Part shown: piece after piece, positions 1 through 64,000 of the stretch
How the letters are laid out: every line of letters begins with the position of its first letter
Numbering within the stretch: position 1 is the stretch's first letter
NCBI GenBank assembly: GCA_938001915.1
Contig: CALLBD010000011.1
Location: 62,001-126,000, forward strand
Length of the DNA stretch: 64,000 nucleotides
Direction: 5' to 3'
Source: an uncultured Caulobacterales bacterium
Lineage (GTDB): Bacteria > Pseudomonadota > Alphaproteobacteria > Caulobacterales > Maricaulaceae
Made by a program: the position numbers and the translations under genes
Notes under the pieces: model-generated
The model's database searches: none
The model's input: the letters and a program-made list of their open reading frames with translations, nothing else
Told to the model about the DNA's origin: nothing

Positions 1-855
1 AACCTGAATCGGCGTAAATGCCCCATAATCCAAATAAGATTTAACTCGCGTAAGCGCGGCTATTAGGCGGCGATTTCCCACCGCAAAACCCATGCGCCAA
101 CCGGCCATGGAATATGTCTTCGACAGGGAGATGGTCTCAATCGCCATAATTTCTTCAGGGTCGATAAATTCAAAAATAGACGGCGGGGCCTCACCAAAAT
201 AAATTTCCGAATAAGCCAAGTCAGACAACAAAATAATATCGTGGGCCTTAACAATCGCGACAATCTCATCATAAAAAGCGCGCTCTGCCGTCATCCCCGT
301 TGGATTTGAGGGAAAGCAAACGACAATCGCCATGGGTGGTTTTTCGGCAATTTCGAGGGCGGCTTTGACGCCCGCTAAATACTCATCAGCCGTGATGGCT
401 GGTATTCCCTGAATTTTTGCGCCTGCAATAACGAATCCATAAGCATGGAGCGGGTAAGAGGGATCGGGCGCATAGATGACGTCCCCTGGCGCGGTAATCG
501 CCTGAGCCAGGTTAGCAAATCCCTCTTTCGACCCAAGTGTCGCAATAACTTGGTCTTCCGGATCAAGCCGAACATCAAAGCGGCGCTCATAGTACCGCGA
601 GCAAGCTTGCCGCAAACCCTTTATACCCCGGGAGGCCGAATAGCCGGTCACGCGGGGCTTTTGAACAGTCTCGACCAGCTTATTTATGACGTGTTGAGGC
701 GTTGGCAAATCGGGATTCCCGAACCCAAAATCGATTATATCTTGCCCATCGGCGCGAAGCTGGGCTTTTAGCTTATTAACTTCCGCGAAGACATAGGGCG
801 GGAGGCGCTTAATTCGGTAGAATTCATCTGTTGGGATTTCTGGATTTGTTTGCAT
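1..855 (-). CDS. alaC: AlaC-type class I aminotransferase, C-terminus outside window
   Basis: PLP-dependent fold-type I aminotransferase, probably alanine transaminase or a related enzyme making amino acids from 2-oxo acids in the cytosol. The visible 285 residues start at an ATG and carry the N-terminal FYRIKRLPPYVFAEV block, the DFGFGNPD substrate-side motif and the PLP-lysine motif SLSKTYSMAGWRMGF with the Schiff-base lysine at about residue 246. The N-terminal block resembles the AlaC/YfdZ branch more than AspC or tyrosine aminotransferases; many relatives are labelled LL-diaminopimelate aminotransferase, so substrate assignment is an inference. Roughly the last third of the enzyme lies beyond position 1. 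A small lipoprotein gene lies upstream on the same strand. Confidence 0.85.
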   Translation of the reverse strand, partial: MQTNPEIPTDEFYRIKRLPPYVFAEVNKLKAQLRADGQDIIDFGFGNPDLPTPQHVINKLVETVQKPRVTGYSASRGIKGLRQACSRYYERRFDVRLDPEDQVIATLGSKEGFANLAQAITAPGDVIYAPDPSYPLHAYGFVIAGAKIQGIPAITADEYLAGVKAALEIAEKPPMAIVVCFPSNPTGMTAERAFYDEIVAIVKAHDIILLSDLAYSEIYFGEAPPSIFEFIDPEEIMAIETISLSKTYSMAGWRMGFAVGNRRLIAALTRVKSYLDYGAFTPIQV

Positions 856-876
856 GACGGTCCGTCCTGTCCCCTT

Positions 877-1272
877 TTAACGGCGAGGTCTGTAATCTGG
901 GAAGCCCTGCACGGGGCCGGACGCGGGGTCGTCAGCTTTGTAGGCGTGAACCTTAGCCTTCAAAGCCTCATACCGAAGCTGATCATCCGCTGTTGTAAAA
1001 CCCTCCTCCACGCCGTCAGGCCGAGGCGCATCTCGTAAAGCTTGGATAGTTCTCACATCTTGGTCCCATTGCTCGGCGGTCCGAACATCCGTTGGGGCTT
1101 CAGGTGCTTCCGCCACCCTTGGATAACTCTTATCTATGTTCGCAGCATCTACGCTAAACTCAGGTGTTTTGATGAAGTCTAATTTCGGCATAGAGACGGT
1201 TTGACACGCTGCCAAAATCAACGCGGCCCCCATCGCAATTCCGATTCGTTTTATAACCACTTCATTTTTCAT
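877..1272 (-). CDS. Small putative lipoprotein, unknown function
   Basis: Predicted 131-residue envelope protein of unknown function. The start was placed at the ATG at 1272 (MKNEVVIKRIG), because this gives a compact lipoprotein signal: basic N-terminus, short hydrophobic stretch and the lipobox LAAC. Two further in-frame ATGs lie upstream, at 1281 and 1290. The mature part is hydrophilic, with a Pro/Ala/Glu-rich stretch and an acidic middle region, and no motif I recognise. It sits between argC and the aminotransferase gene on the same strand, 21 bases upstream of the latter's start, so it may be co-transcribed with either. Function is not deducible from the sequence. Confidence 0.65.
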   Translation of the reverse strand: MKNEVVIKRIGIAMGAALILAACQTVSMPKLDFIKTPEFSVDAANIDKSYPRVAEAPEAPTDVRTAEQWDQDVRTIQALRDAPRPDGVEEGFTTADDQLRYEALKAKVHAYKADDPASGPVQGFPDYRPRR

Positions 1273-1336
1273 GACTCTCATATGCGCCAAAAGTGGCCAG
1301 CGGTCATCCTAATTATCACTCATAATTCATATGACC

Positions 1337-2374
1337 CTAAGGAAAGACACCAACGTGTTGCAAGCCCAAGGTTTCATCCCAGCCCTGTGTGGCATTGTAA
1401 TTTTGAATCGCTTGGCCAGAGCTGCCCTTGGTCAAATTATCAATAACGGAAACAATGACTGCCGAATTCGCCACTCTGTCAGCAAAAATGCCGATTTGGC
1501 AATGATTGCTGCCGCGCACATGTCTGGTTTGCGGAACTTGACCTTCTTCTAAAAGATGGACGAAGGCTTCGTTTGCATAGATCGAAGTATAGTGTTTGCG
1601 TAAGGCCGCGACACTTACACCGTCTTTAAGAACAACATGGCACGTCGCTATCATCCCGCGGTTCATAGGTAACAAATGCGGCGTAAAGCGCACATTCACA
1701 GACTTTCCGGCAAAATCTCTTATTGCCTGATCCATTTCGGGGGCATGACGATGCGAGCCAATACCGTAGGCTTGCGCGCCATCTGTCGTCTCCGAATAGG
1801 CAAAAGCCAAAGCCGCTTTTCGACCCGCTCCCGTAACGCCAGATTTGGCATCAATAATAATATGATTGGCTTCAATCAAATCTGCCTTAAGGGCAGGCAA
1901 GAGCGCCAGCATCGAACTTGTCGGATAACACCCGGGACAGGCCACAAGCTTTGCCCCTTTTAATTTGTCCCGGGAAAATTCAGTCAAACCGTATACTCGT
2001 GACTCCAAAAAGCCCTCAAATTCATGAGGTCGTCCGTAGGTCTTCGCGTAAAGCTCAGGGTCGGAAAGCCGGAAGTCAGCCGATAAATCGATAACAGTCT
2101 CAACCTTATCGTAAATCTTCGCAATGGTCTCTTGGCTTGCGCCATGTGGCAGACAAGCAAAGACAACATCTACCGCGCTCCAGTCGACCTCATTAACAGT
2201 TGTCAAGGGCGGTAAGTCCTGCCCCGCAAAGTTACGGAACACATCGGAATAGGCCTCCCCCGCGCGGCTATAGGCCGTCATCGCTGTCAGCTCTAATTTA
2301 GGATGACCTAATATCAGGCGCACAGCTTCCGCACCTGTATATCCTGAAGCTCCGAGTACGGCTGCGTGTTTCAT
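1337..2374 (-). CDS. argC: N-acetyl-gamma-glutamyl-phosphate reductase
   Basis: Catalyses NADPH-dependent reduction of N-acetyl-glutamyl-5-phosphate to the semialdehyde, the third step of arginine synthesis, in the cytosol. The 345-residue length is normal for long-type ArgC. The N-terminal nucleotide-binding motif GASGYTGAE is at residues 9-17, and the catalytic cysteine is C149 in the ACPGCYPTSSML signature. It follows the rplM-rpsI genes on the same strand, but a strong terminator lies in the 76-base gap, so argC probably has its own promoter. The link argC next to rplM-rpsI is common in alphaproteobacteria (recalled, not computed here). Confidence 0.97.
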   Translation of the reverse strand: MKHAAVLGASGYTGAEAVRLILGHPKLELTAMTAYSRAGEAYSDVFRNFAGQDLPPLTTVNEVDWSAVDVVFACLPHGASQETIAKIYDKVETVIDLSADFRLSDPELYAKTYGRPHEFEGFLESRVYGLTEFSRDKLKGAKLVACPGCYPTSSMLALLPALKADLIEANHIIIDAKSGVTGAGRKAALAFAYSETTDGAQAYGIGSHRHAPEMDQAIRDFAGKSVNVRFTPHLLPMNRGMIATCHVVLKDGVSVAALRKHYTSIYANEAFVHLLEEGQVPQTRHVRGSNHCQIGIFADRVANSAVIVSVIDNLTKGSSGQAIQNYNATQGWDETLGLQHVGVFP

Positions 2375-2388
2375 CTGTTCTCATCTCA

Positions 2389-2420
2389 CAAAAAAGGCGC
2401 CTCGGTTGTCCGAAGCGCCT
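2389..2420 (-). terminator. Rho-independent terminator of rplM-rpsI
   Basis: Read on the minus strand, an 11-pair stem (AGGCGC plus TTCGG, closing with CCGAG plus GCGCCT, with one G-U pair and an ACAA loop) is followed by six T residues. It lies about 30 bases after the rpsI stop and just before the argC start, so it should separate the ribosomal-protein operon from argC. Confidence 0.85.
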
Positions 2421-2450
2421 AATACATAGACCAAAATAGTCTGTAATGTT

Positions 2451-2963
2451 TTAACGCTTAGAGAACTGGAAGCTCTTACGGGCTTTTGCGCGGCCATATT
2501 TCTTACGTTCCACAACACGCGAGTCGCGCGTGATAAAGCCTGCGGCTTTTAGCGGAGCCCGCAAAGCTGGCTCATAATATGTCAGCGCCTTGGTAATCCC
2601 GTGGCGAACAGCGCCGGCTTGGCCGGATAGTCCGCCGCCTTTTACCGTTGCCATGACGTCATATGAGTCAACACGGTCAGCCACTTGGAAAGCTTGGGCA
2701 ATAATCAGTCGTAGGACAGGACGTGCGAAGTAAACTTCTTGGTCGCGACCATTTACAACAATCTTACCATTCCCTGGCTTAATCCAAACACGGGCGATAG
2801 AATTCTTACGCTTACCTGTCGCATAGGAGCGGCCTAGCTGGTCAATCTTTGGCTCAGGCAAAGTTGCTGGGTCAACAGCCACGGCATCTACGCCAGCGCC
2901 AGCAGTTCCATCAACAACGTCTTTAAGGTCTGCGAGAGACTGTGCAGTATTTGTATCGGACAT
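2451..2963 (-). CDS. rpsI: 30S ribosomal protein S9
   Basis: Small-subunit ribosomal protein whose C-terminal tail reaches the P-site tRNA. The 170-residue product has a roughly 45-residue acidic/Ala-rich N-terminal extension, as is usual in alphaproteobacteria, followed by the conserved core ([38 protein letters not shown]) and the basic C-terminal end [16 protein letters not shown]. It begins three bases after the rplM stop, so the two are one operon, and a terminator follows. No unusual features. Confidence 0.98.
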
Positions 2964-2966
2964 GGT

Positions 2967-3437
2967 CTAACCCCGCTTCACGTTTTTTTCGGACATTGAT
3001 TTAAAATCAATGACCTCAGGATTTTGAGCGGCGTGCTCATGCTCTGCGCCAGCATAAACGCGTAGGTTTGAGAGTTGCTTGCGCGCCAAAGGGCTCTCTT
3101 TTGGCAACATACGCTGGACAGCTTTACGCATAACGCGATCAGGGAAACGGCCATCGAGAACTTTGGCAGCTGTTGTTTCCTTTAGCCCACCCGCGTAGCC
3201 AGTGTGACGATAATAAACTTTGTCAGAACGCTTATTGCCTGTGAAGTGAACCTTATCTGCATTAATGATGATGACATTATCGCCGCAGTCGATGTGGGGC
3301 GTATAATCGGGGCGATGCTTCCCGCGAAGGCGCATGGCAACAAATGTTGCCAAACGACCAACGACAACATCTTCCGCATCGACGAGAATCCATTTTTTCT
3401 CGATGTCTGCGGTTTTCAGAAACTTAGTCGTTTTCAT
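2967..3437 (-). CDS. rplM: 50S ribosomal protein L13
   Basis: Early-assembling large-subunit protein. The 156 residues contain the L13 signature segments [41 protein letters not shown] and [25 protein letters not shown]. The start ATG is preceded by AAGG about five bases upstream. It is the first gene of the rplM-rpsI operon; the 145-base gap upstream towards the haem A synthase gene contains a plausible sigma-70 promoter. Ordinary housekeeping gene. Confidence 0.98.
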
Positions 3438-3491
3438 GTTAAACCTTAAAGTAAGTCGAATTGGCCAAACCAGCCAAATCTGCGATGGCGC

Positions 3492-3520
3492 TACTTACGC
3501 AACCCGCGAATGTCCGTCAA
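3492..3520 (-). promoter_or_regulatory. Candidate sigma-70 promoter for rplM-rpsI
   Basis: On the minus strand a TTGACG -35 box (3515-3520) is separated by 17 bases from a weak -10-like TAAGTA (3492-3497), about 55 bases before the rplM start. The -35 box and spacing are good; the -10 match is poor, so this is a candidate only. Confidence 0.4.
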
Positions 3521-3582
3521 TACGCTAAATGAGGAACCTTGGCCAAAAAATACAATGAAAACAGTATCTTAAAATTTAGGTA

Positions 3583-4599
3583 TTATTTTACCGTATATCT
3601 TGAGCGCCAAATCACCCCCAGCGCCGCCAAGAATACTAATATCGAAGAAAACTGATGTAAAAGCGACAAGTTTAGGGGTGCCGCCGCTAATAATGTCCAA
3701 ATGCCAAGACCGACTTGCCACAATAATAAGCCGCTTAGTACGACCATCGCGGGACGGACCGACTTACTTTTTCGCAAAGACATCCCGACCCAGAGTGCCA
3801 CAATCAAAACGATGTAGGCTAAGGTCCTGTGGTTAAACTGTATCGCAGCCGGGTTTTCAAATATGTTTCGCCAGAACGGGGCCTGGATGCCATAACCTTG
3901 AGGAATAAAATCACCATCCATCAATGGCCATTCGTTATAGGTTTTACCAGAATTCGTGCCCGCCATAAAAGCTCCGCCAATGATCTGTAAAAAGATTAGC
4001 CCTGCAAGTAAATGGGCTCGCCCCCTCCCATATTGGAATTTAGCCACGTCCCAAGCTGCGCGTTGCCGTTTATAAAGCCAGTAGAGAGACCCCAAAATAA
4101 TAAATGCCATACCGAGATGTGTTGCGAGGCGATATTGACTCACGCTCACTCTACCCCCCTGCAAACCGCTGTAGACCATCCACCATCCAATGACCCCCTG
4201 CAGTCCAATCAGGCACGCGATTATGAAGAACTTCCAGCGATGTCCCTTGGCCAAACGCCCCTGCTTCAAGAACCAAAAATAAGGTAGGATAAATGCTAGT
4301 CCAATTACTCGCCCGAGTTGACGGTGTCCCCACTCCCAAAAATAAATGAATTTAAACCCTGCTAAATCCATATCTGGGTGCTCCGCCTCGAATTCTGGAA
4401 TTTGTTTATATTTCTCAAATTCGGCCATCCAAGCCTCTGTTGAAAGCGGCGGTAGCGCCCCTCTTATCGGGGCCCATTCGGTGATGGATAGTCCTGAGTT
4501 CGTCAACCGCGTTGCCCCGCCGACGACAATCATCGCAGCAACCAAAGCCATCATCAAAAGGAGCCAAAGTTCTACCGAACGCGAACGAGTTTCAGTCAT
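3583..4599 (-). CDS. ctaA: Haem A synthase (COX15/CtaA family)
   Basis: Oxidises haem O to haem A for cytochrome aa3-type oxidases, in the inner membrane. The 338-residue protein shows about eight hydrophobic segments and the conserved COX15 motifs: GGATRLTNSGLSITEW after the first segment, EWGHRQLGR, ATHLGMAF, the second-half motif FNHRTLAY and LLHQFSS, which supply the paired haem-ligand histidines. The internal arrangement is the two four-helix halves typical of the alphaproteobacterial/mitochondrial type. It implies an aa3-type terminal oxidase elsewhere in the genome. It stands alone between rplM-rpsI and tRNA-Pro. Confidence 0.95.
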   Translation of the reverse strand: MTETRSRSVELWLLLMMALVAAMIVVGGATRLTNSGLSITEWAPIRGALPPLSTEAWMAEFEKYKQIPEFEAEHPDMDLAGFKFIYFWEWGHRQLGRVIGLAFILPYFWFLKQGRLAKGHRWKFFIIACLIGLQGVIGWWMVYSGLQGGRVSVSQYRLATHLGMAFIILGSLYWLYKRQRAAWDVAKFQYGRGRAHLLAGLIFLQIIGGAFMAGTNSGKTYNEWPLMDGDFIPQGYGIQAPFWRNIFENPAAIQFNHRTLAYIVLIVALWVGMSLRKSKSVRPAMVVLSGLLLWQVGLGIWTLLAAAPLNLSLLHQFSSILVFLAALGVIWRSRYTVK

Positions 4600-4669
4600 G
4601 CGAGCCCCTTAGCGCGCACCGCGCCCAAGTCGATGCGACAAATTGCTTGCTGAAGGCGGAAATTCAAGA

Positions 4670-4746
4670 TGGTCGGAGTAGCAGGATTCGAACCTGCGAC
4701 CCCACGCCCCCCAGGCGTGTGCGCTACCGGACTGCGCCATACTCCG
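4670..4746 (-). tRNA. tRNA-Pro (anticodon GGG)
   Basis: A 77-base cloverleaf on the minus strand: acceptor CGGAGTA pairing with TACTCCG, D stem GCGC/GCGC, anticodon stem CACGC/GCGTG around loop CTGGGGG (anticodon GGG), T stem GCAGG/CCTGC with TTCGAAT loop, and an encoded 3' ACCA. The stems are fully paired. It reads the proline codon CCC (and CCU by wobble). Confidence 0.97.
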
Positions 4747-4818
4747 CCGTCCACCTTGAATGGCGGGCTATAGAAAAAAGGGGTAAGCCGCGCAAGAGAT
4801 GTTTGCGCCACAATACCA

Positions 4819-5379
4819 CTAGTCAACATGTCCTGCTTTTCTGAAATCAGATAACTTGTTTTTCATCGCCTCCAATTTCCGCAACGCCTCTTCGAGTGCC
4901 GACGTGTCGACGGACGCAGGCATGGGTGCAGGTGCAGGTGCAGGTGCAGGTGCAGGTGCAGGTTTCGGTAAAGGCGGAGGAGATGCAATCACCATTTGAG
5001 CAGGCACTTTTTCCGGAAGTTCGACAGAAGTCTCGGCAGGTTTAATACGCTTGGGAAGCAAATCTATCTTGGCAACCGGTGTTTCTTCAACCGATTTACT
5101 CAACGATCGGCCAAGCTCTATGACTCTGGATGCCCCTTTCTTTTGGATAAGCTTCTGAACATCTTTTATCGGGTGTTTTTCGTCGTGAAGGAGTTTCTTA
5201 ATACCACGAATGAACTCAATGTCTTCGGGACGATAAAAGCGGCGGCCTCCTCCTCTCTTAATCGGTTTAATATGAGAAAACTTAGACTCCCAAAAACGCA
5301 GCACATGCGGTTGAAGACCAAGTTCCTCACCAGCCTCGCTTATGGTTCTAAACGCCCGTGTTGTTTTCGCCTGGCTCAT
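4819..5379 (-). CDS. MerR-family transcriptional regulator with Pro-Ala linker
   Basis: Predicted DNA-binding regulator of 186 residues. Residues about 9-80 form a MerR winged helix ([20 protein letters not shown], then the wing [15 protein letters not shown]). The middle is a variable linker with an (Ala-Pro)n tract encoded by a perfect six-copy hexanucleotide repeat, and the last 30 residues ([18 protein letters not shown]) look like a dimerising coiled coil. There is no effector-binding domain or metal-site cysteine, so this is not a classic metal sensor. It lies 52 bases downstream of ihfA on the same strand; the ihfA-merR order is frequent in alphaproteobacteria, but the target is unknown to me. 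Confidence 0.88.
4925..4963. repeat. Hexanucleotide tandem repeat (GGTGCA)6 inside merR-like gene
   Basis: Six perfect tandem copies of GGTGCA at 4925-4960 plus a partial GGT. On the coding (minus) strand it encodes alternating Ala-Pro. Because the unit is six bases, slippage changes linker length without breaking the frame. Confidence 0.95.
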
Positions 5380-5431
5380 CTTTTCCTATATCATTCGCCG
5401 TCCGAACCTATCGGATACGAATCACATGCTA

Positions 5432-5755
5432 TCACGATTTAGGTAATAATGCCGAGTCTACCCGTTCTCGCAGCACTTGAGACGGTTTAAAGACTAATAC
5501 ACGGCGTGACGTTATCGGGACCTCTTCTCCCGTTTTAGGATTTCGGCCAATCCGCTCTTTCTTGTCACGGAGAGAAAATGTTCCGAACCCAGCCATCTTA
5601 ACATGCTCGCCTTTTTCAAGCGCATCACCGATATGGTCAATGACAGACTCAACAAGCGCAGAGCTCTCGGAGCGTGACAGTCCAATCTCACGATATACGG
5701 CCTCGGCTAAATCCTGACGCGTCAGGGTTTGAGAATTTACGGTTGTGGCTGCCAT
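5432..5755 (-). CDS. ihfA: Integration host factor subunit alpha
   Basis: Sequence-specific DNA-bending protein that works as a heterodimer with IHF-beta in nucleoid organisation, transcription and recombination. The 107-residue product has the HU/IHF fold: N-terminal helices ([20 protein letters not shown]), the [23 protein letters not shown] arm with the invariant intercalating proline in RNPKTG, and the tail [16 protein letters not shown]. It lies between fabH and the MerR gene; the plsX-fabH-ihfA-merR order is typical for the class. A divergent second IHF-alpha-like gene exists at 44699. Confidence 0.96.
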
Positions 5756-5836
5756 GTTAACCTTAAAGCAAATTCGTCCCTAGGGAATCAAGAGACAACT
5801 TAGCATAAATCAAAAAATACCGAGAGAAATTGGGTT

Positions 5837-6793
5837 TTAGTAGCGCAACAACGCGGCGCCCCAGGTAAACCCACCTCCAAAGGCCTCTAGCATCACCAGA
5901 TCACCTTTCTTTATACGACCGTCCTTTACCGCAACGTCCATCGCCAAAGGCACTGAAGCCGCAGACGTGTTGGCGTGGTGCGCAACCGTTGAAATGACTT
6001 GCTCTGGCCTAAGTTTGAGTCGTTTAGCGACGGCATTCAAAATACGTTGATTGGCTTGATGAGGCACGAACCAATCAATGTCTGAGACCTCGACCTCTGC
6101 CTGCTCTGCGCAATCCCGAATAACTTGGGCAATATCTGTGACGGCATGCTTAAAGACTTGATTTCCTAACATGCGGAGATGTCCAACCGTCTGTGTTCGC
6201 GACGGACCGCCATCCACATATAACATATCTCTATGCGCACCATCGGAACGCACAAAGGTTTTCAAAACGCCGCCTTCATCCCCTTCCACAGCCTCTAAAA
6301 CGACCGCGCCCGCACCGTCCCCGAACAAAACGCAAGTGCCGCGATCTGTCCAATCTAGAATGCGAGAAAAAGTCTCAGCCCCTATCAGAATCGCCCGCTT
6401 TGCACCGCCTGCCCTGATCAAGGCATTAGTGACGTGCATGCCGTAGATAAAACCCGAACACACGGCCTGAATGTCAAACGCCGCCCCGTGATGCATGCCG
6501 AGCTTCTCTTGAATAATTGTCGCAGTAGCTGGGAAAGTAAGATCAGGTGTCGATGTCGCAACGACAATCAAATCAATATCTTTGCTAGTTAGTCCCGCGT
6601 GCTCCAGTGCTACCCGCGCGGCCTCATAGCCTAAGTCAGATGTATATTGCCCTTCCGCCGCAATATGGCGCTCGCAGATTCCGGTGCGCTCCTGAATCCA
6701 GCTGTCCGAAGTCTCAACTAGTTCGGACATCTCCTGGTTTGTCATGACACGGTCAGGCAGATAGCTACCAATGCCCTTTATAACCGACCTCAT
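5837..6793 (-). CDS. fabH: Beta-ketoacyl-ACP synthase III
   Basis: Starts type II fatty-acid synthesis by condensing acetyl-CoA with malonyl-ACP. The 318 residues include the catalytic triad expected of the family: C112 in [10 protein letters not shown]245 in VPHQANQR and N275 in HHANTSAAS. Length is normal. Its start overlaps the end of plsX by four bases (ATGA arrangement), so the two are translationally coupled. Confidence 0.97.
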
Positions 6794-7845
6794 GTTATAA
6801 ACCCGATATTATCATCTTCATCATGAAGCGCATTTAAGCGTTCATCCAGGGCACCTTGGAAGTCAGTTTCCGCAAGCCCAATTGCAATATTCAGCGCATT
6901 AGAAAACCCTATCGCGTCTGTCCCTCCGTGACTTTTTACAGCAATTCCATTTAGCCCCAAAAAGACCGCGCCATTGACTCGGCGGGGATCAAGCCCCTTA
7001 CGAAGTCGGCGTAAGGCGATTGAATTTAGCGCAGACGTAAATTTCGACCAAATATTTCCTAGGAGGGCAGTTTTCACTAAACTATCAACGAGTTTGGCCG
7101 TGCCCTCGGCTGTCTTGAGCGCTACATTTCCGGTAAATCCGTCTGTCACGACAACGTCTACATTCCCTTGGGAAATATCATAGCCTTCGACAAAGCCTTT
7201 GTAGTTCAGACCTAGCTGCGATTGAGACAATCTTTCATGGGCAATTTTGACGACAGCATTTCCTTTGCCCTCCTCTGTACCCACATTGAGCAATCCGACC
7301 GAAGGCCGTTCTTCGCCGTAAATCGCTCGAAAATAAGCCTCTCCCAATATCGCGAACTCGGTGAGCTGCGCGGCATCGCATTCCACATTTGCGCCAACAT
7401 CTAAAACAACGGTCATTTTACCCGACATATTTGGCCAGCTTGCTGCGAGCGCCGGGCGCTGAACCCCTTGTTTCGCCCGCAATTGGAGTTTCGACATGGC
7501 CATAAATGCGCCCGTATTCCCCGCTGAGACGACAACACCTGCCCTGCCGCCTTTAACCGCCGCAACCGAATTCCACATGCTGGACCCTTTGCCTTTTCTC
7601 AAAGCTTGGGAGGGCTTATCCTCCATCGAAACAGTTTTGTCGGTATGGAAGACCTCGGAGCGCTCGCGCGTGCGCGGAGCTGTGTCGAGAAGAGGCGCAA
7701 GAAGCTCGGCATCACCATGCAAAAGGAAACGTGCGCGCCTACCTTCACCTTCATGCGTTAAAAAATATTCGATACCTTTAATAACAATATCGGGCGATTC
7801 ATCACCGCCCATTGCATCTATTGATATTATAAGTCCGTCTAACAT
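6790..7845 (-). CDS. plsX: Phosphate acyltransferase PlsX
   Basis: Converts acyl-ACP to acyl-phosphate, the acyl donor for PlsY in the first step of phospholipid synthesis; a peripheral cytoplasmic-membrane enzyme. The 351-residue protein begins with the family motif [13 protein letters not shown] and contains [40 protein letters not shown] and the C-terminal [13 protein letters not shown]. It is followed by fabH with a four-base overlap. No irregularities seen. Confidence 0.97.
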
Positions 7846-7916
7846 GCCGTGTTCCAGTTAAGTCCGTCGGTATACTGTGGCTTCACTGTTAATCCTAGTA
7901 GGAAAGCGCCACTAAC

Positions 7917-8477
7917 TCACAAAGACGGAAATGCAAATTCAGTTAGGGCGATCTGTCCCAAACTCAAAGAAGACAGACTTTCATTAAAACGGATGACATA
8001 GTCAGACATATTCATCCGAAATTCTGACTCCGATGACTCCGAATCAGAATTTTGGATGTCAAAACTTGGAGAGTTAGAGAATATCTTATCCAAAGCCGCC
8101 TTTTGATCAGAGGCATGCAAAGCTTCCGCATAAGATTTCACGCGGTCATAGAACAAGGAAATCATGGGCTGAATTCGCTTTTTTACGCTAGCATCGGACA
8201 GGGCTTCCTCACGAAGCGCGATTTCAAAATCATCTTTCATCTCATCAAATAAGGCCTGCCCAAGCCTCTCACCATTCACTTTAAACCTATTCAAATTGGT
8301 CAAAATGGCGGCGATATGCAGCGTCAGCACGTCTATTCGGCCATCGTAACTATCGGCAAAGCGCCCCTTACCGTAAAACCCTGGCAGACGCGATTGCCCC
8401 ATTAATTTTGTATAAATACGACGCGCATCAGTGACAGCCGCGTCGTCTCGCCCGAAAAAACGTCCTAAAAATCCCAT
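7917..8477 (-). CDS. Ubiquinol-cytochrome c chaperone (CBP3/UQCC1 family)
   Basis: Predicted 186-residue assembly factor related to mitochondrial Cbp3/UQCC1, which helps cytochrome b maturation into the bc1 complex. The family look is in YTKLMGQSRLPGFYGKGR near residues 22-40, the DSYDGRIDVLTLHIAAILTNL segment, ALFDEMKDDFEIALREE and the later DRVKSYAEAL. The first residues (MGFLGRFFGR) could be an amphipathic membrane-contact helix (inference). The last 45 residues are variable. It lies upstream of plsX on the same strand and is divergent from bamE, a neighbourhood I have seen in alphaproteobacteria. Confidence 0.88.
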   Translation of the reverse strand: MGFLGRFFGRDDAAVTDARRIYTKLMGQSRLPGFYGKGRFADSYDGRIDVLTLHIAAILTNLNRFKVNGERLGQALFDEMKDDFEIALREEALSDASVKKRIQPMISLFYDRVKSYAEALHASDQKAALDKIFSNSPSFDIQNSDSESSESEFRMNMSDYVIRFNESLSSLSLGQIALTEFAFPSL

Positions 8478-8588
8478 AGCGTAGTCCCATCATAATCGAA
8501 CCTAACCAAATCTTCACGCAGTTTCAGCCTTGCCCTAACTATGGCGGAGCGTTAGGTCCATAACAACACAAGTCTCTACGCGTGATAC

Positions 8589-9092
8589 ATGATGAACATG
8601 CCTATAAAACTTATTATTCTTGCAGTCCTTGGGATGCTCGTATCTGGGTGCAACCCCGTGTTACGAAATCACGGCTATGTGCCGACGGCAGAAAAACCCC
8701 AAGCCGTGAACCCTGATACGGACACAAAGTCATCTGTTTTGTCGAGATTAGGAAACCCGTCAGTAAAATCAACATTCGATGAAAAGGTTGAAAACGACGT
8801 TTGGTATTACATTTCCTCTGTTAGGCAGCGTTATGCTTACCTCCGTCCGCAAACCGAGGATCGAACAATAACCGCGATACATTTCAATCCTGATGGCCAA
8901 GTCACGAAAGTTGCTGAATATGGCCTCGAAGATGGTGTGCCGGTCAATTACGTTGACCGTAAAACGCCAACCCGCGGCCGCGAAATTTCGGTGTTAGAGC
9001 AAATTTTCGGAACGATTGGTCGGCTTCCAACGGACAGGTTAACGGGCACTAATCAAACGGGCGGCGGCGGCGGCGCAGGTCAGGGGCCGTAG
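8589..9092 (+). CDS. bamE: Outer-membrane assembly lipoprotein BamE (SmpA/OmlA)
   Basis: Lipoprotein of the BAM machine that inserts outer-membrane proteins. The 167 residues start with a lipoprotein signal ending in the lipobox VSGC (cysteine near residue 21), then the SmpA/OmlA domain: the G(Y)VPTAEKPQAV segment, SVLSRLGNPS, the conserved WYYISSVRQRYAYLRPQ strand and a FNPDGQVTKVAEYGLEDG strand. The C-terminus is an alphaproteobacterial tail ending in a glycine-rich run. Alternative ATG starts lie one and three codons downstream. It is convergent with thiL, which ends four bases away. Confidence 0.92.
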   Translation: MMNMPIKLIILAVLGMLVSGCNPVLRNHGYVPTAEKPQAVNPDTDTKSSVLSRLGNPSVKSTFDEKVENDVWYYISSVRQRYAYLRPQTEDRTITAIHFNPDGQVTKVAEYGLEDGVPVNYVDRKTPTRGREISVLEQIFGTIGRLPTDRLTGTNQTGGGGGAGQGP

Positions 9093-9096
9093 GACC

Positions 9097-10077
9097 TTAC
9101 AAATGACTATAGCCTTTTTGCGGCCACGCCATTTCCTGCCCGTCCACATCTAAACACACTGCGCCCTGCCCCTTTTGCATCGATCCAATCAATGTGAGTT
9201 TGAGTTTCGCATTCCGAGCGGCATCAAAAATAGCCTGCCGAGACACCGGCGATGCTGTGAAAACAATACCGTAATCATCCCCAAAACTCGCTAAAGACTG
9301 CCGGGCCTGTATAGGGTCCTTCTGCGCTTCAGCCCAACTTTCGCCCCCCAAAGAAAATGGCAAGGCATCAAAATTTAGAACGGCGCAACCATCGCATAAT
9401 TTTGAGATATGGCTAGCATCTGCCAAAATACCATCAGAAACATCTGCAGCGGCGGATGCAAATTGCCGCAAAACAGCGCGGTAGGCAAAGACTGGTTCTG
9501 GACGCCAATAGGCCGTTTCAAACAAAAAGAGATTCTCGCCTCTGGGCGCAGGGGAAATGACTTGGTTTGTCACCAAAGCACACCCCAACATCGCATTACC
9601 TAAATCCCCAGACACCCATACATCATCGCCAATGGACGCCCCCTCACGGCGCACCATGCGATCAGTTTCGACCTGCCCAACCATCGTAACAGAAAACACA
9701 GCCGGCCCGTCTGTGCCGGTAGTATCCCCTCCCCAAAGGGTAAAATCATATTCAGCTTGGGTCGTCGCTAGGCCTTTCGCAAAAGCGGGAATCCATAACT
9801 CCATCTTCTCAGAGGGCATGGAAACCGACAGCTGATACCCGAGAGGCGCCCCGCCTTTAACTGCAATATCGGATAAATTCGTGCGCAAGAGGCGCTCTGC
9901 AACATCCGCCCCATACATGCCTTTTGGAAAGTGAACCCCTTCGACAAAACTATCAGTTGTCAGCAAAAGGTCATAGCCCGTCTGCGGCGAATAAAGCGCT
10001 GTGTCATCTTTGAGGCGAAGCCCTTCCGGCCCAGCCAATGGCGCAAAAAATCGTTCAATCAGGTCAAACTCATTCAT
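9097..10077 (-). CDS. thiL: Thiamine-monophosphate kinase
   Basis: Phosphorylates thiamine monophosphate to thiamine diphosphate, the active cofactor. The 326-residue PurM-like ATPase starts MNEFDLIERFFAPL and shows the DDTAL nucleotide/Mg motif, the TTDSFVEGVHF segment, LRTNLSDIAVKGGAP, WGGDTTGTDG and DVSDGILADASHI. It overlaps the nusB end by eight bases, giving the usual nusB-thiL pair. Confidence 0.96.
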   Translation of the reverse strand: MNEFDLIERFFAPLAGPEGLRLKDDTALYSPQTGYDLLLTTDSFVEGVHFPKGMYGADVAERLLRTNLSDIAVKGGAPLGYQLSVSMPSEKMELWIPAFAKGLATTQAEYDFTLWGGDTTGTDGPAVFSVTMVGQVETDRMVRREGASIGDDVWVSGDLGNAMLGCALVTNQVISPAPRGENLFLFETAYWRPEPVFAYRAVLRQFASAAADVSDGILADASHISKLCDGCAVLNFDALPFSLGGESWAEAQKDPIQARQSLASFGDDYGIVFTASPVSRQAIFDAARNAKLKLTLIGSMQKGQGAVCLDVDGQEMAWPQKGYSHL

Positions 10078-10603
10078 CAGCGGAAGGCGGGACCGTGGCT
10101 GCTGCGCTTGGCTCTACAGTGGCGGACGCAGCATGTGACGGCGTCAATCCAAATTCAGCAGAACGCACATTTTTGGCGATTTTATCCAAGACACCGTTGA
10201 CCATTCCGGGTTCTTTACCGGAGAAAAATTCCGTCGCAATCGCCATATATTCGTTGATGATGACCAACGCCGGTACATCTGGACGGTTTTGAATCTCGTA
10301 AGTCGCGGAGCGCAATAAAGCGCGAAGTGCGGCGTCGAGGCGGCGGAGTGGCCATTTTTCAGAAAGTCGTTCATCTATGGCCGTGTCTATTTTCGACTGA
10401 TTGGTCACGACGCCCGTCAAGATGTCTTCAAAATAGGCTTCATCCGCCCGAACCATACCCGGCTCATCTTCATAGCCAAAGCGATGATCTAAAAACTCTT
10501 TCACGACCGTTTTATGCGGTGCCCCGGAGACATCCATTTGATACAGGGCTTGAACGGCACTGACTCGAGAGGCGCGTCTCAATTTTGGATTGGCACCGCT
10601 CAT
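10070..10603 (-). CDS. nusB: Transcription antitermination protein NusB
   Basis: RNA-binding factor that, with NusE, supports antitermination on rRNA operons. The 177 residues include the helical NusB core (RRASRVSAVQALYQMD, WPLRRLDAALRALLRSATYE, PALVIINEYMAIATEFFSG, VNGVLDKIAK). The final 30 residues are an Ala/Pro-rich tail beyond the usual end. It overlaps thiL. In many alphaproteobacteria the riboflavin genes precede nusB; here there is only a 139-base gap and then nrdR. Confidence 0.95.
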   Translation of the reverse strand: MSGANPKLRRASRVSAVQALYQMDVSGAPHKTVVKEFLDHRFGYEDEPGMVRADEAYFEDILTGVVTNQSKIDTAIDERLSEKWPLRRLDAALRALLRSATYEIQNRPDVPALVIINEYMAIATEFFSGKEPGMVNGVLDKIAKNVRSAEFGLTPSHAASATVEPSAAATVPPSADE

Positions 10604-10742
10604 GTGACTATACTGATTTTCGTCAAAATTTTTATCCTGAAAACTTTAGGTATGCGCGGCATAGCGGGCGATGGGTTCAATTTCCAGATTTACTTTATCG
10701 CGGGCTGCAATCCGTGAATTCCCACAGCCGGCACGAACGAAA

Positions 10743-11210
10743 TCAACCCTCATCCTCAGAAGAAAGTTTTTCTTCCTCAATGAAGGCTCCGAAATCTTGA
10801 GTCTCTTTAAAGTCTTTATAAACAGAGGCATAGCGGACATACGCAATCTTATCTAGATTTGACAGACCCTCCATAACGAGCTCGCCTATACGGTCAGATT
10901 CAATTTCCGCCGTTCCGCCCGCTTCCAACTGCCGAACGACCCCTGAAATCATTTGTTCGGTCCGCTCTGGTTCTACAGGACGTTTTTGCAGCGCAATTAA
11001 AACAGAGCGTGCGAGCTTATCCCGGTCAAAAGGTGTTCGGCGGCCAGATTTCTTTAGAACCGTTAAATCGCGGAGTTGCACCCGTTCAAATGTCGTAAAC
11101 CGCCCGGCACAGCTCCCGCATTGACGGCGGCGGCGCACAGCTGAGTTGTCCTCGGCTTGGCGAGAGTCTTTGACCTGAGTGTCTTCGGATGAACAAAAGG
11201 GACAGCGCAT
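10743..11210 (-). CDS. nrdR: Transcriptional repressor NrdR
   Basis: Zinc and nucleotide-binding repressor of ribonucleotide reductase genes. The start was set at the ATG at 11210 because the family begins MRCPFC; an open frame continues 13 codons further upstream to 11249 but has no family match. The zinc ribbon cysteines are C3, C6, C31 and C34, followed by the ATP-cone domain ([19 protein letters not shown] to the helical [12 protein letters not shown]). The 155-residue length is normal. A C-terminal acidic Ser/Glu tail is present. Targets should carry paired NrdR boxes elsewhere in the genome. Confidence 0.95.
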
Positions 11211-11352
11211 TCGAAATGTATAGTAGGTTAAACAAGCTTCGCCAACCATTGATAGCCTAAGTAAAAATTTCTACCCCTCTAAATTATGCGTGACTTCTAA
11301 AAGCGGCTTATTCAATGTGTGTGCGTATCAGATAGCCCTGGAGACCCATGAG

Positions 11353-12705
11353 ATGCCACTTCGCAAATTACTGATGACCGCTATTTTTGCGGCACCCCTT
11401 ATCTCGGTCTCATGTCAAGAAAATGCAATCAAGACAGCAGAGCCTATCGCAGCCGAGGCAAATGCCTCCAAAGACGCCGCAACGCGAATACAGCGCACAC
11501 CTCGCGCCACTGTTGCAGCCTTAAAAAGACATGAGACCGTTCAGGCTGCCTTCGCAGATATCGAGTCCCACCGTCAGGAAAACATCGAAACGCTCATAGA
11601 GCTGACGGAAATACCTGCCCCGCCCTTCAAAGAAGACAAGCGCGGACAACATTTATCAAAATTGTTTAAGGCTGCAGGTATCGATGATGTTAAAATTGAT
11701 GAGGTTGGAAATGTCATTGCGCGCCGTGCTGGCACAAAGGGCACAAGGACCGTCGCAATCGTCGCCCATATCGACACTGTCTTTCCCATCGAAACAGAAG
11801 TGAAAGTTCGAAAAGACGGCGATACTTATTATGCCCCTGGCATCGGCGATAACACGCAAGGCGTTGTTTTGATGCTGAGCCTTGTCAAAGCTATGCAAGC
11901 TCAGAACATAGAAACAGAGGCGGATATTCTGTTCATTGGCAATGTCGGCGAAGAAGGCCTCGGCGACTTGCGCGGGGTTAAACATCTTTATCGTGAGGGT
12001 GCAGAGCCAATCGACTCTATGATTGCGATAGACGGCGGCGGAAATGGCGGCCTGGTTTATGGCGCGGTCGGATCCTATCGTTACCGCGTAACCTTTAAAG
12101 GGCGCGGCGGGCATTCATGGGGCGATTTCGGCGCGGCAAATCCGCATCATGCTCTTGCGCGCGCTATAGAGAATTTCGCGCAATTAGCCCCCGAAGTCAC
12201 CTCAGAAGGTGAACGCTCTAGCTTTAGTGTCGGCCGAATTGGCGGCGGAACATCCGTAAACTCCATCCCCTTTGAAAGCTGGATGGAGGTAGATATGCGC
12301 TCGGGCGAGGTCGCTAAAATTGACGCGATTGATGCGATATTCAAGAAAGCCATGCAAGACGGATTAGATGAAGAAAACGCCGCAAGAAAACATGGCCCTG
12401 AACTGAGTGTTGAGATTAAATCTGTTGGATTGCGACCTGCCGGGAAAGGCGACCCGAATTCGCCTCTCGTTCAACATGCGATAGCGGCAATGGAGAGCTT
12501 TGACCTTCAACCGCGGCTAGGTATTTCCTCGACGGACGCCAATATCCCTATTTCTCTCGGCAAACCCGCGATTACTATCGGCAGAGGCGGGATTAGCCGG
12601 GGCGCACATGGCCTCGATGAGTCATGGGAAGACAAGGACTCGCATGTCGCGATCCAAATTGCCTTGCTAACGCTTCTCGCGGAAGCTGGGTTTGTGGAGC
12701 CGTGA
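11353..12705 (+). CDS. M20-family metallopeptidase, predicted lipoprotein
   Basis: Predicted zinc exopeptidase of the M20 clan (carboxypeptidase/aminotripeptidase-like), 450 residues, exported. The start was placed at the ATG at 11353 because it directly opens a lipoprotein signal (MPLRKLLMTAIFAAPLI then VSC) and follows GGAG; the frame is open 21 codons further upstream. Metal-ligand motifs are VAHIDTVF, GIGDNTQG, the catalytic GEEGLGD and the dimerisation domain around FKGRGGHSWGDFGAANPHHA; the final ligand lies near SRGAHGLDE. Substrate is unknown; peptide scavenging in the periplasm is an inference. Confidence 0.9.
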   Translation: MPLRKLLMTAIFAAPLISVSCQENAIKTAEPIAAEANASKDAATRIQRTPRATVAALKRHETVQAAFADIESHRQENIETLIELTEIPAPPFKEDKRGQHLSKLFKAAGIDDVKIDEVGNVIARRAGTKGTRTVAIVAHIDTVFPIETEVKVRKDGDTYYAPGIGDNTQGVVLMLSLVKAMQAQNIETEADILFIGNVGEEGLGDLRGVKHLYREGAEPIDSMIAIDGGGNGGLVYGAVGSYRYRVTFKGRGGHSWGDFGAANPHHALARAIENFAQLAPEVTSEGERSSFSVGRIGGGTSVNSIPFESWMEVDMRSGEVAKIDAIDAIFKKAMQDGLDEENAARKHGPELSVEIKSVGLRPAGKGDPNSPLVQHAIAAMESFDLQPRLGISSTDANIPISLGKPAITIGRGGISRGAHGLDESWEDKDSHVAIQIALLTLLAEAGFVEP

Positions 12706-12731
12706 GTCGTTTACTCCGAAAGGCAAATCCA

Positions 12732-12962
12732 TCAATCACCCTGCTGTTTACGCACTTCATTTAGATAAACCCAAAAAACGGCTGAGCACATAACCAGCGC
12801 TAACCCGAGCTCTAAGAGTAACATCAGCAAGTCACTGAGACCTGAATTATTTGGCTCAACTAGGGAAATATAGGCCATACCCAAGCCTATAATTATCCAT
12901 GCAGGAAAAGATAGAATAACCGCCGTTTTTACAGGGTTTTTATTATGATCATCATCCCGCAT
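12732..12962 (-). CDS. Small two-helix membrane protein, unknown
   Basis: A 76-residue predicted inner-membrane protein. After a charged N-terminus ([12 protein letters not shown]) there are two hydrophobic segments, about residues 13-33 and 43-66, and a short basic tail. Its start ATG overlaps the last codons of glyA by 11 bases, so it is probably translated from the glyA message. I recognise no family; conserved small ORFs of this kind after glyA are plausible but unchecked. Confidence 0.65.
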
Positions 12963-14256
12963 AAATCGGGAAGCGTGATGTCAGCGCTATAACTCGCTCT
13001 TTGACGCTGGCTTCGACCTCTGGATTGCCCTCTGGATTTTCCGCGAGTGCATCTAGGACTTCGACCATCAACTGACCGATTTCGCGGAACTCTGCAGGAC
13101 CAAAGCCGCGCGTTGTGCCCGCTGGTGAGCCGACCCGAATGCCTGAGGTGATGGTGAACTTCTCTTTGTCGAAAGGAATACCGTTCTTATTGCAAGTAAT
13201 ATAAGCCCGCCCGAGCGCTGCTTCTGCCGCATTACCCTTCACACCTTTTGGCGAGAGATCGATAAGCGCAAGATGCGTATCTGTTCCGCCAGAGACAACC
13301 GCATAACCGCCTTCAACCATTGCTGACGCCATGGCTTGGCAATTATCAATCACGCGCTGCGAATAGGCCTTAAACTCAGGCTTAAGCGCATCGCCGAAAG
13401 CGACAGCTTTACCCGCGATGACATGCATGAGCGGTCCGCCTTGCATACCTGGGAAAATGGCAGAATTAAATTTTCGAGCGAGCTTCTTATCATCCGTAAG
13501 AATCATACCGCCGCGAGGGCCGCGCAGTGTTTTATGCGTTGTAGTTGTCGCAACATGTGCATGCGGAAATGGCGAAGGATGCGTGCCGCCAGCAACGAGG
13601 CCTGCAAAATGCGCCATATCGCAATGCAAATACGCCCCAACCGCATCAGCAATCTCGCGGAAGCGTTTGAAATCTATCTGTCTTGGGTAAGCCGACCCGC
13701 CGCAAATGATGAGTTTCGGCTTATGCTCTTTGGCAAGCGCTTCGACCTGATCATAGTCAATCAAATGCGTATCTTCTTTCACGCCATAAGTAATAGCGTT
13801 GAACCATTTGCCTGACATATTGGGCGGCGCGCCATGTGTCAGATGCCCGCCCGCGGCAAGGTCCATACCAAGGATTGTGTCGCCTGGCTGTAGGAGTGCG
13901 AGGAAAACACCTTGGTTTGCTTGAGACCCAGAGTTCGGTTGCACATTAGCGAAGCCCACATTGAAAAGCTTACAGGCCCGCTCAATCGCAAGGTTTTCAG
14001 CGACATCAACATGCTGACACCCACCATAATAGCGCTTCCCTGGATAGCCTTCGGCATATTTATTCGTGAGAACAGACCCTTGGGCCTCGAGAACCGCTTT
14101 CGAGACAATATTCTCAGAGGCAATCAGCTCGATTTCATGCTGCTGACGATGCAACTCGTCCTGCATACTTGCATAGAGGTCAGGATCGCGGTCCTTCAAG
14201 CTTTGCGAGAAATAATCACCCAAATGGGCAACACCTTGATCATTAGCAGCGGTCAT
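12952..14256 (-). CDS. glyA: Serine hydroxymethyltransferase
   Basis: PLP enzyme interconverting serine and glycine with transfer of a one-carbon unit to tetrahydrofolate. The 434 residues contain the whole family pattern: [51 protein letters not shown], and the PLP-lysine K242 in [14 protein letters not shown]. It sits downstream of hemA on the same strand (81-base gap), and a small membrane ORF overlaps its end. It supplies glycine, the substrate of the neighbouring 5-aminolevulinate synthase, though shared regulation is not shown by the sequence. Confidence 0.98.
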
Positions 14257-14337
14257 GAGTATCTCCGTATTCCAGTCGGGTGTGCGTTATGAAATGTGAA
14301 CAAAATTAGCAAATTGCGCGGCGACATTATCTTTGAA

Positions 14338-15579
14338 TTAAGCAACTTTCTCACGCTTCAAGCCAAATTCAGCCCAAACGGTTTCAAGGGCCGTCATGAG
14401 CTCTTCCATCATGAGGTCGCTGTGAAACGGGCTCGGCGTGAAGCGGAGGCGTTCTGTGCCGCGCGGGACCGTTGGGTAATTGATAGGTTGTGCGTAGATG
14501 CCGAAATCCTCGATGAGGCGATCAGAAATCGCCTGACACTTAATCGGGTCGCGAACCATGAGCGGAATGATGTGTGTCTCGCCGTCAAGGAAGTCATACC
14601 CCCCTGCCCGTAAGCGCGCTTTCAAAGTATTTGCACGCTCTTGATGTTGCTCGCGCTTTTCTGGCGTTTGCTTCAGAATTTTCACAGAGCGAAGCGCACC
14701 TGCTGCCGTTGATGGCGGAATAGAGGTTGTGAAAATAAAGCCAGAGGCCATGGAGCGCACGGCATCGATAATAACGGAGTCGGCCGCAATATATCCGCCG
14801 ACCATGCCATAAGCTTTAGCCAAGGTGCCTTGGATAATATCAATCCGGTCCATGAGACCTCGTGCCTCGCAGACACCGCCGCCTTGCGCGCCATACATGC
14901 CAACCGCATGCACTTCGTCAATATAGGTCAAAGCGCCATATTTATCGGCCAAATCACAAATCTCTTCGATCGGGGCGATATCCGCGTCCATCGAGTAGAC
15001 AGATTCGAAAGCAATGAGCTTGGGTTGATTTGTAGGGATTGCCTTCAGCTTGGCTTCGAGATCAGCCAAATCATTGTGCTTGAAAATCTTCTTCTCACAA
15101 CGCGCGCGCTGAATACCAGAAATCATTGAGGCATGGTTCATCTCATCCGACAGAATAACCAAGCCCGGCAGAATTTTGCTCATGACACCCAGGGTCGCCT
15201 CATTCGCGACATAGCCCGACGTTAGAACAAGCGCCGCATCTTTTTCGTGAAGACTTGCGAGCTCGCGCTCTAACTGAACATGATAACGCGTCGTGCCCGA
15301 GATATTCCGTGTCCCGCCAGACCCTGTGCCCGCCGCATCGACAGCCGATTTTACGGCTTCTACGACGCAGGGATTCTGCCCCATGCCGAGATAATCGTTT
15401 GAGCACCAAACCGTGATGTCTTTTTCCGAATTATCGTCTTTAAACCATGTTGCCCGCGGAAACGCGCCCGCCTTACGGCGAATGTCGCGAAAAATCCGAT
15501 AACGGCCCTCTTCGCGGACGGTATCAACGGCTTTTTCGAAAGCTTCGCGATAATCAACGGGTTTGCGTGTCATGCTCAA
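14338..15579 (-). CDS. hemA: 5-aminolevulinate synthase
   Basis: Condenses glycine and succinyl-CoA to 5-aminolevulinate, the Shemin-type first step of haem synthesis found in alphaproteobacteria and mitochondria. The 413-residue PLP enzyme carries [58 protein letters not shown] and the PLP lysine K255 in [10 protein letters not shown] second in-frame ATG is two codons downstream of the chosen start. It is divergent from hemB across a 120-base gap, so the first two steps of the pathway are head to head. Confidence 0.97.
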
Positions 15580-15665
15580 ATCCTATGCGGCCATATTCAG
15601 CCGATAAACTTGGCTTCCTATACAGACTGAGACCGCATTTTCCAATGACAAAATAGAGCTAGGCG

Positions 15666-15682
15666 TATATGCCGCGCATATA
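15666..15682. promoter_or_regulatory. Perfect palindrome in the hemA-hemB intergenic region
   Basis: TATATGC and GCATATA flank a three-base centre (CGC), forming a perfect seven-base dyad 17 bases before the hemB start, between the divergent haem genes. It could be an operator that controls hemB or both genes. The inference rests on symmetry and position only. Confidence 0.35.
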
Positions 15683-15699
15683 GTTTTATAAGGGCTTTC

Positions 15700-16692
15700 A
15701 TGTCAGTTTTTCCGCAAATGAGACTCCGCCGCCTGCGGCAATCCGATTGGATGCGCCGTATGGTCGCTGAAACACGTCTCGATGTCTCGGATTTGGTCCT
15801 GACCGCTATTGTTTCGGACGCGGGGCCAGACCGAGTTGACGTCCCAAGCCTTCCGGGCGTTCAGCGCCTTTCGGTGAAGGCCCTAGTTGAGCAGGCTAAA
15901 AAGGCTGCAGATCTTGGCATCCCCGCCCTGGCCATTTTTCCAAATATTTCACCCGATGACAAATCCGAAGATGCCGCCGAAGCCGCAAACCCCAAGGGCC
16001 TCGTCCCCGAAGCTGTGCGCGCCATTAAGAAAGCTGTGCCAAATATCGGGGTCATCGTCGATGTCGCGCTCGACCCCTACACGAGCCATGGACATGATGG
16101 GTTGATGGAAGGTGAAACGATTTTGAATGACCCTACCGTTGAGATGCTCGCAAAAGTTGGCGTCATGCTCGCGGAAGCCGGTGCGGATATTGTTGCGCCT
16201 TCGGATATGATGGATGGACGTATCGGCGCGGTCAGAGATGCGCTTGATGATAATGGACACAGTGACGTCGCCATATTGTCTTACGCAGCGAAATTTGCAT
16301 CGGGCTTTTACGGTCCGTACCGCGATGCAATTGGCACATCGGCGGCGCTGAAAGGCGACAAGCGCACCTATCAAATGAACCCCGCAAACCTGGATGTTGC
16401 CCTGCGGGAAGTCGAGTTAGACCTCGCGGAGGGCGCAGATATGGTTATGGTGAAACCTGGCATGCCCTATCTCGACGTGATTTCCGCGATAAAATCGGAA
16501 TTTGGGCGGCCAACCTTCGCATTCCAAGTTTCAGGCGAATACGCCATGATGAAAGCCGCAGGCCAGAATGGTTGGCTAGATTTTGACCGCATTTATCTGG
16601 AAAGCCTCATGAGTTTCAAACGCGCAGGCTGTGACGGTATTTTGACTTACGGCGCGATTGACTTGGCGAAAAACCTAAAGACAAACAATTAA
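15700..16692 (+). CDS. hemB: Delta-aminolevulinic acid dehydratase (porphobilinogen synthase)
   Basis: Condenses two 5-aminolevulinate molecules to porphobilinogen, the second common step of haem synthesis. The 330 residues include the two active-site lysines, K198 in SYAAKFAS and K252 in MVKPGMPYLD, plus APSDMMDGR. The segment DVALDPYTSHGHDG lacks the cysteines of zinc-dependent enzymes, so it is a magnesium-type enzyme (family knowledge applied to the visible residues). AAGGGC precedes the start. It is divergent from hemA. Confidence 0.97.
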   Translation: MSVFPQMRLRRLRQSDWMRRMVAETRLDVSDLVLTAIVSDAGPDRVDVPSLPGVQRLSVKALVEQAKKAADLGIPALAIFPNISPDDKSEDAAEAANPKGLVPEAVRAIKKAVPNIGVIVDVALDPYTSHGHDGLMEGETILNDPTVEMLAKVGVMLAEAGADIVAPSDMMDGRIGAVRDALDDNGHSDVAILSYAAKFASGFYGPYRDAIGTSAALKGDKRTYQMNPANLDVALREVELDLAEGADMVMVKPGMPYLDVISAIKSEFGRPTFAFQVSGEYAMMKAAGQNGWLDFDRIYLESLMSFKRAGCDGILTYGAIDLAKNLKTNN

Positions 16693-16768
16693 ACGCCCTT
16701 TGATACTTGCGCCAAAATAAGAGCTACGCATATTTCATTCACGAAAGCTGAATTAAGATGAGGTTTGC

Positions 16769-17539
16769 ATGCTAGGAAATAAGACAATATTTCTGATGCT
16801 AGCGGTTACTTATACTGCTTGCGGAATACAAAATTCGACACCCAATGGGACCACTATAGAATTCGACGATCTATTAAAGCCGCATTACCAATCCGCTCTA
16901 CACAATCTCAACTGTGACAATGTTAGAGATATAACAATTCCTATATTTGATGGACAGGGCCAAACCCTCAGCTTCAGCTATATTTCATGTGTGGACGATA
17001 CCGAAGGCCAAATAGTCGATTTCTCTCACAAATCTGGATTTTTTATTTCCGAAAATTACGTCCTCGGTAAATATAAAATACTGACTCCAGCGTCATTTTT
17101 CGAAGTTAGTCCCGATGCTTCGAAATATATCTATTTAGACATACCGATTTTGGGCGTTGCGAAGCTGGAAGGATTATCCCCTGAAGACTATCTAAAAAGC
17201 AAAAATCCGTTCAATAAATTTGATTGGAATATTTGCCAAATCAAAAAATGGGATGAAAATATATGGGGATTGGAAAACCCATCTTTCAAAGAAGTACCTG
17301 CTGAAACCTACACCATAAGCAACTATTCCTCCTTCTCCGAATGGAAGCTTAATCACGAAGCTGACAAGGTAAAATATAGAGAAAAATTTGGCGACCAAAA
17401 ATTAAGAAATAGGGCTTGCCGGAACGAACAACATAATTGGTATGTCGCTCAAGATGGCATCTTGATTACCATTCCTAACTCAGAAAATTATTCCGGTGGT
17501 GTCAATCCAACAACCATTGTTTATGAAGACAGCCGATAG
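16769..17539 (+). CDS. Putative lipoprotein, unknown, AT-rich
   Basis: A 256-residue protein with an N-terminal lipoprotein-like signal: basic MLGNK, hydrophobic stretch and the cysteine of YTACG near residue 18. The mature part has scattered cysteines (for example NLNCDNV, YISCVDD, WNICQIKKW, RACRNEQHNW), suggesting disulfides in the periplasm, and many aromatic residues. I recognise no family. Base composition is clearly more AT-rich than hemB before it, and the next gene is also AT-rich and unknown, so both may be acquired. A short gap separates it from convergent gene 17625. Confidence 0.6.
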   Translation: MLGNKTIFLMLAVTYTACGIQNSTPNGTTIEFDDLLKPHYQSALHNLNCDNVRDITIPIFDGQGQTLSFSYISCVDDTEGQIVDFSHKSGFFISENYVLGKYKILTPASFFEVSPDASKYIYLDIPILGVAKLEGLSPEDYLKSKNPFNKFDWNICQIKKWDENIWGLENPSFKEVPAETYTISNYSSFSEWKLNHEADKVKYREKFGDQKLRNRACRNEQHNWYVAQDGILITIPNSENYSGGVNPTTIVYEDSR

Positions 17540-17624
17540 AGTTCCGGATTTGAGATTTACAGAACTTTGAGCGGCCTCATTTGGGCATTTTCACCATTGA
17601 ATTTTGCTCAGCGGCAAGCCTAAG

Positions 17625-18923
17625 CTATTTCAATGCGCTTAAAGCTTCATCCATGGGTGCAGATATCTCTTTGATACGCGCATTTATCTCCTTGATGCGC
17701 GCCGCATCTTTTGAATTGATCGGCGGGCGATTCTTGGGGGGAAACTCACCTTCCTCAACAAGCTTTTCTGTTACTTCAAATTCGGCTCGTATCTTAATCC
17801 TGTCTAGCTCAACTTTAAGATCTATCGCTTCCTGAATTTCACGCGAAGTCACGGAAACTCCTGATTGCTCACTTAGCTTGGACATATTTTTCCGCGTTCT
17901 ATCCGCAGTTTCAGCTGCCTTTAAAGGCGCCTCAATAGCATAGATACGTTTTTCGATTTGAAACATGCGTTTTAATTTATGTTTCGGAAAAACATCTTTT
18001 ATGACTTCCTCAACAACTTCGGATTCTTTTATATCGCCGCTTGTCTGGAATTGCTTATCCGATTGCACAGCTTGAATCGTTTTGGCGAGATCAATTTCCA
18101 GCTTAGATCGCTCTTGCCGAAGCTCAGACCACTCTGTGATATCGCTATCCAAAAGGAGGACATTATCTGATGGGCTGATATTTCTCAAACGGCGTCTTAA
18201 TCGACTTATTTCCTCAACCCGATAAATTTTCTCCTTCAACTCCATGGCGCGAGGACTCGAACCCGTGAAAAGAGGCTTATCCATAGACGGTTTCTCGCCC
18301 CGAATGACGGGATCCTGAATTTCCCAATTTTCTAGCTCACTCCGATACTTGTTTTTACGGTTTAATAAAGATTGCGACTCTTGCTTTTCCAGCGCGATAA
18401 TTTCGTCTATTTCTTCCGAGGAAACAAAATCTTTTCCATAACGTTCATAATTCTTTCGATTTATAGCAATCCACAACTTCGCATTTAGAGATCTCAGACG
18501 TTTTTCGTCTTCTTCTGAGGCCGCTACTGCCCCTCTTTCTGGTTTAGGTCCTCGCGTAGCTTTGTCCTGCGAACGCCAGTCAGATAGCCTTTCTTTGTAG
18601 AGCTGCCTCGCTGCCTTTTGCAAAGCCAGTAGCTCATCGAGCTCCGCCCGTGAGATATCACTCGGGTTGAACCCTTGATAGAGTTCTGGAAGAGACGCAC
18701 GCTCTTTACCGTCAAGATTTTCTTCTGGCACCAGCTCAATATTTTCGCTTGACGCCAGATTAACTTTTTCTTTCACCCCATCTTTAGCATCAAGTTCGGA
18801 CTCAGATAGATTAACCGTAAATTTTTGCGCGGACACGTCGTTGGACTTGGAATTAACTTCAACATTGCACAACCCCAGAAGCAAAAGCGTCGCGGCAAAG
18901 ACAGTAAAAACGATGAGACGCAT
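17625..18923 (-). CDS. Secreted helical repeat protein, four internal repeats
   Basis: A 432-residue, strongly charged, helical protein with an N-terminal signal whose hydrophobic stretch ends in LLGLC, a possible lipoprotein cysteine at residue 19. I see about four degenerate repeats of roughly 75-85 residues, near 90-163, 168-242, 258-340 and 358-430. Units 1, 2 and 4 open with an acidic helix of the type AELDELLALQK, EEIDEIIALEK or REIQEAIDLKV; unit 3 opens more loosely (DITEWSELRQER). Units 1 and 2 then share a W(x)2QD(x)3RG(x)KP turn. All units end in a basic Lys/Arg-Ile helix (ELKEKIYRVEE, QIEKRIYAIEA, EINARIKEIS). No known family recognised. Coiled-coil periplasmic or surface structure is an inference. 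Confidence 0.6.
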   Translation of the reverse strand: MRLIVFTVFAATLLLLGLCNVEVNSKSNDVSAQKFTVNLSESELDAKDGVKEKVNLASSENIELVPEENLDGKERASLPELYQGFNPSDISRAELDELLALQKAARQLYKERLSDWRSQDKATRGPKPERGAVAASEEDEKRLRSLNAKLWIAINRKNYERYGKDFVSSEEIDEIIALEKQESQSLLNRKNKYRSELENWEIQDPVIRGEKPSMDKPLFTGSSPRAMELKEKIYRVEEISRLRRRLRNISPSDNVLLLDSDITEWSELRQERSKLEIDLAKTIQAVQSDKQFQTSGDIKESEVVEEVIKDVFPKHKLKRMFQIEKRIYAIEAPLKAAETADRTRKNMSKLSEQSGVSVTSREIQEAIDLKVELDRIKIRAEFEVTEKLVEEGEFPPKNRPPINSKDAARIKEINARIKEISAPMDEALSALK

Positions 18924-18996
18924 ATAAGCTCCAAAGTTGTCAATTTAGAAACATGGATTGATTTGCCATCACACGTTTAGCTTTCCAAATCCACAT

Positions 18997-19860
18997 CTAA
19001 GTTTTAGGTTTCAAACGCGCCAATAGGCTCGACGTGTCCCAACGATTGCCGCCCATGGCTTGCACATCAGCGTAATACCCATCGACAAGTTCTGTGACTG
19101 GCATTTCGAGATTGAGGGTTTTCGCCGTATCTAACACAATACCCAAATCTTTGCGCATCCAATCTACGGCAAAACCATGATTATACTCGCCCCTTGCCAT
19201 AGTCGAGGCGCGGTTGTCCATCTGCCAGCTTTGCGCCGCGCCCTTTCCAATCGCGCCGACAACTTCATCCATGTCTAGGCCTGCGGCCTGCGCGAAGTTC
19301 ACGGCTTCTGATAGACCTTGTAATAACCCCGCAATACAAATCTGATTGACCATCTTTGTCAGCTGACCAGACCCAACAGGCCCCATAAGCTTTACCGCTT
19401 TGGCATAGGCCTCGATGATAGGTCTCGCGGCATCAAAATGCACTCCGTCTCCGCCGCACATAACCGTCAATTGTCCATTCACCGCCCCCGCCTCGCCGCC
19501 TGAAATTGGGGCATCGAGGAAGCCAATATCGGCGGCCGCACACATCGCGCCGACCTCTTTGGCGCAGCCGTTCGACGCCGTCGTGTGGTCAACGAGGATA
19601 GCGCCCGCTTGCATTGCTGGGATAGCCGCTTGGGAAACCGCAATCACATCCGCATCTTGCCCAACGCACATCATGACAAAATCCGCGTCTTCAACAGCCT
19701 CAGTAATCGACGCTGACCCTACTCCAGAATAGGCTTTCTCCCATTTTTCCGCCACAGCCGTTGTCCGGTTCCACACCTTAACCTCGTGCCCCGCAGACAC
19801 CAAATGCCCAGCCATGGGATAGCCCATCACGCCCAAGCCCAGAAAAGCGACCTTACTCAT
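18997..19860 (-). CDS. NAD(P)-dependent 3-hydroxyisobutyrate dehydrogenase-family oxidoreductase
   Basis: Beta-hydroxyacid dehydrogenase of 287 residues, acting on 3-hydroxyisobutyrate, tartronate semialdehyde or a related short hydroxyacid. It shows the Rossmann motif FLGLGVMGYPMAGHL near residue 6, the substrate-site DAPISGGEAGA, and the catalytic lysine in GSGQLTKMVNQI. Family members with these motifs differ in substrate, so I name only the family. It is divergent from the SLC13 permease with an 80-base gap; a shared organic-acid role is possible but not shown. Confidence 0.92.
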   Translation of the reverse strand: MSKVAFLGLGVMGYPMAGHLVSAGHEVKVWNRTTAVAEKWEKAYSGVGSASITEAVEDADFVMMCVGQDADVIAVSQAAIPAMQAGAILVDHTTASNGCAKEVGAMCAAADIGFLDAPISGGEAGAVNGQLTVMCGGDGVHFDAARPIIEAYAKAVKLMGPVGSGQLTKMVNQICIAGLLQGLSEAVNFAQAAGLDMDEVVGAIGKGAAQSWQMDNRASTMARGEYNHGFAVDWMRKDLGIVLDTAKTLNLEMPVTELVDGYYADVQAMGGNRWDTSSLLARLKPKT

Positions 19861-19940
19861 GAGAATTCCTAACTAAAATCTTGTCTTCCTTGTTCCTATG
19901 TCGTTCAAAGAGCGAATGGCAACTGGATACTTACAATAAC

Positions 19941-21758
19941 ATGATGGCTTTGCCCGAAATATGGCAAATGTGGACCGTCTTCGGCATTGTCGCCGTCGGT
20001 GTATGGTTTTACGTGCGCGAGACCTTTTCAATCGAAGCCATCAGCGTCGGCATAATCCTCGCCCTTATGTTGTTTTTCCACCTATTCGGTGAAGAATCGA
20101 GCATTGAAAATGCGCAGCTTCTTTCGGGGTTTGCCGCACCCGCTTTGGTCACTATCATGGCTTTGCTGGTGGTCGGACAAGGGATGTTTCAAACGGGCGC
20201 GTTAGAAGGTCCTATCGTTCGGATTAACAATTCTCTAGACAAAGCTCCGCGCCGCACCCTGTTAATGGTCTTTTTGATCGCTTTTGCCGTCTCCATGTTC
20301 ACCAACAACACACCTGTTGTCGTTATGTTCATTCCTATCATGACTGCAATGGCCGCTCGCGTCAGGAATAACGCGTCGCGCTACATGATGCCGCTCTCCT
20401 TTATTTCCATCCTGGCAGGGATGACAACTTTAATCGGCTCTTCTACCAACCTACTGGTGAATGATGTTTTGGTTCGCACCACAGAATTTGAACTCTCATT
20501 CTTCAGCCAATTCATGCCTGGCATAACGCTCGCCGCCATTGGTGCAGCCTATATCATCGCGACCGCCCCTTTTCTTTTGCCTGAGCGTGAAGGGTTAGAG
20601 ACCGAAATGACCGCGTCGGGCCACCAATATATTGCGCAAATTCGGGTAACACCAAACCATCCTCTAGTTGGCGCAAAACCCATCGCTGGCCTATTCCCAT
20701 CATTGAGGGATGTCACCGTTCGTATGGTTCAACGCGGCGAACATTCCATGCTACCGCCCTTTGAAGAAGATCTGCAGTCTGGAGATATACTTGTCGTTGC
20801 CGCCACGCGAAAAAGTTTATCAAAGCTCTTGTCTTCACAGCCTGAATATTTACGCGGGATGCTAACCATCGGTGGCTTTGAAGCCGAGAACGAGGGGGCG
20901 GAACCCCTCGTCATTTCAGAAGCCGTTATCGCGCCCGGATCACGAATGATTGGCCGAACTATTGAGCAAGTCGGGTTCCGCCGCCAAACGGGCACGCTCG
21001 TGCTCGGCGTCCAAAGACGCTCTCGTATGATCAGAAAAAGAATGTTAGAAATTCGATTGGAGGCGGGAGATGTTCTCCTCCTCTTTGGATATGACAATGA
21101 CATGTTGAGGCTGCGTAATAATCGGGACCTCCTGCTTCTCGATTGGTCTATGAGCGAGCTCCCTGACATTCGGAAATCCATGCTAGCTCGAATAATTTTC
21201 ATCGCAACAATTGTGGCTGCGGCAACATCGATTTTACCCATTGAAATTGCGGCACTCGGGGGCGCCTTAGGCATGATAGCGATGGGTTGCCTGAACATAA
21301 GGCAAGCGGTGCGTGCCTTGGATATGCGGATATTCTTATTGATTGGCGCCGCTTTCGCAATGGGGCTGTCTCTCGAAAACACGGGCGGCGCCGCCTATAT
21401 CGGAGAAGGCATAGTCTCTGCATTCTTGCCTTATGGAAACCAAATTTTGATTGGCGCAGTTTTCATAGTCATCGCCTTTTTTACCAATATTATTAGTAAT
21501 AGCGCGGCGGCCTTGCTTTTCTCCCCAATCGCTCTGGAGATTAGCGCCCAAACTGACATTGATCCCATCGCTATGGTGCTGACGGTAATTTTTGCCGCAA
21601 ATTGCTGCTTCGCTACCCCCATTGCCTATCAAACAAATTTATTGGTTTTAGGCCCGGGCCATTACAAATTTAAAGATTTTATTCGGTTTGGTGGACCGCT
21701 TATTATCTTGCTCTGGGTTTCATACACGCTCCTTGCGCCTGTCTTCTTCGAGCTCTAA
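19941..21758 (+). CDS. SLC13-family permease with two RCK-C domains
   Basis: Predicted inner-membrane anion/organic-acid transporter of the DASS/SLC13 type, 605 residues. An N-terminal membrane block contains FTNNTPVVVMFIPI and IGSSTNLLVNDVL, the family's hairpin-type substrate motifs. Two cytosolic TrkA-C (RCK-C) domains follow, around residues 225-305 and 325-405. A second membrane block repeats the motif as FFTNIISNSAAALLFSPI and FATPIAYQTNLLVLGPG. An upstream TTG at 19881 is also in frame, but ATG 19941 or 19944 gives the usual length; no clear ribosome site helps decide. Substrate (sulfate, citrate-type acids) is not determinable here. Confidence 0.88.
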   Translation: MMALPEIWQMWTVFGIVAVGVWFYVRETFSIEAISVGIILALMLFFHLFGEESSIENAQLLSGFAAPALVTIMALLVVGQGMFQTGALEGPIVRINNSLDKAPRRTLLMVFLIAFAVSMFTNNTPVVVMFIPIMTAMAARVRNNASRYMMPLSFISILAGMTTLIGSSTNLLVNDVLVRTTEFELSFFSQFMPGITLAAIGAAYIIATAPFLLPEREGLETEMTASGHQYIAQIRVTPNHPLVGAKPIAGLFPSLRDVTVRMVQRGEHSMLPPFEEDLQSGDILVVAATRKSLSKLLSSQPEYLRGMLTIGGFEAENEGAEPLVISEAVIAPGSRMIGRTIEQVGFRRQTGTLVLGVQRRSRMIRKRMLEIRLEAGDVLLLFGYDNDMLRLRNNRDLLLLDWSMSELPDIRKSMLARIIFIATIVAAATSILPIEIAALGGALGMIAMGCLNIRQAVRALDMRIFLLIGAAFAMGLSLENTGGAAYIGEGIVSAFLPYGNQILIGAVFIVIAFFTNIISNSAAALLFSPIALEISAQTDIDPIAMVLTVIFAANCCFATPIAYQTNLLVLGPGHYKFKDFIRFGGPLIILLWVSYTLLAPVFFEL

Positions 21759-21767
21759 TGTAAAGGC

Positions 21768-22511
21768 ATGAGTCACCCTTTCGACCCAAACCAGTTGCAG
21801 TTCTACCTGACAATTCCAGCGCCCTGCCCTTACCTGCCGGGGCGAACGGAGCGAAAAATATTCACGCAACTTGATCCACTAGACGGGCCTTTCCTGAACA
21901 ATTACCTCACGCATGCGGGATTTCGGCGGTCTCAAAATGTTATTTACAGACCCGCTTGTGAGACGTGCCGCGAATGCCGTAGCCTACGGGTCGATATTCA
22001 AGCCTTTAGACCCAGTAAGTCCTCCAAGCGAACCCTCAAACGGAATGAGGATTTATTGATCGAGACGAAATATGCCGCAGCCACCCAAGAACAGTTCGAT
22101 TTGCTCCAACGCTATCTACATAACCGCCATTTCGGTGGAGGCATGACATCGATGGATTTCAAACGCTATGAAATGATGGCGGAGGAATGCGCTTCGGAGA
22201 CAGAAATTACCGAATTCCGAAAACCCGACGGCACGCTTATCGCGGCAATGTTATTAGACCATCTCAGCGATGGCATGTCCCTCGTCTATAGTTTTTTCGA
22301 CCCGGAGGAGTCGCGCCGTTCACTGGGCAACTTCATGATTCTTTCTCACATTGAAAAATGTCGCATACTGGACATGCCGTATCTCTACCTAGGCTACTGG
22401 GTGCCAGACAGCCCCAAAATGCGCTATAAAGCCCGTTTTGGACCCTCAGAGATTTTGACCCATGCGGGATGGAAGCCCATGCCGCGCCTGTCGGGCAGAC
22501 CCAAAACATGA
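21768..22511 (+). CDS. bpt: Aspartate/glutamate leucyltransferase (Bpt-type aminoacyl-tRNA-protein transferase)
   Basis: Transfers leucine from Leu-tRNA to proteins with N-terminal Asp or Glu, marking them for ClpSAP degradation (bacterial N-end rule). The 247 residues have the PCPYLPGRTERKIFTQL start, the cysteine-bearing VIYRPACETCRECRSLRV segment, RTLKRN, and the C-terminal YLYLGYWVPDSPKMRYKARFGP. Related eukaryotic and some bacterial enzymes add arginine, so Bpt specificity is by family similarity. Its stop overlaps the start of the TRAP substrate-binding gene. Confidence 0.93.
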   Translation: MSHPFDPNQLQFYLTIPAPCPYLPGRTERKIFTQLDPLDGPFLNNYLTHAGFRRSQNVIYRPACETCRECRSLRVDIQAFRPSKSSKRTLKRNEDLLIETKYAAATQEQFDLLQRYLHNRHFGGGMTSMDFKRYEMMAEECASETEITEFRKPDGTLIAAMLLDHLSDGMSLVYSFFDPEESRRSLGNFMILSHIEKCRILDMPYLYLGYWVPDSPKMRYKARFGPSEILTHAGWKPMPRLSGRPKT

Positions 22512-23656
22512 GTGTAAAGCGCCGAGATATAGTCGCAGGTGCCGCCGCCCTCGCCACGGGAGCGGGCGTAATCGGCGCCTTGCGGCCCAAATCGAAGACA
22601 AGCCCCTCAGCGAAACGCAGCGACACACTCACCGCGCCTAATCTGTCTCAAAACCGGAAAGAATTCCGGCTAGCAACGAGTTGGCCGAAGGATTTCCCAG
22701 GCCTTGGACAAATGCCCAATCGCTTTGCCGAAGCCATGCGCTTAATGAGTGACGGCCGTATAGAAATTAAGGTTTTCGCGGCTGGTGAGCTGGTCGGCGC
22801 AACTGAGTGTTTCGATGCTACAAGCACAGGTGCAGCAGACATGTACCATGCCGCAGAATATTACTGGCAAGGTAAGTCTCGAGGGTTCTCCTTTTTCACC
22901 GCCGTCCCGATGGGCATGACCGCGACCGAAATCATGGGATGGTGCGAATTTGGAGGGGGCCAACAGCTATGGGATGAGCTGTCAGCGAAATTTAACATTA
23001 AGGCTTTTCAAGCGGGTAATACGGGCCATCAAACAGGTGGATGGTTTCGAAGAAAAATGGAGACGCTGGAGGATTTTAAAGGCCTTCGCATGCGCATGCC
23101 CGGACTAGGCGGCGAGGTAATTCGCCAATTGGGCGGGACCGCCGTCACCCTGCCCGGAGGCGAAATTTATCAAGCTTTGCAATCAGGGAGTATTGACGCG
23201 ACGGAATGGGTTGGACCTTGGAATGACCTTGCGCTCGGTTTCTATCGTGAAGCGCCCTATTACTACGCCCCTGGTTTCCACGAACCGGGATCCTCTCTTG
23301 CGCTAGGTGTAAATCTAGATGTTTGGAAGGACCTATCCGCGGCAGAGCAAAATATGATACGCTTCGCCTGTAAATCTGCCAATGACGCCTCCCTTGGGGA
23401 ATACACATTTAAAAACGCTCAGGCTCTGGATGAGCTTAAAACGACGTATGGCATTGAGCCGCAATTTTTTAGTACAGAAATTCTGAAACGCGTCGGTGAA
23501 ATTTCAGACCAAGTTGTCGATGATTTCGGGAATGCCGATGCACTCACGCGCCGCATAGCAGACAGCTATTTCAAAACGCGAAATCAAATGCGCTATTGGA
23601 CCCAAATGTCTGAAGGTCGATATATTGCGGCCCGAGAAGCGGCCCTCGGGGATTAA
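22508..23656 (+). CDS. TRAP transporter substrate-binding protein (DctP/TakP-like), Tat signal
   Basis: Periplasmic solute receptor of 382 residues for a tripartite carboxylate transporter. The start ATG at 22508 overlaps the bpt stop and directly encodes a twin-arginine-type signal (KRRDIVAGAAALATGAGVIGAL). The mature protein starts with a FRLATSWPKDFPG strand and contains GELVGATECFDATSTGAADM, the conserved arginine loop GLRMRMPGLGGEV, and EWVGPWNDLALGF, resembling TakP-type 2-oxoacid binders. Ligand is inferred by that likeness. The Q and M membrane subunits follow at once, so this is a complete P-Q-M system. Confidence 0.92.
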   Translation: MSVKRRDIVAGAAALATGAGVIGALRPKSKTSPSAKRSDTLTAPNLSQNRKEFRLATSWPKDFPGLGQMPNRFAEAMRLMSDGRIEIKVFAAGELVGATECFDATSTGAADMYHAAEYYWQGKSRGFSFFTAVPMGMTATEIMGWCEFGGGQQLWDELSAKFNIKAFQAGNTGHQTGGWFRRKMETLEDFKGLRMRMPGLGGEVIRQLGGTAVTLPGGEIYQALQSGSIDATEWVGPWNDLALGFYREAPYYYAPGFHEPGSSLALGVNLDVWKDLSAAEQNMIRFACKSANDASLGEYTFKNAQALDELKTTYGIEPQFFSTEILKRVGEISDQVVDDFGNADALTRRIADSYFKTRNQMRYWTQMSEGRYIAAREAALGD

Positions 23657-23659
23657 TTT

Positions 23660-24325
23660 GTGATCGGGGACATCTTACAAGCCATAGGCTGGGCCTTTTT
23701 ACCGTTTTTGGCATGGCCGATTGTCCATTTAATTTGTGGAAAGCATGACAAAGTAAAGAGCTTTAGTATGGCACTAATATATTTGGTTGACACTATCGTC
23801 TATCGTCTCGGCGAAGCTACAAAATGGCTCTTACCCTTACTCGTTCTATCTGTAGCCGCATCCGTTTTTGCCCTCTCCATATTTGGCGTCACTACAACAA
23901 AATGGCAGGAGTCAGCGAAGTATCTTCAGGCCCTTATTATTATGCTGGGCGCCGCAGCCACTTTACTCGCAGGACAGCATGTCCGTGTTGATATTTTCTT
24001 CTCTCGCATGACGCAAATAGGAAAAGCCCGCGTTGACCTTATCGGTTTTTATTTGCTGCTCGTGCCGACGTGTATTCTGCTGACGTGGAACGCCCATAGT
24101 TTTGTGGGTTTTGCTTGGGCCATTCGCGAGGGCTCCAGCGAAGCGAACGGCATTCGCGGAGTATATCTTTTAAAAACGCTCATTCCCGTTTTTGCCCTCT
24201 CAATGCTCATGCAAGGCCTCGCCATCGCCACCCGCGCAGCCATGTGCCTAAACGGGCAAGCTCGACCTCCCAGGCCTACAGGCGTCCCGCCCTTTTTTCA
24301 GACTACACGGGATGAGACCCTGTGA
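23660..24325 (+). CDS. TRAP transporter small membrane subunit (DctQ)
   Basis: Small integral-membrane subunit of the TRAP system, 221 residues, with a GTG start three bases after the upstream stop. Four to five hydrophobic segments are visible, including the DctQ core around AKYLQALIIMLGAAATLLAGQHVRVDIFFSRM, whose conserved HVRVD motif is typical. The N-terminal extension of about 60 residues before the core is longer than in the shortest DctQ proteins and fits the large DctQ class that pairs with TakP-type receptors. Its stop overlaps the GTG start of the next gene by four bases. Confidence 0.9.
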   Translation: MIGDILQAIGWAFLPFLAWPIVHLICGKHDKVKSFSMALIYLVDTIVYRLGEATKWLLPLLVLSVAASVFALSIFGVTTTKWQESAKYLQALIIMLGAAATLLAGQHVRVDIFFSRMTQIGKARVDLIGFYLLLVPTCILLTWNAHSFVGFAWAIREGSSEANGIRGVYLLKTLIPVFALSMLMQGLAIATRAAMCLNGQARPPRPTGVPPFFQTTRDETL

Positions 24326-25914
24326 GCGGCGTAGAGATTTTAGCGGCTCTCATGTTCCTCTCTGCCTGCGGAGCTCTGCTTTCAGGGTATAATGTCGCCT
24401 TCACCTTATCGGGCATCTCGCTACTTTTCGCCGGAATTGGTGTTCTTACGGACGCATTTGACCCCGCCTATCTGCTTTCCATGCCAGGACGCATATATCC
24501 GCTCATAACGCGTGAAATTTTAATCGCCGTGCCGCTTTTTGTTTTCATGGGGGTGATGTTGGAAAAGTCTCGGATTGCCGAAGATTTATTGGAAAATATG
24601 GGGACATTGTTCGGCCCAATGCGAGGCGGTTTAGGTATCTCCGTCATTTTCGTCGGCGCGCTTTTGGCGGCGAGCACAGGTATTGTCGGCGCAACCGTCG
24701 TAACCATGGGGCTTTTGTCTTTGCCTACCATGCTTAACCGCGGATATGCCCCTTCGCTCGCGTCAGCCAGCATCGCGGCGTCTGGCACGCTGGGCCAGAT
24801 TATTCCGCCTTCAATCGTGCTCGTCATTCTAGCCGATCAAATTTCCAATGCGTTCCAAGAAGCCCAGCGTAGCTATAATCTAGAAACAGATAAGATTGTT
24901 TCCGTGGGGGATTTATTTGCGGGCGCCCTACTCCCGGGACTAATTCTTGTAGCTGCCTATGCCCTCTATATTTTTGCTGTGGCAGTTATCAAACCCGCCG
25001 ACGCGCCCGCCCAAGAGTGGCCCGCAGGCGCAGATGCTAAATCTCTACTTTGGCAAAGTTTTCGGTCCATGTTGCCGCCCATATTTCTTATTATTGCCGT
25101 CTTAGGGTCAATCCTCTCAGGCTATGCGACCCCGACACGCGGCGCAGCGCTGGGCGCATTAGGGGCGATATTATTGGCCTGCTATAAAACCAAGACCCAA
25201 ACCCCATTTGGGCGTCTGGCCGGGAAAGCCGCCTACCTTTCTGCTGCGGGGCTTTTGGGCCTGGTGGCCTTAGATTTGACCGGGATTGATTTACGCGTGT
25301 CTCAGACTGAGTGGTCTGGCACAGAAAAGGTCGCAATGTTCGGCGCTGCAATCCTCGCAATTATTGGCGGCATCGGGGCCTTGATTGCGACATGGCGCTT
25401 AGGCCGCACCGGCGCTTTGTCAGATGTCTCGCGCTCGACACTGCATATTACCGCTATGGTTTTCGTTATACTTATCGGAGCCACAATTTTCAGCCTCGTC
25501 TTTCGCGGCTTTGGCGGCGACGAAATGGTTGCCCGCGTCCTCGAGAGTGCGCCCGGCGGTCCGACAGGCGCATTCATTCTCGTTATGGTAATAATGTTTA
25601 TCCTGGGTTTCTTCCTGGACTTCATTGAGATTACCTTTGTTGTCGTGCCCTTGGTCGCGCCACCTCTGCTCGCGACGGGGATTGACCCTGTTTGGCTCGG
25701 TATCGTCATGGCGCTAAATTTACAAACGAGCTTTTTGACACCGCCTTTTGGATTTGCCCTGTTTTACCTACGCGGTGTGGCCCCACCCGAAGTCACAACG
25801 ACAGCCCTCTACAAAGGTGTTCTTCCCTTCATTGCAATACAAATTGCAATCATTGGCCTTGTAATTGCCTTCCCGCAACTCGCAACAGCCATTCCCGAGG
25901 GCTTACAACACTAG
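24322..25914 (+). CDS. TRAP transporter large permease subunit (DctM)
   Basis: Large transport subunit of the sodium-coupled TRAP system in the inner membrane, 530 residues, with a GTG start overlapping dctQ. About twelve or more membrane segments are evident. DctM landmarks include FVFMGVMLEKSRIAEDLLE, GIVGATVVTMGLLSLPTML, SGTLGQIIPPSIVLVILAD near residue 155, and the second-half FLDFIEITFVVVPLVAPPL and NLQTSFLTPPFGFALFYLRG. Length is longer than basic DctM (about 430), as in the TakP-associated group. bpt-dctPQM appear to be one operon from their overlaps. Confidence 0.95.
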   Translation: MSGVEILAALMFLSACGALLSGYNVAFTLSGISLLFAGIGVLTDAFDPAYLLSMPGRIYPLITREILIAVPLFVFMGVMLEKSRIAEDLLENMGTLFGPMRGGLGISVIFVGALLAASTGIVGATVVTMGLLSLPTMLNRGYAPSLASASIAASGTLGQIIPPSIVLVILADQISNAFQEAQRSYNLETDKIVSVGDLFAGALLPGLILVAAYALYIFAVAVIKPADAPAQEWPAGADAKSLLWQSFRSMLPPIFLIIAVLGSILSGYATPTRGAALGALGAILLACYKTKTQTPFGRLAGKAAYLSAAGLLGLVALDLTGIDLRVSQTEWSGTEKVAMFGAAILAIIGGIGALIATWRLGRTGALSDVSRSTLHITAMVFVILIGATIFSLVFRGFGGDEMVARVLESAPGGPTGAFILVMVIMFILGFFLDFIEITFVVVPLVAPPLLATGIDPVWLGIVMALNLQTSFLTPPFGFALFYLRGVAPPEVTTTALYKGVLPFIAIQIAIIGLVIAFPQLATAIPEGLQH

Positions 25915-25987
25915 AAAAACATGCGAAGCCCTTGCCTTCCCTACGATTTAAGCGGTAACTAAAGAATTACACATATTGGGGGATGCT

Positions 25988-26551
25988 ATGACTGCATTAC
26001 TTATCATTCTCGGCATTATTGTCGTTCTCGCCGTCCTGATTATCGGCATTTATAACCGGCTTGTCGCCTTGCGGCAGACAACAAACCAAGCCTGGTCAGA
26101 TATTGAAGTTCAGCTTAAGCAACGCCAAGATCTCGTGCCGCAACTCGTCAACACCGTAAAAGGGTATGCGAGCCATGAAAAAAGCACTTTCCAAGAAGTT
26201 GTCGAAGCGCGCGCTGCGGCGATGGGTGCGACAACAGTCAAAGGCCAAGCGCAGGCCGAAGGTATGTTGAGCGCCGCGCTAGGAAAGCTCTTCGCGCTGG
26301 CCGAGGCTTATCCTGACTTGAAAGCCAATACGAACTTCCTTCAACTGCAAGACCAGCTTTCAGATGTTGAAAATAAAATTGCAGCGGCACGTCGTTTTTA
26401 CAACAACTCCGTTCAAGAATATAACACGAGCCGCGAGCAATTCCCTGCTGTTCTAATTGCTGGACCATTTGGATTTAAAGAGCGTGAGTTCTTCGAAGCG
26501 CCTGAGGGACGCGTGGCTTTGCAAACACCGCCGGAAGTCAGTTTCGACTAA
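25988..26551 (+). CDS. LemA family protein
   Basis: Membrane-anchored LemA protein of 187 residues with an N-terminal transmembrane helix (ALLIILGIIVVLAVLIIGIYN) and a helical cytoplasmic domain with the family segments NQAWSDIEVQLKQRQDLVPQLVNTVKGYASHEK and ARRFYNNSVQEYNTSREQFP. The ATG at 25988 is chosen over an upstream TTG at 25976 because GGGGGA precedes it. Function of the family is not settled; LemA genes are commonly next to M48 peptidases, as here. Confidence 0.9.
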   Translation: MTALLIILGIIVVLAVLIIGIYNRLVALRQTTNQAWSDIEVQLKQRQDLVPQLVNTVKGYASHEKSTFQEVVEARAAAMGATTVKGQAQAEGMLSAALGKLFALAEAYPDLKANTNFLQLQDQLSDVENKIAAARRFYNNSVQEYNTSREQFPAVLIAGPFGFKEREFFEAPEGRVALQTPPEVSFD

Positions 26552-26564
26552 AAAGGCATTTGCC

Positions 26565-27632
26565 ATGCTGCAAGCCTACGGCCTCAGAACACATATTTGG
26601 AATAATAATCTCCGCAGCACATTGCTGTTGATTGCCTTTCCTTTGCTTCTGCTTTTGATGGCCTTTGGCTTCATCCTCGTTTTCCAAGGCTTTACCTCGA
26701 GTGGCGGCGTGGAAGCGGGCCTGAGCTCCGCACTCGCCACCATGCCAGCTGCAGCCCCTATTACTCTTGGACTAGCGGGGGGATGGTTTACGATTGCTTT
26801 TTTTGCGCATCAAATCATTATCAGCGCCTCGGTTAAATCGCGCCCTTTGACCCAATCGGAAGAACCGCGCGCCTATAACATGCTAGAAAACCTTTGCATT
26901 AGCCGAGGCATGACGATGCCGCGATTGAATGTCATCGAAACCGAGCAAATGAATGCATTTGCGTCGGGCATACGTGATAACAACTACCAAGTCACCCTAA
27001 CCCGCGGATTGATGAATAATCTAGATGACGCCGAATTAAATGCCGTCATCGCGCATGAGCTGTCTCATATTCGTCATAAAGATGTTCGCATGCTAATTGT
27101 TGCAATTATCTTCGTGGGTATTTTCGCCTTCTTGGGTGAAAGTGTTGTACGAGGAATATTTCGAACCAATCTCGGAAGAACCGATCATCATCGACGCAGT
27201 GGCGGCGGCAATGCAGCCGCTCTTATTTTTTTCGGCCTCGCCATTGTGGCGGTCACCTATTTCTTTGCCGTTCTTATTCGTTTTACGCTGAGCAGAAAAC
27301 GCGAATATATGGCGGACGCTGGGGCTGTAGAACTTACGAAAGACCCTGACGCTATGATTCGCGCCTTAGAAAAAATTTCGGGCAAGGCCGTACTGCATAA
27401 TGTGCCCGAAGAAATTCGAGAAATGGCATTGCATAATCCCCGCGTCGGTTTGGCTGGCGCTTTTGCGACACACCCCCCTATCGACAAACGCATCGAAGCT
27501 ATCGTTAAATTTGGCGGCGGGCGGAGAGGTACCCAGAGTGCGCCCCGTTCTCGGCTCGCGGAGCCCGCGGAAAAATCTGCCCTAAAAGAGCGACACTTTG
27601 GAAAGCGAAAGCGCGGTCCTTGGGAACGATAG
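26565..27632 (+). CDS. M48-family (HtpX-like) membrane zinc metalloprotease
   Basis: Predicted membrane-bound protease of 355 residues. Two N-terminal hydrophobic segments (about 18-41 and 64-88) precede the catalytic domain with the zinc motif HELSH at residues 164-168, and a further membrane pair spans about 180-245. The downstream EYMADAGAVELT carries the third zinc ligand. The frame extends 36 codons upstream into lemA but the ATG 13 bases after the lemA stop is the sensible start. LemA plus M48 suggests envelope quality control (inference). Confidence 0.9.
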   Translation: MLQAYGLRTHIWNNNLRSTLLLIAFPLLLLLMAFGFILVFQGFTSSGGVEAGLSSALATMPAAAPITLGLAGGWFTIAFFAHQIIISASVKSRPLTQSEEPRAYNMLENLCISRGMTMPRLNVIETEQMNAFASGIRDNNYQVTLTRGLMNNLDDAELNAVIAHELSHIRHKDVRMLIVAIIFVGIFAFLGESVVRGIFRTNLGRTDHHRRSGGGNAAALIFFGLAIVAVTYFFAVLIRFTLSRKREYMADAGAVELTKDPDAMIRALEKISGKAVLHNVPEEIREMALHNPRVGLAGAFATHPPIDKRIEAIVKFGGGRRGTQSAPRSRLAEPAEKSALKERHFGKRKRGPWER

Positions 27633-27715
27633 GGATAGTATTGCCCACCTTCCTCTGTTAAATTTTTCGAAGTTAGAAATCTGAATAAGACTTATATTTC
27701 ACAGGGGTCAAATAA

Positions 27716-30610
27716 ATGAATACTCGGCTAAGAACATTACTCGTAACCGCCTCAATTGGGTTGGCCCTTTCAGCCTGTAGAGCGACCGATAACGCCGCAG
27801 AGAATATTTCCTCTATTGCCCTGCCAGCCGGGGTCACCAAAGTTGAAACCGTCAAGGCGGCAAAAGGCGATGAAGTTGTCATTCCTTTTACGAAATATAA
27901 GCTCGACAACGGCCTGACGGTTGTTCTCCATCAGGACAAATCCGACCCTCTTGTGCATGTCGACGTCACTTACCACGTCGGCTCAGGCCGCGAAGAACCG
28001 GGCCGCTCGGGATTTGCACATTTTTTTGAACATATGATGTTTCAGGGCTCGGAGAATGTGAAGGATGAGGAGCATTTCAAAATAATCAGCGAGTCGGGTG
28101 GCACGTTGAACGGCACGACTAATGGCGACCGCACTAATTATTTTGAGACAGTTCCCTCTAATCAGCTCGAGAAAATGTTATGGCTCGAGGCTGACCGCAT
28201 GGGTTTCTTCCTTGATGCTGTCACCCAAGAGAAATTCGAAGTCCAGCGTGAGACGGTTAAAAACGAACGCGGTCAACGGGTCGACAATCGCCCATATGGC
28301 TTGCGTTTCGAGCGCATCGGTGAAGCCATGTACCCTGAGGGCCACCCCTATAGCTGGTCCACAATCGGGTATCTCGAAGATTTAGATCGCGCTAATTTGA
28401 CGGATTTAAAAAAATTCTTCCTCAAATGGTATGGACCGAATAATGCGACCCTAACCATTGGCGGAGATTTGGATAAGCAACAAACATTGGAGTGGGTCAA
28501 AACCTATTTCGGCACTATTCCCGCCGGTCCAGAGGTCGAGAAACCAAAGAAGCAACCCGCCACGCTTGATAAGGATCGCTATATTTCCCTAGAAGACAAT
28601 GTTCAACAACCCGAATTAAATATGGTTTGGCCAACTGTCTATGCAAACCATCCTGATGAAGCCCCTCTAGATGTCTTGCAAAACATCATGGGCGGTGGCC
28701 AAACATCCCTCTTTTACAAAAATTTACAAAAGCCGGGGCTGGCCGTTAACGCATTCAACTTCCACAGATGCCAAGAAATCAGCTGTACCTTTAATGTGCT
28801 TATTCGTGCAAACCCATCGAAAGTAAGCGGATTGGCTGAAATCGAAAAAATCATACGGGACAGCTTCATTGAATTTGAAAGCCGCGGCGTTGAGGATGAT
28901 GATCTTACGCGTGTTAAGTCCTCTATTGTCAGCAGCCTTATTTACGGTCTCGAGTCTGTTTCCGGAAAAATGAGTCAACTCGCCGCCTATGAGACTTATC
29001 GAGATAACCCAAATGGCATCGGCGATGATATTGCCCGCTACGAAAATGTCACCAAAGCGGACGTCATGCGCGTCTATGAGAAATACATTAAGGGTAAACC
29101 CGCCGTCATCATGTCTATTGTTCCAAAAGGCAAACCGAATATGATTGCGGCAGCCGACACGTGGGAACGCTACGAGCGCATTATTCCGGATACATCGGGC
29201 GAAACTGATGACTTTAGTTGGACACGCCCAGAGGACCCCGAAGGACTAAATCGTTCTATTCAACCGCCCGCAGGGCCAAACAATCCGCAAATCAAAGTTC
29301 CCGAGACATATGAGTTCTCGGTCGGTGACGGCATTGAAGTCTTGGGAGCGCGCAACACCGAAGTTCCCACAACAACAATAAATCTACGCATCAAAGCTGG
29401 GCAAAGTCACGAGACATTAGACAAACTTGGCTTGGCCGCGATGACCGCAGGCTTGCTTAATGAGGGTACAACTGAGCGCAGCGCTGAGGAGCTTTCCAAT
29501 GAGCTTGCAAAACTCGGCTCCTCCGTGTCCTTCAATGCGGGAGAAACCTTCTCCACGATGAACATACGGACGCTCACTAAAAATTTGGACGCAACCCTGG
29601 CGATTGCCATGGAGAAGCTGCTTAAGCCAAAGTTTGATCAGGCGGATTTTGATCGGGACAAGGCCAATGCTCTGCAAGGTATCAAAGCGAATAAAAAAGA
29701 AGCTTCGCCCACGGCGTCGAATATCTTCAACAAGATGATGTATGGTGCTGATAACCCTACCGCCTATGCGAATAGCGGGACCGAAACGAGCGTTGAAAAT
29801 ATCACCTTGGATGATGTCAGAACTTTCTACGCAAACCACTATTCGCCCAAAATTGCCTCAATTATTGCGGTGAGCGATTTAGACAGCACCGCTATGAAAA
29901 GAGCCCTTAAGCCGTTTTCCGATTGGACGGGCGATGATGTCGCGCAAGCCGAGGTGAAACCTTTTCCGAAACTCGCGGGTGGGACATTGTTCTTCTTGGA
30001 CAAGCCAAATGCGGCGCAAAGCGAAATCCGTATTGGTAAACGTGCCCTTCCCTATGATGCGACAGGCGATTATTACAAGTCTAATGTGATGAATTACCCG
30101 CTCGGCGGGGCTTTCAACAGCCGTATAAATCTGAACCTTCGCGAGAATAAGGGTTACACCTATGGCGCTCGGTCCTTCTTTAACGGCAATGAAAGCGGCG
30201 GCTGGTACCGCGCGGGAGCGGGCGTTCGGGCCGATGCAACGGCCGCCTCAATCGTCGAATTTGTGAATGAAATTAGCGGCTATTATTCAGACGGGGTGAC
30301 GCCTGATGAAATAGACTTTACCAAATCATCGCTTGGGCAATCAGATGCCCGGGCCTATGAGACGCCAAGGCAGAAATTAGGTTTTCTCTCACGGATGGCA
30401 ACCTATGGCCTGAATGCTGACTATGTTGATGAGCAAACCGACATTTTAAAGAAAATGACCAAGGCCGATTTTGACGCCCTCGCCAAAGAACATCTTAATC
30501 TGGATGACATGATTATGGTGGTCATCGGAGACAAATCGAAGGTATATGATGACGTGGCCGCCTTAGGGTACAAAATGGTCGAGATAGATGCGGATGGGAA
30601 CCCAATCTAA
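27716..30610 (+). CDS. M16-family zinc peptidase (insulinase/pitrilysin type), predicted lipoprotein
   Basis: Large two-domain metallopeptidase of 964 residues. The signal ends at the lipobox SAC (C21). The first M16 unit has the inverted zinc motif H102-FFEH-106 with the downstream glutamate region around EKFEVQRETVKNERGQR; the second, catalytically silent half is visible around residues 530-940 (LGLAAMTAGLLNEGTTERS, RENKGYTYGARSFFN). Such secreted lipoproteins degrade short peptides at the envelope (family knowledge). It follows the M48 gene by 83 bases in the same direction, though a separate promoter is possible. Confidence 0.93.
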   Translation: MNTRLRTLLVTASIGLALSACRATDNAAENISSIALPAGVTKVETVKAAKGDEVVIPFTKYKLDNGLTVVLHQDKSDPLVHVDVTYHVGSGREEPGRSGFAHFFEHMMFQGSENVKDEEHFKIISESGGTLNGTTNGDRTNYFETVPSNQLEKMLWLEADRMGFFLDAVTQEKFEVQRETVKNERGQRVDNRPYGLRFERIGEAMYPEGHPYSWSTIGYLEDLDRANLTDLKKFFLKWYGPNNATLTIGGDLDKQQTLEWVKTYFGTIPAGPEVEKPKKQPATLDKDRYISLEDNVQQPELNMVWPTVYANHPDEAPLDVLQNIMGGGQTSLFYKNLQKPGLAVNAFNFHRCQEISCTFNVLIRANPSKVSGLAEIEKIIRDSFIEFESRGVEDDDLTRVKSSIVSSLIYGLESVSGKMSQLAAYETYRDNPNGIGDDIARYENVTKADVMRVYEKYIKGKPAVIMSIVPKGKPNMIAAADTWERYERIIPDTSGETDDFSWTRPEDPEGLNRSIQPPAGPNNPQIKVPETYEFSVGDGIEVLGARNTEVPTTTINLRIKAGQSHETLDKLGLAAMTAGLLNEGTTERSAEELSNELAKLGSSVSFNAGETFSTMNIRTLTKNLDATLAIAMEKLLKPKFDQADFDRDKANALQGIKANKKEASPTASNIFNKMMYGADNPTAYANSGTETSVENITLDDVRTFYANHYSPKIASIIAVSDLDSTAMKRALKPFSDWTGDDVAQAEVKPFPKLAGGTLFFLDKPNAAQSEIRIGKRALPYDATGDYYKSNVMNYPLGGAFNSRINLNLRENKGYTYGARSFFNGNESGGWYRAGAGVRADATAASIVEFVNEISGYYSDGVTPDEIDFTKSSLGQSDARAYETPRQKLGFLSRMATYGLNADYVDEQTDILKKMTKADFDALAKEHLNLDDMIMVVIGDKSKVYDDVAALGYKMVEIDADGNPI

Positions 30611-30994
30611 ATTCGTTCACCGCCAATAGACGCAAAGTAAGTCAAGTGAGGTGTTTTACGTTGATAAAACGCTCGTCCAACTTTGAGATTATTGGATCGA
30701 ACATATATTAGACCAGAAAATAGCTGTGGTATTTTCCCCTAACCGTGACGAAGGTCACGGTCCCAGCGCGTCTGCTGAGATAGATATATAGTTGCCGGAC
30801 AGATTTGGCTCAATTTATGGGGCGTAAATCGCCATTATTTAGCTGGCGACCTTATTTGCCTCGCGCTGTTTTTACAGCGTGAGGCGAATAGGGTTCACAA
30901 GGTTGCAGAAAAGCTATTTCTGGCCTTATATATCTTTGGGCGCATAATTTTCAAAACGGACATTTTACGCCCTCAAACGCCAATGAGGTCTTAT
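30611..30994 (+). other. Hairpin-rich intergenic leader before the TIR gene
   Basis: A 384-base stretch without a convincing ORF between the M16 peptidase and the TIR-TPR gene. It holds three strong inverted repeats: ACCGTGAC/GTCACGGT at 30742-30761; a 16-pair stem at 30854-30889 with a TTTT loop; and CAGAAA/TTTCTG at 30906-30922, bracketed by AAGG/CCTT. None is followed by a T-tract, so they are not simple terminators. Confidence 0.6.
30854..30889 (+). repeat. 16-bp hairpin, G-U pairs only on the plus strand
   Basis: ATTTGCCTCGCGCTGT and ACAGCGTGAGGCGAAT pair over 16 positions around a TTTT loop. Two positions are not Watson-Crick (T30857 with G30886; G30863 with T30880). Both are G-U in plus-strand RNA but A-C mismatches on the minus strand, so a plus-strand RNA structure is favoured. 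It ends about 105 bases before the TIR start. Confidence 0.7.
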
Positions 30995-32998
30995 ATGTCT
31001 GCCCCCGGGACTGAAGAAAAACGCTACAGAGCGTTTATTAGTTACAATCATCAAGACTGGAAGTTCGCAAAGCGTCTTCATACGAGGCTCGAAAATTTCT
31101 CTTTCGCAGACAAGGCGACGCCAGGTAAACCAAAACCTCTCTTCCCAATTTTCATAGACAATAATGAACTCAAGGCTGGCTCAAAACTGGATGATGCCAT
31201 TCAAGAGGCCCTTAGGAAAAGCGACTTTCTAATCGTAATCTGTTCAGGGAGTTCAGTTAAGTCAAAATGGGTCAAGGCGGAACTCGCCCTAATGAGGGAG
31301 ACGCGCACAGACTCAAAAATCATCGGGGTCATTCCTCCGAAGGGTGGAAATGAAGCACATCTCGCCGAGCTGATGGGGGCAGGTTCAGAACACCTAGCTG
31401 CAGATTTTCGGAAGGGGAAAAATCATGCCTTACAGCTCTCAAAAATCGCGGCGACGATATTGAATGTCGAGCTCGATGAGCTATATCAACGCGCAGCCCG
31501 ACGGAAAAACAAGCAAATGTTAGGGTTAGGCGCGGCTCTATCCGTAATCGCGACACTGATGTCAGGTCTAGCCGCCAACGCCTATCTCGCGGAAAAAGAG
31601 GCGGTGCGGCAAAGACAGCAATCTGAGGAAGTCATAGCCTTTATGATTGATGAATTCAGAGATGACCTTGAGAAACTCGACCAGTTAGACCTGCTATCTG
31701 GGGTTGGGGCTAAAGCGCAAGATTATTTTGAAAACAGAGATCTCGATGCCCTGTCGGATAGTTCTGTACTGTTGCAATCTCGAACGTTGAGACAACTCAG
31801 TGATGTCGACGAGAAGCGCGGAGAAATAGGACTTGCGAAAGAAAGAATTATCGGTGCTCACGCCGCCTCATCGCTGATGATGCGGCGGCGCCCTGACCAA
31901 ATCGAGACCCTGAAAGAACACGCCGAAAACTCCGATTACTGGGGCTATCTGGAATATCAACTTGGGCACTTGAAGAAAGCAAAGGATCTTTTTCAAACGG
32001 CCAAAGATACCTATGAAATTGGAAGAACACTATATCCTAATGATGCTGATATAGCCTGGAAAGAAAGTACAGCCGATCAAAATATCGGGATTATGCTTTT
32101 ACAAATGGGACGGGCAAATGATGCTAGGCCCTATATAGAGCGCACATTGCGGATTTATGAGGAAGAATATAACAAGGAAAGTCTGAACGAAGAGCGGCTC
32201 TATGGGTACGTAAATACATATACTTGGTATATTCGTACCCTCCCCGACGACACCCCAATCTCATTCCTATACGACACACGGCAGAAACAATTAAACTTAT
32301 TCGATGACATGCGTCAGAAAGGCGCTCGAACAATTCTCAATCAGGCCGAAAAGCTAAATGTTGAACGTGCTGTTGTAATATTACTTCTCCAAAGCGGACG
32401 GGACGATGAAGCGGAGGCTCTTATGTATTCCGTACAAAAGGCGTTCAAAACCCTCCTAAAACACGACCCAAATAATGTTGGCTGGCGTCGACATCTTATG
32501 CGTTCGAAACTTACACTTGCTCTTTTGCATCACAAATATGGACGTCTAAATGAGCGTAACAGTTTAATTGATGAAACGCTAAAACTAGGCGAGAAACCTA
32601 ATGGTGAAAAATGGGGGCTGACCACGGACATAGATCGCCGGCTAAATCGCCTGACTGCCTATCGCTTGTTTGACGAGGGCAAACCTCAGCAAGCCTTCAA
32701 TGTCTTAAATCTTGCCCAAAAGAAAATCGAGGACCATTGGAAGGGCGATTACAATCCCCGCGTAAAATACACCCTCGCTAGCCTCAAGAGTTTCAAAGCA
32801 GAACTTCTAAAAAAGACGGGACGTGTTGACGAAGCAAACACCGAGCATGACAATATTTTAAACCTCCTATCTGGAAAAGACAGCTACTCGGTAGCGGAGC
32901 AGAAACTGCAATATGAAGCGTATACGGAGCTCGGGCAAGTTGACAAAGCGATGGACTTGCAAACGAAACTAAGAGCGCGGGGCGTGGCACTGGACTGA
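30995..32998 (+). CDS. TIR domain - transmembrane - TPR-like protein
   Basis: A 667-residue protein. Residues about 10-135 form a TIR domain: the first strand and box YRAFISYNHQDW, the middle FPIFIDNNELKAGSKLDDAIQEAL, and FLIVICSGSSVKSKWVKAELALM, where E96 sits where NAD-cleaving TIRs have their glutamate. A transmembrane helix follows (about 174-198) and then a long helical region with TPR-like pairs (LGHLKKAKDLFQTAK, MGRANDARPYIERTL, SGRDDEAEALMYSVQ, TGRVDEANTEH). The start at 30995 has GAGG upstream; an ATG four codons earlier is possible. TIR proteins act in signalling or antiphage NAD depletion; no partner gene is adjacent, so the role is open. Confidence 0.85.
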   Translation: MSAPGTEEKRYRAFISYNHQDWKFAKRLHTRLENFSFADKATPGKPKPLFPIFIDNNELKAGSKLDDAIQEALRKSDFLIVICSGSSVKSKWVKAELALMRETRTDSKIIGVIPPKGGNEAHLAELMGAGSEHLAADFRKGKNHALQLSKIAATILNVELDELYQRAARRKNKQMLGLGAALSVIATLMSGLAANAYLAEKEAVRQRQQSEEVIAFMIDEFRDDLEKLDQLDLLSGVGAKAQDYFENRDLDALSDSSVLLQSRTLRQLSDVDEKRGEIGLAKERIIGAHAASSLMMRRRPDQIETLKEHAENSDYWGYLEYQLGHLKKAKDLFQTAKDTYEIGRTLYPNDADIAWKESTADQNIGIMLLQMGRANDARPYIERTLRIYEEEYNKESLNEERLYGYVNTYTWYIRTLPDDTPISFLYDTRQKQLNLFDDMRQKGARTILNQAEKLNVERAVVILLLQSGRDDEAEALMYSVQKAFKTLLKHDPNNVGWRRHLMRSKLTLALLHHKYGRLNERNSLIDETLKLGEKPNGEKWGLTTDIDRRLNRLTAYRLFDEGKPQQAFNVLNLAQKKIEDHWKGDYNPRVKYTLASLKSFKAELLKKTGRVDEANTEHDNILNLLSGKDSYSVAEQKLQYEAYTELGQVDKAMDLQTKLRARGVALD

Positions 32999-33330
32999 TG
33001 GGAACCTGCCCTGCCCCACGCACATAAGAACAGAGCTGTAGCAACCAGTTAATCGAGGCCAAACCATACAAAATCAAACAGAAAGATTTGGACAATCAGC
33101 GGGATATATTTTGGATTAAGCCCAGGCTGGTGAAACCGCAGCGCATTATGAAAAGCTGGGGGATATTCAATAACCCCCCAGCCTTAGAGCTGACACTGGT
33201 GCGCCCCGCCCAGTCAACATAGCTAGGAATGCCATGTTTGCGGCAGTGCGTATTGTTATTTTTAACAAAAATTTTTGACATTTAGGGCCAAATTTTTAGA
33301 CCTCTATGCTGCAAGGCCATAATCACCCCG
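32999..33330. other. Non-coding stretch with one inverted repeat
   Basis: No credible gene. The only structure is GCTGGGGG (33155-33162) with CCCCCAGC (33175-33182), a perfect eight-base inverted repeat with a 12-base loop. On the minus strand it is followed by TTTTCAT, so a weak terminator there is possible. The remainder is AT-rich with no other signal, and leads into an IS fragment. Confidence 0.5.
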
Positions 33331-33355
33331 TGTCCAGCCCCCATTTTATGTACCA
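33331..33355 (-). repeat. Probable IS3-type terminal end
   Basis: The sequence starting TGTCCAGCCCCC at 33331 lies just past the stop of the transposase fragment, where the terminal inverted repeat of an IS3-family element would be. Identification rests on position and the TGTCC start; no intact partner end is present, though GGACA occurs at 33548-33552. Confidence 0.35.
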
Positions 33356-33525
33356 GTTTGATTCAAAGTTTCTGGGATAGGTGGGCGCATATTCAGGGAC
33401 TGATGTGACCGGATATGGTTGTACTCCTTGAGCCACAGATTGATGACTATCTGTGCTTGCTGGATACTCATGAACCATTCCGCATTTATATCCCCAAGAT
33501 TTACTTGGCGGATCAAACGCGCGGG
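33346..33525 (-). pseudogene. C-terminal fragment of an IS3-family transposase (OrfB)
   Basis: About 60 residues on the minus strand match the end of an IS3-type integrase-core transposase: the run NAEWFMSIQQAQIVINLWLK followed by EYNHIRSHQSLNMRPPIPET and a stop. The catalytic DDE residues upstream are missing, so it is a dead 3' remnant. The upstream break is near 33525, next to a perfect eight-base inverted repeat. It marks this gap between the TIR gene and asd as a site of past insertion and decay. Confidence 0.75.
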
Positions 33526-33528
33526 GCG

Positions 33529-33549
33529 CCGAACCGTTACGCGGTTCGG
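33529..33549. repeat. Perfect inverted repeat beside the IS remnant
   Basis: CCGAACCG and CGGTTCGG flank a five-base loop TTACG. It shares the GCGCCGAAC lead-in and a GTTCGG return with the hairpin at 60570-60590, so both may belong to one dispersed repeat family. Confidence 0.7.
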
Positions 33550-33607
33550 ACACATAATTCAGTCTAAAATTTATCAGGCCAAGCGTGGCTGCCTGCCCTA
33601 AATAAAT

Positions 33608-34645
33608 TTAGGCCGCTTTAGATTGGGCGTTGCGAGGAAGTTTTCTATTCGCGAGTAATTCCGCGATCTGCACCGTATTTAACGCGGCCCCCTTGCGCAG
33701 GTTATCGGACACGCACCAGAAGTTCAGCGTATTGTCCTGGGTGCTGTCTTCCCGCAGACGTGAAATATATGTCGCGTAATCACCGACACATTCAACTGGC
33801 GTGACATAACCGCCCTCTTCGTCTGGCTTATCAACAACCATAATGCCTGGGCTTTCACGAAGAAGCTCGCGAGCCTCATCAGCACTCAGCTCATTTTCTA
33901 ATTCAACATTGATGCTCTCTGCATGCCCGACAAATGTTGGAACCCTAACACATGTCGCAGAAACTTTGACATTTTTGTCGAGGATTTTCATCGTCTCGGC
34001 TTTCATTTTCCACTCTTCTTTCGTATCGCCGCCCTCCATAAAGACATCGATTTGCGGAATTACGTTGAAAGCAATTTGCTTAGTGAAATTGATGGGTTGG
34101 AAATGATCATTTGAATAAATGCCCTTGGTTTGGAGCCAAAGCTCATCCATATTTTTCTTCCCGCCGCCCGATACAGATTGGTAAGTTGAAACGACAACAC
34201 GTTTTACTTTGGCGCGATCATGTAAGGGCTTCAGCGCGACCACCATTTGGATGGTTGAGCAATTTGGATTGGCAATGATACCTTTTTTGAAGTTCATGAC
34301 TTCATCAGCATTTACCTCTGGCACGATAAGCGGCACATCAGGGTCCATGCGCCAGGCCGAGGAATTGTCGATAACAACGCATCCGGCGGCCGCAATCTTC
34401 GGCGACCATTTTTTAGAGACGTCACCGCCTGCACTCATCAACGCAATATCGACAGTCGTGAAATCAAAGGTATCGAGATCTTCGCATTTGATGTCTTGGT
34501 CGCCATAGCTGACCTCCCGGCCAACAGATTTACGGCTCGCGAGGGCATGGACCGCATCAACGTGCAAATCGCTCTCGGCCAAAATCGTAAGCATTTCGGT
34601 CCCGACATTACCTGTGGCCCCTACGACGGCAAAACGATAGCCCAT
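33608..34645 (-). CDS. asd: Aspartate-semialdehyde dehydrogenase
   Basis: Reduces aspartyl phosphate to the semialdehyde, the branch point to lysine/diaminopimelate, threonine and methionine. The start is set at ATG 34645 (MGYRFAVVGATGNVGTEM), with GGAG seven bases upstream; an ATG four codons earlier overlaps that ribosome site. Of the 345 residues, the catalytic C129 is in IIANPNCSTIQ, and SGGGKKNMDELW and VRVPTFVGHAE are further family segments. Located alone on the minus strand between the IS remnant and a small membrane protein gene. Confidence 0.97.
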   Translation of the reverse strand: MGYRFAVVGATGNVGTEMLTILAESDLHVDAVHALASRKSVGREVSYGDQDIKCEDLDTFDFTTVDIALMSAGGDVSKKWSPKIAAAGCVVIDNSSAWRMDPDVPLIVPEVNADEVMNFKKGIIANPNCSTIQMVVALKPLHDRAKVKRVVVSTYQSVSGGGKKNMDELWLQTKGIYSNDHFQPINFTKQIAFNVIPQIDVFMEGGDTKEEWKMKAETMKILDKNVKVSATCVRVPTFVGHAESINVELENELSADEARELLRESPGIMVVDKPDEEGGYVTPVECVGDYATYISRLREDSTQDNTLNFWCVSDNLRKGAALNTVQIAELLANRKLPRNAQSKAA

Positions 34646-34716
34646 GATGATCTCCATTTGATCGGTTAATAAAAAGCGAGCGGCTCCTACGCCAGAGCGG
34701 CAAGAATCGCAAGGCC

Positions 34717-35049
34717 TTAGCGCTTACCCTTTAAACGCAGCCCGACAGCCAATGCGATAAAGCCAACAAAACCAAAACCAGCGAGCTCAAACTTGGTGAA
34801 GCCTAAGAACCAAGGCGTCGTCCATCCGTGCATGCCCTCAACGCCCGCAGGAACGCCGTTCAGCATAATGGCCCCCAAGAGAACAGCCAAAAGCGCAAAG
34901 ACTCCCATCATGGCAAACATCATGTTATAAAACCGTTGATCCGAGGCGCGCTGGGACGCTTTGCGTTGTTGCACACGCTGATACCGCGAAGTCCGGCGAA
35001 CACGTCTCGGTTCGGGTTTTCCTGCCTCTGTTGGGTCAATATCAGACAT
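34717..35049 (-). CDS. Small membrane protein, unknown
   Basis: A 110-residue predicted inner-membrane protein beginning at MSDIDPTEAG. Residues about 13-40 are very basic (RRVRRTSRYQRVQQRKASQRA), so the N-terminus is probably cytosolic; two hydrophobic segments follow, around 45-65 and 85-105, ending in a basic RLKGKR tail. No family recognised. It is divergent from the secreted four-cysteine pair across about 50 bases. Confidence 0.65.
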   Translation of the reverse strand: MSDIDPTEAGKPEPRRVRRTSRYQRVQQRKASQRASDQRFYNMMFAMMGVFALLAVLLGAIMLNGVPAGVEGMHGWTTPWFLGFTKFELAGFGFVGFIALAVGLRLKGKR

Positions 35050-35098
35050 GAACAATCCCTAACATGGCGCAATTGGAATTTCATGTTAAACTCTCAGC

Positions 35099-35554
35099 AT
35101 GAGAATAGCCGCCCTTCTTGCCGCCGCCTGCCTTCTACCCGCCTCAATCTATGCATTGGGGCCGGATGATCCCTATCCAGATATCGAGAACAGCGAGCCG
35201 CTATCCCAAACTGAATTGCGAGCAGAATTTACGGGCAAAACTCACGTTGGCAGCTATAATTTCTTGAACCCAAATATCACAACCTTCGCATTTGAAGAAA
35301 CCACTTCAGATGACGGCAAAATTCGACATATCCAGCAAGGCATAGTCGATACGGGTCAATGGGAAATAATGAAAAACATTATCTGTTATGATTACGACGA
35401 CCCGAAACTTCTCCAAGCCTGCTTTCGAATGTATCTCATTGGGAATTGCTATTATCATTATCAGGTCAGTGCCGCAGGCTTTCCAAGATATGGCTTTACG
35501 GCCCGCAGCGTGATAAAAGGAGACGTCCCCAATTGTGAGCCGAGCTATGTTTAG
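35099..35554 (+). CDS. Secreted four-cysteine protein, paralogue A
   Basis: A 151-residue exported protein with a cleavable-type signal (MRIAALLAAACLLPASIYAL). The mature domain carries TGKTHVGSYNF, a DDGKIRHIQQGIVDTGQWEI strand pair and four cysteines at 97, 108, 117 and 146, spaced as in the next gene. The motifs ACFRMY and GNCYYHY are shared with it (GCFRVY, NCYYFY). Two disulfides in the periplasm are an inference. I do not recognise the family by name. It overlaps the start of its paralogue. Confidence 0.7.
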   Translation: MRIAALLAAACLLPASIYALGPDDPYPDIENSEPLSQTELRAEFTGKTHVGSYNFLNPNITTFAFEETTSDDGKIRHIQQGIVDTGQWEIMKNIICYDYDDPKLLQACFRMYLIGNCYYHYQVSAAGFPRYGFTARSVIKGDVPNCEPSYV

Positions 35555-36011
35555 ACGTATATTCGCAGCCATTATCGCCGTAGGGCTTCCCGCCCTAGGG
35601 TATGCCCAAACCCAAGACACAGATATCCGCCCAAGTGCCAATCAAATTATCGGCGAAGATATCAAAAAAACCTTCTCGGACGTTACAATGGACGGCGCCT
35701 ATAATTTTGGCAGAAATGGGAAAGCGCAATCCTTTTACATCGAAAAACACAACCCCGACGGAACGCTCACATATGAAGAAGATGGTAGCGTCGAGCCAGG
35801 TCGATGGTTCGTTCGCAAGGATGCGTTATGCTTCACCTACCCTTCCAATTTACTCGCAGGCGGGTGTTTCCGGGTCTATCAGGTTAAAAATTGCTATTAT
35901 TTTTACTCAACATCGCGTCGACAAATTGCTGGCGAAAATGGTCAGCCCTATTGGATCGCGCGTGCCGTGAGACAGGGCGAAAGAGTGCAGTGTGAAAAGG
36001 CCATCACTTAA
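35547..36011 (+). CDS. Secreted four-cysteine protein, paralogue B
   Basis: A 154-residue exported protein starting at ATG 35547 (MFRRIFAAIIAVGLPALGYAQ, a signal with an AxA-type end); a GTG four codons upstream is in frame. It repeats the layout of the gene before: DGAYNF, YEEDGSVEPGRWFV and cysteines at 95, 107, 116 and 149 in LCFTY, GCFRVY, NCYYFY and VQCEK. The start lies within the last codons of paralogue A, so the pair is translationally coupled and probably arose by tandem duplication. Function unknown. Confidence 0.7.
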   Translation: MFRRIFAAIIAVGLPALGYAQTQDTDIRPSANQIIGEDIKKTFSDVTMDGAYNFGRNGKAQSFYIEKHNPDGTLTYEEDGSVEPGRWFVRKDALCFTYPSNLLAGGCFRVYQVKNCYYFYSTSRRQIAGENGQPYWIARAVRQGERVQCEKAIT

Positions 36012-36138
36012 ATATCATCAACCAACACGTAGGCTCAACTCGTTAAATTGGAAAATCGCCGGCGAAGGTTATTCAGCTTAGTGTCATCTTTTAAAAGCCA
36101 CCCTTTATTTTTATGTTTGATTTGTCCACTGTTGCCCC

Positions 36139-37182
36139 ATGCGAATAGAACCTCACACCTTAGGAAGTGGACAACGCGCGCCATTGGGCTTGGCTCTTGG
36201 CGGCGGCGTTGCGCGTGGCTGGGCTCATATCGGGGCGATGCGCGCTTTAATTGAAGCTGGTATTAGGCCAGACATAATTGCAGGAACTTCTATTGGCGCG
36301 ATTGTGGGCGCGGCCTACCTCTCCGGAAAATTAGATGTGCTGGAAAAATGGTCCCGTTCACTTACCCAACGAAAAATGATGGGCTATATGGACGTCCGCT
36401 GGGGCGGCTCAGGCTTAATGCGGGGCGACCGTCTTGCAAGAGTTCTAAATCACTACATGGGCGATGTGAGAATTGAAGAATTAGACCGCAAATTCGCCGC
36501 CGTGGCCTGCGACCTACGGACGGGCTATGAAGTCTGGCTCCAGCGCGGCCCTATTGTCCCCGCCATACGCGCGTCCTATGCGCTTCCCGGCGCCTTCGAG
36601 CCTGTCAAAGTTGATGGGCGATTCATGATTGATGGCGCCTTAGTTAACCCCGTTCCAGTTTCGGCTTGCCGTGCCCTTGGGGCGCATATGGTTATTGCCG
36701 TAAGCCTCAATGGGGACGCTTTTGGTCCAATGGGCAGTAGTCATGAAATTGACCTAGATGGTGATTTTGACGACGACGAGGCAGACGCCTTTGAGCTCGC
36801 TAGTCAAAGCCTCAATAAATTGCGGCCAGATCGACTACTCCTGAAATCCATGATTGGGGAAGTTCGCCCAGGAAAAAGCCCCAAAATTGGATCTGTGATG
36901 ATGGGCACTTTGAACATTGTTATGGATCGGATTTCCCGATCTCGTTTAGCGGGCGATCCGCCAGACGTTTTTGTCGCACCCAGAATCGGACATATTGGGA
37001 TGCTCGAGTTCACCAAGGCTGCCGAACTTATCGAAAGAGGCTATGCCGCAATGCAACATGAGATTCCGCTGATTCGGTCAGTTATGGATGTCCTGTCGCA
37101 AATGCCATCTGCTGCAGCCCCAGAAGAAAAAAAACCAAAACCCGACCTTGAAGCGAACCTGGTTACACCTTCCAAAACATGA
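36139..37182 (+). CDS. Patatin-like phospholipase (RssA type)
   Basis: Predicted serine-aspartate acyl hydrolase of 347 residues. The oxyanion loop LALGGGVARGWAHIG is at residues 18-32, the nucleophile S51 is in AGTSIGAIVGA and the catalytic D165 is in IDGALVNPVP, so the dyad is complete. No signal peptide is obvious. The last 40 residues are a Lys/Pro/Glu-rich variable tail. Bacterial relatives of the RssA/YchK type have unclear substrates; lipid hydrolysis is the family expectation. Confidence 0.92.
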   Translation: MRIEPHTLGSGQRAPLGLALGGGVARGWAHIGAMRALIEAGIRPDIIAGTSIGAIVGAAYLSGKLDVLEKWSRSLTQRKMMGYMDVRWGGSGLMRGDRLARVLNHYMGDVRIEELDRKFAAVACDLRTGYEVWLQRGPIVPAIRASYALPGAFEPVKVDGRFMIDGALVNPVPVSACRALGAHMVIAVSLNGDAFGPMGSSHEIDLDGDFDDDEADAFELASQSLNKLRPDRLLLKSMIGEVRPGKSPKIGSVMMGTLNIVMDRISRSRLAGDPPDVFVAPRIGHIGMLEFTKAAELIERGYAAMQHEIPLIRSVMDVLSQMPSAAAPEEKKPKPDLEANLVTPSKT

Positions 37183-37298
37183 CGACTTTCCCTTTTCTTT
37201 AGCAGATTTCAATACGCCTACACGCCACAGGTGAAGCTCATCGCAATTACGAGGAATCTCCTTACCAACATGAGCTATGCTAACGCAAAGGGCTAGAC

Positions 37299-38636
37299 GT
37301 GCTACCACAGCGCCAAACAAAATGTGCGAATGACAACGCACCCATCCAAGCGACTAAATTTAATACTTTAGTGCGGCCAACGCCGGCGCCTATTCGGCGT
37401 AAAGCGAAAACCCCTCATGAGCGAAGATTCCTCCCCGGCCTGTCATGGATAATTCCATTTCTTGTCATCGTTGCAGCTGGCTTCATTCTCTGGGAAGAGA
37501 TGCCGCTCAAAAGTCTGTTTTGGCCATCCATTCTAATCGGCACTATCCTGATGATATCGACGCTGAAAGCAAAATACCGTCCTGAGCTTAGGAATATATC
37601 GAGCTTGCTCATGACCGGGGCTTTCTCAACCGCAATCGCCGCTTATCTATCGGATAGCGGTTTCACACTAATCGGGGTCGAATTACTTATCCTAATTTCG
37701 ACCCTCGCAATTTTGATTGGGTGGGTTTTTCAATCAAAATCGGCTATTCTCCTCAGCGTTTTCTCCAATATTTTATATCTAACCAGCCTGTTTCCGGAAC
37801 TCGGGATAGTAACGGGAATAGGAGAACAGACTTCACATCTCGGCGCGGAACTCGTCCCTTGGCTAATATTGGGTCAAATTCTCCTTGCTCAGCACCTAAG
37901 GTCACCCATGGTTCTGATTGCGGCCATTACCACAGGGTATATTTGGTTGATTTACTCAATCAGTGAGATGCTCCTGGAGCACATGGCTGGGATAAGCTTT
38001 GTCATTGCCGCAACTCACTATTGGTATGGAAAATGGAGAGCAGAAAACGCGGTTTTTGGAGCGGACATTCATCGCATGAGCGCGTGGTGTATCGCGATCG
38101 GGGCTGCCCTTTTTGTGCAATCAATTTGGTTGAATACAGCGGGCCCGCAAATCAAACCCTATGAAACGCCAAGCCTAGTTTGGTGGTCGATCACGGGCGC
38201 GGCAACCTTCTGTCTTTTTGTTATCTCGCTTCAACGCTATAAAACATCCCATATTTCCCTATTCGGCACATTTGCGCTTTGCGCCGCAACGCTTTTGCTC
38301 TCTGTCGCTGCGGTGATGCCTGAATTCGTTCGGTCGAGCCTTGAAACTGTCCCTGGGTTAAACGCACATCCTAGCCTAGGGTTTGTGATAGGCGCCGCAA
38401 TTATCGCGTCAGGGTTCTATTGGCTGGTAGGCGGTTTAAAGTCTGGAAGGCTTTTGGACATGAGCATGGGGGCTATTGTCATCGGCATTCAAGCGACGAT
38501 TCTCTTCAAGCCTGAAAAGTTCAATGCGGACTTGGGCGTAATATTTGTCGTATCTCTGATTTGTACGCTTTGTGTCGGCGGCTTAGTGGCCGGTGCAACA
38601 TCAGACCAATCCAAATTAGACGATAATTTCGCTTAG
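37299..38636 (+). CDS. Polytopic membrane protein, unknown
   Basis: A 445-residue inner-membrane protein with about a dozen hydrophobic segments from residue 45 to 430 (for example WIIPFLVIVAAGFILW, VELLILISTLAILIGW, PWLILGQILLAQHL). The N-terminal 40 residues are basic and Pro/Lys-rich and cytosolic in appearance. The GTG start is preceded by AAAGGG. Layout resembles DUF2157-type proteins, but no motif lets me name it. The GYF_2 protein gene follows 38 bases downstream and may be co-transcribed. Confidence 0.7.
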   Translation: MLPQRQTKCANDNAPIQATKFNTLVRPTPAPIRRKAKTPHERRFLPGLSWIIPFLVIVAAGFILWEEMPLKSLFWPSILIGTILMISTLKAKYRPELRNISSLLMTGAFSTAIAAYLSDSGFTLIGVELLILISTLAILIGWVFQSKSAILLSVFSNILYLTSLFPELGIVTGIGEQTSHLGAELVPWLILGQILLAQHLRSPMVLIAAITTGYIWLIYSISEMLLEHMAGISFVIAATHYWYGKWRAENAVFGADIHRMSAWCIAIGAALFVQSIWLNTAGPQIKPYETPSLVWWSITGAATFCLFVISLQRYKTSHISLFGTFALCAATLLLSVAAVMPEFVRSSLETVPGLNAHPSLGFVIGAAIIASGFYWLVGGLKSGRLLDMSMGAIVIGIQATILFKPEKFNADLGVIFVVSLICTLCVGGLVAGATSDQSKLDDNFA

Positions 38637-38674
38637 GACCCTCGACATTCTGCAAATCGGGTCTATCAGAGCCT

Positions 38675-39202
38675 ATGACTTCTGACACTGGACAAGGACA
38701 GGCCGCCCGCCAATGGTTTATCAATGTTGATGGGCAAGCTTATGGGCCTTTCGACGACAAGACCCTGTGGAGCTATATGCTTGAAGGGAGAGTGGGCGCG
38801 CAATCTCTCATTAGTCATAGCGCCAATAAGGGATATCGCCTCGTCGCCTCGAATGTGGGGTTAATGAATTGGCTGGCTGAAGCCCAGAAAAGCCAAAAGC
38901 CAGAAGTCGCCGCCGATCATCCCGCGACGACATTTATGATCATGGCGGAGATAAAATCAGGGCGCGGCATGAACTTTCTTCAAACGCTTCAAAGTTTAGG
39001 ACCAACCCAACGGTTAGGCGGTTCAGTTTGGGTCTTACAAGCCAGGACGACCGCGGACATGGTGCGAGACATTTTATCTCAGCCTCTCGGTGCGGATGAC
39101 CGCCTTTTCATTCTCGATAGTTTTGCCAATAAAACGGCTTGGTTTAATCTGTCACCCGAAATGGATGAGCAAATCGCGCGTTTATGGGATATCGATAATT
39201 AG
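38675..39202 (+). CDS. GYF_2-domain protein, unknown function
   Basis: A 175-residue protein. Residues about 12-65 match the GYF_2 pattern (RQWFINVDGQAYGPFDDKTL, SYMLEGRVGAQSLISH), a fold often used to bind proline-rich or partner peptides. The C-terminal 80 residues (MIMAEIKSGRGMNFLQTLQSL, GSVWVLQARTTADMVRDIL) form a second small domain of unknown type. No signal or membrane segment, so cytosolic. It lies just after a polytopic membrane protein with a Pro/Lys-rich N-terminus, a possible partner (inference only). Confidence 0.75.
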   Translation: MTSDTGQGQAARQWFINVDGQAYGPFDDKTLWSYMLEGRVGAQSLISHSANKGYRLVASNVGLMNWLAEAQKSQKPEVAADHPATTFMIMAEIKSGRGMNFLQTLQSLGPTQRLGGSVWVLQARTTADMVRDILSQPLGADDRLFILDSFANKTAWFNLSPEMDEQIARLWDIDN

Positions 39203-39207
39203 CGTTT

Positions 39208-39732
39208 TCAATCAATGCGTTGCAAGTCGTTTTGAAAGCGTTTCGAATTCGCGACATAGAATTGCGAACCCATTTTCAGATTTACTGCCTGTTCATCCGA
39301 TAAGGTTTTCACGATCTTCCCGGGAGAGCCCATCACAACTGAATTATCAGGTATAACTTTACCCTCAGTTACGAGCGCATGCGCGCCTATTAAACAGTTT
39401 TTGCCGATCACAGCCCCGTTCAATATTGTAGCCCCTATCCCGACCAGGCTTCCATCTCCAATCGTACACCCGTGAACCATTGCCAGATGCCCCACAGTTA
39501 CATCCTCTCCAATTGTTAGGGGTGAACCAGGATCGGAATGACAGACGGCGCCATCTTGGATGTTTGAGCGTGCCCCTAATTGAATTGGGTCATTATCACC
39601 GCGAACCGTTGCACCAAACCAAACCGAGCTATTCTCAGCCATTATGACATTCCCGATTACAGAGGCTGTCTCAGCCACCCAGGCGGTTTCATGGCAATAA
39701 GGTATAATTTCCGCTAAACGATAGACGGCCAT
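39208..39732 (-). CDS. Gamma-class carbonic anhydrase family protein
   Basis: Left-handed beta-helix protein of 174 residues in the gamma-CA/PaaY/YrdA group. The hexapeptide repeats run from about residue 20 to 125, and the zinc-ligand histidines H65, H82 and H87 sit in CHSDPG and GHLAMVHGC. RGDNDPI supplies the conserved catalytic/structural Arg-Asp pair. Whether it hydrates CO2 or has another role is not clear from sequence. Its ATG overlaps the upstream DUF3126 stop (TAATG), so it is the last gene of a cysE-DUF3126-CA unit. Confidence 0.92.
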   Translation of the reverse strand: MAVYRLAEIIPYCHETAWVAETASVIGNVIMAENSSVWFGATVRGDNDPIQLGARSNIQDGAVCHSDPGSPLTIGEDVTVGHLAMVHGCTIGDGSLVGIGATILNGAVIGKNCLIGAHALVTEGKVIPDNSVVMGSPGKIVKTLSDEQAVNLKMGSQFYVANSKRFQNDLQRID

Positions 39733-39947
39733 TAACTCTCGTCCAAATCCTGCTGTAAAATGGAAATGTTCAGATCATAAGAAATATCTGCTGGGTCCTC
39801 GTCGTCGATATAAAGCAGGCCCAGAATTTCATTGTCGAGATATACCTCTACACTATCTTGAACCTTACGAGGCTTGAGCTCGATTCCTTCGGTTCCGAAT
39901 CGCTTGCGAAGGTAGGATTGAACTTGAGAAATTTGTTGAGGGGTCAT
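39732..39947 (-). CDS. DUF3126 family protein
   Basis: A 71-residue cytosolic protein starting MTPQQISQVQSYLRKRFG, with the family strand pattern VEVYLDNEILGLLYIDDEDP and a conserved end SYDLNISILQQDL. The ATG at 39947 has AGGAAAG upstream; the open frame continues into cysE but that is non-specific. The small domain is widespread in alphaproteobacteria and has no assigned function. It lies eight bases after cysE and overlaps the carbonic anhydrase start. Confidence 0.88.
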   Translation of the reverse strand: MTPQQISQVQSYLRKRFGTEGIELKPRKVQDSVEVYLDNEILGLLYIDDEDPADISYDLNISILQQDLDES

Positions 39948-39955
39948 GAGCTTTC

Positions 39956-40774
39956 CTAAAGTGTTTGATCCATTGAGCCGGCGGGATTGCCGCAGCACGG
40001 CCCGCCAACGGGTTTCGCAGGCACGCCTGCAACTGTGCAATTTGCTTCAACCGCTTTCAGAACGACAGAACCAGCCGCAATCTTCGCGCCATCACCAATT
40101 GTGATATTCCCAAGTACGGATGCATTTGCGCCAATCAAAACCCGTTCGCCAATTTTTGGATGACGGTCCTCATCAGACTTCCCCGTCCCGCCAAGCGTTA
40201 CACCTTGCAGGATTGAACAATCATCACCGATTACGGCCGTTTCTCCCATGACGAACCCCGTCGCATGATCAAGCATCACGCCGCATCCAATTTTAGCGGC
40301 CGGGTTAATGTCCACCCCAAACAACTCTGAACTCCGGTTTTGAAGGTGAAAGGCGACCAAATCTCGCCCCTCAGCTAGAAGGGCATGCGCTAGTCTATGT
40401 GTCTGAATCGCCATGAAACCTTTAAAGTAGAGAAAACACTGCAGGTAGGTCTGGCACGCCGGGTCACGCTCTCGGACCGCTTCTAAATCCCGCGCAACGC
40501 ACGCAATTATGGAGTCATCACCAGCGAGGGCTTCGGTCAATACGGTTTGCATCTTCAGAGCTGAAAAGTCTGGTGTAGACAGCTTATTAGACAAATGATT
40601 TACCAAGGCTCCGCCCAAGTCATTTTGATCTAATATGGTGGCATGGAGAAGTGAGGACATGGCCACTTCGCGGGCCGAATATGCGGCGGCTTCTTCCTTC
40701 AAAATCGTCCAGACGCAAACATCTTTTGTATCTGTACAATCTTCCAAATGGCTCGTGATAATTAGGTTGGGCAT
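39956..40774 (-). CDS. cysE: Serine O-acetyltransferase
   Basis: Makes O-acetylserine from serine and acetyl-CoA, the first step of cysteine synthesis. The start is set at ATG 40774 (MPNLIITSHLEDC) because an excellent AAGGAGG lies just upstream; an open frame begins 19 codons earlier. The N-terminal helical part precedes the hexapeptide beta-helix, with the active-site region LDHATGFVMGETAVIGDDCSILQGVTLGGTGK and the C-terminal AGVPAKPVGG. Length of 272 is normal. Feedback by cysteine at the C-terminus is family knowledge. Confidence 0.95.
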   Translation of the reverse strand: MPNLIITSHLEDCTDTKDVCVWTILKEEAAAYSAREVAMSSLLHATILDQNDLGGALVNHLSNKLSTPDFSALKMQTVLTEALAGDDSIIACVARDLEAVRERDPACQTYLQCFLYFKGFMAIQTHRLAHALLAEGRDLVAFHLQNRSSELFGVDINPAAKIGCGVMLDHATGFVMGETAVIGDDCSILQGVTLGGTGKSDEDRHPKIGERVLIGANASVLGNITIGDGAKIAAGSVVLKAVEANCTVAGVPAKPVGGPCCGNPAGSMDQTL

Positions 40775-40885
40775 TCCTGCCTCCTTATTTGGTCTCGATG
40801 GCTTTTTAATCATCACAGCGCCGAAACCCAAGAGAAATTATAGGAAAAATAATGGGTTACGAAAAAAGTGCGTTTTTTCGGAGTT

Positions 40886-41344
40886 TTATCCACGTCCCCG
40901 ATAAGGCGGCACACCCTGATCAGGAATCCAAACTCCTTCTGGAGCTGTCCCATATTGGTAGAAAACATCAATTGGAATGCCGCCACGCGGAAACCAATAC
41001 CCACCAACACGGAGCCATTTTGGCTGGATCTCTTTGACTAAACGTTGCCCTATACCCGTTGTGCAAGCTTCGTGAAAATCACCATGATTTCTAAAGCTGC
41101 CCAAATATAATTTGAAAGCCTTGCTTTCAACAATCCAGGCAACAGGGCAGTAATCCACTACTAAATGAGCGAAATCGGGTTGACCCGTAACAGGACAGAT
41201 AGACGTAAATTCGGGCGCGACGAGGCGAACCATATAAGGTTCATCACAGGGGTTTCTAACCCGCTCTAGCACAGCCTCGTCTGGGCTAGTAGGCAACCCA
41301 TTTTGCTGCCCGAGTTGATCTAAATTTGCATAGCGATTTGACAT
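40886..41344 (-). CDS. queF: NADPH-dependent 7-cyano-7-deazaguanine reductase (preQ1 synthase)
   Basis: Reduces the nitrile preQ0 to the amine preQ1 in queuosine tRNA synthesis. The 152-residue unimodular (YkvM-type) enzyme has the catalytic C50 in [13 protein letters not shown], with the paired aspartate just after, the [21 protein letters not shown] motif and the C-terminal [16 protein letters not shown]. It stands between an alpha/beta hydrolase and cysE on the same strand. I see no preQ1 riboswitch in the 57 bases upstream. Confidence 0.96.
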
Positions 41345-41401
41345 AATCGCCCGATAAACTGCCGAACCGCTGCACGCAACCTGCTTTTACGCGGTAAAGC
41401 C

Positions 41402-42169
41402 TTAATCGGCAATATATCGCAGGGCCCAAGCCTTCAGGACGTGAGCCACATATTCCGCGTCAGCAGGGTTTTTTAGCAAGAGATGATCCGCGCCATCAAG
41501 GCTCACAAAGCTCTTGGGATGTTTTGCCAAGCGATAAATATGCGATGCATTATCAATACTGACGACCCGATCTTGGGGTGAATGAAATATAAGTAGTCCG
41601 CGCTCTAATGAGCTGATTTCAATGCCAATATTTTGATTCTCTACATCATCAACAAATTGCTCCTTAATGACGAACGGCCGCCCGCCCAAAAGAACCTTTG
41701 CCTCGCCCTCCTCTTCGATTTCCTCAAGTTGATCGGCGAATTGATGCAGGATATGGGTCGTATCGCACGGGCTCCCTATTGTCGCGACAGCTTTCACTTG
41801 CGGGATTTCATCCGCGACTTTCAAGGCAGCGGTCCCGCCAAAACTATGCCCAATCAAAATACACGGCGGACCGTAATTTTCAGCCATAAAAAGCGCGGCT
41901 TGCCGGATATCTTCACAATTTGTGCTAAAATTGGTGTTTGAGAAATCTCCGTTGCTTTCACCAAGGCCAGTGAAATCAAAGCGCATCATTCCATATCCGT
42001 CGTCCACCAATGTGCGGGAAATTGTGCGAATAGGTTTCAGATCCTTTCCGATTGAAAAACCATGGGCAAACAAGACCCAAGACGTCACCTTGCCATCTTC
42101 TGGAAAATCAACTTTCCCAGAAAGCGTATGCCCTAAGGCACCTTTAAAACTAACTTTCTCCGTTGGCAT
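41402..42169 (-). CDS. Alpha/beta hydrolase (serine-aminopeptidase/S33-like)
   Basis: A 255-residue cytosolic hydrolase. The elements in order are the ALFAHGFSIGKDLKP-type oxyanion strand (visible as VLFAHGFSIGKD), DFTGLGESNGDFS, the nucleophile serine in GHSFGGTAAL, a catalytic aspartate region in HSPQDRVVSI and the histidine in DGADHLL. Many alphaproteobacterial relatives are fused to an OsmC domain; this one is not. Substrate unknown. Its ATG immediately follows the stop of the upstream small membrane protein, so they are probably co-translated. Confidence 0.85.
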   Translation of the reverse strand: MPTEKVSFKGALGHTLSGKVDFPEDGKVTSWVLFAHGFSIGKDLKPIRTISRTLVDDGYGMMRFDFTGLGESNGDFSNTNFSTNCEDIRQAALFMAENYGPPCILIGHSFGGTAALKVADEIPQVKAVATIGSPCDTTHILHQFADQLEEIEEEGEAKVLLGGRPFVIKEQFVDDVENQNIGIEISSLERGLLIFHSPQDRVVSIDNASHIYRLAKHPKSFVSLDGADHLLLKNPADAEYVAHVLKAWALRYIAD

Positions 42170-42556
42170 TTAGGCCCCCACTATTCCGCGATCACCCATA
42201 ACATATCGAAAAACATCTGAATAATCGAAAAGTAACGAGATAAAGATTATACTCATCGCAAGTTTCACAAACCGTCCCGTCCATTTGCGATCAGGATGCA
42301 GATTTCGAGACTTCCATAAATATGCGAGGAGGGGTGTCCAGACGATTACATGCGCGAGACCCAATATTCGCGTATACCCATATTTGTGAAAGAGAGCAGA
42401 CATGAGGATCACATTCAAAATCATGGCAATTACCATGACGCGAGGACGCCAATCTTTAATCGCAAAAGGCAGTGCCGCTATGTGAAGCCCGCTCATTATC
42501 ATCACCCAAATCACTACCCATGAAGGCTGCGCCAATATATGCTCATACATTGTCAT
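42170..42556 (-). CDS. Small polytopic membrane protein, unknown
   Basis: A 128-residue protein with four hydrophobic segments, about residues 12-32, 40-57, 66-85 and 97-115, separated by short charged loops. The ATG at 42556 (MTMYEHILAQPSW) has GGAGG upstream; a TTG five codons earlier is possible. It resembles generic small alphaproteobacterial membrane proteins and no function can be read. It ends directly at the start of the hydrolase gene. Confidence 0.7.
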   Translation of the reverse strand: MTMYEHILAQPSWVVIWVMIMSGLHIAALPFAIKDWRPRVMVIAMILNVILMSALFHKYGYTRILGLAHVIVWTPLLAYLWKSRNLHPDRKWTGRFVKLAMSIIFISLLFDYSDVFRYVMGDRGIVGA

Positions 42557-42588
42557 AGCCTCAGCCTCCAAAGCACTGATTTAGACTA

Positions 42589-43530
42589 TTAAAACGCGAG
42601 ACGAAAGGCCTCGATAAAACGGTCCAGTTCTGCCGTTTCTAGGTGATTTATGCCGGCAGCCGCGGCTCGCCCTCCGCCAGTCTTGAATTGCAGGGCCAGT
42701 TTGTCGGCACCCTCTCGTCGCGAAATCGGGGCGCGAATAGATACGAGAAAACCCCCAGTCTGTTCCGTCAAAATAGCATGGGCCCTATCGGGGTTTTCTT
42801 GGGCCAATTTATTCCCAAACATCCCAGACACACGCCTTGAACCAGGTTCATCAGGTAAAACTCTGACCTCTCCAGTTGAGTCGGATTTTAATATTTTTGA
42901 CCCAGCCGCCACACTGAAATCATCCGCATAGCCTTGCAGTAACTTCCCCATTACCTCCGGCTTTTCCTCGAGGAATGCCATCGGTGACTTAAAGCCCGCC
43001 ATCTCACGGTAGAGGTCAGCGGGATGGAAATGCAGATCCGCCTCTGACCCGCCATAGCCATTATAATTGACCATTTCGCCTAACGACCTCAATTTCGCCA
43101 TAGGCAAATCAAGGCCATTTGCGAGCCGTTCTGCCATCGCAGGGAAATTATCGCCAAATGATGCGGCTACAGCCCAGGCCCTATGCGCGCCCCCGAGATA
43201 TTGATCAACCAAAACCGCCGTACAAATTTCTCCAGCCGTATTGATATGAGTTTCTAGATGCGGGTGCTCTAAGCCTTCACCCGCATTGTGATGATCAAAG
43301 TAGAGAACGGAAGCCCCTTCCCCTAGAACTCGCTCCAAATCGGCGTGATTGGACCGTAAAGAGATGTCTAAAACGGTTACTTTATCACCGGGTTCGACTG
43401 TGACACGGTCTAGTAACTTGATATCGCGCTTACGTCCTGTCACCAGGGTAGCATCTCGCGGGTCGCTAAGCCTGAGTTGCACCAAGGAAATTATGCCGTC
43501 CGCATCTCCGTTGAATACATCATAATCCAT
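42589..43530 (-). CDS. DHH-family phosphoesterase
   Basis: A 313-residue DHH/DHHA1-type metal phosphoesterase. The N-terminal metal motifs are FNGDADGIIS (residues 6-15), DISLRSN near 65 and the signature FDHHNAGE near 98; the C-terminal DHHA1 substrate-binding motif is GGGRAAAAGINHL. Relatives include RecJ-like nucleases, oligoribonucleases and cyclic dinucleotide hydrolases; nothing here tells which. The gene ends 32 bases before the membrane protein and starts near tRNA-Leu. Confidence 0.85.
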   Translation of the reverse strand: MDYDVFNGDADGIISLVQLRLSDPRDATLVTGRKRDIKLLDRVTVEPGDKVTVLDISLRSNHADLERVLGEGASVLYFDHHNAGEGLEHPHLETHINTAGEICTAVLVDQYLGGAHRAWAVAASFGDNFPAMAERLANGLDLPMAKLRSLGEMVNYNGYGGSEADLHFHPADLYREMAGFKSPMAFLEEKPEVMGKLLQGYADDFSVAAGSKILKSDSTGEVRVLPDEPGSRRVSGMFGNKLAQENPDRAHAILTEQTGGFLVSIRAPISRREGADKLALQFKTGGGRAAAAGINHLETAELDRFIEAFRLAF

Positions 43531-43679
43531 AGTAAGCCTTTGTCGTAAAATTCGACTTTGTAAAAATCAGTTGACTAGTAGTGACCAGGCCCAATCAGGT
43601 CAACCGAAGCAAATTTCAGCTGTTCGTGCAAAAATGGTTGCACCTGCCGCACGCTTTGATATGGCGGTCTCGTTCTGCT

Positions 43680-43766
43680 GCGGGCGTGGTGGAATTGGTA
43701 GACACGCAAGACTTAAAATCTTGTTTCCGTATGGAAGTGCCGGTTCGATTCCGGCCGCCCGCACCA
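43680..43766 (+). tRNA. tRNA-Leu (anticodon TAA)
   Basis: An 87-base class II tRNA with a long variable arm: acceptor GCGGGCG pairing with CGCCCGC, D-arm GGTAGACAC, anticodon stem around ACTTAAAATCT (anticodon TAA), variable arm GTTTCCGTATGGAAGT, T arm CCGGTTCGATTCCGG and encoded ACCA. It reads UUA and UUG. The 3' end borders the accessory segment at 44.1-46.3 kb. Confidence 0.97.
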
Positions 43767-44136
43767 GAGCTCTCCGAAGCAATTCTCCGCTTACGTTCCT
43801 TATTGCATGGGCGAGAAATGAGACGAAATGATTCCCAAAGGCTGGAGTCAGCTCACACTATACCGCAGAAGCCCTTTCTGCCTTCCGGCCTGCCAGGCAG
43901 ATAAAATTGAAATTAGCAAAAAAATCCTTTCGCCCAATGGCGTTTATCCAAATATCTCGCTTAAACGCATAATTCAGGACACATTACCCTTTATATAGGC
44001 TTTGGAAATGCCGATTTAGATTTGTCTTCGCAAGATCGGGGTGTGGAGCAACGGAAGGACTAAAATTTAATTCGTGCAACGACGACTTCATTTTGGAGCC
44101 GAGATTGCGGCATAACTAACGCCCGAGGATTCTCAT
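43767..44136. other. Non-coding gap after tRNA-Leu
   Basis: 370 bases with no credible ORF or RNA gene. A small GC-rich dyad (CTGCC/GGCAG within 43877-43901) is too imperfect for a confident terminator. I looked by eye for a repeat of the tRNA 3' end as an integration site and found none in the window. Confidence 0.45.
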
Positions 44137-44601
44137 ATGTCACCTGATGACAAATCTATTTCGACGACGTTTACATTCGAAACAGTTAAGTCACCGCCAG
44201 ACTCCAGAACCCTTCATAAGATTGCCAATAATCTAACAACAGACGGTTTAAAAATAGAAAAAATCGCCCTTTTCGAACACCCTTTGGAAGCCCGTATCTT
44301 CATTCGGGATGAGGCGCTTAGGTCTAAAACACAAAAACGGTCCTTAAACATCTTTAAGCAGCCTCCCGAAACTGAAATATGCGACTACGTATTGCGCCTC
44401 GCGCTACGGAAAAGCCATAAATCCAAGGGCACATGCTCCTACACAATTGAGCGCTACAATTATTTGTCTGGGCTCAAACCGTCTCGGCAGCTGCTTTCTT
44501 CGAAAAGGTTTGAACACGTCGCCCATCTACTCTCACATGACATTTCAAAGACCCTATCTAATACCAAGACACCAAAACATGGGGCCTATAATCGCGCATA
44601 A
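44137..44601 (+). CDS. Hypothetical protein, unknown
   Basis: A 154-residue cytosolic protein with no signal peptide. It is basic (Lys/Arg/His-rich) with helix-prone ends, for example DSRTLHKIANNLTTDGLKIEK and SKRFEHVAHLLSHDISKTL. I recognise no family. Base composition is AT-rich like the next two genes. It lies first in the segment beside tRNA-Leu, upstream of the IHF-alpha-like gene. A regulatory or mobile-element-derived role is possible but not shown. Confidence 0.55.
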   Translation: MSPDDKSISTTFTFETVKSPPDSRTLHKIANNLTTDGLKIEKIALFEHPLEARIFIRDEALRSKTQKRSLNIFKQPPETEICDYVLRLALRKSHKSKGTCSYTIERYNYLSGLKPSRQLLSSKRFEHVAHLLSHDISKTLSNTKTPKHGAYNRA

Positions 44602-44698
44602 ACCGAAGTTGAAAACTTAACTCCTACAGCCCTGATTTTTTCAAATAATTAAAGTTATGGTGCCCCATCCACCCCCTTCCAGATTATCTAAATTTACC

Positions 44699-45013
44699 AT
44701 GAGCAAAAGAAAAATATCCAACTCCATTGGACGACAGGACATCAGTGATGCCGTTTACCGTGAAATCGGTTTATCTAAATCTGAGTCCGCGGACCTGGTA
44801 GAAAGTGTTATCGTAAAAATTTCTGACCAACTAGTCGCTGGAGAGGACGTTAAACTCGCAAAATTTGGAGCTTTCGTTATAAGTGACAAGGTTGCGCGAC
44901 CGGGGAGAAACCCCCGAACAGGAGAAAGCGTTACAATCGCGGCACGACGAGTTGTAACCTTTAAACCTTCGGCCAAATTACTAAGCCGAGTTAATTCCAA
45001 ATCTAAAAAGTAG
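44699..45013 (+). CDS. IHF-alpha-like DNA-bending protein (second copy)
   Basis: HU/IHF-fold protein of 104 residues. It matches ihfA along its length ([27 protein letters not shown] with the conserved proline, ARRVVTFKPSAKLL) but differs at many positions, so it is a distinct paralogue and not a recent copy. The ATG at 44699 is chosen (MSKRKISNSIGRQ), as the upstream residues are Pro-rich and non-homologous. Its location in an AT-rich block next to a tRNA gene fits an accessory nucleoid protein (inference). Confidence 0.85.
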   Translation: MSKRKISNSIGRQDISDAVYREIGLSKSESADLVESVIVKISDQLVAGEDVKLAKFGAFVISDKVARPGRNPRTGESVTIAARRVVTFKPSAKLLSRVNSKSKK

Positions 45014-45048
45014 AATGGACCTATTTAACAATTAGGTATTGGCGCGTT

Positions 45049-45234
45049 ATGGACACAAATTCACTCACAAAAGAGCAAGTTATTTTCCTTCTGTCGGACA
45101 AGGTAAATTGTGCGCCAGACGCTTTATTTTTTCTATTTAGCGCGAAGATTTCAAGTAAGGAATGTTTCGAATCTTTGAAAATTCCCGACTTTAGGGCGCA
45201 CTCCATCAAGAAAACGTCGTTTCAACTTAAATAA
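45049..45234 (+). CDS. Small ORF of doubtful status
   Basis: A 61-codon open frame between the IHF-like gene and the AraC pseudogene, starting MDTNSLTKEQVIFLLSDKV, with a central hydrophobic patch (ALFFLFSAKI). There is no strong ribosome site and I know no family. It may be a real small protein or chance. Confidence 0.3.
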   Translation: MDTNSLTKEQVIFLLSDKVNCAPDALFFLFSAKISSKECFESLKIPDFRAHSIKKTSFQLK

Positions 45235-45256
45235 CATTCTTGATGCGGAAACAAAT

Positions 45257-46295
45257 ATGAAACGTGAAGATTTGTATATGCGGTCTTTCCGAGGGGAAGA
45301 TGGCTTCAACGAATTCGTGAAAAATTTTGGGGGCGACCCCGTTTTAGTGACGGAGAAAGCCGGCTTAGCCCCCTCTCTTCCGACTGGCCTTATCAATTTT
45401 GAGTCCTTTACTGGAGTTTGCCACTTATTTGAAGAAGCCGCAAAACAAACAAACGAGCCATATTTCGGATTGAAATGGGCCTTTCATCAACCCTCGGATT
45501 TTCGCTTTAGCGGACCAACGGTATTATTATTATCCATGGCTAAAAATGCGCGACAATGGATAGATATGGCAATCGATTATCAAAAGATTCACACCAATGG
45601 TATTTCCTTCCACTATAGAGAGGATCCCGAAAAAAAATATCGTTACGGGATATATAAACCTACATCCCCTCGCGCCCCCATGTCGTCAATTAGTCGAGCA
45701 ATTAATGGCTGGAATTGCGCGATTGGGGCAGCAATTCGTTCCAGATTTTAAACTCGACCTTGTGACCTTTCAGCATAGCCCACCTGAAGATATGACCTTA
45801 TACAATAAAGCCTTTCGGTGTCCTGTCGTCTTTAACGCCGAACGTACAACCATCGTAGCTAACTATAAGTATCTCGAATTAGAAAAAACGACCCTTCTTA
45901 CGAAAATGCTCACGCCTCTCATAAAAAGATATATGAATTGGCAACTCGCGAGACACCCCAAGGCAACCCAATCCATTTCAATGGTTGTAACTGAAGTCAT
46001 ACCTGTAATTTTAGGGATGAAGGGGTCTGACATTCAACACGCGGCAGGAGCTCTAAATTTGCACCCAAAAAAATTGCAACGTTTGTTGAAATCTGAAGGG
46101 ACGAGCTATTCGCAAATTCTTGATAATGTTCGGATGAATATTGCGGCTCGAATATTAATCGAGTCTGACATTTCAATCATACGTCTGGCAAAAATGCTGG
46201 ATTATTCGTCTGATAGATCCTTTACAGCAGCGTCAAAAAGATGGTTCGGTATGGGGGCAACGGAATATAGAAAGCACCTAAAATCAAAAAATTGA
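45257..46295 (+). pseudogene. AraC-family regulator with a frameshift
   Basis: Two frames together give an AraC-type regulator of about 345 residues: an N-terminal ligand/dimerisation domain in frame 1 (ending near KYRYGIYKPTSPRAP) and the rest in the next frame (CRQLVEQLMAGIARLGQQF, then the C-terminal double helix-turn-helix with AARILIESDISIIRLAKMLD and DRSFTAASKRWFG). The shift maps to a run of five C at 45675-45679; removing one C restores PRAPCRQLVEQL. It could be a true inactivation, a phase-variable tract or a sequencing error. Confidence 0.75.
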
Positions 46296-46297
46296 AT

Positions 46298-47041
46298 TTA
46301 CCTCTCTGGAGACAGCAAAAGAATTAATGCCTCTAAATCACTTTTAACCTGGGCAAGCGTCGTTTCGCTAACACTTCGGGCCACAAAATTAATGCCGCGA
46401 AGACTTTCATTGAACCAAGGGTAACTGCCGATTGAAACATCTCCATATTTCATTTCAATCTCCGCCAAACCTGCAGCGGCATTTCCCTCACCTATCCCCG
46501 TAGCTTCTACGGAAATTTGATAGACTTTAGCGCCGCCCTCTATCCGGTGAGTAATATCCGCCAACATGCCCCGCATAATTTGTGGAACGCCCGCGAGGGT
46601 AAATACATTGTGTGTTTGAAACCCTGGTGCTTGGCTAACTGGATTATCAATCAAATACGCGCCATCGGGGATACGCGCCATGCGCCGCCGCGCTGCATTC
46701 AATTCACTTTCTTCATAGCGTTTGCGAAGTTCATCCAGCGCATCTTCTCGCTCGGAAATGCCCAGACCAAAGGCTGCCGCAATACAATCCGCCGTAATGT
46801 CATCATGCGTCGGACCGATTCCCCCGGTTGTGAAGACATAATCGAATCGCTCCGAGAATTTTCTCACGCTATCTCGAATAACGTCTGCGTTGTCCGACAA
46901 AATACGGGCCTCACCAACCTGCACGCCCAAAGGCTCAAGGAACTTAGCGATAGTCGCCAAATTAGTGTCCTGCGTGCGGCCCGACAAGAGCTCGTCGCCA
47001 ATCAGTAATATGCCAGCTGTTACTTTCTTTTTGTCCGTCAT
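46298..47041 (-). CDS. CinA-like molybdopterin-binding-fold protein (competence/damage-inducible family)
   Basis: A 247-residue MoaB/Mog-fold protein of the CinA N-terminal (COG1058) type. It shows AGILLIGDELLSGRTQDTN, the FTTGGIGPTHDDITADCIA nucleotide loop and AGVPQIMRGML, and lacks the C-terminal amidohydrolase half of full CinA. Start at ATG 47041 (MTDKKKVTAG); an open frame runs 12 codons further. Family members cleave ADP-ribose or similar pyrophosphates in full-length form; the stand-alone function is uncertain. It is divergent from map. Confidence 0.88.
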   Translation of the reverse strand: MTDKKKVTAGILLIGDELLSGRTQDTNLATIAKFLEPLGVQVGEARILSDNADVIRDSVRKFSERFDYVFTTGGIGPTHDDITADCIAAAFGLGISEREDALDELRKRYEESELNAARRRMARIPDGAYLIDNPVSQAPGFQTHNVFTLAGVPQIMRGMLADITHRIEGGAKVYQISVEATGIGEGNAAAGLAEIEMKYGDVSIGSYPWFNESLRGINFVARSVSETTLAQVKSDLEALILLLSPER

Positions 47042-47106
47042 GCCGCGAGCGATATACCGCAGCATTTTCTGTGGCAACTCCCCTCAACCCGTTCTATATA
47101 CCTGTC

Positions 47107-47928
47107 ATGAACTATGTAGACGCAGCAGATGCCCCCGACCTAAGGGATGGCGTCATTAAAATTCACGGGCCAGACGGCTTTACTGGCATGCGTAAAGCGG
47201 GTCAGTTGGCTGCCCGCTGTCTGGACATGCTGGCCCCGCTCGTGAAGCCCGGTGCGACAACCGCCCAAATTGACCGCGCGGCGATGGAGTTCATCCTAGA
47301 TCATGGCGGCATCCCTGCCTGCCTTGGCTATCGCGGATATCAGCACACGGTCTGCACATCGATCAATCATGTTGTTTGTCACGGTATCCCGAATGATAAG
47401 CCTCTCAAAACAGGCGACATTGTCAACATAGATGTCACCGCCATCGTCGACGGATGGCATGGTGACACCTCGCGCATGTATCCCGTCGGCGAAGTCAACC
47501 GCCGCGCAGAGCGTCTGACGCAAATCACTTATGACGCTCTGATGTTAGGTATCGCGGCCGTGAAACCCGGCGCAACGACGGGTGATATTGGTCATGCGAT
47601 TCAAAAATTCGCCGAGGGCGAGCGCTGCTCCATTGTCACAGATTTCTGCGGACATGGCCTGGGCAAACTCTTCCATGACAGCCCGAACATCCTTCATTAT
47701 GGTCGCCCAGGCGAAGGCGAAACGCTACGTGAAGGCATGTTCTTCACGATTGAGCCGATGATTAACCTCGGCAGACCTGACGTAAAAATTCTGTCTGACG
47801 GCTGGACTGCGGTAACACGCGACAGGAAACTGACCGCGCAATTCGAACATTCGATTGGTATAACCAAAGATGGGTGTGAAATCTTCACGACCTCTCCCGC
47901 TGGTTTGCACTACCCGCCCTATTTCTAA
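47107..47928 (+). CDS. map: Methionine aminopeptidase, type I
   Basis: Removes the initiator methionine from nascent proteins. The 273-residue pita-bread-fold enzyme has YQHTVCTSINHVVCHGIP, the metal-ligand aspartates in NIDVTAIVDGWHGDTS, histidine in CGHGLGKLFH, glutamate in FTIEPMIN and the final glutamate in QFEHSIGIT. The ATG at 47107 is chosen over an open frame from 47071. radC starts inside its last codons in another frame. Confidence 0.96.
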   Translation: MNYVDAADAPDLRDGVIKIHGPDGFTGMRKAGQLAARCLDMLAPLVKPGATTAQIDRAAMEFILDHGGIPACLGYRGYQHTVCTSINHVVCHGIPNDKPLKTGDIVNIDVTAIVDGWHGDTSRMYPVGEVNRRAERLTQITYDALMLGIAAVKPGATTGDIGHAIQKFAEGERCSIVTDFCGHGLGKLFHDSPNILHYGRPGEGETLREGMFFTIEPMINLGRPDVKILSDGWTAVTRDRKLTAQFEHSIGITKDGCEIFTTSPAGLHYPPYF

Positions 47929-48613
47929 TCCTGCCAAACCCAAGCCGCATTATGCGGATCATCGTGACCGTCTGCGTGCGCGCTTTCGGGAGGGCGGAGC
48001 CGCCGCTTTGCAAGATTATGAACTGCTAGAGCTGTATCTCTTCAACTCCATTCCACGCCGAGACGTAAAACCCGTTGCGAAAGATTTGATGCGTCTGTTT
48101 GGGAATGTAGGGGAAATTTGCGGCGCGCCCGTGCATCGCCTCACCGAAGTTAAAGGCATTGGCGAGAAAACTGCGCTGGACCTTAAACTACTGCACGCGA
48201 TGAGCGCGCATATGGCGCGCGAGAGCGTCTTAGGTCGCCCTGTTCTCTCTAGCTGGAACGCCCTGCTAGATTACTGCCGAACGGCCATGCAATTTGAACC
48301 CGTGGAGCAATTTCGGGTCTTATTTCTAGATAGGAAAAACCGACTTATTGCGGATGAGATATTGGGGAAAGGCACGATAGACCGCGCCCCTGTTTATCCC
48401 CGCGAAATCGTCAAACGCGGCCTCGCACTCGAGTCCACGGCCATCATTCTTGCGCATAACCACCCCAGCGGAGACCCAACCCCCAGTCAGTCCGACATAG
48501 ATATGACATTCACAATTGTCGAAACTTGCAATGCGGTGGGGATATCCGTCCACGACCATCTGATTATTGGTCGTGAAGAAGTCGCTAGTTTTAAGATGTT
48601 AGGCCTGATGTGA
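47870..48613 (+). CDS. radC: RadC/JAB-domain (MPN) protein
   Basis: A 247-residue RadC family protein. The N-terminal half has the helix-hairpin-helix-like VHRLTEVKGIGEKTALDLK; the C-terminal JAMM/MPN domain has the metal motif HNHPSGDPTPSQSD. The role in DNA repair is disputed. The first ATG, at 47870, overlaps map by 59 bases; the conserved region starts only near HYADHRDRLRARF, so the true start could be slightly later, though no other ATG lies between. Confidence 0.9.
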   Translation: MGVKSSRPLPLVCTTRPISNPAKPKPHYADHRDRLRARFREGGAAALQDYELLELYLFNSIPRRDVKPVAKDLMRLFGNVGEICGAPVHRLTEVKGIGEKTALDLKLLHAMSAHMARESVLGRPVLSSWNALLDYCRTAMQFEPVEQFRVLFLDRKNRLIADEILGKGTIDRAPVYPREIVKRGLALESTAIILAHNHPSGDPTPSQSDIDMTFTIVETCNAVGISVHDHLIIGREEVASFKMLGLM

Positions 48614-48668
48614 CTTGACCCCTCACGTTTTTGCCGTTCTTGTAGGCGAAAATAATAAGGGAAAGCCA

Positions 48669-50018
48669 ATGAGTGAATCACCGAAAATGAGTGAAAGCAA
48701 GCGATACCGGACGCTTGTCCTTTGCCTCCTGACGCTCATGTATGTGGTTAGCTTCATCGATCGTCAGATTATCGGGATTTTATCACCCTTCATAAAAGAA
48801 GACTTAGGCTTTACAGACACTCAACTCGGCTGGCTCAAAGGGCTGGCCTTCGCCTTTCTATACGCGATTGCAGGCATCCCAATCGCTTGGCTTGCTGATC
48901 GCTACAGCCGAAAGAAAATCATCACACTTGCCTTGATTGCGTGGAGTGGTTTCACCGCTCTCACCGGAGCGGTCAGCAGCTTTATATATATGTTTTTGGC
49001 TCGAATGGGGGTGGGCATTGGTGAAGCGGGCGGCAGCCCGCCATCTCATTCAATCATTTCTGACCTTTACCCAAAAGAGAAACGCGCCTCGGCACTTGGG
49101 TTTTATTCGCTTGGCATTCCTATTGGCATTGGGTTTTCGTATCTTTTGGCTGGCGCTCTAGTCGAAAGTTTGGGCTGGCGCGGTACGCTCATTTTTCTAG
49201 GAGGCTTCGGCATTTTACTCGCTATCGTTCTCGCCATCGTTGTCAAAGAGCCAAAACGCGGACAACTCGATGGGGAAAACCTAAAACTGAAAACCGTCGG
49301 CATATGGGAGTCCATCGTTACGCTTGCAAAAATCCCCAGCTGGTTCGCAATGTGTATGGGCATCGCTTGGGTGAGTTTTGGCGGTTATGCGGTTTCCGCG
49401 TGGGGCATTGACTACATTTTACGCTTCAAGCCCGAGTATTTGCCGCCGAAATATGGCGGTGAGCCTGGGTCATTCAAATGGTTGATGTTCTGGTTTGGTA
49501 TGCTCCACCTGTTTGGATATGGTGCTGGAACATATTTTGGTGCTCTACTCACGGAAAAACTCGCTAAGAGGAGCGTAAGTTTTTATGGGATTATGCCAGG
49601 GGCCGTCTTGTTGATTGGTGTCCCCGCGCTGATCGCCGCCTTCTGGGTTCAGAGTATTATAGCCCATTTGTTCTTTGTAACTATCTATCTGATAAGCGCA
49701 GGCTTCTATCTGGGCCCTAGCTTTGCGACCGCTCAGACTCTGGCACCAATTAATATGCGAGCCATGTCAACGGCCCTGTTTTTCATGATTCTAAATATCA
49801 TTGCCCTTGGCGGCGGACCGACATTTGTCGGCATAATGAGCGAAAGACTCATGGAGACGCATGGAAACGTTCACTCGCTCCGTCTTGCTATGTCAATGCT
49901 GGTTGTGCCTTACATCCTATCGGTACTGGCATTTTTCTGGGCGGCAAAAACGCTTCCTAAGGATTGGGATGAGGCTGACAGACGAAATAAAGAGATGGCA
50001 GCTCAGAGCGAGACTTGA
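48669..50018 (+). CDS. Spinster-type MFS transporter
   Basis: Major-facilitator transporter of 449 residues with about twelve membrane segments. The start ATG at 48669 has AAGGGAAAG upstream. Family landmarks are VSFIDRQIIGILSPFIKEDL, the motif-A-like AWLADRYSRKKII after the second segment, and MGVGIGEAGGSPPSHSIISD. This branch (MFS_1 with Spns-like N-terminus) includes many transporters of unknown substrate in alphaproteobacteria. It is a stand-alone gene before purB. Confidence 0.9.
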   Translation: MSESPKMSESKRYRTLVLCLLTLMYVVSFIDRQIIGILSPFIKEDLGFTDTQLGWLKGLAFAFLYAIAGIPIAWLADRYSRKKIITLALIAWSGFTALTGAVSSFIYMFLARMGVGIGEAGGSPPSHSIISDLYPKEKRASALGFYSLGIPIGIGFSYLLAGALVESLGWRGTLIFLGGFGILLAIVLAIVVKEPKRGQLDGENLKLKTVGIWESIVTLAKIPSWFAMCMGIAWVSFGGYAVSAWGIDYILRFKPEYLPPKYGGEPGSFKWLMFWFGMLHLFGYGAGTYFGALLTEKLAKRSVSFYGIMPGAVLLIGVPALIAAFWVQSIIAHLFFVTIYLISAGFYLGPSFATAQTLAPINMRAMSTALFFMILNIIALGGGPTFVGIMSERLMETHGNVHSLRLAMSMLVVPYILSVLAFFWAAKTLPKDWDEADRRNKEMAAQSET

Positions 50019-50073
50019 CCTCACGCAGTTCGTCGCCTTTAAGCGCGGCGTTCCGAACAAGTGAGTCTTCCCC

Positions 50074-51399
50074 ATGATTGAACGTTATGCCCGCCCCGAA
50101 ATGACCGCCATCTGGTCGGCTGCGACCAAATATCGGATTTGGTTTGAAATCGAGGCGCACGGCTGTGATGCCTTGGCTGATCTTGGCGTCATTCCCAAGT
50201 CAGCCGCGGAGAACATTTGGAAACGCGGCGGCTCAGCCGAATTTGATGTTGCGAAAATCGATGAGATTGAGCGCGAGGTTAAACATGACGTCATCGCTTT
50301 CCTTACCCATCTGGCGAGTTTCATCGGTGAAGATGCGCGTTTTGTGCACCAAGGTTTCACTAGCTCGGATATATTGGACACGACATTATCCGTGCAAATG
50401 GCACGTGCCACAGATGTCCTTCTCGTCGGAATGGACCGCGTCCTGACAGCGCTTGAGAAGCGCGCGAAAGAACATAAATATACAATCACGATTGGCCGAA
50501 GCCACGGTATTCATGCCGAGCCGACAACATTTGGCGTGAAGCTCGCGCGTTTCCACGCGGAAATGGCCCGTGGCCGCGCCCGCCTCGTCCGAGCCCGCGA
50601 AGAAATTGCCGTTTGCGCGATTTCTGGGGCGATTGGCACATTTGCAAACATCGACCCCGCCGTCGAAGCTCATGTTGCTGAGAAAATGGGTCTCGCCATT
50701 GAACCTGTATCAAGTCAGGTTATCCCGCGCGATCGCCACGCAGCTTATTTTGCAGCGCTGGGCGTTATTGCTTCGTCCATCGAAAATATCGCAGTCGAAA
50801 TTCGCCACTTGCAACGCACCGAGGTGCTAGAGGCCGAGGAATTTTTCTCTAAAGGCCAAAAAGGCAGCTCTGCCATGCCGCATAAGCGCAACCCAGTCCT
50901 CACAGAAAATTTGACCGGATTAGCACGCCTCGTCCGCATGGCGGTCGTTCCTGCCATGGAAAATGTCGCCCTCTGGCATGAGCGCGACATTTCGCATAGC
51001 TCAGTTGAGCGTGGAATCGGACCAGACACAACAATTCATTTGGACTTCGCCCTGCACCGCTTAGCAGGAGTCATCGAAAACCTTGTTGTCTATCCTGAGA
51101 AAATGAAGGCCAATATGGACCGCCTGGGGGGATTGCATAACTCGCAACGTTTTCTACTCGCCCTCACCCAAGCCGGTGAGCAACGCGAAAGCGCCTACCG
51201 CCTTGTGCAACGCAATGCGATGAAAGTATGGGAGCTCTTCCGGACCAAAGGCAACGCGGGAGATGGGGCTTTTCTAGAGTTGCTACTGAAAGATGATGAC
51301 GTCACCGCCCTACTGTCGGAAAGTCAAATTCGCGACATGTTTGATGATGGATACCACATGAAATTTGTGGACGTTATCTTTGATCGAGTTTTCAGCTAG
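50074..51399 (+). CDS. purB: Adenylosuccinate lyase
   Basis: Catalyses two beta-eliminations in purine synthesis (SAICAR to AICAR, and adenylosuccinate to AMP). The 441-residue fumarase-superfamily enzyme shows HEVKHDVIAFLTHLAS-like N-terminal sequence (visible as EREVKHDVIAF), FVHQGFTSSDILDT, the TIGRSHGIHAEPTTFG histidine region and the signature SSAMPHKRNP. A terminator follows. It is separate from the purCSQL cluster but only 2 kb away. Confidence 0.97.
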   Translation: MIERYARPEMTAIWSAATKYRIWFEIEAHGCDALADLGVIPKSAAENIWKRGGSAEFDVAKIDEIEREVKHDVIAFLTHLASFIGEDARFVHQGFTSSDILDTTLSVQMARATDVLLVGMDRVLTALEKRAKEHKYTITIGRSHGIHAEPTTFGVKLARFHAEMARGRARLVRAREEIAVCAISGAIGTFANIDPAVEAHVAEKMGLAIEPVSSQVIPRDRHAAYFAALGVIASSIENIAVEIRHLQRTEVLEAEEFFSKGQKGSSAMPHKRNPVLTENLTGLARLVRMAVVPAMENVALWHERDISHSSVERGIGPDTTIHLDFALHRLAGVIENLVVYPEKMKANMDRLGGLHNSQRFLLALTQAGEQRESAYRLVQRNAMKVWELFRTKGNAGDGAFLELLLKDDDVTALLSESQIRDMFDDGYHMKFVDVIFDRVFS

Positions 51400-51437
51400 G
51401 CAACAAATCCTACAATTTACGGTTAATTTTCATTAAG

Positions 51438-51473
51438 AAGCCTGACTTCCCTGTTAGGCTTTCTCCATTTTTG
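51438..51473 (+). terminator. Rho-independent terminator of purB
   Basis: AAGCCTGAC and GTTAGGCTT form a nine-pair stem (one G-U) with a TTCCCT loop at 51438-51461, followed by a T-rich stretch TCTCCATTTTT. It lies 38 bases after the purB stop. Confidence 0.75.
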
Positions 51474-51728
51474 CCTTAACAGGCAGTAAAAATCTGCCCA
51501 ATCCATGAAGTTGACGGGATGACTGCAGGCAGCCCGATATTTTTTAAAAATATTTTTTCCCAATAAAACAAGGCCTTGCCGAGCGCATTAACGATTTTGG
51601 AAACCATTCTAAACAAGCTCCTAACAGGCGATTTGGGAGATGTTTACCAATGGGTGTTACATAACTCCCAAGAACAAAAACAATATCGTGAACCCTAGAC
51701 ACAATCTGACATCAAGGACCAACTCAAC
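51474..51728. other. Long AT-rich upstream region of a secreted protein gene
   Basis: Non-coding. It includes an A/T tract around 51538-51562 (TATTTTTTAAAAATATTTTT) that would be bendable or a site for a nucleoid protein, then more ordinary sequence up to the 51729 gene. The upstream gap including the purB terminator is 329 bases. No gene seen. Confidence 0.45.
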
Positions 51729-52214
51729 ATGAAACGTCTATCTTCTTTCATCGCCGCCTCACTCGTAACTGCGGCTTTCGCAGCGCCCGCATTGGCTGCT
51801 TCTCCAGACGTCTACGTCGTAAACTTCCGCAATGCGCAAGATAACAACTCGGCACGTTTAGACTCTCAACTCTCCTCCGCTCTCGCTATTTCTGGCGTAA
51901 ATGCTGAAGAAGTTGTCATCGACACTTCAACTGCGGCGAAGTGGGAAAAAGGCGCTCATGAGGCCTTTGACCGTGACATCGTCCCTGTCTTCAACCAATG
52001 GGTTGGCCTCCCGGGGTTCGCTGCTGTTGTCGACGCCAAAACAAAACGCGTCATTGGATGCGTAAACGGTACATTCTCCGCGAATGAGATGGCCGACAAA
52101 ATTCGTCAAATGGCGTCTCAAGCCTCAGGCTCTGCTTATCTTAGCCGCGCATCTGTCGCAGCCAAGACAACACGCTGCCCAGCCGCTCACAACCAAGATC
52201 CGCTCGGAAACTAA
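51729..52214 (+). CDS. Secreted thioredoxin-like protein lacking CxxC
   Basis: A 161-residue exported protein with a cleavable signal (SLVTAAFAAPALAA, AxA-type site). The mature domain resembles the next gene: SPDVYVVNFRNAQ, FDRDIVPVFNQWVGLPGFAAVVDAKTKRVIGCVNGTF. Where the other has YCAPCK this one has NAQDNNS, so the redox centre is gone. Cysteines C111 and C150 are kept at equivalent places. Thioredoxin fold is an inference from the paralogue. A strong terminator follows. Confidence 0.75.
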   Translation: MKRLSSFIAASLVTAAFAAPALAASPDVYVVNFRNAQDNNSARLDSQLSSALAISGVNAEEVVIDTSTAAKWEKGAHEAFDRDIVPVFNQWVGLPGFAAVVDAKTKRVIGCVNGTFSANEMADKIRQMASQASGSAYLSRASVAAKTTRCPAAHNQDPLGN

Positions 52215-52243
52215 TCGTGCAGTTTTAGTTCCGACTACGGAGA

Positions 52244-52278
52244 AGCCCGAAACCTTCTTGGTTTCGGGCTTTTCTTTT
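52244..52278 (+). terminator. Rho-independent terminator after 51729 gene
   Basis: Perfect 11-pair stem AGCCCGAAACC/GGTTTCGGGCT with loop TTCTT, followed by TTTCTTTT. One of the strongest terminators in the window. Confidence 0.92.
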
Positions 52279-52340
52279 ATTCAAATCTTTGTGATGCATT
52301 GTTTCACACTGGGTTCAGCCAGAATTGCTAAAGTGGCCTC

Positions 52341-52805
52341 ATGAAAAATTTTGTAAAGTCCAGCTTAATTGCCCTGTCTCTATCTTTGGGAATGGGTAGT
52401 TTCGCAAATGCCTATTCAGCCGCAACACCCGACGTTTACGTCGTAATGTTTCGAGCTGACTATTGTGCGCCTTGTAAGGTCGTTGAACCCGCACTTTACA
52501 CGGCCCTAAATACGCTTGCCGACCCCCGCATTGAGTATGTCCACATCGATATTGGCGCCGGCAATGGCGAAAAGAACGCCCATACCGTTTTTGATCGCGG
52601 AATTGTTCAACAATATAATAGCTGGTTGGGTGTCACAGGTTTTGCCGCCATTATTGATGGCGACACTAAGAAAACACTCGGCTGCGTAAATTTGACATAT
52701 GACGCGCAGTCAATGGCGATGCATATTCGTAATTTGCAAGATGCGGCTCAGAAAAACCAGCCGAGTTTTGACATAACGTGCCCCGCCCCTAACGGCCCCG
52801 TTTAA
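52341..52805 (+). CDS. Secreted thioredoxin-like protein with CAPC motif
   Basis: A 154-residue exported protein with a signal ending near SFANA. The mature domain starts TPDVYVVMFRADYCAPCKVVEP, with the CxxC at C42 and C45, as in thioredoxin-fold oxidoreductases. The usual cis-proline loop is replaced by VTGFAA, so reduction chemistry may differ. Two more cysteines, C115 and C147, are shared with the paralogue before. Periplasmic disulfide chemistry is likely; the partner is unknown. Confidence 0.8.
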   Translation: MKNFVKSSLIALSLSLGMGSFANAYSAATPDVYVVMFRADYCAPCKVVEPALYTALNTLADPRIEYVHIDIGAGNGEKNAHTVFDRGIVQQYNSWLGVTGFAAIIDGDTKKTLGCVNLTYDAQSMAMHIRNLQDAAQKNQPSFDITCPAPNGPV

Positions 52806-52811
52806 GCCACT

Positions 52812-53126
52812 CTAATTGCCATAGACCGCTTCACGCGCAGCCTTTAATTCTACCGCCATTCTGTCACGAATGGCTTGATCGGAAATTTCACAATTTCCAT
52901 CGTCAAAATCGCGCCGAAGTTTGCGAAACACATCATCATCGCCGACCTCTTCCATATCCGCCTTTATGACCTCTAAGGCATAAGCATCGGCGTCTGATTT
53001 ACCTAAAAGTCCCGCTGCCCAAAGGCCAAGGGCCTTATTTCGTTTCGCTTCAGCCTTAAACTCTTGGGCTGCATCCAGTACAAATTTAGTTTCTTGTGCG
53101 TTTCCACGCTCGTCAATTGAACTCAT
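52812..53126 (-). CDS. F1F0-ATPase zeta subunit (DUF1476 inhibitor)
   Basis: A 104-residue helical protein of the DUF1476 family, which in Paracoccus is the zeta subunit that blocks ATP hydrolysis by F1 (family knowledge). It starts MSSIDERGNAQETKFVLDAAQEFK, keeps RNKALGLWAAGLLG and VIKADMEEVGDDDVFRKL, and ends in a basic EAVYGN tail. The ATG at 53126 is used; the frame is open upstream with no family match. It is divergent from purC, a common neighbourhood in the class. ATP synthase core genes are not in the window. Confidence 0.92.
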   Translation of the reverse strand: MSSIDERGNAQETKFVLDAAQEFKAEAKRNKALGLWAAGLLGKSDADAYALEVIKADMEEVGDDDVFRKLRRDFDDGNCEISDQAIRDRMAVELKAAREAVYGN

Positions 53127-53306
53127 TTTTTGAAATCCTGATAAAAAGGCCTCGGTTGTCCCCATGTAAGTCCGCACCAATGCCGCTTCAAGCTGCAAAT
53201 TCCTTAAAATGTGCGCTTGGCTGCATTGTGGCAGAGTAAGCAAGAGGGTATGGGGGCTCAAACGGGACACAAGCCTGACTCGTACACCTTTAGTCGGAGC
53301 AGCTAG

Positions 53307-54095
53307 ATGAGCCGCCGCAAACAAATTTATGAAGGCAAAGCCAAGATCCTATATGAGGGACCTGAACCCGGCACGCTCGTGCAATATTTTAAAGACGACG
53401 CAACCGCTTTTAACGCACAAAAAAAAGCCATACTTGATGGCAAAGGCGTTCTGAACAACCGCATCAGTGAATTTGTGATGTTAAGGCTCGGCGAAATCGG
53501 TATTCCAACCCATTTCATCAAGCGCCTCAACATGCGCGAACAGCTTATCAAAAAAGTGGAAATTATCCCCCTCGAAGTGATTTGCCGTAACGTCGCTGCG
53601 GGAACGATGGCGAAGCGACTTGGGATGGAGGAAGGCACCAAACTTCCTCGTGCCGTTGTCGAATTTTGCCTAAAACGTGATGATCTCGGCGACCCATTGA
53701 TAGCAGAGGAGCACATACATGCCTTTGGTTGGGCCACCCATGCGGAAGTCGACGAAATAATTGCCATGACGTTGCGGATCAATGACTACCTCCAAGGCAT
53801 GTTCGCGGGCATTGGCATCAAGCTCATCGATTTTAAAATTGAGTTTGGGCGTTTAGACGTCCATCTCGAGAACGGCACAACAGCCCATCAAGTTGTCCTA
53901 GCGGATGAAATCAGTCCAGATAGTTGCCGTTTATGGGACCGCGAGACTGACCGCAAAATGGACAAAGATCGTTTCCGGCGTGACCTCGGTGAGGTTACAG
54001 AAGCCTACACGGAAGTGGCAACCCGACTGGGTATCCTCAAAGAAGCCAATAACAAAACCACCCCCAACCTCTCGGTTGTTTCAAACGACGATTAA
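53307..54095 (+). CDS. purC: Phosphoribosylaminoimidazole-succinocarboxamide synthase
   Basis: Joins CAIR and aspartate to make SAICAR in purine synthesis. The 262-residue enzyme starts [18 protein letters not shown] and shows [14 protein letters not shown], the substrate loop [29 protein letters not shown] and [16 protein letters not shown] (starting VVLADEIS). GGAG lies upstream. First gene of the purC-S-Q-L run; the gap to purS is 11 bases. Confidence 0.97.
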
Positions 54096-54106
54096 AGGAT
54101 AATCAG

Positions 54107-54367
54107 ATGAAAGCCCACGTCTATGTCGGTCTAAAGTCCGGAGTTCTTGACCCCCAAGGGCGAACAATCGCTCGGTCATTGAACAATCTCGGCTTCGATG
54201 AAGTTGAAAGCGCGTTTCAAGGCAAAGTCATTGAGTTAAATCTTACCGGCACCGACGTTGTAGCCGCAGAAGCCCGCGTGAAAGATATGTGCGAGAAGCT
54301 TCTCGCCAATACGGTCATTGAAAATTACCGTATTGAAATAAAACCCGACACTAAAGCGGCAGAGTAA
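54107..54367 (+). CDS. purS: Phosphoribosylformylglycinamidine synthase subunit PurS
   Basis: Small 86-residue structural subunit that, with PurQ and PurL, forms the FGAM synthase complex. The sequence (KAHVYVGLKSGVLDPQGRTI, SLNNLGFDEVESAFQGKVIELNL) is typical of the PurS fold. AAGGA lies ahead of the ATG. Between purC and purQ; three bases separate it from purQ. Confidence 0.95.
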   Translation: MKAHVYVGLKSGVLDPQGRTIARSLNNLGFDEVESAFQGKVIELNLTGTDVVAAEARVKDMCEKLLANTVIENYRIEIKPDTKAAE

Positions 54368-54370
54368 ATC

Positions 54371-55033
54371 ATGCAAACCGCCGTAATACGCTTTCCCGCC
54401 TCCAATTGTGATCGCGATGCTGCAGTAGCCTTAGAAAAAATCACTGGCCGCAAACCGCTCATGGTTTGGCATCGTGAGACGGAATTACCCTCTGGTGTCC
54501 AATTTGTCGTTATGCCAGGCGGGTTCTCCTATGGGGATTATCTCCGCTGCGGCGCTATCGCGTCTCGGTCCCCAATCGTGCAAGATATCAAAAATAGGTC
54601 TGAACGCGGCTTAGCCGTTGCGGGCTTTTGCAATGGCTTCCAAATCCTTACCGAAGCTGGCATGCTGCCAGGCGTCCTTATGCGGAATAAGGATTTGAAA
54701 TTCGTTTGCCGTCCAGAACGTTTGAAAGTGGAATCGAATAAGTCTCGATTCACGTCAAAATTTGAAGCGAAGTCTGAAGTGATGTTCCCTGTCGCACATC
54801 ATGACGGTAACTATTTCGCTGATAAAGACACTCTCAACCGCATCGAAAAGAGCGGCCAAGTGCTGTTCCGCTATGCCGATAATCCGAATGGCTCCCTCAA
54901 TGATATTGCTGGAATCGTCAATCAGGAGGGCAATGTCTTTGGTATGATGCCTCACCCTGAACGCGCCGTTGACGTGATGCACGGCGGTACGGACGGACTA
55001 AACTTTTTCAAATCCATCTTGGAGACGATTTAA
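54371..55033 (+). CDS. purQ: Phosphoribosylformylglycinamidine synthase subunit PurQ
   Basis: Glutaminase subunit of FGAM synthase, 220 residues, class I amidotransferase. It has [16 protein letters not shown], the nucleophile cysteine in [16 protein letters not shown], and the catalytic histidine/glutamate in [11 protein letters not shown]. Two bases separate it from purL. It feeds ammonia to PurL in the complex. Confidence 0.97.
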
Positions 55034-55034
55034 G

Positions 55035-57263
55035 ATGGCAAATAATACTCCAAAAATAACGCCCGAAATCGTGGCTGAGCATGGCCTGTCCGAGAGGGAG
55101 TATGAAATCATTCTGGATCGTTTGGGCCGAGAGCCAAACATAAATGAGCTTGGGATATTCTCCGTCATGTGGTCGGAGCATTGCTCCTATAAATCATCGC
55201 GTCGTCATCTAGCAAAATTTTTGACTAAAGGGGACCGTGTCATCCAAGGCCCGGGAGAAAACGCTGGCGTTATTGATATTGACGATGGTGATGCAATCAT
55301 TTTCAAAATGGAAAGTCATAACCATCCGTCTTATATCGAGCCTTACCAAGGCGCTGCGACGGGTGTTGGTGGCATTATGCGAGACGTCTTTACAATGGGC
55401 GCCCGTCCTATCGCTCTGATGAATGCCTTGAGGTTTGGCGAGCCGACACATTGGAAAACTAAGCAACTTGTTTCCGGCGTAGTAGCTGGCATTGGTGGCT
55501 ACGGCAATTGCGTAGGCGTACCCACGGTTGGCGGTGAAACAAACTTTCATAAAGGCTATAACGGCAATATCCTTGTAAACGCCATGTGTGTGGGGCTCGC
55601 GCGCGCCGATAACGTTTTTTATTCGGCAGCTAAGGGCGTTGGGAACCCTATATTTTACGTGGGTTCTAAAACGGGCCGTGACGGGATTCACGGCGCGACT
55701 ATGGCGTCGGCCGAATTCGATGATGATAGCGACGAGAAACGTCCCACGGTGCAAGTCGGCGACCCTTTCACGGAAAAACTTCTTATCGAAGCCTGCCTAG
55801 AACTGATGGAAACAGATGCCATTATCGCCATACAAGATATGGGAGCAGCAGGCCTCACCTCCTCTTCAATTGAAATGGCGGATAAGGGCGGCGTGGGCAT
55901 CGAATTAAACCTTGATGATGTACCACAGCGCGAACCCAATATGACCGCTTATGAAATGATGCTGTCCGAATCCCAAGAACGAATGTTGATGGTAATTCAA
56001 CCTGGAAAAGAAAATCTTGCCTTTGAAATTTTTGAGAAATGGGAATTGGATGTTGCGCAAATTGGCAAGACAACCGACACGGGCCGCTTGGTCCTTAAGC
56101 ATAATCGTAAAAAAGTCTGTGACATTCCGATAGCCCCGCTGGCGGATGACGCGCCGAATTATGACAGACCTCATGTAAAACCAGAGCCTCGTCCTGCTTT
56201 AGACGCAAAGAACATTCACGAGACACAGGACTATAACGACGCTCTGTTGCGCATAATGACGTCCCCAAATATTGCATCAAAACGATGGATTTGGGAGCAG
56301 TATGACCGCCATGTAATGACTGACACAGTCGATAGTAGTCAAAGCGGTGGAGACGCCGCGATTATCCGTATTCACGGCTCTAATAAGGCTGTCGCTGTCA
56401 CGACCGACTGTACCCCGCGCTATGTCGAGGCCGATCCTTATGAGGGCGGCAAACAATGCGTTGCAGAGACATGGCGTAACCTCACCTGCGTGGGCGCGGA
56501 CCCTATCGCCATTACCGATTGCTTGAACTTCGGAAATCCTGAACGTCCAGAGATTATGGGCCAATTCGTAGGTGCCATTGAAGGTATGAACGAAGCTTGC
56601 CGCGCCTTTGACTATCCCGTCGTGTCGGGGAATGTCTCACTTTATAATGAGACAAATGGACAAGCCATACCGCCCACCCCTGCGGTTGGCGGGGTTGGCC
56701 TCATTCCAGACTTACACAAATTCGCGACCCTACAAGGGGCGCAAGAGGGCGACACACTTGTCCTCATTGGAGAGACAACGGGATGGCTAGGGGCATCCAT
56801 CTATTTATCCGAAATCCTTTCGCGCGAAGACGGCGCGCCGCCGCCCGTTGATCTCTCGGCCGAAAAGCTCAACGGGGATTATGTTCGCAAGCTTATTCGT
56901 AACCGTCGCGCAAATGCCGTTCACGACCTGTCCGATGGCGGTCTCGCCGTGGCTGCCTGTGAAATGGCTTTTGCAAGCGGCAAAGGTATGGCGCTGTCTG
57001 GTCCGCAAGGTGCAGCCCGCCACGGTTGGTTCTTTGGCGAAGATCAAGCCCGCTACCTACTTGCGGTCGAGAAGAACTCGGTCAACCCCGTCGTCGCAAC
57101 TGCGAAAGCCAAGGGCATTCCAGCGCAAATCGTTGGAAAAGTGGGCGGCGACCGCATTCAGGGTGACGGCGCATTTGACGTATCACTCGAGAAACTTCGC
57201 AGCGCAAATGAAGCCTGGCTGCCAAACTTGATGTCTGGAGACGCACAAAATGGCGATGGCTGA
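55035..57263 (+). CDS. purL: Phosphoribosylformylglycinamidine synthase subunit PurL
   Basis: ATP-dependent synthetase subunit of FGAM synthase, 742 residues (the small, PurS/PurQ-dependent form). It has the [14 protein letters not shown] start, the [14 protein letters not shown] and [23 protein letters not shown] regions, and the second PurM-like half with GNVSLYNET and [13 protein letters not shown]. The end overlaps the bolA start by 14 bases. Complete and unremarkable. Confidence 0.97.
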
Positions 57264-57495
57264 GGAAGACATCGTTAGCTTAATTAAAGCGGCCCTGCCC
57301 GATGCTGAGATTGAGATGATAGACCTCGCTGGTGATAATAATCACTGGAAAGCTATCATCACGAGCTCCGCATTTATTGGGAAGTCCCGCATTGCACAGC
57401 ACCAAATCGTCTACGCAGCCCTTAAAGGCAGTATGGATGGCGCCAATGGTCAATTACACGCTCTGGCCCTTGAGACTCGCACACCCTCATCATAG
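57250..57495 (+). CDS. bolA: BolA-family protein
   Basis: An 81-residue BolA protein ([21 protein letters not shown] to [13 protein letters not shown]), the small partner that works with monothiol glutaredoxins in iron-sulfur cluster transfer and iron sensing. The conserved histidine segment is [14 protein letters not shown]. The start overlaps purL by 14 bases, so translation is coupled to the purine operon. The partner gene grxD follows 68 bases downstream. Confidence 0.93.
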
Positions 57496-57563
57496 AAACC
57501 TATAGGGTTGAAACTTTGCTTTTCCTTCCTAGGTAGAGGCTGAACCGAAACAGGAATTTTGAC

Positions 57564-57893
57564 ATGTCTGCACAAGAACAAATCGCCAAAACCGTGAGTG
57601 AGAATGATGTTGTCCTTTACATGAAGGGCACACCCGTCTTTCCGCAATGCGGCTTTTCTTCCACCGTGGTCCAGGTCTTGGATTACCTCGGCGTCAATTA
57701 TGCCAGTGTAAACGTTCTTGAAGATATGGAAATCCGCCAAGGTATTAAAGAGTTCAATAATTGGCCCACAATCCCGCAAGTCTTTGTCAAAGGCGAGTTC
57801 ATTGGTGGATGTGACATTGTCCGCGAAATGTTTGAAAACGGCGAGCTGAAATCAATGCTCACTGAAAAAGGCGTTGAGACGGCTGCTAATTAG
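57564..57893 (+). CDS. grxD: Monothiol glutaredoxin (Grx4/GrxD type)
   Basis: A 109-residue CGFS-type glutaredoxin that binds a [2Fe-2S] cluster with glutathione and delivers it with BolA. Active-site C29 is in PQCGFSS; GTPVFPQCGF, the glutathione-binding segment NNWPTIPQVFVKGEFIGGCDI and the C-terminal helix are all present. Immediately downstream of bolA, forming the standard BolA-Grx pair. A terminator follows. Confidence 0.96.
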   Translation: MSAQEQIAKTVSENDVVLYMKGTPVFPQCGFSSTVVQVLDYLGVNYASVNVLEDMEIRQGIKEFNNWPTIPQVFVKGEFIGGCDIVREMFENGELKSMLTEKGVETAAN

Positions 57894-57934
57894 GCCGCCT
57901 AACAGCATATAAATTCCAAAGCCATATGGCATTT

Positions 57935-57964
57935 AACGCGCTCTCGCAGGCGCGTTTTCTTGTG
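57935..57964 (+). terminator. Rho-independent terminator of bolA-grxD
   Basis: AACGCGC and GCGCGTT form a perfect seven-pair stem with loop TCTCGCAG, then a T-rich TTCTTGTG. Located 42 bases after grxD. Confidence 0.8.
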
Positions 57965-57995
57965 TTAGATAACCGCAGAAGGCGCCTCATTCCAC

Positions 57996-58028
57996 AAAAA
58001 AACCTGCCGCGGCGACACCGGGCAGGCT
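57996..58028 (-). terminator. Rho-independent terminator of rpsD
   Basis: On the minus strand GCCTGCC-CGG pairs with CCG(C)GGCAGGT, followed by seven T residues (plus-strand A run at 57996-58002). It lies 27 bases after the rpsD stop. Confidence 0.85.
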
Positions 58029-58054
58029 CATTATTCTTATACCTCGGAGACTCC

Positions 58055-58672
58055 CTAGCGGGAGTAGAATTCCACTGTTAGGTTTGGCTCCATAACCACG
58101 GGATATGGCACTTCGTCGAATGACGGTGTGCGCGTGAAAGTGGCCTGCATGCCCTTTGGGTCGACAGAAATGTAGTCAGGGACTTCGCGCTCTGAGCTTT
58201 CAAGCGCCTCAAGAACCAACGCCATTGTGCGAGACTTTTCGCGCACCTCAATAACGTCGCCTTCTTTACAGCGGTAAGACGGGATGTTGACCTTTTTACC
58301 ATTTACGAGAACGTGGCCGTGGTTGACGAACTGACGTGCGGCGAAAACAGTTGGTACGAATTTCGCGCGGTACACGACGGCATCCAAACGGCGCTCTAGC
58401 AAACCAATCAGGTTTTCAGAGGCATCGCCCTTCATACGTGTCGCTTGATCATATGTGCGGCGGAACTGTTTCTCGGTGATGTTGCCGTAATAGCCTTTAA
58501 GCTTTTGCTTAGCGCGAAGCTGCGTACCGAAATCAGAAAGTTTACCTCGGCGGTTTTGGCCATGTTGTCCCGGAGGATAAGACCGCTTGTTCACTGGAGA
58601 CTTTGGACGGCCCCAGATATTTTCGCCCATACGGCGATCAATCTTATATTTAGCTGAATGACGCTTAGACAT
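58055..58672 (-). CDS. rpsD: 30S ribosomal protein S4
   Basis: Primary 16S rRNA-binding protein that nucleates 30S assembly. The 205 residues show the S4 start [20 protein letters not shown], the RNA-binding S4 domain ([52 protein letters not shown], given here as separate blocks), and the C-terminal strands. Stands alone on the minus strand with its own terminator; it is convergent with bolA-grxD. Confidence 0.97.
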
Positions 58673-58862
58673 ATGCGCCCTTTCTATGTTGACGTGGCCC
58701 GGCTCACTTCACCTCGAAGCAGCGATTACAACGGCGGCACCACACCTTCCCGTAATTTAAGCGCGCTACCTAGCGAACCCACCGACAGTGTCAAGCCTTT
58801 GCGGCAGAGCAGTGGGCCAAAACACCATTGGCTTTTGACGCAATTGGTGACAGAGCCGACCC

Positions 58863-59822
58863 ATGGTTCAGCCCTCAAATATCACGTCAACAGATGACAC
58901 CAAAGCGGGAGTCCTTTCCGGCTTTACGGCCTATCTGATTTGGGGGCTTTTCCCTATCTATTTTGTCGCGGTGAAAAATGTCCCCACGCTTGAAATTCTG
59001 GGGCACCGCATTGTCTGGTCTATCCCTTTTGGACTCTTAATTTTAGCCTTCCGAAAGCAGCTCGCAGAGACATTTGCTATCTTCCGAAAGCCGAAGACCC
59101 TCGCCCTACTCGCCTTAGCTGCCATCGCTTTGGCGCTAAATTGGGGTGTGTATATATGGGCCATTCAGCAAGACCAAATCTTCCAAGGCAGTCTGGGATA
59201 TTACATTAACCCGCTTATTTATGTCCTTATTGGTGTCGTTTTCTTCCAAGAAACGCTCTCTCGATTGCAAATCTTCGCGGTTGTCCTCGCCGTCATAGGT
59301 GTCTCGATCCTGACCCTTCACGGCGGCGTCTTTCCGTGGATTTCTCTCGTGCTTGCCTTCAGCTTTGCGGCCTATGGCGTGTTGCGAAAGCAAATTGCCG
59401 TAGGCGCTATGCCAGGGCTCTTTATTGAAACCTTGACCCTTGTCGTACCCGCCTTGATCTTCTTTGCCTATTGGGCGAAAACTGACGTCTTAGCCTGGGG
59501 GAATATGGGCCCTGAGATTGATGCGCTATTGATATTCGCAGGCCCGCTGACCGTTCTGCCCCTTTTGGCTTTTGCTTTTGCCGCGCGGCGCATTTCGCTC
59601 TCGGCTTTGGGCATATTGCAATATGTCGGCCCGACCCTGCAATTCGTCTGCGCGCTTTATTTCGGCGAAGTTTTTACCACAGCGCATGCGTGGTGTTTTG
59701 GATTTATTTGGGTCGGCGTCGCCGTCTTTGCTTTTGACGCTATTCGGAAATCTCGACCCCAGAACCCGGCTGTTTCCCAGACAGAAAATCTCCAAACAGC
59801 GCCCCGCCCGGACTCGCGATAA
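58863..59822 (+). CDS. rarD: RarD/EamA-family permease
   Basis: A 319-residue drug/metabolite transporter superfamily protein with about ten membrane segments. The first hydrophobic block is GFTAYLIWGLFPIYFVAVKNV; later conserved parts are EILGHRIVWSIPFGLLIL, NWGVYIWAIQQDQIFQGSLGYYINPL and ARRISLSALGILQYVGPTLQF. These match RarD proteins linked to chloramphenicol resistance in name only; substrate is unknown. Its end overlaps the oppositely oriented small membrane ORF at 59740. Confidence 0.92.
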   Translation: MVQPSNITSTDDTKAGVLSGFTAYLIWGLFPIYFVAVKNVPTLEILGHRIVWSIPFGLLILAFRKQLAETFAIFRKPKTLALLALAAIALALNWGVYIWAIQQDQIFQGSLGYYINPLIYVLIGVVFFQETLSRLQIFAVVLAVIGVSILTLHGGVFPWISLVLAFSFAAYGVLRKQIAVGAMPGLFIETLTLVVPALIFFAYWAKTDVLAWGNMGPEIDALLIFAGPLTVLPLLAFAFAARRISLSALGILQYVGPTLQFVCALYFGEVFTTAHAWCFGFIWVGVAVFAFDAIRKSRPQNPAVSQTENLQTAPRPDSR

Positions 59823-60057
59823 AGACGCCCAGCAAGTAAATCGCGAACATAATCAAGAGCTGGAGAAGAAAGAAGTAAGCGCCATCCAGCAACATATTCT
59901 GATCGGGGGCTTGCGGCGTATTTTTCAAATTCTTGCGCCGCGCCGATGCAAAGAGCGCCGTAGCTGCCAAAGCCAGCAGGAATACGAACCAAACACGCAC
60001 GCCCATATAGCCGGCAACGCCGCTGAGGAGGAGAAGAAGATAACCGATATATTTCAT
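59740..60057 (-). CDS. Small membrane protein, unknown
   Basis: A 105-residue predicted inner-membrane protein. The start ATG at 60057 is preceded by a strong AGGAGG, so it is likely translated even though its last 83 bases overlap rarD on the other strand. Hydrophobic segments are about residues 3-38 (two close helices, YIGYLLLLLSGVAGYMGV and FVFLLALAATALFA) and 65-82 (YFFLLQLLIMFAIYLLGVF). No family recognised; it may have a small conserved role. Confidence 0.7.
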   Translation of the reverse strand: MKYIGYLLLLLSGVAGYMGVRVWFVFLLALAATALFASARRKNLKNTPQAPDQNMLLDGAYFFLLQLLIMFAIYLLGVFIASPGGALFGDFLSGKQPGSGVEISE

Positions 60058-60277
60058 GTCGTGCCTCCTGACGGAATTGGACGCGGGAGTAAAGACAGCA
60101 ATAGCAAAAGCTTTGTTCGATCTAGCAAAGGCAATCAATCAAACTACAGTCACGTTACAAGGTTCTCTTCCAACGCATTTACTATCAACTCCCTATCACA
60201 AGTTTTTCAACGGCCGTTAAGTGTTTCTGTCAGGCTTTCTGCTATGCAGAGGTAAAGCAAAGTGAGAGTTTTTCGTC

Positions 60278-60412
60278 ATGACCCGTTATCGAGAGCTAGA
60301 TGTTTACGACACCATCCTCCGAAAAGAAAGAGCCGATCAGCTCGCCTTCTGGTCTGGTTTTTCGCTTTTATTTTTATCGCTCGCCGCCGCTATAATCTTC
60401 CTACTGGCCTAG
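60278..60412 (+). CDS. Tiny predicted membrane protein
   Basis: A 44-codon ORF (MTRYRELDVYDTILRKERAD, then a hydrophobic helix WSGFSLLFLSLAAAIIFLLA) ending just before the inverted-repeat cluster. The layout, a charged amphipathic start then one membrane helix, is typical of small membrane proteins, but there is only a weak ribosome site and no family evidence. Confidence 0.45.
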   Translation: MTRYRELDVYDTILRKERADQLAFWSGFSLLFLSLAAAIIFLLA

Positions 60413-60793
60413 CGTCAGACAAATTGAGCTTCAGCCAAGCCGATAGGCTTGCAGACAATCTATGTGCCTGCCGAAGGTTATATATCAAACAGGACATGCC
60501 CGCAGATGTGTCTTCCCGATGGACGCGTAACGTCCGCAATCGACCCAGTGAGTCGATTGCAGCGAAGCGCCGAACGGCTAAGTCGTTCGGTGTGCAATGT
60601 TAGAGATATAGGCAAGTTGAAATATCTGCTGCCCAATCCGTTGAAAACCCGTTTTCAACTGGGTCAGCCGAAGCTTAGAAATTAATTAGCAGCAGTAAAA
60701 AACAGTATAAAATTGCAATAAGCGACACTGTTGTCACGATCTTTTGATGTACTTTGTTTAGTAATTTTCAGATGGGATCACTATTAACATACC
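60413..60793. other. Intergenic region holding the inverted-repeat cluster
   Basis: 381 bases with no convincing gene. 60521-60660 carries four adjacent or near-adjacent inverted repeats, separately listed. From 60661 to 60793 the sequence is AT-rich, as expected for a promoter of the aspartic-protease gene that starts at 60794, but no clear -35/-10 pair stands out. Confidence 0.55.
60521..60660. repeat. Cluster of four inverted repeats
   Basis: In order: GGACG/CGTCC around CGTAA (60521-60535); GCAATCGAC/GTCGATTGC around CCAGTGA (60536-60560), directly abutting the first; CCGAACG/CGTTCGG around GCTAAGT (60570-60590); and GTTGAAAAC/GTTTTCAAC around CC (60640-60659). ATTGCA at 60556-60561 can also pair with TGCAAT at 60593-60598, enclosing the third hairpin, so alternative foldings compete. 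All stems are perfect. Confidence 0.8.
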
Positions 60794-61996
60794 ATGGGCT
60801 TTATAAGATGTTTTATTTCCGCCACTATTGCCGTAAATTTATCAGTTCTATGTCGTGATTTCGATGGTTTTGCTCATGCTCAAACTATCCCTGATAAGGC
60901 CATGTCCACTCCACTCAGAATAGACGCTCAAGGGCCGCTTATTGAAATCCTTGTAGATGGGCAACCCGCTAGACTTTTATATGATAGCGGAGCGGGAGCC
61001 CTTGTTTTGTTCGAACAAAGCTTCCCTAACTTAGCCCAAAGTGTTGTTGAGAGGTATGAAGCACCTGTTTTCGGTGGGTCACAAAACGCGGTTTTTAAAC
61101 GCGTAAGACCCGTGAGTTTGACATGGGGAGACATCAATATTGAGCGCCCTTTTGTCAATATGGTGGATCATTCAAGTTTTTTATCAGGTAAAAACGATAC
61201 CCCCTTTTTCGAAGGGATATTGGGCCCAATAACGGTTAAAAATGAAAAACATGAGAGCGTTATCATATTTGATGCTCCGAACAAGGTTGTGAAGCATTTG
61301 ACTCCTGGGAAAAAGGCCAAATTTAAAAAGTCGAAATCATTTAAGCTTAAACGTGATAAGAGTTGGCATTGGCGGGTAGAAATGCCGGTTATACTAGAGG
61401 GGGAAACCCAAAAAAGAATACTCAATCTTGTTGTCGATACTGGAGCAGCGCAAGGGTTAATCCTGAATCAGGAAAAACTTGGTGTTATAGGGAACACATC
61501 CGGGTTTGTAACTGTTTCTAGAGGATTAGGCGGACAGTCAGAAGATGTTTATGGAGGGCGGAGTCGTATTTTTATCGGCAAGGAGTCTGTTCTGGTTGAT
61601 ACGGATATTGCCCAAACCTTACCATTTGCGAAAGATGCTGATGGTTTCTTAGGCTGGCCATTTTTAAGACGCTTTAGGATTGCTTATGACTTTGAAAGGG
61701 GCAAAATGATCATAGACCGCCAAGATGGTGATTTTGAGGATGATAAGATTCGACCATCAACATTTAAGGCCACAGGTTATCCTGTGTCGGATTGGATGGG
61801 GTTTAAAGTAACGGAAGTTGGAACATGGAAGTCAGCAGGCTTAGAAAAGGGAGACATTTTAAGATCCGTTGACGATATTAGACTTTCATCAACAGCGATG
61901 TACTCTGTTCTTAAAAGCTCGGCTGCGTCTCCAATAATTTGCTGGCAACGTGAAAATGTTCGAACCGAAACATGTGGCCAAGTTAGCATTCCCTGA
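60794..61996 (+). CDS. Secreted aspartic-protease-like protein with PDZ
   Basis: A 400-residue exported protein with a signal ending near FAHAQ. Two retropepsin-type motifs are present in one chain: YDSGAGALV with D64 and VDTGAAQGLIL with D215, the arrangement of a bilobal aspartic protease made from two Asp_protease_2-like domains. The C-terminal part (KVTEVGTWKSAGLEKGDILRSVDDIRLSS) is PDZ-like. Activity is likely but the substrate is unknown. AT-rich compared with neighbours. It follows the inverted-repeat cluster; a weak hairpin (CCTGAA/TTCAGG) overlaps its stop. Confidence 0.8.
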   Translation: MGFIRCFISATIAVNLSVLCRDFDGFAHAQTIPDKAMSTPLRIDAQGPLIEILVDGQPARLLYDSGAGALVLFEQSFPNLAQSVVERYEAPVFGGSQNAVFKRVRPVSLTWGDINIERPFVNMVDHSSFLSGKNDTPFFEGILGPITVKNEKHESVIIFDAPNKVVKHLTPGKKAKFKKSKSFKLKRDKSWHWRVEMPVILEGETQKRILNLVVDTGAAQGLILNQEKLGVIGNTSGFVTVSRGLGGQSEDVYGGRSRIFIGKESVLVDTDIAQTLPFAKDADGFLGWPFLRRFRIAYDFERGKMIIDRQDGDFEDDKIRPSTFKATGYPVSDWMGFKVTEVGTWKSAGLEKGDILRSVDDIRLSSTAMYSVLKSSAASPIICWQRENVRTETCGQVSIP

Positions 61997-62183
61997 AATA
62001 TTCAGGTTTCTGTCGGCTTTTTGCTAGCATTGTAGACATAGAACGAGCGACTTAAAATCGCCTCAAGTAAGACACTGAGCTAACCTCTCCTTTGGGAATT
62101 ATTTGGCCATACCCGCTGATAAAAACCTAAAAGTATTCTATAGTATTTTAACAACCCAACTGTTCCATCTTGCAATCTCCCTA

Positions 62184-62202
62184 ATTATCGTTTATCGATA
62201 AT
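62184..62202. promoter_or_regulatory. Inverted repeat just before the DUF885 gene start
   Basis: ATTATCG and CGATAAT, perfect seven-base arms around TTTAT, end 15 bases before the ATG and just ahead of the AAGGAG ribosome site. It may be an operator or an RNA hairpin that controls initiation. Position and symmetry are the only evidence. Confidence 0.35.
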
Positions 62203-62217
62203 AAAAAGGAGAGCGCT

Positions 62218-64000
62218 ATGGGATGGATTAAGAAAACGGCATTTGGGGGTTTGGGCCTGATTGGGCTGGGCGCGCTGGGTGGATATATTTGGTTCTGGGG
62301 CGCCCCCGTTGGTATCAATAATTACATCAACAAAGCCTCGCTCCAAATGGCGTCGGACAGCCCTGAGCTAATGAGCCAGATTGGGATGATTGATAACACC
62401 CCGCTCGATTTTCATTCGGATAAGCTCGGTAGCTATACTAAAGAACAAGACGAACTCTCGCTGGAGAAAATCAAAGACGCGCGGAAGGGTCTGGATAAAT
62501 ATGGACCAGACGGATTAGAGGGCCAAGAGCTGCTGTCTTGGAAAATCACGGCGTGGTTCTTTGACGATATTATCGAGGACGCCTCTTTCGACTATGGCGG
62601 CTACCCCATGAGCCAATTGAGTGGCCCCATGGTCAGCATGCCGCAATTTCTAACCGATACCCATGTTATCAAAAGTAAGAAAAGTGCGCAGCGCTACCTC
62701 GCCCGAGTCGGCGAATTTGACCGTGTTATCCGAGAGATGGAAGTCCGCGTCAAAGACTATGCAAAGAACGGCGTGGTTGCGCCAGATTTTGTTCTCGAAA
62801 AAACTATTATAGGGATGGAAAGTTTTATCGAAGGCGGGGCGAGCAAAAATCCCCTCGTCACGACCCTGCCAGCGCGCCTGGACAAGGTTGAGGGTCTATC
62901 GGACAATTTCAAATCCGATATCATTGCGCAATCGGAAAGCATCGTAGAGAGCGAAATCATCCCGGGATATGAGCGGATGATTGCCCTGCATGAGGAACTT
63001 TTAAAATCCGCCAGCCATGACGCCGGTATTTGGCGTATTCCAAATGGCGACAAAATTTATCAGGCGGCGCTGCGCTCCAACACGACGACCAATATGACCG
63101 CGGATGAAATCCACACTATCGGCCTGTCGGAAGTTGCGCGAATTGAAACCGAAATTGACGCAATATTGCAGGGGGAAGGCCTGACCGAAGGGCCGCTTTC
63201 CGAACGCGTGGCGGCGATGATGACGCGCGCCGACCAAATCTATGACGATAGTGATGCAGGCCGCGCGGCGATTATCGCTGAGCTAGAACGCCTAAATGAC
63301 GAAGTAACGGCGAAAGCGGGAGATTTCTTCGTGACTTTGCCGCCGCAACCGCTTGAAATTAAACGCATTCCAGAGTTCAAACAGGACGGTGCGCCGGGCG
63401 GCTATTATAGTGGTCCTGCCCTAGACGGATCTCGGCCGGGGCAGTTTTATATTAATCTGAAAGACCCCGTAGATAATCCGAAATGGACGCTGCCGACCCT
63501 ACTCTATCACGAAGCCGCGCCGGGGCATCACTTCCAAATCTCGCGCGCGCAGCTTATCGAAGATGTCCCTATCCTGCGCAAGATGAGCCCCTTCACCGCC
63601 TATACGGAAGGTTGGGCGCTCTATGCAGAATATCTCGCGGCCAATGATATGGGCATGTATGAGGACAATCCGCTGGGCGACCTTGGCCGCCTGCAAGCGG
63701 AGATGTTCCGCGCCGCGCGCCTCGTCGTGGACACGGGTATTCACCACAAACGCTGGAGCCGCGAAGAGGCCATTGAGTATATGGCAGAGAAGACGGGGAA
63801 TTCAGCGGGCGATGTGGAGCGGGAAATTGAACGCTATGCTGTTTGGCCCGGACAAGCCACAGCCTATAAAACCGGACAGCTCGCCATATTGCGCATTCGC
63901 CAACAGGCCGAAGACGCGCTGGGCGAAGATTTCGACCTGCGTGAGTTTAACGAGGCCACTCTAGCTAATGGCACTATGCCGCTGGGTATTTTGGAAGACT
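62218..64000 (+). CDS. DUF885-family peptidase-like protein, C-terminus outside window
   Basis: At least 594 residues, running past 64000. AAGGAG precedes the ATG. An N-terminal hydrophobic segment (residues about 7-28, GGLGLIGLGALGGYIWFWG) looks like a signal anchor. The rest matches the DUF885 family: ITAWFFDDI, the NPLVTTLPARLDK region, RPGQFYINL and the metal-type motif HEAAPGHHFQ with H431, E432, H437 and H438, then FTAYTEGWALYAEYLA. The family is thought to be zinc-dependent peptidases, exported; substrate is unknown. Confidence 0.9.
   Translation, partial: MGWIKKTAFGGLGLIGLGALGGYIWFWGAPVGINNYINKASLQMASDSPELMSQIGMIDNTPLDFHSDKLGSYTKEQDELSLEKIKDARKGLDKYGPDGLEGQELLSWKITAWFFDDIIEDASFDYGGYPMSQLSGPMVSMPQFLTDTHVIKSKKSAQRYLARVGEFDRVIREMEVRVKDYAKNGVVAPDFVLEKTIIGMESFIEGGASKNPLVTTLPARLDKVEGLSDNFKSDIIAQSESIVESEIIPGYERMIALHEELLKSASHDAGIWRIPNGDKIYQAALRSNTTTNMTADEIHTIGLSEVARIETEIDAILQGEGLTEGPLSERVAAMMTRADQIYDDSDAGRAAIIAELERLNDEVTAKAGDFFVTLPPQPLEIKRIPEFKQDGAPGGYYSGPALDGSRPGQFYINLKDPVDNPKWTLPTLLYHEAAPGHHFQISRAQLIEDVPILRKMSPFTAYTEGWALYAEYLAANDMGMYEDNPLGDLGRLQAEMFRAARLVVDTGIHHKRWSREEAIEYMAEKTGNSAGDVEREIERYAVWPGQATAYKTGQLAILRIRQQAEDALGEDFDLREFNEATLANGTMPLGILED

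What the first reader, a model, noticed from the sequence alone, without database searches (positions are those of the whole stretch)
30611..32998. TIR-transmembrane-TPR protein isolated next to a decayed IS
The 667-residue gene carries a TIR domain with a candidate catalytic glutamate (E96), one membrane helix, and a long helical TPR-like C-terminus. Bacterial TIR domains are known NAD-cleaving effectors in antiphage and signalling systems. Here no partner gene is adjacent; an IS3 remnant follows downstream and a structured leader precedes it, so the gene may have moved in. TPR-like repeats next to a membrane-anchored TIR could be a sensor module.
Basis: partly seen in the sequence, partly recalled or inferred. 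Interest (0 to 1): 0.6.

Follow-up and report, generated by a model that had tools for sequence, protein, structure and literature searches.

The report
Orphan membrane TIR-TPR signalling receptor
The gene codes for a membrane protein with a probable NAD+-cleaving TIR domain inside the cell and a large TPR sensor probably outside it; it is a stray member of a little-described bacterial family that is usually encoded beside nucleotide-sensing (SLOG) partner genes, so it looks like part of a TIR-to-SLOG signalling route.

Summary
The 667-aa ORF (30995-32998, +) is TIR, one TM helix, then a TPR solenoid; E96 in the WVKAE motif is invariant in 61 relatives. An IS3 integrase fragment lies downstream, and the site between the M16 protease and asd genes varies between species: directly adjacent in three relatives, different cargo in others. 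The host belongs to the genus containing Litorimonas cladophorae. The window holds no defence island.

TIR-TM-TPR genes recur in Alpha- and Gammaproteobacteria. In 45 of 79 sampled loci a nearby gene encodes a SLOG domain: TPR-S/YpsA-like SLOG, with or without a class III cyclase, usually beside a Crp-like regulator, or SLOG with two SLATT-like membrane domains. Across 137 genomes of the host family, TIR-TPR and TPR-S/SLOG co-occur in 46 of 49 each. In Maricaulis the cluster is nearly universal, and syntenic in all 14 loci examined.

The window gene is an orphan: it and one 47%-identical gene in Hellea form a separate lineage without adjacent partners. The window's genome carries the SLOG and Crp genes on another contig.

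Best reading: a membrane-anchored NAD+-cleaving receptor using Thoeris-like TIR-to-SLOG logic. No function was tested. New variant of a known kind.

The parts
30995..32998 (+). TIR-TM-TPR gene, 667 aa (alternative in-frame start at 30983, 671 aa)
   Evidence: ORF list; Pfam; model pLDDT 87.1
31022..31444 (+). TIR domain, about residues 10-150
   Evidence: Pfam TIR_2, ThsB_TIR and TIR above cut-off; family profile matches plant TIRs, TcpB and AbTir
31268..31282 (+). WVKAE motif; W92 and candidate catalytic E96 (codon 31280-31282)
   Evidence: invariant in 61 relatives; aligns with the W...E motif of TIR chain 7uxr
31517..31576 (+). single transmembrane helix, about residues 175-194
   Evidence: hydropathy 1.85; positive-inside bias puts the TIR in the cytosol (window net +3 N side, +1 C side; family mean +3.8/+0.3; 55 of 61)
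31607..32977 (+). helical TPR solenoid, about residues 205-661, predicted periplasmic
   Evidence: model and PDB fold matches
30848..30895 (+). 22-bp hairpin in the 384-nt leader; role unknown
   Evidence: fold z -6.0 for the leader; no Rfam match; unique in the genome
33379..33510 (-). decayed IS3-type integrase fragment
   Evidence: PF13683 rve_3 E 1.5e-9
27716..30610 (+). flanking M16 peptidase gene, left edge of the variable site
   Evidence: Pfam; relatives
33608..34657 (-). flanking asd (semialdehyde dehydrogenase) gene, right edge of the variable site
   Evidence: Pfam; relatives

Best explanation
The gene encodes a single-pass membrane receptor. A TPR solenoid, most likely in the periplasm, senses an unknown cue. 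That lets the cytosolic TIR domains cluster and cleave NAD+. In the wider family the product (ADP-ribose or a cyclic ADP-ribose isomer) is read by a SLOG protein encoded in the same cluster. The window copy is an orphan that was gained at a variable chromosomal site. It either signals in trans to the SLOG/Crp genes elsewhere in the same genome or acts alone by draining NAD+. Shown: domain order, intact catalytic motif, SLOG fold of the usual partner, co-occurrence, and the variable site. Inferred: NADase activity, topology, the messenger, the trans link and the cue.
For: TIR and E96/W92 conserved. One TM with positive-inside bias in 55 of 61 members. TPR fold like peptide sensors Rap/NprR and MalT. 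The partner protein of Litorimonas cladophorae models at pLDDT 88.9: residues 211-383 match YpsA SLOG (Z 18.9), 2-214 the ASK1 TPR region (Z 17.7), 402-510 part of a class III cyclase (Z 13.4). In Thoeris a TIR product, 3'cADPR, binds the SLOG of ThsA (PMC11204291), and the YpsA-like SLOG clade includes members that sense cADPR (PMC9503650). A SLOG gene lies near the TIR-TPR gene in 45 of 79 loci. TIR-TPR and TPR-S/SLOG co-occur in 46 of 49 each among 137 genomes; in the genus exactly six species have both and twelve have neither (not phylogenetically independent). The window genome has TPR-S/SLOG and Crp genes on contig C73.
Against: The window gene has no adjacent partner, and its lineage (window plus G035 C14) lies on a long branch of uncertain position, so it may have left the pathway. 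No NADase activity is shown here; some TIRs with the glutamate lack detectable activity (EcThsB2, PMC11204291). The TIR fold was not separately matched to the PDB because the TPR part filled the fold search. Topology rests on charge bias only.
Confidence: 0.5

Rival explanations
1. Stand-alone abortive-infection effector: the TPR senses a phage-related cue and the TIR destroys cellular NAD+, needing no partner.
For: Orphan gene in a variable site with an IS remnant; found in only one other searched genome at high similarity; other single-gene TIR defences exist (SpbK, PMC12847820, abstract read).
Against: No defence genes in the window; the other orphan sits among housekeeping genes beside rplQ; no relative in phage records; a periplasmic TPR would see little of intracellular phage proteins.
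Confidence: 0.2
2. Physiological stress or envelope signalling rather than immunity: a TIR receptor feeding a SLOG protein and, in Maricaulis, a cyclase and Crp regulator; the window gene is a divergent paralogue with the same kind of role.
For: Cluster in nearly all Maricaulis genomes and in one conserved place in 14 of 14 loci examined; Crp-like gene next to the SLOG gene in most loci of the host family; intact-looking class III cyclase fused to the SLOG protein in Maricaulis and Hellea balneolensis.
Against: Other branches carry SLATT-like membrane domains typical of conflict systems, and a trypsin-like membrane protein in Litorimonas; distribution outside Maricaulis is patchy; the window gene itself lies at no conserved place.
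Confidence: 0.22
3. The TIR domain is a non-catalytic scaffold and the protein only assembles complexes.
For: TIR domains often act as scaffolds; some relatives in other genera have eroded TIR domains but keep TM-TPR (L023, L024).
Against: E96, W92, S84 and S90 invariant across the family alignments, which include both orphans; association with SLOG nucleotide sensors.
Confidence: 0.08

Closest known systems
Thoeris (ThsB TIR plus ThsA SIR2-SLOG or TM-macro)
   Same: Two-protein logic of a TIR enzyme beside a SLOG sensor; the partner SLOG fold is YpsA-like
   Different: TIR here is membrane-anchored with a long TPR; partners are TPR-S/SLOG(/cyclase) or SLOG-SLATT, no SIR2 or macro domain found; the window copy has no adjacent partner
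TPR-S / SLOG / SLATT nucleotide-based conflict systems predicted by Burroughs, Aravind and colleagues
   Same: PF20308 TPR-S and SLATT domains present in partner proteins; the TPR-S region matches the ASK1 TPR
   Different: Their 2015 and 2020 papers were not held, so whether this exact TIR-TM-TPR cluster was described could not be checked; my recollection, not tested, is that TPR-S was predicted to sense NAD+-derived signals
Bacterial TIR NADases such as AbTir
   Same: Sequence profile matches; same W...E spacing in a bacterial TIR chain, 7uxr
   Different: The matched chains are TIR domains without this membrane TPR module; activity of the window protein is unmeasured
PADLOC candidate PDC-S66
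   Same: Best PADLOC match, 1.1e-9
   Different: Matches the TIR part only (residues 9-112)

Membership tests
TIR domain superfamily, NADase-competent type | TIR fold by sequence profile | tested here: met
   three Pfam TIR models above cut-off
TIR domain superfamily, NADase-competent type | conserved glutamate in the W...E motif | tested here: met
   E96 invariant in 61; aligned with 7uxr
TIR domain superfamily, NADase-competent type | NAD+ cleavage | not testable with these tools
   needs an assay
Thoeris | adjacent thsA gene | tested here: not met
   no thsA-like gene beside the TIR gene; neighbours are M16 peptidase and asd
Thoeris | partner with SIR2-SLOG or TM-macro domains | tested here: not met
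   family partners show TPR-S/SLOG(/cyclase) or SLOG-SLATT, no SIR2 or macro match
TIR-NLR / STAND proteins | NTPase domain between TIR and repeats | tested here: not met
   no NTPase model in Pfam scan; a TM helix directly precedes the TPR solenoid
TIR-SAVED / TIR-STING CBASS effectors | SAVED or STING domain with CD-NTase neighbour | tested here: not met
   no such domain and no CBASS match among window ORFs; PADLOC SAVED_TIR matches the TIR part only
TIR-TPR/SLOG cluster of the host family | TIR-TM-TPR protein of this family | tested here: met
   aligned with cluster members across TIR, TM and TPR
TIR-TPR/SLOG cluster of the host family | small DPxIxN protein and SLOG gene next to it | tested here: not met
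   absent at this locus; SLOG and Crp genes present on contig C73

The most novel reading that the evidence does not exclude
TIR-TM-TPR receptors make an NAD+-derived messenger that is read by SLOG proteins and, in Maricaulis, converted into cyclic-nucleotide and Crp-driven transcription: a TIR pathway used for signalling rather than suicide, with orphan receptors such as the window gene feeding it in trans.
Probability: 0.2. Interest if true: 0.85.

Novelty: new variant of a known kind. Interest (0 to 1): 0.55.

Why it matters
Known bacterial TIR systems are mostly studied as suicide defences. A family with one TIR receptor architecture and two kinds of SLOG partner (membrane SLATT-like, or cyclase/Crp-linked) would extend Thoeris-like NAD+ signalling to a membrane receptor. 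Its near-universal cluster in Maricaulis gives a way to test whether bacterial TIR signalling also has an everyday role.

Tried and rejected
Close relatives by short-peptide scan of genome contigs: none. Alignment A1 was too divergent to scan with; the narrower A2 worked. Defence island in the window: only the TIR gene matched PADLOC. Phage origin: no match in phage records; plasmid matches are weak and partial. Riboswitch or known RNA in the leader: none in Rfam; leader copies elsewhere in the genome: none. Direct PDB fold match for the TIR part: not listed because TPR matches filled the list, which is inconclusive. Sequence match of the SLOG-SLATT profile to PDB: only a weak DprA hit, so its SLOG part rests on profile comparison with the TPR-S/SLOG proteins (95.7%) and motifs. 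Key papers by Burroughs and Aravind were not held.

Full report
What is there. The 30995-32998 (+) ORF (667 aa; an in-frame ATG at 30983 gives 671) was read directly. Pfam places TIR_2, ThsB_TIR and TIR above their cut-offs, with TPR models near cut-off in the C-terminal part. PADLOC and NCBIfam matches cover the TIR part, apart from a weak NCBIfam chaperone match in the TPR region. E96 lies in WVKAE and is invariant in 61 relatives, with S84, S90, W92, E132, A136 and R166. A profile of the family's TIR part matches plant TIRs, TcpB and AbTir in the PDB, and the single-sequence alignment to 7uxr pairs W92 and E96 with the same motif.

Architecture. Hydropathy gives one membrane segment at about 175-194. 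Charge bias favours a cytosolic TIR and a periplasmic TPR in 55 of 61 members; this is inference, not proof. The AlphaFold model (pLDDT 87.1) shows the TIR, a long helix 160-197 and an all-helical solenoid to residue 661 that resembles LGN, MalT domain III and Rap/NprR TPRs. Within Maricaulis homologues the stretch around and just after the membrane helix is the most conserved (73-75%) and the C-terminal repeats among the least (40-52%), as expected of a constant transducer with a variable sensor, though weaker constraint would look the same.

Genome and locus. One same-genus genome (G013) holds a contig of the same length (899,074) as Litorimonas cladophorae NZ_BMYV01000002.1, with a 100% match to the G013 protein used as query; NCBI places that species in Robiginitomaculaceae, Maricaulales. 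The flanking M16 peptidase and asd genes are about 40-80 bp apart in G005, G014 and G017, but have unrelated cargo between them in G013, G007 and G016. The TIR gene is seen at this site only in the window's genome. Its GC3 (0.47) is a little below that of its neighbours (0.53). An IS3-type integrase fragment at 33379-33510 (-) is confirmed. The leader is structured (z -6.0) but matches no Rfam family, is unique in the genome and resembles none of the fetched relatives. Among 62 window ORFs only the TIR gene matches PADLOC at 1e-8; Pfam shows mainly housekeeping genes.

Relatives. The nearest relative is 47% identical, in G035 (its contig C63 has the length, 110,960, of a contig of Hellea sp. 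MAG-46), beside rplQ and without a partner. In the tree the two form a clade with full support on a long branch; no third member appeared among 398 genomes of the order. Looser relatives (about 25-35%) are common: 63 of 137 family genomes have some match, including other TIR architectures such as TIR with WD40-like repeats.

The partner genes. In most genera of the family that have it, the TIR-TM-TPR gene is followed by a small protein, in several genera by an oppositely oriented Ig-TM-trypsin-like protein, then a TPR-S/SLOG protein and a Crp-like regulator. The L. cladophorae SLOG protein models at pLDDT 88.9: residues 211-383 match YpsA (Z 18.9), 2-214 the ASK1 TPR region (Z 17.7) and 402-510 part of a class III cyclase (Z 13.4). 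Maricaulis and Hellea balneolensis members carry a fuller cyclase. In 79 named loci, 27 have this SLOG type nearby and 18 have a second type whose members match a SLATT model in 15 of 16 cases, mostly below the curated cut-off in the member shown, and whose N-terminal part aligns with the first SLOG at 95.7% probability. Of the 34 loci without a SLOG hit, 10 have fewer than three downstream genes in the fetched DNA; 24 have more and truly lack a detected partner there. A small protein ending in a DPxIxN-like motif lies just downstream in many loci of both types.

Co-occurrence. In 137 genomes of the host family, TIR-TPR (as I compiled it: strong matches, plus G062 and G139) and TPR-S/SLOG are each in 49 and together in 46; the six exceptions are MAGs 67-82% complete. 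Fisher p is 5e-29, or 2e-20 without Maricaulis, but genomes are related, so these are not independent trials. In the genus, six species have both and twelve neither. In the Maricaulis genus group 18 of 19 genomes have the TIR-TPR gene, and the cluster is syntenic in 14 of 14 examined. The window's genome has TPR-S/SLOG and Crp genes on contig C73, which ends within the next cluster gene, so a clustered TIR may be missing from the assembly (89.65% complete).

How it probably works. Thoeris shows a TIR product binding a SLOG (PMC11204291; PMC9503650). By analogy, the TPR senses a cue, the TIR cleaves NAD+, and a SLOG protein responds through SLATT-like membrane domains or through cyclase/Crp. 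For the orphan in the window, signalling in trans to the C73 genes or NAD+ drain alone are both open.

Limits. No activity, ligand, topology or phenotype was measured. The TIR part was not matched structurally on its own. Whether the cluster has been described in papers not held here is unknown.

Noticed in passing
L219:4621-7310 (window genome contig C73): TPR-S/SLOG gene, Crp-like gene and a partial gene running off the contig end: the likely remainder of a TIR-TPR/SLOG cluster in the same genome.
   Followed up: partly
L110:12389-14683 (-): Conserved cluster gene with bacterial Ig domain, coiled coil, TM and trypsin-like domain between the TIR-TPR and SLOG genes in Litorimonas, Hellea and Robiginitomaculum.
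   Followed up: partly
L192:6325-8160 and neighbours: Maricaulis SLOG protein fused to a class III cyclase, next to a Crp-like regulator, at a fixed chromosomal place.
   Followed up: partly
L023:1381-3417 (-); L024:1021-3030 (+): TM-TPR proteins whose N-terminal TIR domain is eroded (no or sub-threshold TIR match).
   Followed up: no
L152:12117-14655: Arenimonas locus: TIR-TM-TPR, two small proteins ending in DPRI/VxN, then SLOG with two SLATT-like membrane domains.
   Followed up: partly
window:30611-33607: The M16-asd interval is a variable site across the genus, with different cargo in G013, G007 and G016.
   Followed up: partly
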